A stretch of DNA of 23,179 bases from a virus (IMGVR_UViG_3300025616_000042:1-23179), one strand, 5' to 3'. Positions 1-23,179 are shown, numbered from the stretch's first letter. Translations and numbers: made by a program. The notes: generated from the letters alone by a model not told the origin.

Positions 1-552
1 GTTGACTGCGGGATGAATGTGTCCCTGACGTGCGCTTATATTAGCACTGCCAGAAGCTGCAGCCCCTAAAGCTAGGGGTAAAGCATTAGAAAACACAGCA
101 TTTAACGTTACGTCAGCGTTTAATGCGCCACCGCCCGTTAAGCCTGTACCAGCAATCACCTGCCGAGTAACGGGTACGTAACCAGCTACAGAAAATGGGG
201 TAGTTGTTGCCGCTGTTACACGACCCGTCTGATCCACTGTAATAATAGGTAATGCAGAGGCACTACCGTAAACTCCAGGAGTTACACCTGACACTGCCAA
301 TTCACTATAGCCAATGCCCCCGACAGCCACGGAGATAGTCCTATTTACGCTTAAATCGCCACCGCCCGTCAACCCTGCTCCAGTTAAGATAGCACGCGTA
401 GAGGGGACTCCAGACACGTTTAAAACAGCATTGACCTGAATTTTATACGTAACTCCGTTGTTGACATAGGCGAACCAGCCTAAATCAGAAGGTGACGGAT
501 CCTCAGGTAACTGAAGTATTGAGGTCGGTATGGCGTTGCTTGGAATGCTCAT
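1..552 (-). CDS. Tail fibre/virion adsorption protein, N-terminal 184 codons (runs off left edge)
   Basis: The minus-strand frame opens with ATG at 550-552 and stays open through all 184 codons to the window edge, so the gene is 3'-truncated by the window. The translation has two copies of a glycine-rich motif typical of phage tail fibres (TGAGLTGGGDL and TGTGLTGGGAL). It also has a VTPGVYGSASALPIITVDQ block followed by GRVTAATTT, the 'G(T/V)YGSA..P.ITVD..GR(I/V)TA' repeat well known in phage fibre and collar proteins, and a GHIHP string near the edge. The start overlaps the stop of the 100-aa gene by ATGA. The role is inferred to be the distal tail or receptor-binding apparatus. The receptor-binding C-terminus is outside the window, so specificity cannot be judged. 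Confidence 0.8.
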   Translation of the reverse strand, partial: MSIPSNAIPTSILQLPEDPSPSDLGWFAYVNNGVTYKIQVNAVLNVSGVPSTRAILTGAGLTGGGDLSVNRTISVAVGGIGYSELAVSGVTPGVYGSASALPIITVDQTGRVTAATTTPFSVAGYVPVTRQVIAGTGLTGGGALNADVTLNAVFSNALPLALGAAASGSANISARQGHIHPAVN

Positions 553-851
553 GGTACTAGGTATCCTTCGCCATCTTCTGTTATAAGAAACATATTATCA
601 GCCTCGTTCATAAGTCCAGACGGACTAGTGTTCAATGGTAAATCAGGACGTACGAATGGCAATACAATCTGATCTGGTGCTCGGGGAGCTAATCTATACG
701 GATCATACTGGTCGCTGTCTTCTTTACAGACCATCAAATTTGGATAGTTCGGATCCGACCGCAACTCACCCAAAGCGAATTTACGGCTACACCTAGCACA
801 TATTCCTATGCCTAAGGTAGAGTTACCACGAGTATCGAGGAAGTGTCCCAT
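549..851 (-). CDS. Conserved phage protein, 100 aa, Cys-rich N-terminus
   Basis: Begins MGHFLDTRG and has a CARC pair near residues 18-21 plus a third Cys near 42, a possible small metal-binding knuckle. The rest is rich in Pro, Asp and Arg (DQYDPYRLAPRAPDQIVLPF). I recall close relatives next to tail and adaptor genes in other environmental phages, without a known function. The start codon shares bases with the stop of the preceding adaptor-like gene (TAATG), and the stop overlaps the tail-fibre start (ATGA). Translation is therefore probably coupled on both sides; the start has only a distant GGAG. A small virion or tail-assembly protein is likely from position alone. Confidence 0.7.
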   Translation of the reverse strand: MGHFLDTRGNSTLGIGICARCSRKFALGELRSDPNYPNLMVCKEDSDQYDPYRLAPRAPDQIVLPFVRPDLPLNTSPSGLMNEADNMFLITEDGEGYLVP

Positions 852-1834
852 TATCTGGTGTACACTCCGATGTTAGGTGTAATAGTGATTGGACTACCGT
901 CATTGTCACCGTCCCATGCTGCTCTAATAGCCACTTCCGCTTTAGCGTCTAACATAGGAATTAAGTTCATGTCCACCGCATCAGTCTCCATGGCTAGCTT
1001 TGAAGCTAACTTAGCAACGATTGCCTCATACCAACGTTGTGGTATTTCTAATTCTTGTTGTAGTGTTCCTACGTCCATAATATGACGGTGTCGCCAAACG
1101 ATTAACTGCGCTACTTCAGCAGCTAAGTTAGGGGCTGGCCAAACATGCATAATAGGTTGATTGATATCACGTTGGAACCAATACGTAGTAGGACGACCAG
1201 CAAATATCTGATTGCTTTGAGCAACGTAAGAGTCACGATTAAGTACGCCAAACGGTACTTCATTAGGTGTATTACCTAAAGTAACAGTCGTATAACTTAA
1301 TGTGCCTGATGTAGCTACAATCTTAAAGTATTGATAAGCCACGGCTGGGAATATGTCAAACCACGTTATCTCTCCGGCAGAAGCACTAGGCGTCTCAGTA
1401 GCAACTACTGTCCATGTACTTCCGTTGTTGGACACAGAAAAAGTAAGGGGTACGGCAGCAGCACTCCACTCAATCCCGACTGTACTCACGACAGTAGAAG
1501 AGGTAAAATTAACCTGATATGAAGTAGAGGTAGTAACTAGAGAACCCGTGACAGCCTGAAGATAACGATAATTAGCGTTAAGTACCTCAACAGTGCCTAA
1601 CGGTAGAGTAATTATCGGTTGACCTTCATAAAACGGAAGTATCAGTTTTTCAATGCACCAAGACGGAGTTTTAGTACTGGCTAATTCAGATAAGAGAAGG
1701 TACAGGACATCAGTTGCAATGCCCTGCATCTCTGCAGTAACGCGCTGGGCGGTAATACGGCAACGTCTGTAACTATGATCAATCACGCGCCTCGTGTTAA
1801 AAACCGTAGTACTCACTGTGTTAGAAAATGCCAT
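851..1834 (-). CDS. Putative head-tail adaptor/connector-type virion protein with discoidin-like insert, 327 aa
   Basis: I chose ATG at 1834 because GAGGG lies 7 nt upstream; a TTG at 1837 is the only extension. The N-terminal ~95 residues are helical (VIDHSYRRCRITAQ, LYLLLSELAS, PSWCIEKLILPFYEGQP, ITLPLGTVEVLNANYRYLQ). The C-terminal ~60 residues (QRWYEAIVAKLASKLAMETD) resemble a family of podovirus-like adaptor/tail-tube-A proteins that stack under the portal. Between them, roughly residues 110-190, is a beta-rich segment with VSNNGSTWTVVAT and YFKIVATSGT, reading like an F5/8-type C (discoidin) fold. Known: adaptor proteins in this family bridge connector and tail. Inferred: the insert may face outward and bind sugars. 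It overlaps the next gene by TAATG. Confidence 0.6.
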   Translation of the reverse strand: MAFSNTVSTTVFNTRRVIDHSYRRCRITAQRVTAEMQGIATDVLYLLLSELASTKTPSWCIEKLILPFYEGQPIITLPLGTVEVLNANYRYLQAVTGSLVTTSTSYQVNFTSSTVVSTVGIEWSAAAVPLTFSVSNNGSTWTVVATETPSASAGEITWFDIFPAVAYQYFKIVATSGTLSYTTVTLGNTPNEVPFGVLNRDSYVAQSNQIFAGRPTTYWFQRDINQPIMHVWPAPNLAAEVAQLIVWRHRHIMDVGTLQQELEIPQRWYEAIVAKLASKLAMETDAVDMNLIPMLDAKAEVAIRAAWDGDNDGSPITITPNIGVYTR

Positions 1835-1887
1835 CAATATCCCTCTTCGTTGATGGCAGCTGTTTCAGCCTACCCATTTTTTATATA

Positions 1888-1909
1888 TTATGCCTGATAT
1901 ACGGCATAA
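1888..1909 (-). other. 7-bp stem-loop in the gap before the adaptor gene
   Basis: Perfect inverted repeat TTATGCC / GGCATAA around an 8-nt loop, in the 84-nt gap between the DUF6496 microgene and the adaptor gene. In the transcribed (minus) direction it is followed by TATATAAAAAATG, not by a run of U, so it is not a convincing intrinsic terminator. It may be an RNA-processing or mRNA-stabilising hairpin. Confidence 0.35.
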
Positions 1910-1918
1910 TTAAAACTA

Positions 1919-2035
1919 TTATTTTTTAGTAGCTTTTCTGGCTTCGCTTAAAGAGATGGCGATGGCTTGTTTAGGGTTAGTAACGATTGATCCATTCTTA
2001 CCGGAATGCAATTCGCCTGCCTTAAACTCGTGCAT
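1919..2035 (-). CDS. DUF6496-family microprotein, 38 aa
   Basis: The start is ATG at 2033-2035 with AGGTG 5 nt upstream; the stop is TAA at 1919-1921. The peptide reads MHEFKAGELHSGKNG, SIVTNPKQAIAISLSEA, RKATKK. The pattern 'VMHEFK.G.LHSG.....V.NPKQAIAIALSEA' is the hallmark of the short DUF6496 proteins found in many phages and bacteria. Their function is unknown. It lies 8 nt downstream of the 125-aa Lys/Gly-rich gene and is read in the same late operon. The length suits the family, which is usually 40-70 aa. Confidence 0.75.
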   Translation of the reverse strand: MHEFKAGELHSGKNGSIVTNPKQAIAISLSEARKATKK

Positions 2036-2043
2036 CACCACAC

Positions 2044-2421
2044 CTACTTTTTTTCAAACTTACCACCTTTTTTCATCATTGGTGCAGGTTGTTGCGCTGC
2101 AATCAATGCCATACGAGGATCTCGACCAGCAGCCATGGCAGGACCACGGACTACTTGTTTTTGAACTACTTCCTCTTTTTGCATGCGTGGTGTTTCAGTT
2201 CTTTCATGCTTAACCATCGCTTTACGACTAGGGTAACGTTCTCCCGTAGCCTTCTCAGTAACCTTACCGCCTTTGGCTTTTAGTACTTCTCGCTTTTGCT
2301 CAGATTTAGTCTCGCCCTTTTCGTGCTTAGCCATCGCTGATTTGCTAGAATACTTCTCGCCAGTGGCTTTCTCTGTTACGCCACCACCAAATTTAAACTC
2401 TTTTACGTATGTACAGCCCAT
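2044..2421 (-). CDS. Lys/Gly-rich repeat protein, 125 aa
   Basis: ATG at 2421 is preceded by TAAGGAGAATATT, a strong ribosome site. The protein has an internal duplication: VTEKATGEKYSSKSAMAKHE at about residues 15-34 and VTEKATGERYPSRKAMVKHE at about 54-73. Each copy follows a glycine pair motif (FKFGGGV, KAKGGKV), and a third GG occurs at the C-terminus (MKKGGKFEKK). It is strongly basic and low in hydrophobics, so probably largely unstructured or nucleic-acid/virion binding. I do not recognise a named family. The FxxGGxV motif is shared with the 1181-aa protein at 10098-13643. Confidence 0.65.
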   Translation of the reverse strand: MGCTYVKEFKFGGGVTEKATGEKYSSKSAMAKHEKGETKSEQKREVLKAKGGKVTEKATGERYPSRKAMVKHERTETPRMQKEEVVQKQVVRGPAMAAGRDPRMALIAAQQPAPMMKKGGKFEKK

Positions 2422-2431
2422 AATATTCTCC

Positions 2432-2851
2432 TTACCAAGTAGATGGGTTAGCGTAAGTTTTGATGCACTCTAAGATGATTGTGTATCGATCACCAGCTGT
2501 AGCACCAGTAGTTGTGAATAATACATCGCCTGTTTTGCCTGTGCTAGAATTATTTGGAATACCCCCAAAGTCTGAGAAGCACATTTTGTACATTACGTCT
2601 GCTGGGACGGTATCGGCAATAACATCGGTGCTGGCATCCCAAAGAATGTCAACAGCCATACCATATGTCTGCGCCCAAATTTTGTTGATTTTAACGCCCG
2701 TGCACGCATGACCTAAGTTATCAGGGGTAAGCGTAGAGACATCGACCTTAACAACGGCAGCTTCACCTGTGCCGTCTGAAATATTTGTGAATTTTTGAAT
2801 GACAAGTCTCTCGCCATCAAGGATTGTTTGTGTCGTTACTGCATCTGCCAT
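2432..2851 (-). CDS. Conserved phage virion-type protein, 139 aa
   Basis: Begins MADAVTTQTILDGERLVIQK and continues with FTNISDGTGE and VVKVDVSTLTP. It ends in GDRYTIILECIKTY. Predominantly beta, with no Lys-rich or helical stretch. I recall this 'MADAVT.Q...DG.R....KFTN.SDGTGE' family from environmental phages, always beside capsid or neck genes, with no assigned function; a decoration or neck protein is a reasonable guess. A strong Shine-Dalgarno (GGAGAATAGC before ATG) lies inside the end of the upstream 52-aa gene, one base separating stop and start. Confidence 0.7.
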   Translation of the reverse strand: MADAVTTQTILDGERLVIQKFTNISDGTGEAAVVKVDVSTLTPDNLGHACTGVKINKIWAQTYGMAVDILWDASTDVIADTVPADVMYKMCFSDFGGIPNNSSTGKTGDVLFTTTGATAGDRYTIILECIKTYANPSTW

Positions 2852-2852
2852 G

Positions 2853-3011
2853 CTATTCTCCTAAATCAATAGAGGGTTCATCTAACTTATTAATTAGCAT
2901 ATTGTACGCTGCAATAGTCGCTTGTGCTTGGATAATGAAGACTTGCGCCTTCTGTAACTCTTGCTCAAGCGACTGTGTTTCAGCCACTAAAAAGGTTTTA
3001 GTGATTAGCAT
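2853..3011 (-). CDS. Small coiled-coil phage protein, 52 aa
   Basis: Opens with ATG at 3009-3011, whose A is the last base of the preceding gene's TAA (TAATG). It ends with TAG at 2853-2855, one base before the next ATG. The peptide begins MLITKTFLVAETQSLEQELQ. Residues 8-45 are a continuous amphipathic helix with heptad-like Leu/Ile/Ala spacing. I recall similar 50-60-aa coil proteins at this position in related phages. Function unknown; tight coupling on both sides argues that it is translated. Confidence 0.65.
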   Translation of the reverse strand: MLITKTFLVAETQSLEQELQKAQVFIIQAQATIAAYNMLINKLDEPSIDLGE

Positions 3012-3604
3012 TATGCGATGGTAGAAACCATAAGGTAGTAAGTTACGCCATTACTTTTTACTGGAATGGTGTGTGTGGCTGCGGGTGTACCTACAGCTGC
3101 ACGGAATACACCCGCAACAGCAGGTGCTGGGAATGTCGCAAAGTTACCAATCACACCTGTGCCACTGTTAGTAACTCGTAAGAACGAAGCGTTAGTCCAT
3201 GTGCCCCCTGATGCAAAGTTTGAGTCTAATTGCAATGCTGCTAATGTGCCTCCAGGATTAGTAGATGTACCGCCTAAAGTTGCACGTAATGCGTTACCAG
3301 CACCGCTAACTGTTGATGTACCATCAATGTCAAGAGTAACGTGTGCGCCATTAACTGTACCGCCCACTGCTACAGCACCTGCGCCTGTTGCGATTGAAGT
3401 ATAAGCGCGTAATGTTTCGCCTGAACCTGCTGCTGTGAATGTTAATTTTTCGTATGATAAACGTGTATCACCGTTAGTAGCTGAAGTAGATACGTAAGTT
3501 GAACTTGCATTACCTGCTGTTGTGATCAATTGTGGAGCTGTTGAAGTACCAGAAGTAAAGCCGTTTAAGCTAGTCACTGGTCCTGTGAAAGTGGTTTGAG
3601 CCAT
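3011..3604 (-). CDS. Beta-rich virion-type protein, 197 aa
   Basis: Start ATG at 3604 (MAQTTFTGPVTSLNGF) has AAAGGA 7 nt upstream. A longer reading from 3646 would add 14 residues through the stem-loop leader and has no ribosome site. The protein is rich in Gly, Ala, Ser and Thr, with a repeating small-residue beta pattern (GAGAVAVGGTVNGAHVTLDI, STVSGAGNALRATLGG) and few charges. It ends VKSNGVTYYLMVSTIA. This composition and its place directly after the major capsid gene suggest a capsid decoration or fibre protein. It is separated from the capsid gene by a strong hairpin, so it may be made at a lower level. Confidence 0.6.
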   Translation of the reverse strand: MAQTTFTGPVTSLNGFTSGTSTAPQLITTAGNASSTYVSTSATNGDTRLSYEKLTFTAAGSGETLRAYTSIATGAGAVAVGGTVNGAHVTLDIDGTSTVSGAGNALRATLGGTSTNPGGTLAALQLDSNFASGGTWTNASFLRVTNSGTGVIGNFATFPAPAVAGVFRAAVGTPAATHTIPVKSNGVTYYLMVSTIA

Positions 3605-3696
3605 GATAATATCCTTTGTGCACAAGTTGCTTATTAGTCTGTGCATCGTCCGCTGGAGCGGTCTAATAAGCTATTAAATAAATCCAGAAATGAGGG

Positions 3697-3716
3697 AGGG
3701 AGACCGAAGTCCCCCC
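3697..3716 (-). terminator. CUUCGG tetraloop hairpin after the major capsid gene (partial terminator/attenuator)
   Basis: In the minus-strand RNA an 8-bp stem (GGGGGGAC with GUCUCCCU, two G-U pairs) closes on UUCG with a C-G closing pair, the ultra-stable tetraloop. It begins 14 nt after the capsid stop. The following bases are mixed (CCCUCAUUUCUGG), not a clean U tract, so termination is probably partial. A second smaller hairpin (CCGC/GCGG, 3650-3661) follows before the next gene. Confidence 0.55.
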
Positions 3717-3729
3717 ACCTTTACATCAA

Positions 3730-4644
3730 TTACAGACCAGCAGTACCGTAAGCAGCACGTGGGTCAGTCCAACCAAGAGAATAACGCTCGGTTGCTTTGT
3801 AGCGCATAGAGTCAGTCTCGAAGTCACCTTCCATAGATTTCTCTAAACCACGACGCATAACAATTTTCAAGCCTTCTGGCGCGTCAGTCTTCACCCACCA
3901 AGCGGTAGTTGAAGTCAAACGAGACATGTTAGCTTGACCGCCTGATAATAAGCCCATTGATTTAATCGGGTTCAAGTCGTTGTCTGCTGTACCAGCGCGT
4001 AATACACTGTTTAGCAATACTTCACCTTGGAACACGTTAGATGGACTTAATACCAATTTCTCAGGCACTAGACGAATACGTTTACCGTTATTGTCTGTTG
4101 CGTTGCGGATTTGGATTAACATTTGCTCAAGCGATGTTTGTGATAAAGCAGCTGCAGTAGTTAGCTGATTGCTGAATGTACCATTAACAATAGGGTGATT
4201 TGTTGCGATTAAAGATACACCGTCACCACCTTGATACGCGTTATTGAATGAGTTATTCAATACGTTGGCTGCTAGTGTTTCTTTAGTTTCCACTAATGAT
4301 TGAGCTAAGTGACGAGCGTAAGTTTGACCGATACGGATATGGTCACCATCTTCCACTAATACTTTAGTCAATGCAAAAGCAAGACCGTACACTTTATACC
4401 AGTAACGTTGTGCAAATAACACACCGCCTGATTGGTATGTAACCGCCATACCATCTGGTAATTCTGGAGCTGCACCAAAGCCGTATAATACAGGCTCTTC
4501 ATGGTAGTTACGTTTGATACCTTGAACCTCATCAAACACGCCTTTCCACTCATCAGCACGTTGGTCATAAATACCGTCAAAACTCTCGTTAAGGATCGGC
4601 TCAACAATGGACCTAAAGTCCGTACTTCTCATTGGGGTTGCCAT
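3730..4644 (-). CDS. Major capsid protein, Mu gpT-like (HK97 fold), 304 aa
   Basis: Forms the icosahedral shell. The protein has the pattern of Mu-like major head subunits: an N-terminal RSTDFRSIVEPILNESFDGI, then YGLAFALTKVLVEDG, then AANVLNNSFNNAYQGGDGVS with ATNHPIVNG. The C-terminal stretch includes TSTTAWWVKTDAPEGLKIVM, RRGLEKSMEGDFETDSMRYK and ATERYSLGWTDPRAAYG. Length (304) fits the family. The start has a very strong ribosome site (TAAGGAGGGC) that overlaps the stop of the upstream decoration-like gene, as expected for the most abundant virion protein. It lies downstream of the scaffold, with a stable hairpin just after its stop. No separate prohead protease is visible in this window. 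Confidence 0.9.
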   Translation of the reverse strand: MATPMRSTDFRSIVEPILNESFDGIYDQRADEWKGVFDEVQGIKRNYHEEPVLYGFGAAPELPDGMAVTYQSGGVLFAQRYWYKVYGLAFALTKVLVEDGDHIRIGQTYARHLAQSLVETKETLAANVLNNSFNNAYQGGDGVSLIATNHPIVNGTFSNQLTTAAALSQTSLEQMLIQIRNATDNNGKRIRLVPEKLVLSPSNVFQGEVLLNSVLRAGTADNDLNPIKSMGLLSGGQANMSRLTSTTAWWVKTDAPEGLKIVMRRGLEKSMEGDFETDSMRYKATERYSLGWTDPRAAYGTAGL

Positions 4645-4657
4645 TTTTTAGCCCTCC

Positions 4658-5263
4658 TTAGATTGACGCTGTTGGATACTTGTAAGCATGTTCATTGAAA
4701 CGAACATACGCAACAACATAAGCATCAGTTAGCGATTGGTTAATGTTAGTGGCAAAGCCAGTGATTTGGAACTGACCAGTACCAGAACCCTCAAGAGCAC
4801 CTAAATATGCTGCTGAAAGACCTGTACGTGTAGAACCACCTGGAGCTGTAAAACCAGCCCAATCGCATTGTTCGCCCACTGAAGTTTGTACACTATCTGT
4901 CCCAGGAGTACCTGGATTAGTGTATTGCGCTTCAAATAATGTTTCAGGATCATCATACACATAAGCAGTAATGCTAGTTGCTGTAGTGCCACCGATCCAG
5001 AATGGTGAGATTGAAGGCTTGCCTGTTACGTCTAAATATTCAACACCAGCTAAAGTACCTAGCAATGTAATGCCAGCTGCCGTACCTGTACGTGAACCAT
5101 CAGAAGTACCAAGTTGAACTGTACCAGCATCTACCAATTTAACTGGGTCACCAGAAAAAATGTTTGTAGCGTAAGTGCTAGCGATTGTGTAAGCCTTAGG
5201 ACGCATCTGACCACTGTTGTGGAAAGAAGGAACGAAGCCAAACGGTGCGCTTGTAGAAGACAT
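4658..5263 (-). CDS. Probable head decoration/structural protein, 201 aa
   Basis: Starts MSSTSAPFGFVPSFHNSG with TAAAGGAGAGAC before ATG. The body contains MRPKAYTIAS, NIFSGDPVKLVDAGTVQLGT, GVEYLDVTGKPSISPFWIGG and ITAYVYDDPETLFEAQ, all beta-strand-like. This family is encoded immediately before the Mu-gpT-like major capsid gene in many phages and is usually annotated as a structural or decoration protein. I know no biochemical assignment. Its stop codon lies inside the ribosome site of the capsid gene, so the two are probably translated together. Confidence 0.7.
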   Translation of the reverse strand: MSSTSAPFGFVPSFHNSGQMRPKAYTIASTYATNIFSGDPVKLVDAGTVQLGTSDGSRTGTAAGITLLGTLAGVEYLDVTGKPSISPFWIGGTTATSITAYVYDDPETLFEAQYTNPGTPGTDSVQTSVGEQCDWAGFTAPGGSTRTGLSAAYLGALEGSGTGQFQITGFATNINQSLTDAYVVAYVRFNEHAYKYPTASI

Positions 5264-5291
5264 ATTGTCTCTCCTTTAATACTATTTAAGG

Positions 5292-5834
5292 TTAGGTCAA
5301 GTCAAACTGACTACGACCGCTATTGCGCCTCAAGTCCTGCGTACCATCACCTTCAAATATGCGACTGCCAGTTGTGGCTGTTTGCTGTTTCAGGAACTCA
5401 GTGGTATCCGTCAACTTTTCTAACTCACGCAAAGGTGCATCATGGTGCGCCTCTTGCATGTACTTCTCATATAGAGAAAGTGGTAGTTTGAATGCAAGCA
5501 TTTCATTAACCCCTATAAAGCCAATCCAATCACCTGTTTTAATAGATGTTGATTCCCAGCCAGGAATATCTTCTGGCTTAATGGCTTCGTAACCCAGCCT
5601 CATACGCATATTAATCGTATCTCGCGGATTAGTAGTGGTCAACCAGCATACATGGTATCCAGGTATTTTTGGTAGATCAGGAAGTGAAGCTTGGAAGAAC
5701 TGTTGGCGGAACATGTCCAGACGGTCTGCGTCAGAGATGTCACGATTTTCCGTGACAGCACGATCTACCATCGCACGATCTCCACGACCATCACCAGCAC
5801 TTTTCTTTAAACGTTCATCATTTGTATTTGTCAT
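5292..5834 (-). CDS. Conserved phage head-module protein, 180 aa
   Basis: I set the start at ATG 5834 (MTNTNDERLKK) because GGAGCAAGTA stands directly before it; the upstream ATG at 5846 has no ribosome site. Residues 50-130 hold the recognisable part: VCWLTTTNPRDTINMRMRLG, YEAIKPEDIPGWE, then IGVNEMLAFKLPLSLYEKYM. I recall this family between scaffold and capsid genes in environmental phages, function unknown. The N-terminal third is charged and probably disordered. A role in capsid assembly is inferred from position only. Confidence 0.65.
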   Translation of the reverse strand: MTNTNDERLKKSAGDGRGDRAMVDRAVTENRDISDADRLDMFRQQFFQASLPDLPKIPGYHVCWLTTTNPRDTINMRMRLGYEAIKPEDIPGWESTSIKTGDWIGFIGVNEMLAFKLPLSLYEKYMQEAHHDAPLRELEKLTDTTEFLKQQTATTGSRIFEGDGTQDLRRNSGRSQFDLT

Positions 5835-5856
5835 TACTTGCTCCATTCAGCAATTG

Positions 5857-5875
5857 ATTAGAATTATGTTCTAAT
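5857..5875. other. AT-rich inverted repeat between scaffold and 180-aa gene
   Basis: Perfect 7-bp arms ATTAGAA / TTCTAAT around TTATG, in the 64-nt gap. Followed on the plus side by TTTTTA and on the minus side by CAATTG. It is weak as a terminator in the transcribed direction and may only shape the leader of the 180-aa gene. Confidence 0.25.
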
Positions 5876-5898
5876 TTTTAAAAAAAGAAAACTATTTT

Positions 5899-6819
5899 TT
5901 AACTCTTATTAGCGCGATCGTATTCAGCATACTTTTTAATATACCGTTGACGTAGTACAGGGTCTTCCCATACGCCAGCTTCTTGCAATGCTGCCTTGCG
6001 TTCTGGGCTAATATAAATTTCTTTACGCGTTGATACTGGTGCATGCTCACGACCAGATCCAACAGCAGGGCCGCCCGTAGGTTTACGTGCTTGCTTAAAC
6101 TTTTCAGGTAAGCGACGTTTAACACGGTCATGTAACTCATCCCAGTAGTCTTCAGTACGTGGATCAAAGCCTTCTTGGGCTAACTTATTATCAATAGCAA
6201 GCACAACAGCTGAGTCTTCGTCTTTACCCGATGGGTCATACCAGCTATGCTCTTCCATAAACTCTTTAGCATAATGTACTACTTCAGAGTCTACTTGTGG
6301 CTGACGAGGTGCCTGTGTTTGCGCTTGTTGCTGCTTGTATTGGTTAAGTTGCTGCACTTTAGCCATTGCTTGATCACGATATTGTAATGCTTGTACTACA
6401 TCGTCACCATTACCAGCTTCAACTGCTTTAGCAATAATCTTTTGAGAAGTTTCAACTTCATAATTGGCTTGCTGAATTTGTTGATCAATTTGGCTTAAAT
6501 TATTTTGCTGGGCGTGTGTTTCAACAACACCAACACGGCGTTCTAATTCGTCATTGCGGTTTCGTAAGAAGTTAAGTTCTAACTTATCCCGATCGATTGC
6601 CTTATCACGACGTTCTTTACGATCTTTTTTCTCTAGTCGACGGCGTTCTCGGATAGCTTCCCGGTCACCCTCACTACTAGCATTGTCTTCTTCAGCTGAC
6701 GATTTAAGATTACTTTCCTCTTCTTCATCGTCCTCTTCAATAGGCTTTTCAACGGCTATGTACTCCGCATCCTTTAATTCATCTTCATCATCTTCAATTA
6801 GTGCATTTTCTTGTGCCAT
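5899..6819 (-). CDS. Putative capsid scaffolding protein, 306 aa
   Basis: Expected to template procapsid assembly and then leave the shell. Residues 1-60 are extremely acidic (EDDEDELKD, EEDDEEEESN). Residues 53-80 are basic (RERRRLEKKDRKERRDK). Residues 80-170 form a long Gln/Glu-rich coiled coil (LELNFLRNRNDELERRVG, QIQQANYEVETSQKII). The C-terminal ~60 residues are basic (RRLPEKFKQARKPTGG, ISPERKAALQEAGVWEDPVL), matching scaffold proteins that dock on the capsid through a positive C-terminus. Position between portal and major capsid genes supports the call. The start has TAAAAGGAGCTAGAC before ATG. The sequence itself is not diagnostic, so the assignment rests on composition and place. Confidence 0.8.
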   Translation of the reverse strand: MAQENALIEDDEDELKDAEYIAVEKPIEEDDEEEESNLKSSAEEDNASSEGDREAIRERRRLEKKDRKERRDKAIDRDKLELNFLRNRNDELERRVGVVETHAQQNNLSQIDQQIQQANYEVETSQKIIAKAVEAGNGDDVVQALQYRDQAMAKVQQLNQYKQQQAQTQAPRQPQVDSEVVHYAKEFMEEHSWYDPSGKDEDSAVVLAIDNKLAQEGFDPRTEDYWDELHDRVKRRLPEKFKQARKPTGGPAVGSGREHAPVSTRKEIYISPERKAALQEAGVWEDPVLRQRYIKKYAEYDRANKS

Positions 6820-6838
6820 GTCTAGCTCCTTTTATCAG

Positions 6839-7243
6839 CTATAAGAAAGCACGAATAGTTAATGGGTCACCTGTTACTTTACCCACTAGATCCGTATCTT
6901 TAAAAATTACAAATAGGGCTGCTTCCCCAGTTTGTTTGTCGATCTCGACTTCCCATCTATCGCCACCATACTTAGCTACACGTACATAATCGCCTACTTG
7001 GCACCACGCACCTTCTGGCCATAACTCCATAGTATTGCGATTTTTAAAAGATAGTGGTCCCACACTAATTACTTTACCAATTTGGGTGTTCCATTTTTCT
7101 GTTTCTGTAGTGTTGGCTACTAGCTGTATGCCGCTAGCCGTTTTTAGTTTTGGTGCTCTAATTTGAACCAATATGTAGCTACCGAAAGGCGTAACTCCTG
7201 GGTCTGCGTTTGGGAACGCATCATTCAGCGTTTGTTCAGACAT
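6839..7243 (-). CDS. Phage GroES-like co-chaperonin, 134 aa
   Basis: Would cap the host GroEL chamber to help fold phage proteins, as T4 gp31 does for its capsid protein. The domain spans about residues 18-126. GSYILVQIR (21-29) is the first strand. KLKTASGIQLVANTTE (32-47) matches the GroES mobile loop, with SGIQL in the place of GGIVL. GKVISVGP (56-63) and VGDYVRVAKYGGDRW (83-97) match GroES strands, and the end FVIFKDTDLVGKVTGDP resembles the final strand. It is longer than bacterial GroES (about 97 aa) because of extra residues around 64-82 and both tails. It sits between portal and scaffold and overlaps the upstream 60-aa gene by 8 nt. Confidence 0.8.
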   Translation of the reverse strand: MSEQTLNDAFPNADPGVTPFGSYILVQIRAPKLKTASGIQLVANTTETEKWNTQIGKVISVGPLSFKNRNTMELWPEGAWCQVGDYVRVAKYGGDRWEVEIDKQTGEAALFVIFKDTDLVGKVTGDPLTIRAFL

Positions 7244-7418
7244 TATCGTCCTCTATAATTGTTGACAAAAGTACTTCTACAGCACGCTCAAGTCCAGCGT
7301 ACATTCCGACCATCCGTCCGTATTCAAACAGATCTCGAGAATTTGGGTTGCGGAGCGCAACTGTTGCCAATTCCTGTTGCGCGTCCTTTAATAGATTTAA
7401 TACTCTATCAATGTTCAT
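7236..7418 (-). CDS. Small conserved phage protein, 60 aa
   Basis: Peptide begins MNIDRVLNLLKDAQQELATV and includes NSRDLFEYGRMVGMYAGLER, ending acidic (TIIEDDNV). Entirely helical by pattern. The 'SRD.FEYGR..G.YAGLE' motif is one I recall in short proteins next to phage portal genes; function unknown. It starts within the stop of the 41-aa gene (ATGA) and overlaps the GroES-like gene by 8 nt, which indicates coupled translation. Confidence 0.65.
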   Translation of the reverse strand: MNIDRVLNLLKDAQQELATVALRNPNSRDLFEYGRMVGMYAGLERAVEVLLSTIIEDDNV

Positions 7419-7540
7419 TTAGGTATTTGTGGCGTCTTAGGTAAAGATCCAGGTAATGTTTTGCCGTCTAATTTTGCGCCCATCGCAATGCGTTGGTGCT
7501 GTGATACCGCTTGTGAGTCTTTTTGGTTAGGTGTTGCCAT
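7415..7540 (-). CDS. Phage microprotein, 41 aa
   Basis: ATG at 7538-7540 has a strong ribosome site (TTAAGGAGAAACAAA), and the stop TGA at 7415-7417 overlaps the next ATG. The peptide begins MATPNQKDSQAVSQHQRIAM and ends GSLPKTPQIPK. It is polar, Gln- and Pro-rich, and probably unstructured. No family recognised. The good ribosome site and ATGA junction are the evidence that it is a real gene. Confidence 0.6.
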   Translation of the reverse strand: MATPNQKDSQAVSQHQRIAMGAKLDGKTLPGSLPKTPQIPK

Positions 7541-7551
7541 TTTGTTTCTCC

Positions 7552-10086
7552 TTAAGGATTAGGGTTAATACCAGTGCCGGTTGATAAAGCAAGATCATTA
7601 CCACTTGTTATTTCAGCGGCGGCCAACTCTTTTGCAGTTGTATTATCTTGCTCATTTATTTGTAAGCGTGTAGTTAACTCTTCACGTTTACGCTGGTCCT
7701 CACGGTCTTGGCGTAATGTTTCAAGCAATATAGCAACTTGGTCAGCTTGCTGTTGTGCTCTTGCATCCACCATATCTTTCTGTTGTTGCTCTTGTGAAGC
7801 CACTTGTAGTTTTTGCTGATCTTGTTGCATTTGTAGTTGGTCATGCTGTTGGCCAGCTTGTAACTTCATTTGCTCAGATTGTGCACGTTGTTGGATCATT
7901 TGTTTTTGTACTTCTACCGCGGCCATTGTTGGATCTTGCGGCATAGGTGGTTGTAACTCTTGCGCTTGTTTAAAGGCGTCAGTTAATATTTGCAAGAATT
8001 CTGGTGGCAATGCCTGCTCAATTGCATTTTGAATATTAACTGCTGCTTCTGCTTCTTGCATTGGATCATCACTTAACTGACCACTTTCACTAGCTGCTCT
8101 TAGGGCTTGGTTAGTAATTTTCATATAATGCATTAATAAATGGTCTTTTATGTGCGAAACAATAGCAGGTACAAACATAGGCGCAATAACAGGATTTTGC
8201 CCAAACATTGGCGATTGTAAAAAGGCTAAATGCACACGCATATGCGCAATATGCTCTTGATCGGGCATAGCACCAATAGGCTTACCTACGGATGCGGCAA
8301 AGTTTTCTTGTATTGGATCAATATCTTTAGGCTCAGGTTTTGGTATAAGTAACTCATTACCACCTGGAATTTTCATTTGTTTGAGGAACATCTCCTCAAC
8401 TTTGCGAATATCATACAATTGTGGCACTTGCGTAGCCCGCATTTGTACTGCTTGAATTTGCGCAAAGCGTTGTGTTTCACTAAAAATATTAGGGTCAGAT
8501 ACTGGAATAACATCTAAGGGACCATCGAAGTCTGATGGATCTACCATCTTCTCCCCAAACTCGTCCATTACCATTTCTTCAGTTAAGTAAGCACCATTTA
8601 GGCGATGCATTACTTTTAGCACTTGGCCCATTGAATTATGTAGACGTGAATGGATAGATGAGAACACAACCATACCTTGCTCAATTAGCGCTAAGGTTGT
8701 ACCTACTGGTTGGTTAGGGTTTTGATCTGTTAGTTTTTCAAAGGTAGTTTGTACTACGCCCTTGCCTGACTCAACAAGGAAACCTAGCAACTGCATTAAT
8801 ACTGGACTAGGCGGATTGAATGGCATGGGCATTGCAATTTTACGCACATCATCAACGTTAATGCCACCTTCCATTTCAATGACTTCTGTTGGTTGTGGAT
8901 TAAGGTTTTGACCGCTTGGGCCACCTTTTAACTTAAGTAATGTTGGAATGTTAGAGATATGGGCTGAGTCTAATAGTGCACGTAAGGCACCAGTAGCAGC
9001 ACCAGATAGCCCACCAATCATATGTGTTAAGCCGATAGGGTAAGCACCACGCCATGGGACAAACGGGAACTCAACAATTGATATTAGCGCCTCTTGGAAT
9101 TTTTCATCACGAGGATCCCAGTTACGGTAGACTGCTAAGGCTTTGCCTGTAGACTTGTCCACTGAGATAACATAAGGTAGGAACTCATCACCTTCAAGGT
9201 CAGCAGCTGTGTAAATCTCAAACACAGTACGTAAACCGTCTTCATTATATGAATTATCCTCACGGCCTTCAATCTTGTCATTAGCTTTAGATGCTTTTGA
9301 ATAGTCAATCTCATCTGTAATGCTAATATCAACTTCGCGGTACATACCTGCACGTACGCGCTTTTCGTATTCATACTTAGTAATATACTGGACATGTGTC
9401 TTACGCTCAGCAGTATGGAAGTTAGAGGCTGCAAATGGGAGATATATATCGTCTACTGGAATGAACACAGACTCAATGCGATTGATGTCTTTATTCCAAA
9501 ATAATTTCATGTATTGCACACCGCCTAATGGCAGTTGCGTTGTTAATTGCTCTAACTCAGACCGGAACTCAGGCATTTGCTCTGTTAGCTGCCAGTTCAT
9601 GTAGTTAGCTTTACGCTCAGCTTTTTCTAATTTTCTTTTATCCTGCGTGCCAATGATCTTACTACGCACAGGACCATTGGACGGGAACAGCTCTTTCATC
9701 GCACGGGCTGAAAAGTCTACACAGGCTTCTGTCATCAATGGATGGACTACTTTGTTTGCACCTGTAAATTGGGCCCCACCTGGCGCATCATCACCTAGGC
9801 CAGTTCTACGGATACCTTCTTCATATTGCTCATCGCGCTTCTTACGGGCGTCTTTATCCCGCTCAATTTTAGTAATTAAGTCATCTACAATGGTGCGTAA
9901 ATCTTTTTGGTTAATATCATCAACAATATTAGCAAAATGCTCGGTTTGGCTTTGATGGTCTTGCTCGTTATCAAGCGTAACCATGGCACCGCCATCTTCA
10001 GTATCACGGACACCAGAGTCTTCTTCCTCTAGTTCAACCATCTCGCCTTGAGATTGCTCTTCATCGTCCATTATATCTTTAGCCAT
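7552..10086 (-). CDS. Portal protein (head-tail connector), 844 aa
   Basis: Forms the dodecameric ring through which DNA is packaged and ejected. Residues 1-60 are acidic and disordered. The core shows VVHPLMTEACVDFSARAMKE, GGVQYMKLFWNKD, FIPVDDIYLPFAA, FVPWRGAYPIGLTHMIGG, SGAATGALRALLDSAHISN and LGFLVESGKGVVQTTFEKL, followed by QPVGTTLALIEQGMVVFSSI. These are characteristic of large podovirus-type portals. Residues from about 700 on are Gln-rich coiled coil (QQRAQSEQMKLQAGQQHDQ and following), comparable to the barrel extension of P22-like portals. The start has GGAGCAATGA before ATG. It sits downstream of TerL, as in most tailed phages, with the 1181-aa protein between them. Confidence 0.9.
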   Translation of the reverse strand: MAKDIMDDEEQSQGEMVELEEEDSGVRDTEDGGAMVTLDNEQDHQSQTEHFANIVDDINQKDLRTIVDDLITKIERDKDARKKRDEQYEEGIRRTGLGDDAPGGAQFTGANKVVHPLMTEACVDFSARAMKELFPSNGPVRSKIIGTQDKRKLEKAERKANYMNWQLTEQMPEFRSELEQLTTQLPLGGVQYMKLFWNKDINRIESVFIPVDDIYLPFAASNFHTAERKTHVQYITKYEYEKRVRAGMYREVDISITDEIDYSKASKANDKIEGREDNSYNEDGLRTVFEIYTAADLEGDEFLPYVISVDKSTGKALAVYRNWDPRDEKFQEALISIVEFPFVPWRGAYPIGLTHMIGGLSGAATGALRALLDSAHISNIPTLLKLKGGPSGQNLNPQPTEVIEMEGGINVDDVRKIAMPMPFNPPSPVLMQLLGFLVESGKGVVQTTFEKLTDQNPNQPVGTTLALIEQGMVVFSSIHSRLHNSMGQVLKVMHRLNGAYLTEEMVMDEFGEKMVDPSDFDGPLDVIPVSDPNIFSETQRFAQIQAVQMRATQVPQLYDIRKVEEMFLKQMKIPGGNELLIPKPEPKDIDPIQENFAASVGKPIGAMPDQEHIAHMRVHLAFLQSPMFGQNPVIAPMFVPAIVSHIKDHLLMHYMKITNQALRAASESGQLSDDPMQEAEAAVNIQNAIEQALPPEFLQILTDAFKQAQELQPPMPQDPTMAAVEVQKQMIQQRAQSEQMKLQAGQQHDQLQMQQDQQKLQVASQEQQQKDMVDARAQQQADQVAILLETLRQDREDQRKREELTTRLQINEQDNTTAKELAAAEITSGNDLALSTGTGINPNP

Positions 10087-10097
10087 TCATTGCTCCG

Positions 10098-13000
10098 TTA
10101 TGTAAACTCGTACATTGCATCATAGTCTATTGTACTACTTATTGGTGAATGTTGTACAAATTCATAATGCTTGTCATAGTTTACTTCACCACCATGGGCG
10201 TAGCCCTCTTTAAGCTTTTGTATTGTACGCGCATCACCCGCTTTTATTGCTTGCATTGCTTTCCATGCTAAGTCAGCATTGTCTGTTGCTGTAGCCCCGA
10301 GCTTACGGCCTAGCACGTCATTGTAGGTATCCATTGCTTTTTCTGCATCACTTTGTCCTAAAGTAGCATTTTCATGCAGCCAACCTAGCGCTTGTGCCGG
10401 TAGTTCACCATATTTTTGTTGTAACTGCCCTTGAAGCAAAATATGACGCATTGCGTCGCCTTCACCATTATGCTGCGCTTCTTTAGAATAGTAGAACTCT
10501 GGGATTTTTGAGGCAAAGTCAACTTCATCCCCAATACCTAGCATACTAGCAGCGGCATGCTGACCACTACGGCCCCAGCGCTGTGCTTTTTCTACATACT
10601 CATTTGGGTGACCGACCTTACCACCTTTGGCATAGCCATCTTGCTTATTCCAAAACGGTGATAGCCCTTGTGCTTCTCGTTTGTTAGCACTATGTACGGC
10701 TGTTGCCCAGGTATCTTCAGGCACAATGCCCGTCTCACGGATATAGTTTATGTCTGCTGGGTGCATACCCTCAATAATACTTGGCATTTCACGACCGTCA
10801 ACATTGATTGAGTACTCAGTCATGACATCACGCCCATTAGGCATACGGATCTCACCCAAGGCACCTGTGTCCTTGGCCTCACCTGTCTCACGGTTGCCGT
10901 AGTTTTTAAATTCATATATTGAGTCGTAGTCAACATTACTGTCATTGGCTTCAACTTTACCACCTTTGGCAAACTCTGACTTATCCATTGTACGTACTTG
11001 TTTAATAATATCAGGATTAAATATAGAAAACTCAGTACCGTAGCTAGGATTTAAGTATTGCTGTAAGCCATCTACGCCAGACCTAACCAATACGTCACGT
11101 ACTTTCTGAGGGTCTGCTTCTCTACCACCTAACCACGCGTTTTGTAAACCATAGTTACTTGTTTTAAGGCCTAAAGCATCTAAACGACTTTCAGCCTCTT
11201 TAATTCTTTCTAAATGCTCGGGGCTCATTTTTTTATAATAATTAATAATATTAGTAGGATCTACATTCAGCTCTGTCATAGCTGGGTTATCGCCACCGTA
11301 TTTTAAGTATACTTTAGCTAGACCTGTAGTATCACCAGCGTATAGACCAGGACCTTGTGCCATTATTGGATTACGACGCCCACCACCTTCGCCCATACCA
11401 ATCATCTTAGGCTCCCACTTATCAAACTTGCGACCGCCATGATATAGTTTTGTAAGCTCTGGTGAAGCAGTAAAATTACGCAAATATGCTGCATATGAAG
11501 GTTCTTGATCAGCTGTTATATCTAGTATGTGCGACATATCTGGTACATAGCCTTCAGTTGTCATATAGCCATTGCGTCCAGTAGTTACACCTTCTTTAGG
11601 CAATAAATACACACGGTCACCAGCTTTATTGCCATATATTTTATCAATTACATTTTGAGGTAGTCCGCCGCGATCAACTGGTAATGCATTAACATTAACA
11701 CCTTTATTAAACCCAGACTTTAAAATAGCTTGCGCCGCAGCTTCGCGATCCGCAGGGGTAATGTTTCTAAGGTCTTTGTGCTGTGCAACAAATGCTTTGT
11801 AAAAGTCTTTTTCATTTAGCGCTTCACTAATATGCTTCTTAGCTAGCTGTGCTAATGATTTAACCACACCACCGCCGGCAAACTCTGGCGGTGTATCCTG
11901 TAACTTCATAAAGTTATGAAACTCATCTTTACTAAAATAAGGTGAGCTACCTTCTGGGCGACTTAGGTGAAAGTCATGTACTTGTTCTGGTGTTACGCCT
12001 AGTTCTTGGGCTACAGACCGATGTTCTAATGCTGGACGCATACCAGCGCGTGACATTTCTAGTAGTCCTGCATTATCTAAGTCTCTAACATTAGTCCACT
12101 TACCACTTTGCACAAAGTCTTGTATTAATGGTGTTAGCTCATTACGATACTCAGGGTTACGCTTTGCATACTCTGTAGCTCTATCCCCAAACCAGCTATT
12201 TTCAACCGGCTTTATTTGCTCAATTTTATAACTTGCAATTTGAGGATATTGCGCCAAAAGCTTTGCTGTTTCACTTTCAGGCCTATCACTAGCAAAAGGT
12301 ACGTTTTCCTGTACTTGATATTGAATATGCGGACGCCCTTCTTTATCAAATAGTGTGTGTAGTTTGTTTCGTCCACTACCATAATTTAAGGCGGCATTTG
12401 GTTTTTGTGTACACCAGCCGCCTTCACAACCAATTTTATTAACTAGCGCCATTGCTTCATCAGAAGATCCTGCATCAGGTAACTCGGATATAAAATGGCC
12501 TGATGGATACTCTTTAGATTTAGGTAACAATAAATTGGCAGCGTAGCCCTTAGGACCTACACCTTTTGCGGCATCTGAAACTGCTTGATTATCGTCATGT
12601 ACTATTTGCATTGCCTTTGTCATATTCATATTACGCAATTGTTCTGGCGTTATTTCACCTGCCATGTACTTATCAAGTAATACATCATGCATATGCCCAA
12701 AGCCAAGCGCATCAAAAGACTCGGCATCAGATAAATCAAATATGGGCGTATCAGGGTGCTTACCTGTAAACCAAGGATGTTTTTCAGTAAAATTACCGTA
12801 TGCTTGCCACTCTTTTAAAGGACTTGCACTAATAGCTACATCAGAAAGATTTTCCCAATTACGACCTTGCTGTGTTGTTCCAAGGTTACCTTTTGGTAGC
12901 CCTAATTGTTCTGACTGTAAATCAAGGAACCCGGGACGACTTGAGCGCGGTGTTACTTGATGTGAGATACCACGGTCTATTGATAGTCTGACCGGATCTG

Positions 13001-13643
13001 TTGCTGCACCCATATCATTAGTAATGTACTGCTTTAGCATTTTTCTAAATTTATGCTGGACTTCTGCCGCTTCATCTACTGGTGGTCCTTCAAAGGCAGG
13101 CCCTGTATAAAAATCTAGTGCATGCGTTATGCCATTATCAGGTCCAGCTAGCCACTCACCACCTGGGTTTTTAACAATCCCTGGCTGCATTGATGGTAGA
13201 CCATACTTTTCAACTAACATGCGGTCAATCATTGGTGCTGCATTACGTGCGACGGCCTTAGCGCCAGCTTTAGCTAGGGGCACGCCTACTTTTAAGGCAG
13301 GCTTAACTAATGGCGCTGCAAAACTCAAGGCGTCAACAATAACAGGATCAAACTTAGCATTAACCAGCTTAGGACCATAGGCAGGAAAGGTCACCGGTGC
13401 TCGGCCCTTAGACCAGCGGTCTAGCATACCAGTTGTATCGCCCATTAGCCAGTCACCTACAGGTAGTGTATCAATGTCACCACTAACTAATTTAAAGGGA
13501 TTAGGGACAATGGCATTAGCACCTTGTTGTAAGGCACCTGATGCTTTGGAGGCAAGGCGAAGGTAGGGGTTTATAGGTGGTGCTTGGAGCACATCTTGGC
13601 TAGGTGCTTTGGCCTTACGCTTGTTTTCATCAGTCTTGGCCAT
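10098..13643 (-). CDS. Giant multidomain (polyvalent-type) phage protein, 1181 aa, with ADP-ribosyltransferase-like domain
   Basis: Between TerL and portal, likely a virion or ejected protein. Regions seen: hydrophobic Ala/Val stretch 100-140; GGWCTQKPNAALNYGSGRNK at 408-427, resembling the 'GWCT....A..Y' patch of phage polyvalent/PcfJ-like proteins; an ADP-ribosyltransferase-like segment about 730-885 with LYHGGRKF (733-740), GPGLYAGDTTGLAKVYL (764-780) and YGTEFSIFNPDII (868-880, Glu871 as candidate catalytic residue). Then comes GEIRMPNGRDVMTEYSINVD (930-949) and a GDAMRHILLQGQL...LHEN segment (1062-1092) resembling DUF6973. Linkers carry FAGGGVV, FAKGGKV, YAKGGKV and YAHGGEV. Three DYDxxYEF-type repeats occur at 905, 1155 and 1173. 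Domain names are from memory of motifs; enzymatic activity is inference. The start has AGGGACTACT before ATG. Confidence 0.7.
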   Translation of the reverse strand: MAKTDENKRKAKAPSQDVLQAPPINPYLRLASKASGALQQGANAIVPNPFKLVSGDIDTLPVGDWLMGDTTGMLDRWSKGRAPVTFPAYGPKLVNAKFDPVIVDALSFAAPLVKPALKVGVPLAKAGAKAVARNAAPMIDRMLVEKYGLPSMQPGIVKNPGGEWLAGPDNGITHALDFYTGPAFEGPPVDEAAEVQHKFRKMLKQYITNDMGAATDPVRLSIDRGISHQVTPRSSRPGFLDLQSEQLGLPKGNLGTTQQGRNWENLSDVAISASPLKEWQAYGNFTEKHPWFTGKHPDTPIFDLSDAESFDALGFGHMHDVLLDKYMAGEITPEQLRNMNMTKAMQIVHDDNQAVSDAAKGVGPKGYAANLLLPKSKEYPSGHFISELPDAGSSDEAMALVNKIGCEGGWCTQKPNAALNYGSGRNKLHTLFDKEGRPHIQYQVQENVPFASDRPESETAKLLAQYPQIASYKIEQIKPVENSWFGDRATEYAKRNPEYRNELTPLIQDFVQSGKWTNVRDLDNAGLLEMSRAGMRPALEHRSVAQELGVTPEQVHDFHLSRPEGSSPYFSKDEFHNFMKLQDTPPEFAGGGVVKSLAQLAKKHISEALNEKDFYKAFVAQHKDLRNITPADREAAAQAILKSGFNKGVNVNALPVDRGGLPQNVIDKIYGNKAGDRVYLLPKEGVTTGRNGYMTTEGYVPDMSHILDITADQEPSYAAYLRNFTASPELTKLYHGGRKFDKWEPKMIGMGEGGGRRNPIMAQGPGLYAGDTTGLAKVYLKYGGDNPAMTELNVDPTNIINYYKKMSPEHLERIKEAESRLDALGLKTSNYGLQNAWLGGREADPQKVRDVLVRSGVDGLQQYLNPSYGTEFSIFNPDIIKQVRTMDKSEFAKGGKVEANDSNVDYDSIYEFKNYGNRETGEAKDTGALGEIRMPNGRDVMTEYSINVDGREMPSIIEGMHPADINYIRETGIVPEDTWATAVHSANKREAQGLSPFWNKQDGYAKGGKVGHPNEYVEKAQRWGRSGQHAAASMLGIGDEVDFASKIPEFYYSKEAQHNGEGDAMRHILLQGQLQQKYGELPAQALGWLHENATLGQSDAEKAMDTYNDVLGRKLGATATDNADLAWKAMQAIKAGDARTIQKLKEGYAHGGEVNYDKHYEFVQHSPISSTIDYDAMYEFT

Positions 13644-13703
13644 AGTAGTCCCTAAAAAGGTGGCTTTATTAGATATTGTAAGGCTTTACATTGGAAAAGT
13701 ATA

Positions 13704-15239
13704 CTATGCTGCGTACGGATTGCTTCTTTCAACTGGCCGCACGTACTCTTCTTTGTATTTATCGGCATCAATTGAGATTAATTTAGAGTCACGCAAGTAA
13801 ATTAGCGCTTGGCTCATGGTATCGACTAAGTCATCGTGCTCACCATTAGGGAATAATAGCAATTGGTTAATCAATAAGTCCGCCCATGCTGGAAATGAGC
13901 CCGGTCTTTTTTTACTTTCTGGTATGTACACCAACCCAGCCTCAATTAGCGGCGTAATTGCGTGTACTCGCGTCAATTTGTCCGCTTTACCTGGATTATA
14001 AGCCCGGACTGGCACCATTGCGCGCCGTAAGTCTTGTGCTAAGCTGATCCCACTGCCTTTTTCTTCAATTAGCACCGCGTCCACTGTCTTATTCTTATCC
14101 CCATAGGTAGCGGAATACTCATCATAGGCTTTTTTACGCAGTTCTGGGTAACCTAAATGCTCTTCCCAGGCATCTAGCAAGACCACACGCTTACCATCAG
14201 GATGATTAAACACGCCCCAACACGTATGCGCCGTTGGATCGCCTGTTGTTTTGGCTGTAAACGCAGTATCGTAGGACTGCAACACAAATTGCAAGGCCGG
14301 TAGCGGTTGGTCTGCCGGTAATATGTTGAACCATGCACGTTTTACTAGGCCACCCGCTGACGGTGACGGTCTTTGTTGGAGTTGCCCCGCAGTACCGTAC
14401 TCACCCAATGCTTTTTTCAGCGTATCAATCTCAGCCCGCCCGAACCGTTCTGGCCATAACAGGTCACCGTCCTCAGTGCGTGGATCTTTAAACCCCAGTC
14501 CTGTTATTGACGGGCGCCCTTTTTCAAACTCAGCCGGTATGCATAAATGATCCCAGCCACCTTGTGCTAAGATATGTCCTGATAAGTCTTTTTGATGTAG
14601 CCGCTGCATTACCACAACCTTAGCACCAGTCTTAGGATTGTTTAGCCGTGTTGACATCGCTTGGTCCCACCACTCAAGGGTCGACTCTCGCATGGCATCG
14701 GACTGGGCTTCTAGCGCATTGTGCGGGTCATCCACTACAATCACGTCACCGCCATGGCCCGTTGTTGCAGCATTAGTTGACGTTGCCATACGATAACCGG
14801 ACTTATCATTTTCAAAGAAGGTCTTAACGTTTTGGTCACCAGTTAGGCAAAACCTAGCACCCCAGTTTTCTTTAAACCATGGCGACTCCATTAGGCGCCG
14901 ACACTTTAACGAGTCACGCGTAGATAACGAGCTTGAGTATGAGGCAAACAACCAGCGACACGCAGGGTTAGTAATCCATACCCAGACTGGCCACATGACG
15001 GCAACCTGTATTGACTTCATGTGCCGAGGAGGAATGTTAATCAGTAGGTTACGGATCTCACCCCTAGTAATCGCCATTAAGTGCTCAGAGATGACGTCTA
15101 AGTGCCAGTTGCCTATGTACGGCGTACCAGGTTCGATGACATGCCATGCTTGTTTTGTGAACTCTATTAGGGAGACTTCAGCTTGGCGCTTCAGCTTTTC
15201 TTTACGTACCGCGTCTAGCAGTATGATTGGGGAGGCCAT
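13704..15239 (-). CDS. terL: Terminase large subunit, 511 aa
   Basis: Motor that drives DNA into the procapsid and cuts it. The ATPase half has a Walker A-like NIPPRHMKS (residues 68-76) and Walker B with adjoining acid VIVVDD (166-171), preceded by TTGHGGD. The nuclease half has QSYDTAF (Asp324), LIEEKGSG (390-397) and EHDDLVDT (467-474), the three acidic clusters of the RNase H-like fold. Length fits the family and the protein appears intact. It is translationally coupled to TerS by TAATG; the ribosome site itself is weak (GTAGAG), so coupling probably matters. A 60-nt gap without clear signals separates it from the 1181-aa gene. Confidence 0.95.
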   Translation of the reverse strand: MASPIILLDAVRKEKLKRQAEVSLIEFTKQAWHVIEPGTPYIGNWHLDVISEHLMAITRGEIRNLLINIPPRHMKSIQVAVMWPVWVWITNPACRWLFASYSSSLSTRDSLKCRRLMESPWFKENWGARFCLTGDQNVKTFFENDKSGYRMATSTNAATTGHGGDVIVVDDPHNALEAQSDAMRESTLEWWDQAMSTRLNNPKTGAKVVVMQRLHQKDLSGHILAQGGWDHLCIPAEFEKGRPSITGLGFKDPRTEDGDLLWPERFGRAEIDTLKKALGEYGTAGQLQQRPSPSAGGLVKRAWFNILPADQPLPALQFVLQSYDTAFTAKTTGDPTAHTCWGVFNHPDGKRVVLLDAWEEHLGYPELRKKAYDEYSATYGDKNKTVDAVLIEEKGSGISLAQDLRRAMVPVRAYNPGKADKLTRVHAITPLIEAGLVYIPESKKRPGSFPAWADLLINQLLLFPNGEHDDLVDTMSQALIYLRDSKLISIDADKYKEEYVRPVERSNPYAA

Positions 15240-15634
15240 TACTCTACTGGATTTAGTTTAGCTAATAGGGCTTCCATCTGACTTAGCTCTTCAATGGAGA
15301 GTTTTGCTAGGGCAGAGGTATCAAGTTTAATTGCAGCGCCGTTCTTACCGGTGAGTTCCACATTGGAAGGGACTTTGCGCATTGAGTATTCCATGACGGT
15401 CTTAGCCGCGGAGATACGTTCATTGGGAGAGCAGAAAGGATTTACCATGATGCGTCTTAGCACGTCCATGGGATGCTGAGGGAGCTCATGCACATACCTA
15501 GCTTGGATCTCTAACCCTTCAGCTGACAAAGGGTCAAAGCTCTTCCTACCTAGCCCTTCGACGTAGGCAAAGAAGTTCAGGTTATCCTGTAACTCAGGAT
15601 CCTCGGGAGTATCGGTAGTTTGGGCTTCGCTCAT
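15239..15634 (-). CDS. terS: Terminase small subunit, 131 aa
   Basis: Recognises phage DNA and recruits TerL. Residues 54-90 read HPMDVLRRIMVNPFCSPNER, ISAAKTVMEYSMRKVPS, a pattern shared with small terminase-like proteins directly upstream of TerL in related phages. The C-terminal ~30 residues form a Leu-rich helix (LAKLSIEELSQMEALLAKLN), suitable for oligomerisation. No other in-frame ATG fits. The start at 15634 lacks a good Shine-Dalgarno; it follows a 6-bp hairpin (ATGCTT/AAGCAT, 15640-15661), which is unusual for the first gene of a late operon. The family assignment rests on position plus remembered sequence pattern. Confidence 0.8.
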   Translation of the reverse strand: MSEAQTTDTPEDPELQDNLNFFAYVEGLGRKSFDPLSAEGLEIQARYVHELPQHPMDVLRRIMVNPFCSPNERISAAKTVMEYSMRKVPSNVELTGKNGAAIKLDTSALAKLSIEELSQMEALLAKLNPVE

Positions 15635-15695
15635 ATAATATGCTTTATATCACAGAAGCATTGGGCTTGTAAACATTATTTTTATAATAGTTTAC

Positions 15696-15707
15696 GCATG
15701 TACATGC
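15696..15707. promoter_or_regulatory. 12-bp perfect palindrome GCATGTACATGC, possible operator
   Basis: Perfect dyad located in the presumed leader of the terminase operon, about 26 bp downstream of the leftward -10 box. It contains TGTACA, the same hexamer used as -35 in the phage promoters. Operator function is inferred. Confidence 0.35.
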
Positions 15708-15732
15708 TATTGTGCAGGTTTGCAACTCAATT

Positions 15733-15761
15733 ATTAAATTTTCCCTGTTAATTTGTGTACA
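15733..15761 (-). promoter_or_regulatory. Leftward promoter candidate for the late (terminase-to-tail) operon
   Basis: On the minus strand, TGTACA (15761-15756), a 17-bp spacer and TTTAAT (15738-15733). The -35 hexamer and spacing equal those of the three early promoters at 18109, 19095 and 21182, but the spacer lacks the GTACTTAGTAC palindrome. It is placed about 100 nt upstream of TerS. Confidence 0.5.
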
Positions 15762-15790
15762 GAAACGCAACTGATGTTTCAAAATTTCCT

Positions 15791-15803
15791 GGCACTTAGT
15801 GCC
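15791..15803. promoter_or_regulatory. Palindrome GGCACTTAGTGCC (ACTTAG-type site)
   Basis: Perfect dyad around a central base, sharing the CACTTAGTG core with 16676-16686 and closely related to the GTACTTAGTAC sites in the early promoters. It could be a binding site for the same phage regulator. Confidence 0.4.
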
Positions 15804-15923
15804 TCATAAGGCCCCAGCCCTCCTCCCGTTTACCTCCCCACCCGGGGCTAGGATTCCAAGCTCGTGGAACGTGGCACGAAAACAAGGCGATCCTTCCAAC
15901 CTAAGTGGGAACGCACTTGGAAT
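15804..15923. other. GC-rich, hairpin-dense island of unknown role
   Basis: Noticeably richer in G+C than its flanks. Contains GCCCC (15811) pairing with GGGGC (15844); TCGTG (15862) with CACGA (15875); AAGTG (15903) with CACTT (15914); and long-range arms ATTCCAAG (15853-15860) and CTTGGAAT (15916-15923). The only open frame across it (GTG at 15799) has no ribosome site. A packaging site (cos/pac) next to the terminase genes or a structured RNA are the main possibilities. Confidence 0.4.
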
Positions 15924-16054
15924 TTATTTTCATTGGGCTATGTACTTAGTTCGCAATTCATGTTATACGTGTGTGCATGTTCTTTATATATGCTCTGATC
16001 TTTTTGCTTGATAGGTAAAACGTATTGATCCAACTCTATTGATTGATAAATAAT

Positions 16055-16083
16055 CTGCACAACATTATTCATTGCGATATAAT
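16055..16083 (+). promoter_or_regulatory. Promoter candidate for the 121-aa gene
   Basis: TATAAT at 16078-16083 preceded, with 17 bp, by CTGCAC (a poor -35). With one base less spacing the hexamer is TGCACA, similar to TGTACA. The -10 box is perfect; the -35 box is weak, suggesting dependence on an activator or low activity. Confidence 0.45.
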
Positions 16084-16131
16084 AACTCATCCAATCAATA
16101 TTTGATTGTGACTTAACTCTTGGAGATTATC

Positions 16132-16497
16132 ATGAACTTAGCAACATTAGTAACAACAGCAACAACCCCAGTAGCACCAGTGCGCACGATCAAAGAACTT
16201 CGTGCAGAGCTTAAAGAAAAGAGTGGTGCCCCAGTAAGTCCTAAGATGACAATGGCGGAGATAATTCTGGCCCTAAGTAAAGTGGAAGAGGTTCCTCAGT
16301 TGGATGATGTAAATGTTGTAATAAAAGTTAAGCCTTCAAAACCTCAAGGAATTGGTGCTAAGATCTTGGAACTTTTGAAAGCTGGGACAACTCCTAAAGA
16401 AACTCTTGAGACAATTCAAGCGACCTTTGAGGGGTGCAAAACAACAATGGCATGTGTCTACTGGTACAAATCAAAAATCAATCAAGGTTTGATGTAA
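16132..16497 (+). CDS. Small phage protein with possible HTH-like C-terminus, candidate regulator, 121 aa
   Basis: Start ATG at 16132 has TTGGAGATTATC upstream. Residues 1-20 are Thr/Ala-rich; 21-52 a charged helix pair (IKELRAELKEKSGAPVS, MTMAEIILALSKVEEV). The C-terminal half (about 73-119) contains GIGAKILELLKAG, TTPKETLETIQATFEGCKTT and ACVYWYKSKINQG. This resembles a small DNA-binding-like module found in phages and plasmids, with the 'G.T..E.L..........KTT...V.WY.S..' pattern; I infer an HTH-type fold. It stands alone between two intergenic regions that are rich in ACTTAG palindromes, with its own promoter and a strong terminator, a layout typical of a regulator. DNA binding has not been shown. 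Confidence 0.65.
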   Translation: MNLATLVTTATTPVAPVRTIKELRAELKEKSGAPVSPKMTMAEIILALSKVEEVPQLDDVNVVIKVKPSKPQGIGAKILELLKAGTTPKETLETIQATFEGCKTTMACVYWYKSKINQGLM

Positions 16498-16517
16498 GTC
16501 CTAAGCTTGTAGCACCC

Positions 16518-16540
16518 ACCTCCTTCGGGAGGTTTTTTTT
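16518..16540 (+). terminator. Rho-independent terminator after the 121-aa gene
   Basis: Perfect 6-bp stem ACCTCC / GGAGGT with a TTCG tetraloop closed by C-G, immediately followed by eight T. Lies 20 nt after the stop codon. The clearest terminator in the window. Confidence 0.95.
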
Positions 16541-16675
16541 CGCCCAGATTTAGGGGTAAGTACTTAGTTTGGGGTCCTACGAGCAATTATTTTAAGTCAG
16601 TTGATACTAGCCTATAGGCTTTGCGTTTTGTGCGTCTACGTGCTTACAACGATCGCCGAGGACGTGTGTTTGCAT

Positions 16676-16686
16676 GCACTTAGTGC
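16676..16686. promoter_or_regulatory. Palindrome GCACTTAGTGC (ACTTAG-type site)
   Basis: Perfect 11-bp dyad with central T, sharing the core with 15791-15803 and the promoter-embedded sites at 18117 and 21190. A near copy GCACTTAGCAC follows at 16713-16723. Operator role is inferred. Confidence 0.4.
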
Positions 16687-16849
16687 TGAGTTTCGCCCTC
16701 TTTTTGGACGTCGCACTTAGCACCTTGACCAGCCAACCCATGCTTTTTCCAATATTACACAGAAACTTAGAACTCAATCAAATAGCCTTTGGTTTCAGAT
16801 CCGACCATTTTGGGAGCAATCTAATCATGCACTTAGGCGACGGAGAACA

Positions 16850-16906
16850 ATGAAACACAAAATAAAGACGTGCAAAGGGCGTGTTGTAACAGTAAAAAAG
16901 CATTAA
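16850..16906 (+). CDS. Possible 18-aa basic microprotein
   Basis: ATG at 16850 is preceded by CGGAGAACA, a good ribosome site, and the frame closes with TAA at 16904-16906. The peptide MKHKIKTCKGRVVTVKKH is strongly basic with one Cys. An 8-codon frame from 16827 ends in an ATGA overlap with this start, resembling a leader-coupled pair. No promoter is evident. Such a short frame can occur by chance; the only positive evidence is the ribosome site and the composition. Confidence 0.3.
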   Translation: MKHKIKTCKGRVVTVKKH

Positions 16907-16909
16907 GAA

Positions 16910-16921
16910 CTAAGTACTTAG
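16910..16921. promoter_or_regulatory. Palindrome CTAAGTACTTAG
   Basis: Perfect 12-bp dyad built from two overlapping GTACTTAG-type half sites, at the left edge of the AT-rich tract. Related to the operator-like sequences in the promoters at 18109 and 21182. Confidence 0.4.
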
Positions 16922-16999
16922 ATCATATATATAACAATAGATTCAATATATATATATAAATATAAAAATAAAAATACAAGAAAAAAAAAAAGAAAAAAG
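16922..16999. other. AT-rich tract with AT dinucleotide run and A-rich strand
   Basis: Nearly all A and T, with an (AT)n run near 16945-16957 and an A run interrupted by single G residues from about 16979. No coding frame. Could serve as a DNA-unwinding element or an UP-element-like region. It may also be a site prone to assembly errors. Confidence 0.5.
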
Positions 17000-17038
17000 C
17001 TCGTAGGATCGTAGGTCTATATGACTTTAAAACGAGAT

Positions 17039-17106
17039 ATTCTGTTCTTGTGTTCCGGGTGCTAAGTTTTTAGTTCTAAATCAATCGCTTATCTCCGGAA
17101 CAGAAT
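17039..17106 (+). other. Bulged long-range hairpin, possible structured RNA
   Basis: The 12-nt arm CCGGAACAGAAT (17095-17106) pairs completely with two pieces on the left: ATTCTG (17039-17044) and TTCCGG (17053-17058), separated by an 8-nt bulge. The 36-nt loop holds a further small inverted repeat (CTAA...TTAG). No function recognised. Confidence 0.35.
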
Positions 17107-17154
17107 AACTGATTATTCAATCTCAAATCATGTTATGCTTATTTTTTAAGCATA

Positions 17155-17202
17155 TTAACGCATTTCTTAGTCGCGATCTTTTGCAAAAAGGTTAACGCAT
17201 TT
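17155..17202. repeat. Two direct copies of TTAACGCATTT
   Basis: Copies at 17155-17165 and 17192-17202, 37 bp apart start to start, directly after a 7-bp hairpin with a T5 loop (ATGCTTA/TAAGCAT, 17135-17153). They may be iteron-like or regulator sites upstream of the AP2 gene. Confidence 0.45.
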
Positions 17203-17274
17203 TGTGTTTTTGATCTATTTTTGGTGCCTATTCGATAGCAAAATAGCGCAATAGACGTGCTAAGAAAATCGCGT

Positions 17275-17303
17275 TTTACTTGAAAGACCTTACAGCATAT
17301 AAT
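17275..17303 (+). promoter_or_regulatory. Promoter of the AP2-domain gene
   Basis: TTTACT (17275-17280), 17 bp, then a consensus TATAAT (17298-17303), 30 bp before the start codon. Contains no ACTTAG palindrome, so it may be controlled differently from the downstream operons. Confidence 0.6.
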
Positions 17304-17333
17304 GTGTGTTCTTATTACTAAAAGGATTTTCCA

Positions 17334-18017
17334 ATGACAATGATTGACAACTTAATATATGGTCTTGCCAGGAAGGAAGAATATCTTAAGGCTGAGGCGT
17401 GCATCCCTAAGGTTTCAAAAAATAGTACTAGTGGCCATACAGGTGTTTCATACTATCCACGAACTAACTGCTGGCGAGTAACCTATCGGGGTAAACATAG
17501 AGGCTTTTTCCCTACCATTGAGGAGGCCGTGATCGGACGTGCTAAGATCGTAGCGTGCGCCCCTAAGAAAGCGCGTAAGCCACGCAAACTCACTACCGGG
17601 CAACAAAAGGTCTACACCTCCATGCATGCTGAGCACCAAGTGCTAAGAGCGAGGTACCGCAAACTGCTAGCCCAGCCTGTTTCCCTCTCCTCTGAGGCCC
17701 GTAGTGCCTTTAATGCAGAGTACGAAGCGATCCGACTAAAGCACTATCCTCAAATAACCCATGCGCCGCAAGATCTCTCCTCATGGGAGGCAAGGCGCAT
17801 TGCCTTTAAAGAAGAGCATGAGCTAAAAACATTGCCACTAGCGAAGGAGCTGTTCATTCCTAAGTATCTAGGACTCAGTGCTAAGGGCCAAGTTGCCCAG
17901 CTCAGAAGTCAATATCGCCAAGAGATTACCGATCCTTCCCTTAGCGACGCTGAGCGCAAGCATCTACGTAAGCTATTGTCCTTCCACATAGCAAGGGTAA
18001 TGGCACCAGTGTTTTGA
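17334..18017 (+). CDS. AP2/ERF-like DNA-binding domain protein, 227 aa
   Basis: ATG follows AAAAGGATTTTCCA. Residues about 30-72 form an AP2-type domain: NSTSGHTGVSYYPRTNCWRV, then TYRGKHRGFFPTIEEAV, the three-strand plus helix pattern seen in phage AP2 proteins. In phages this domain usually sits at the C-terminus of HNH homing endonucleases. Here it is N-terminal, and the remaining 150 residues are basic and helical (RKPRKLTTGQQKV, AEHQVLRARYRKLLAQ, SDAERKHLRKLLSFHIAR) without an HNH motif that I can see. It may be a DNA-binding regulator or a remnant of a mobile gene. It has its own promoter and is followed by a long hairpin at 18027. Confidence 0.7.
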   Translation: MTMIDNLIYGLARKEEYLKAEACIPKVSKNSTSGHTGVSYYPRTNCWRVTYRGKHRGFFPTIEEAVIGRAKIVACAPKKARKPRKLTTGQQKVYTSMHAEHQVLRARYRKLLAQPVSLSSEARSAFNAEYEAIRLKHYPQITHAPQDLSSWEARRIAFKEEHELKTLPLAKELFIPKYLGLSAKGQVAQLRSQYRQEITDPSLSDAERKHLRKLLSFHIARVMAPVF

Positions 18018-18026
18018 GTGTGATCT

Positions 18027-18090
18027 GCGCTACCCTAAAACGTTTGTGTGTAATATGTTGCCATCCGTTACATACAAACTAAGGGTGCGC
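18027..18090 (+). other. Long imperfect hairpin downstream of the AP2 gene
   Basis: Arms pair as GCGC/GCGC, ACCCT/AGGGT, then a continuous 12-bp segment (18042-18053 with 18068-18079, one G-U). There is a one-base bulge and a small internal loop, and the apical loop is 14 nt. It starts 9 nt after the AP2 stop and ends 18 nt before the next -35 box. There is no T tract on either side, so it is not a standard intrinsic terminator. It might be an RNase III site, a structured RNA, or a factor-dependent stop. Confidence 0.55.
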
Positions 18091-18108
18091 TGAGTGGGCA
18101 AAGTAATG

Positions 18109-18137
18109 TGTACAAAGTACTTAGTACGACGTAATAT
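18109..18137 (+). promoter_or_regulatory. Early promoter 1 with operator palindrome in the spacer
   Basis: TGTACA (18109-18114), 17 bp, TAATAT (18132-18137). The spacer contains the perfect palindrome GTACTTAGTAC at 18117-18127. A 28-bp block starting at 18101 is identical to the one upstream of promoter 3. It drives the 18181-19073 operon. A protein on the palindrome would sit between -35 and -10 and block RNA polymerase. Confidence 0.75.
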
Positions 18138-18146
18138 AGACACATC

Positions 18147-18170
18147 GCGCTGACAACTGCGCTGACAACT
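18147..18170 (+). repeat. Tandem 12-bp repeat in the leader of the 18181 gene
   Basis: GCGCTGACAACT occurs twice head to tail (18147-18158 and 18159-18170), followed directly by the GGAGAG ribosome site. The GCTGACAACT string recurs once in the leader of the gene at 19188 next to its GGAG, suggesting a conserved leader element. Confidence 0.7.
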
Positions 18171-18180
18171 GGAGAGTATC

Positions 18181-18429
18181 ATGAGTAATATAGTATGGCT
18201 GGCCAAAATGGACACTGTAAATTTTGCATTTTCAGCATATAGCGCTACCAAAGAAGGCGCGGTCTTTGCGCTTCAACAAGGGCTGGCAAATCATGCACGT
18301 AAGTTTAATCTGCCCGAAGACTGGTATGACTTAGACGGTGATGTCGTCTGTGATGTATTTACGCTAGGTAATGCGTACCGTTACGGTTGGGACGACCCTA
18401 TCTACGTTTATGCACCGAAGGAGAGCTAA
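18181..18429 (+). CDS. Small hypothetical phage protein, 82 aa
   Basis: ATG is preceded by GGAGAGTATC. The protein begins MSNIVWLAKMDTVNFAFSAY and contains ATKEGAVFALQQGLANHARK, then an acidic region (LPEDWYDLDGDVVCDVFTLG) and ends YGWDDPIYVYAPKES. The middle looks like one helix flanked by strands. I do not recognise the family. It is the first gene of the operon from promoter 1, one base before the MGYTHY-family gene. Confidence 0.6.
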   Translation: MSNIVWLAKMDTVNFAFSAYSATKEGAVFALQQGLANHARKFNLPEDWYDLDGDVVCDVFTLGNAYRYGWDDPIYVYAPKES

Positions 18430-18430
18430 C

Positions 18431-18838
18431 ATGGGCTACACACATTATTTTATGCTAAAGAAAACACCACCGAAAGAAGTCTGGGACCAGGTGCTTGAGG
18501 CTAAGAATGAGATTGTGCGCTTTGCTGAGGTAGGCTATGGTGTTGACGTAATTGACAATAGTCGGGAGGATGTCATTGACATTAATGGCGTTGCCCCCTA
18601 TGACCATGAGAACTTATTGCTCAGTCCTAAGTACCTAGAATTTGAGTTTTGCAAGACTGCCATGAAGCCCTATGACATTGTGGTAACTGCCATACTTTGT
18701 GTGTTAGGTGATTTGTTAGAAGATAATATTGACATTAGCTCTGACGGAGGTGCTAAGTACTGGGAAGCAGGCCAACGCCTAGCAACCGAAGCGCTAGGTG
18801 TGCAGATCAACATACCAAGAGGAGTGCAGCATGGATAA
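18431..18838 (+). CDS. MGYTHY-family conserved phage protein, 135 aa
   Basis: Start chosen at MGYTHYFML, which has AGGAGAGCTAAC upstream and is the conserved beginning of the family; a longer in-frame reading has no support. Conserved blocks: MGYTHYF (1-7), ENLLLSPKYLEFEF then CKTAMKPYDIVVTAILCVLG (75-94), and SSDGGAKYWEAGQRLA (103-118). I recall this pattern (MGYTHYW ... F.FCKTA.KPYD ... SDG....W) from many phage and mobile-element proteins of unknown function, expressed early. The last eight bases overlap the next gene. Confidence 0.75.
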   Translation: MGYTHYFMLKKTPPKEVWDQVLEAKNEIVRFAEVGYGVDVIDNSREDVIDINGVAPYDHENLLLSPKYLEFEFCKTAMKPYDIVVTAILCVLGDLLEDNIDISSDGGAKYWEAGQRLATEALGVQINIPRGVQHG

Positions 18839-19073
18839 TTCAATCAACACAGTTATTCTAAATGGCAAGCGCGTTGCCTACCATACCACCACGGAGTTCC
18901 TAGTGCAAGTAGGACTTGGATCTAAAGGTGCGTACAAGACAAGGTACAGCTTTGTCGGGAACCTGACACAAGCTTTGTTATACTATCAAAGCATCAACAT
19001 CGGTCGCGGTTATAAAAAGCGCCTGTTGGCCCCATCGATGAACCGCCCCTTGTTAGCCAGAGCGTTTAGCTAA
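18831..19073 (+). CDS. Conserved phage protein, 80 aa
   Basis: ATG at 18831 has AAGAGGAGTGCAGC upstream, inside the end of the preceding gene. The protein includes LNGKRVAYHTTTEFLVQVGL, GSKGAYKTRYSFVGNLTQAL and INIGRGYKKRLLAPSMNRP, ending ARAFS. I recall this 'NGKRVAY.T...F..Q.G.GSKG.Y.TRYS..GNL.QA' family from several proteobacterial phages, with no known role. It is basic and probably cytoplasmic. Last gene of the first early operon. Confidence 0.7.
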   Translation: MDNSINTVILNGKRVAYHTTTEFLVQVGLGSKGAYKTRYSFVGNLTQALLYYQSINIGRGYKKRLLAPSMNRPLLARAFS

Positions 19074-19094
19074 CTCAGGCTGGTGTAAATAACG

Positions 19095-19123
19095 TGTACA
19101 AATTACTGCGTACGACGTATTAT
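19095..19123 (+). promoter_or_regulatory. Early promoter 2 (degenerate operator)
   Basis: TGTACA (19095-19100), 17 bp, TATTAT (19118-19123). The spacer aligns with promoters 1 and 3, but the palindrome is disrupted (ATTACTGCGTAC). Drives the 19188-20575 genes. It may respond more weakly to the putative repressor. Confidence 0.7.
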
Positions 19124-19141
19124 TATATATCGCATCAATAA

Positions 19142-19159
19142 ACACAGCAACCGCTGTGT
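19142..19159 (+). other. Leader hairpin before the 19188 gene
   Basis: Perfect 7-bp stem ACACAGC / GCTGTGT with an AACC loop, between promoter 2 and the ribosome site. Followed by GCTGACAACT and AGGAG, as in the promoter 1 leader. Likely a 5'-end mRNA stabiliser or translational control element. Confidence 0.6.
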
Positions 19160-19187
19160 CTGGTGCTGACAACTTAGGAGAATTAAA

Positions 19188-19583
19188 ATGTCCGATCTTA
19201 TTATTGGCAATGACGTAATTGAGGGTGTGGTAGCAGAGCAAGCTGAAATAGTGTTACCTACCTATGACCAACTGTATGCAGACTTTCAACAGTCTAAAGT
19301 GCTGCATGCAAATACTCTTGTACGTGAGAAACTATTGCAAGAGGCCCTAACTGCGGCCAAAAGCTTAAGCCTTGAAGATAGGCTGCAACAAATAATTGAA
19401 GATGCGGTGGAAGAAGCGATCAACAATGTGCTAGAAGCTGCAGTTGAAGAAGCTGTGGAAGATGCGATGCGCACTAATAGTGACGAAATCGATGACAGGA
19501 TCGAACGTTACCTTGACAATAATCTTGAAGATGCTGTGACCAGCACCGTGCGAGATATGTCTTTCTCTGTTCACGTAGACTAG
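19188..19583 (+). CDS. Acidic coiled-coil phage protein, 131 aa
   Basis: ATG follows TTAGGAGAATTAAA. Residues 45-130 are a long, very acidic helical stretch with Ala/Val/Ile heptads (LQQIIEDAVEEAINNVLEAA, VEEAVEDAMRTNSDEIDDRI, ERYLDNNLEDAVTSTVRD). The N-terminal 40 residues are mixed (MSDLIIGNDVIEGVVAEQAE). No family is recognised with certainty. Such acidic coils could be inhibitors that mimic DNA or structural spacers, but nothing here proves either. It is first in the operon with the DUF932 gene 11 nt downstream. Confidence 0.6.
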   Translation: MSDLIIGNDVIEGVVAEQAEIVLPTYDQLYADFQQSKVLHANTLVREKLLQEALTAAKSLSLEDRLQQIIEDAVEEAINNVLEAAVEEAVEDAMRTNSDEIDDRIERYLDNNLEDAVTSTVRDMSFSVHVD

Positions 19584-19594
19584 GAGCTAAGATC

Positions 19595-20575
19595 ATGGCA
19601 CATGAAATCGCAACAATGGTAGACGGCCGAAGTGCAATGGCCTATGTTGGTGATGATCGGCCTTGGCACGGCCTCGGTCAGCAGTTAACAGTAGGCGCTA
19701 GTATTGAAACTTGGGCTGAGCAAGCAGGCTTAAATTTTACAATAGCTGGTAGCCCTGTCTTGTATCAAACGCCGCAAGGCCTAGAAGCACAAGGCTCTAA
19801 GCAAGTACTATACCGCACCGATACAGGTATTCCATTAGGTGTAGTAGGCAATAAGTATCAAGTAGTCCAACCAATTGAAATACTAGAGTTCTTTCGAGAG
19901 CTTGTAGCAGAGCAAGGCTTTGAGCTTGAAACTGCGGGTGTATTATTTGGCGGCTCAAAAGTATGGGCCTTAGCACGTACAGGACAAAGTGCTAAGATTG
20001 GTGAAAATGATATTCTCAAAGACTACCTACTATTGGCCACTGCTTGTGATGGCACCCTTAAAACAACAGCAAAACGTACAAGCATAAGGACAGTGTGCAA
20101 TAACACATTGAATATAGGCTTAAAAGAGTCTGGAGGCAGTGTTAAAGTAGCACATAGCACTTCATTTAATGCGGCAAGTGTTAAGCAAGACTTAGGCCTT
20201 AAGCCTGAAGACTTTGAGCTATTTGCGGAGCAAGCAAGGCTTCTTGCCAATACACCGCTAACTGACCCCCAAGCAATTGCCTTTGTGCGAGGCTTATTTG
20301 CAGACACTTCTGCTAAAGGCAACCTTCAAACAGGCCGCGTACTTCAATTATATAGTGGTCAAGGCAAAGGTTCAGGCTATACTACCGCCAAAGGTACTGC
20401 ATGGGGTGTGCTGAACGCGTTAACGGAAAACCAAGATTGGCATCAAGGTAAAAACCAAGACCGTAGACTAGAGGCTAGTTGGCTGTATGGTGGGCTTACT
20501 CTTAAGCAAACTGCTATGGATCGCTTATTAGCTTTTGCCAATACAAATGATGAACACGCTTTGATGGTTGCATAG
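19595..20575 (+). CDS. DUF932 / TIGR03299-type phage/plasmid protein, 326 aa
   Basis: Intact. The N-terminal hallmark is MAHEIATMVDGRSAMAYVGD followed by RPWHGLGQQL (residues 23-32), then VLYRTDTGIPLGVVGNKYQV, FGGSKVWALARTG, LLLATACDGTLKTTAKRTSI and RTVCNNTLNIGL. The family (DUF932, TIGR03299 'phage/plasmid-like') is widespread in phages and plasmids; its molecular function is not established. The ribosome site TAGGAGCTAAGATC lies just after the preceding stop. A perfect TATAAT begins one base after the stop codon (20576-20581), without a good -35. Confidence 0.85.
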   Translation: MAHEIATMVDGRSAMAYVGDDRPWHGLGQQLTVGASIETWAEQAGLNFTIAGSPVLYQTPQGLEAQGSKQVLYRTDTGIPLGVVGNKYQVVQPIEILEFFRELVAEQGFELETAGVLFGGSKVWALARTGQSAKIGENDILKDYLLLATACDGTLKTTAKRTSIRTVCNNTLNIGLKESGGSVKVAHSTSFNAASVKQDLGLKPEDFELFAEQARLLANTPLTDPQAIAFVRGLFADTSAKGNLQTGRVLQLYSGQGKGSGYTTAKGTAWGVLNALTENQDWHQGKNQDRRLEASWLYGGLTLKQTAMDRLLAFANTNDEHALMVA

Positions 20576-20580
20576 TATAA

Positions 20581-20620
20581 TTGTGCCATGGCCAACTTAA
20601 AGGAAACTGCCATGGCACAA
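20581..20620 (+). promoter_or_regulatory. 12-bp hairpin locking the start codon of the endonuclease-like gene
   Basis: Perfect arms TTGTGCCATGGC (20581-20592) and GCCATGGCACAA (20609-20620) with a 16-nt loop. The start ATG (20612-20614) lies inside the right arm and the ribosome site AAAGGA (20600-20605) in the loop, so the RNA fold would hide the start from ribosomes on long upstream transcripts. Transcripts starting inside the left arm would not form it. Similar sequestration is known for phage homing endonuclease genes. Confidence 0.75.
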
Positions 20621-21175
20621 GAAATACCACGTGGAACTATACGAAATACTGACAAACGCATGTATTGGAGTACATATAAAGAAATACTAAAGTCAGGCGA
20701 GGTTAAATTACGCCAACTTTGGCTTACTGAAGAGAGCTTTAAAAAACGCCGTGTAGCTAATCGAGAATGTAGTAAAGCCTCTCGTAAGCATAATGCACTA
20801 AAAGATAATGCCCAACATCAACAGCGCAAAAAAGTAGTGCTACAAATACAACAAAAAGCCCAAGCTTTGTATCCCTTGCGCAGGCTGGTAGCTAGTGCAA
20901 AAATACGAGCAACAAAAAAAGGTCTTGCTTTTGATATATGTATTGAAGACTTAATATTGCCGACTGTGTGCCCCCTATTAGGAATACCTTTAGTAAGGGG
21001 CATAAATAAAATATGCGCTGGCTCGCCATCATTAGATAGGAAAGTACCAAGCTTAGGCTATATTAAAGGCAATGTTTGGGTTATATCTTTTAAGGCTAAC
21101 GCAATTAAACAAAATGCAACAATACAAGAGCTTGAATTACTTGTAGCTAATTTAAAGAAGCACCTGGATGCGTAA
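20612..21175 (+). CDS. HNH/His-Me-finger-like phage endonuclease candidate, 187 aa
   Basis: Start taken at 20612 (MAQEIPRG), which has AAAGGA 6 nt upstream; the ATG at 20588 has none. Residues 1-80 are basic and helical, with KRRVANRECSKASRKHNALK. The C-terminal 90 residues match a frequent phage module: LRRLVASAKIRATKKGLAFD, ICIEDLILPTVCPLLGIPLV, SPSLDRKVPSLGYIKGNVWV, ISFKANAIKQNATIQEL. The 'CP.LG...SLDR..P..GY..GNV.VIS..AN..K..AT' pattern corresponds to HNH/endonuclease VII-like folds. The usual DH pair is D-R here, so activity is uncertain. Its start codon lies in a 12-bp hairpin, in keeping with a mobile endonuclease whose expression is held back. Confidence 0.65.
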   Translation: MAQEIPRGTIRNTDKRMYWSTYKEILKSGEVKLRQLWLTEESFKKRRVANRECSKASRKHNALKDNAQHQQRKKVVLQIQQKAQALYPLRRLVASAKIRATKKGLAFDICIEDLILPTVCPLLGIPLVRGINKICAGSPSLDRKVPSLGYIKGNVWVISFKANAIKQNATIQELELLVANLKKHLDA

Positions 21176-21181
21176 GTAATG

Positions 21182-21210
21182 TGTACAAAGTACTTAGTAC
21201 GCAGTATAAT
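21182..21210 (+). promoter_or_regulatory. Early promoter 3 with operator palindrome in the spacer
   Basis: TGTACA (21182-21187), 17 bp, consensus TATAAT (21205-21210), with the perfect palindrome GTACTTAGTAC at 21190-21200. It begins 6 nt after the endonuclease-like gene and drives the 21250-23179 run of small genes. The best consensus match of the three. Confidence 0.8.
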
Positions 21211-21218
21211 AAATTATC

Positions 21219-21231
21219 GTCGTGCAACGAC
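21219..21231 (+). other. Leader hairpin before the 21250 gene
   Basis: Perfect GTCGT / ACGAC stem with GCA loop, followed by CTGACTTAAGGAG. Same placement as the hairpin in the promoter 2 leader. Confidence 0.45.
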
Positions 21232-21249
21232 TGACTTAAGGAGAATGAA

Positions 21250-21426
21250 ATGATTAAGACCCGAGTGCCAGCCCCAGAGCATCAAGTGTGGGCAAGCGTA
21301 ATGCCAATCAAGTATGTGTATACCGAAGCCCTGCTACCTAGGCAAGTGGTAGCTGCGCCTGTCTCACCTATGTGGACGCTGGCTGACGCTGCGTATAATA
21401 CCGCAAGGGGGTGGACCAATGATTGA
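21250..21426 (+). CDS. Small hypothetical phage protein, 58 aa
   Basis: ATG at 21250 has AAGGAGAATGAA upstream; an ATG at 21245 would stop after two codons. The peptide begins MIKTRVPAPEHQVWASVMPI and contains VYTEALLPRQVVAAPVSPMW. It has many Pro and Val and no clear domain. First gene downstream of promoter 3, overlapping the next gene by 8 nt. Not recognised. Confidence 0.6.
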   Translation: MIKTRVPAPEHQVWASVMPIKYVYTEALLPRQVVAAPVSPMWTLADAAYNTARGWTND

Positions 21427-21559
21427 GCTAACCCAACAAATCAACGACCAACTGAACGAGCAGTTGGATGAGATCATCAAACAACTTCAACTTATGCGTG
21501 AAGAGTTTGTAGCACTGGAAGCACGTGCTGCGGCATGGGAGGAAGAATTATGTCATTGA
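21419..21559 (+). CDS. Small coiled-coil phage protein, 46 aa
   Basis: ATG at 21419 has AGGGGGTGG upstream and lies inside the end of the 58-aa gene. The peptide MIELTQQINDQLNEQLDEII, KQLQLMREEFVALEARAAAW ending EEELCH is one amphipathic helix with Leu/Ile heptads, suited to forming a coiled coil. It overlaps the next gene by 10 nt. Function unknown. Confidence 0.6.
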   Translation: MIELTQQINDQLNEQLDEIIKQLQLMREEFVALEARAAAWEEELCH

Positions 21560-21933
21560 TCGAAATAGCTAAGCTTTATAATATAATATCTGCTAAGTTG
21601 CAACATGCGCCTTATGCTTTGAGCATTCGGGAGTTAAATGAAACTCCCGATCTTTCTAGTGAAAGTAACGTACGTATTAGGGATGCCCTAAAGCAACTGC
21701 ATAAAAAAGGCGTTATCCGTAAAGTGCCCGTTAGTTCCCTCAGTGGGAAGGACAAAGTCGGGTATGAGTGGGTTAAGGCAGGGCTGAAGGACGGCGATGT
21801 AATTATCGGACAACCTGTTACCTTAGTTAAGCCCGTAGTGCCAAGTGAGGACATTCGTATTAAAGTGAATGCTGATCAATCTATAACTATTATTACGCGG
21901 TCAATCCGCATTACTGTAGAGGTTCCATTATGA
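21550..21933 (+). CDS. Winged-HTH-like small protein, 127 aa
   Basis: Start at 21550 (MSLIEIAKLYN) has GGGAGGAAGAATT upstream. Residues 1-75 look like a winged helix: LYNIISAKLQHAPYALSIRE, then VRIRDALKQLHKKGVIRKVP as the recognition-type helix and start of the wing, then KVGYEWVKAG. The C-terminal 40 residues are short beta strands (DIRIKVNADQSITIITRSIR). A regulatory DNA-binding role is inferred from the fold pattern. Stop overlaps the next ATG (ATGA). Confidence 0.55.
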   Translation: MSLIEIAKLYNIISAKLQHAPYALSIRELNETPDLSSESNVRIRDALKQLHKKGVIRKVPVSSLSGKDKVGYEWVKAGLKDGDVIIGQPVTLVKPVVPSEDIRIKVNADQSITIITRSIRITVEVPL

Positions 21934-22124
21934 CTGTAGATTATGCAAAACAATTAGAGGCGATTGATACAGATATGTCCCCTGCCGAAAGACAGTTGGC
22001 TATCATCAATGGTATTCAGAACAACTTGGGTATTTTGATTGACATGGTATACAAAATTGAAGCCCGTGTGGCTGAACTTGAAGCACAAAAGTTTGTTGAT
22101 GGATTGGAGGTATCAGATGAATAA
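21930..22124 (+). CDS. Small coiled-coil phage protein, 64 aa
   Basis: Starts within the preceding stop (ATGA) with GAGG upstream. The peptide begins MTVDYAKQLEAIDTDMSPAE and has a helical centre (LGILIDMVYKIEARVAELEA). Highly acidic. No family is recognised. Overlaps the next gene by 8 nt. Confidence 0.55.
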   Translation: MTVDYAKQLEAIDTDMSPAERQLAIINGIQNNLGILIDMVYKIEARVAELEAQKFVDGLEVSDE

Positions 22125-22293
22125 CAAATACTATGAGCCTTGGAACGAGCGCAGTATTAAGTTTCAACGCCAAGACGATTATCCGTATGTACCGTTCGGT
22201 GAGCCACATTCGTTCGACTATGGTAGTTTTGCTGAGCATGTTGTGTGGTGGGGCGTTGCAGCAATAGGAATATGGCTATGGTTTCGGGTGTAA
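22117..22293 (+). CDS. Small membrane protein, 58 aa
   Basis: ATG at 22117 is preceded by TTGGAGGTATCAG. The first 40 residues are polar and aromatic (MNNKYYEPWNERSIKFQRQD, PYVPFGEPHSFDYGSFAE). The last 18 (HVVWWGVAAIGIWLWFRV) are a clear transmembrane helix rich in Trp. With no signal peptide, the N-terminus may be cytoplasmic or outside. A role at the inner membrane, for example in superinfection exclusion or lysis control, is only a possibility. Confidence 0.6.
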   Translation: MNNKYYEPWNERSIKFQRQDDYPYVPFGEPHSFDYGSFAEHVVWWGVAAIGIWLWFRV

Positions 22294-22625
22294 CAGCAGA
22301 GATACAAGCTGTACGTAAGTTAATACTAGCTGAGATTATAAAGACCGACCGTACTGCCGTCTCGCTCATGCGGGATGGCTTTACCCGTTCTCAAGTGCAA
22401 TTAGGTATGCCCGTATTAATTAAAGAAGGCAAAGTGTTTAAGTATGGCGCAGGGCAAAACACCTATTATAGTGTTAATCCCCCGTCAGTACCTCGTGCCC
22501 TGCGTAAGTTAGACCCCATTATTATTCCCGAGGCGTATAACAGTTTTGAATTAGCCTTCCGCATGGGCTATACTGATATTGTCCCTGCTGTGGGTAGAGT
22601 GTTTAAAGGAGCTATGAATATATGA
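22278..22625 (+). CDS. Winged-HTH-like small protein, 115 aa
   Basis: I prefer ATG at 22278 (MVSGVTAEIQ), with AGGAA 7 nt upstream, over ATG 22272, where the same box would be too close. The centre reads LILAEIIKTDRTAVSLMRDG, FTRSQVQLGMPVLIKEGKVF and KYGAGQNTYYSV, a helix-turn-helix followed by a wing. The C-terminal 45 residues are Pro-rich then helical (NSFELAFRMGYTDIVPAVG). Overlaps the membrane-protein gene by 16 nt and the next gene by ATGA. Likely a second small regulator. Confidence 0.55.
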   Translation: MVSGVTAEIQAVRKLILAEIIKTDRTAVSLMRDGFTRSQVQLGMPVLIKEGKVFKYGAGQNTYYSVNPPSVPRALRKLDPIIIPEAYNSFELAFRMGYTDIVPAVGRVFKGAMNI

Positions 22626-22954
22626 CACAACATAAATGGCACAAAGAAATAAAAGCGTGGGCTGATGGTGCTGATATTGAAGTATCAATGTTATGCCAAA
22701 CTGGTCATGGCGAATGGGGTTGGTCTGAATGGACAGCAGATATAAATCCTGAATGGGAAATAGTTGAATATCAGTACCGCATCAAGCAACAACCAGTAGA
22801 AGTAGTTGCATCAGCCCACGCTTTTAGGTTTAAAGAGAAGAAGTATTTGTATGCGTATATTGATACTAGGTTTGGGAAAATTGAATTTAGTACAGAATGG
22901 GATAAAACTTCAGCAATGCCCCTATTAGGAAAGATTGAGGTACAAGATGACTAA
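22622..22954 (+). CDS. Conserved phage protein (WHKEIKAWADGA family), 110 aa
   Basis: Starts MTQHKWHKEIKAWADGADIE. Continues with WGWSEWTADINPEWEIVEYQ followed by YRIK, a pattern ('H..EIKAWADGA.I......W....NP.W....YRIK') seen in very many phage accessory proteins of unknown function. The C-terminal half has RFKEKKYLYAYIDTRFGKIE. ATG lies in an ATGA overlap with the preceding gene; GGAG is 8 nt upstream. Probably a small single-domain beta protein. Confidence 0.7.
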   Translation: MTQHKWHKEIKAWADGADIEVSMLCQTGHGEWGWSEWTADINPEWEIVEYQYRIKQQPVEVVASAHAFRFKEKKYLYAYIDTRFGKIEFSTEWDKTSAMPLLGKIEVQDD

Positions 22955-23179
22955 AGACGAAGCATTAAAAATGGCGATTGAAGCGTTGCTATATGGAACA
23001 GACCATACAAAGGCAGTTAAGGCTTGCAAAGAAGCACTAGAACAACCAACTACTCAAGAACTTTATGACAATGGTGGAAACATGACTATTACTACGCAAT
23101 CCTTGACGCACGTTATTGGGCTAGATAATAAGGGATACGAGGCGGTAGTAAAACTGCAATCACCCCTCTACACCCACCC
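22947..23179 (+). CDS. Small phage protein, N-terminal 77 aa (runs off right edge)
   Basis: ATG at 22947 has TGAGGTACAAG upstream and overlaps the preceding stop by 8 nt. Open to the window end. Begins MTKDEALKMAIEALLYGTDH, then TKAVKACKEALEQPTTQELY, a short helical repeat-like N-terminus common in phage accessory proteins ('MTK.EAL..A.EAL...ACKEALEQP'). The rest (GGNMTITTQSLTHVIGLDNK and on) is not recognised. Function unknown. Confidence 0.6.
   Translation, partial: MTKDEALKMAIEALLYGTDHTKAVKACKEALEQPTTQELYDNGGNMTITTQSLTHVIGLDNKGYEAVVKLQSPLYTH

Follow-up and report, generated by a model that had tools for sequence, protein, structure and literature searches.

A recurring promoter and hairpin-leader unit at the early operons of a tailed bacteriophage and its relatives

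Layout of the phage fragment and its early units

The window, i.e., the whole 23,179-bp stretch analyzed here, is an IMG/VR record that represents a genome fragment of a tailed bacteriophage. Its structural genes occupy the minus strand as far as 15,634; a divergent control region with one early gene inside follows (15,635-17,333), and beyond it lie the plus-strand early genes. The two closest relatives, L004 and L005, encode terminases 91-92% identical to that of the window and share its early gene order, and the terminase of the Roseobacter phages CRP-901/902 shows ~50% identity to the window's. L004 was taken from a 51-kb contig, possibly incomplete, which we call the 51-kb relative. The clade sampled is small, essentially two lineages plus fragments, and L004 and L005 are close to each other. 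When a host or prophage was sought through a terminase search of GTDB genomes, no match was found; the same was true of a blastn search of isolate phages with the P2 region (listed below), and an exact search of IMG/VR for GTGTACAAAGTACTTAGTACG returned only the window's own record.

Four copies of a promoter-plus-leader unit (P1 to P4) could be recognized in the window, and a fifth unit (P5) in L004:

P1 promoter, 16055..16134, plus strand: TGCACA (16056), 16-bp spacer, TATAAT, then ATC
P1 leader, 16092-16108, plus strand: hairpin CAATCAA-TAT-TTGATTG, then TGAC, GGAG and ATG at 16132
P1 orthologue, L004 6390: TGTACA, 17-bp spacer, TAATAT; hairpin identical to that of P1 in the window
P2 promoter, 18101..18183, plus strand: TGTACA (18109), 17-bp spacer, TAATAT (18132-18137), then ATC
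P2 leader, 18147-18162, plus strand: hairpin GCGC-8 nt-GCGC, then TGAC, GGAG and ATG at 18181
P2 orthologues, L004 8540 and L005 8365: in aligned control regions
P3 promoter, 19087..19190, plus strand: TGTACA (19095), 17-bp spacer, TATTAT (19118-19123), then ATC
P3 leader, 19132-19166, plus strand: GCATCA...TGGTGC with inner hairpin ACACAGC-AACC-GCTGTGT, then TGAC, AGGAG and ATG at 19188
P3 orthologue, L004/L005 9565: hairpin GCATCA-ATTT-TGATGC
P4 promoter, 21174..21253, plus strand: TGTACA (21182), 17-bp spacer, TATAAT (21205-21210), then ATC
P4 leader, 21219-21231, plus strand: hairpin GTCGT-GCA-ACGAC, then TGAC, AAGGAG and ATG at 21251
P4 counterpart, L004 11016: in the same place as P4 of the window
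P5, L004 20839: precedes the genes for a 186-aa protein and a thymidylate-synthase-like protein (assigned by eye), and further genes downstream

An earlier, sequence-only reading had described three promoters (18109, 19095 and 21182) with TGTACA in common, a spacer of exactly 17 bp and a TATAAT-like box, which we confirm; it had overlooked the fourth window unit, at 16056, as well as what is more constant in the arrangement, from ATC through the hairpin to TGAC. Each distinct unit follows a common order: -10 box, 5-6 nt, ATC, a 4-7 bp hairpin, TGAC, Shine-Dalgarno sequence and ATG. In the window, the copies at P2, P3 and P4 were grouped by a repeat search into one 48-nt family; a simple table of over-represented k-mers was uninformative. 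The idea of an early regulon with reused control units is supported by the syntenic relatives, in which orthologues stand at the same positions (L004/L005) and five units each head an early operon of the 51-kb relative, the structural genes having none. P5 is also carried by fragments of further relatives.

The promoter elements are tightly constrained. TGTACA is invariant in the clade, with P1 of the window (TGCACA) as the sole exception; the spacer is 17 bp everywhere but in that same copy (16 bp), and the -10 boxes are TAATAT, TATTAT or TATAAT in all units, each having A as its second and T as its sixth base. One occurrence of TGTACA-N15-19-TATAAT per 23 kb was reached in only about 4% of shuffled sequences. 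Similar promoters (TGTACA-17-TATAAT-tactyATCG-like, with no hairpin) turned up in the unrelated contigs L026, L033, L034, L037, L040 and L071, several of which are large and reach 310 kb, and TGTACA may be commoner as a phage -35 element than assumed. When a -10/hairpin/TGAC leader lacking TGTACA was sought in more distant phages (L006, L023, L024 and Roseobacter phage CRP-901), no convincing unit was found.

The control region holds other conserved elements. A strong intrinsic terminator (16518-16533, ACCTCCTTCGGGAGGT followed by T8) lies past the single early gene of P1 and is kept in the relatives. A noncoding stretch (16896-17110, GTAACAGTAAAAAAGCATTAAGAACTAAGYACTTAGAT) is strongly conserved; it adjoins an AT-rich tract of 80 bp, has CTAAG/CTTAG palindromes on either side in the window, L004 and L005, and resembles a replication origin. 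Another promoter, TTTACT-17-TATAAT (17275-17303), with neither TGTACA nor a hairpin, is also present in L004 and L005 and stands ahead of an AP2/HNH-like gene at 17334. The fold predicted for the 122-aa first early protein was of low confidence (pLDDT 56) and was set aside.

A leader hairpin maintained by pairing

Across the units, the stems we observed were CAATCAA/TTGATTG, GCGC/GCGC, GCATCA/TGATGC (or TGGTGC around a second hairpin), GTCGT/ACGAC, GCTG/CAGC and GTCG/CGAC. From unit to unit, the stem ranges from 4 to 7 bp, the loop covers 3-8 nt or is replaced by an inner hairpin, and the loop sequence differs as well. According to the predicted folds, the hairpin begins 1-3 nt past ATC, the 5' end being itself a prediction, and in most units TGAC and the Shine-Dalgarno sequence lie downstream and unpaired; the stems are short, and for most units the predicted energy lies between -4.7 and about -8 kcal/mol. 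In the window, both hairpin arms of the P2 leader are provided by a tandem 12-bp duplication (GCGCTGACAACT, 18147-18170).

A descriptor consisting of the -35 element, a 16-18 spacer, the -10 element, ATC, a stem of at least 4 bp and TGAC gave 13 plausible matches plus one likely false match over 632 kb; 200 Markov-simulated sequences, each 22.6 kb long, contained no match. In every unit the hairpin's own arms paired 4/4 in register, whereas arms swapped among six representative units reached 4/4 pairing in only 3 of 30 combinations. Furthermore, an IMG/VR-wide search with the linear motif, in which pairing was not required, retrieved about 20 unrelated viral contigs with stems of 0-2 bp, against 4-7 bp for the units of the clade, meaning that pairing belongs to the units and not to the search. 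The hairpin is thus preserved by pairing rather than by sequence. No Rfam family matched the leader, the lone hit being a chance miRNA match far under threshold, and in the literature we found no phage leader of this kind beyond the hairpins of T4 gene 32 and phage 7-11.

Over nine distinct units, the mean information was 1.76 bits for the -35 element, 1.44 bits for the -10 element and 1.19 bits for the ATCG that follows it, compared to 0.82 and 0.66 bits in the spacer and 0.30 bits in the upstream flank. The aligned control regions of the relatives retain the P2 unit but not the 25 bp that precede it. In general, orthologous units retain their architecture while the upstream flanks are only about 45-65% identical between lineages (9-13/20).

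Units are also copied within the genome, partly onto one another. The sequence-only reading had pointed to a 28-bp identity, and indeed the block AAGTAATGTGTACAAAGTACTTAGTACG, comprising the -35 element and spacer, is the same at 28/28 positions in P2 (18101-18128) and P4 (21174-21201). Unlike this P2-like front half, the -10 box and leader of P4 (cagTATAATnaattATCGTCG...ACGACTGACT) match those of P5 at L004 20839. P4 is therefore a mosaic, and units appear to swap parts within the genome. Between the DUF932 gene and P4, an HNH endonuclease gene is inserted (20588-21175) that is absent from that place in L004 and ends right where the 28-bp block shared with P2 begins. In P5, the spacers of L004 20839 and L032 5828 (minus strand) differ at 5 of 17 positions, clustered, whereas their flanks, leaders and -35 and -10 elements show hardly any differences.

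The spacer palindrome and its dispersed relatives

Two of the four window promoters carry a palindrome in the spacer, and similar sites are scattered through the control region:

GTACTTAGTAC palindrome, 18117..18127: in the P2 spacer, absent from P2 of the relatives; candidate gained operator
GTACTTAGTAC palindrome, 21190..21200: in the P4 spacer; candidate gained operator
GYACTWAGTRC sites, 15792, 15942, 16676, 16713 and 16907 (15792..16917): control region of the window, 5 found against 0.12 expected
Winged-helix protein gene, 21550..21933, plus strand: LexA_DNA_bind-like (Pfam PF01726, E 4.5e-5, just under the gathering score)

As the sequence-only reading had noted, GTACTTAGTAC is present in two spacers, and these (18117-18127 and 21190-21200) are its only exact copies in the window. 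The orthologous promoters of L004 and L005 have AATTATTGCGTATGACG, AGTTACTTCGTACGACG and AATTACTTTATGCGGTG as spacers, and GTACTTAGTAC is absent from them. The majority spacer of the clade is AATTACTTCGTACGACG, from which the P2 spacer of the window differs by two substitutions, both completing the dyad (TTACTTCGTAC to GTACTTAGTAC). The third copy, at 19095, had been regarded as decayed; it is in fact one base away from the majority spacer, from which the palindromic copies differ by at least two.

GTACTTAGTAC also fits a dispersed family of 11-bp palindromes, GYACTWAGTRC, which we counted with up to one mismatch and compared to the expectation from a second-order Markov model. Besides the five sites in the control region, the early genes of the window hold 7 (0.58 expected), and the control regions of L004 and L005 hold 3 and 4, respectively (0.17 and 0.18 expected); elsewhere the counts are at about chance level. 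The motif was generalized after viewing the window, so that L004 and L005, close to each other, represent the test.

Judged from these comparisons, the palindrome seen in P2 and P4 of the window phage is derived and lies outside the conserved core. The original proposal had been a conserved operator between -35 and -10, whose palindrome would persist in relatives while the rest of the spacer drifts and whose strength would be tuned between operons. The TGTACA-17 promoters do occur at the same places in the relatives, but the palindrome is missing from the orthologous spacers of L004 and L005, an outcome that the proposal itself had named as speaking against it, and tuning is not supported. What stands of the operator idea is that GTACTTAGTAC belongs to a binding-site-like repeat set enriched in control regions; at P2 and P4 it may be a newly gained operator for the binder of the dispersed GYACTWAGTRC sites.

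The winged-helix proteins encoded 3' of P4 are candidate DNA-binding regulators. For the one at 21550..21933, the AlphaFold model has a wHTH arrangement (pLDDT 70), and the top Foldseek matches are winged-helix proteins, with E values of about 0.01-0.1. As a marker or obvious partner of the units this protein was rejected, being present in phages that have no units.

These data bear on a narrowed form of the original proposal, in which a phage protein would bind GYACTWAGTRC in the divergent control region and, in the window phage, also the P2 and P4 spacers, blocking RNA polymerase at those two promoters. The enrichment of the motif in the three control regions and the early genes of the window, the dyad-completing substitutions in P2 and the nearby winged-helix genes would fit such a scheme. 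We nevertheless consider it a possible but rather unlikely account of the units, given that the spacers of the relatives all lack the palindrome, that the P5 spacers of two relatives have diverged within near-identical flanks, that the winged-helix protein also occurs apart from the units, and that a motif defined on the window was tested on two mutually close genomes.

Proposed function and comparison with known systems

The reading that we prefer, with some confidence, is that the early operons of this phage and its relatives share a modular unit, in which a fixed-spacing promoter of the host-sigma70 type is joined to an mRNA-stabilizing 5' hairpin leader and a ribosome-binding site. Host RNA polymerase with a sigma70-type factor would start early transcription at the TGTACA -35, 17-bp spacer and TANNNT -10, presumably at about the A of ATC. 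The RNA would then have 2-3 unpaired bases at its 5' end, followed in turn by a stem-loop of 4-7 bp, UGAC, the Shine-Dalgarno sequence and the start codon. The 5'-terminal stem-loop would shield early mRNA from 5'-end-dependent decay and keep the ribosome-binding site accessible at a set position, so that several operons would have the same strong early output. The short hairpins might instead act on the initiation of translation and not on decay. A non-exhaustive scan of early proteins with Pfam and PHROGs revealed neither an RNA polymerase nor a sigma gene, and no single-subunit RNA polymerase was seen when the 51-kb relative, whose contig may be incomplete, was examined through its ORFs and with Pfam.

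Since TGTACA matches TTGACA at only 4/6 positions, a phage activator could be needed. In its full form, this idea makes the units middle-type promoters, an early phage activator on TGTACA and the spacer replacing sigma70 region 4 while the host -10 is kept, as in the T4 arrangement (PMC2988021). The near-invariance of so poor a -35 match, and spacer information (mean 0.7-0.8 bits) above that of the upstream flank (0.3), speak for it; yet TGTACA-17-TATAAT in unrelated phage contigs fits an ordinary -35, the P1 and P5 spacers depart strongly, and no MotA or AsiA homologue was seen among the part of the proteins scanned (Pfam, PHROGs). We find it unlikely.

Another option is that a phage protein, RNA-binding or involved in antitermination, recognizes the hairpin and TGAC as a boxB-like site. 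Their fixed place in every unit and the constant TGAC past the hairpin would suit a binding site, but the variation in stem length, loop length and loop sequence, together with the lack of an Rfam family match, makes it improbable. Finally, recent neutral duplication, with nothing past -35 and -10 under selection, is already disfavored and highly improbable: the P2/P4 identity and the mosaic joins show that copying occurs, but the architecture is kept between lineages whose flanks have diverged, and hairpins that differ in sequence always pair.

Returning to the modular unit, a more ambitious version, which we put forward quite tentatively, would have an interchangeable promoter-plus-hairpin-leader serve most early transcription, its modules recombining between operons, and control by a protein of dispersed sites being gained through two spacer substitutions and spread by intragenomic copying. 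The units amount to a compact, reusable expression element (promoter, 5' hairpin, ribosome-binding site) in a phage with no recognized RNA polymerase of its own, and offer a clear example of a leader hairpin maintained via pairing instead of sequence. The promoters with and without the palindrome constitute a natural contrast for how spacer operators arise.

Among known systems, the mycobacteriophage stoperators (PMC9283540) are likewise short motifs dispersed in a phage genome, with some copies over promoters; the sites here differ in that they are palindromic and lie mostly within a single control region, and we identified no immunity repressor. T4 middle promoters, built from a MotA box and the host -10, are similar in that a strongly conserved box departing from consensus lies upstream of a host-like -10; here the box sequence is unrelated, in addition to the missing MotA/AsiA homologues among scanned proteins. 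T4 early promoters belong to the host sigma70 class and have additional consensus regions (PMC2988021); like our units, whose sigma70 character is putative, they occur in several copies over early operons, with sigma70-type elements and conserved sequence outside -35 and -10, whereas our units have a TGTACA -35, no TGn element and a hairpin leader within the repeat. As to that leader, 5'-terminal stem-loops stabilize E. coli mRNAs (reviewed in PMC3997798), and a stabilizing 5' hairpin is attributed to the T4 gene 32 leader in work cited in PMC8948821. The ompA and papA mRNAs of E. coli and the gene 32 leader resemble our units in having a stem-loop by the 5' end (a predicted end in our case), just 5' of the Shine-Dalgarno sequence; in our phages, by contrast, such a hairpin, putatively stabilizing, is the standard leader of five operons, with arm sequences that vary.
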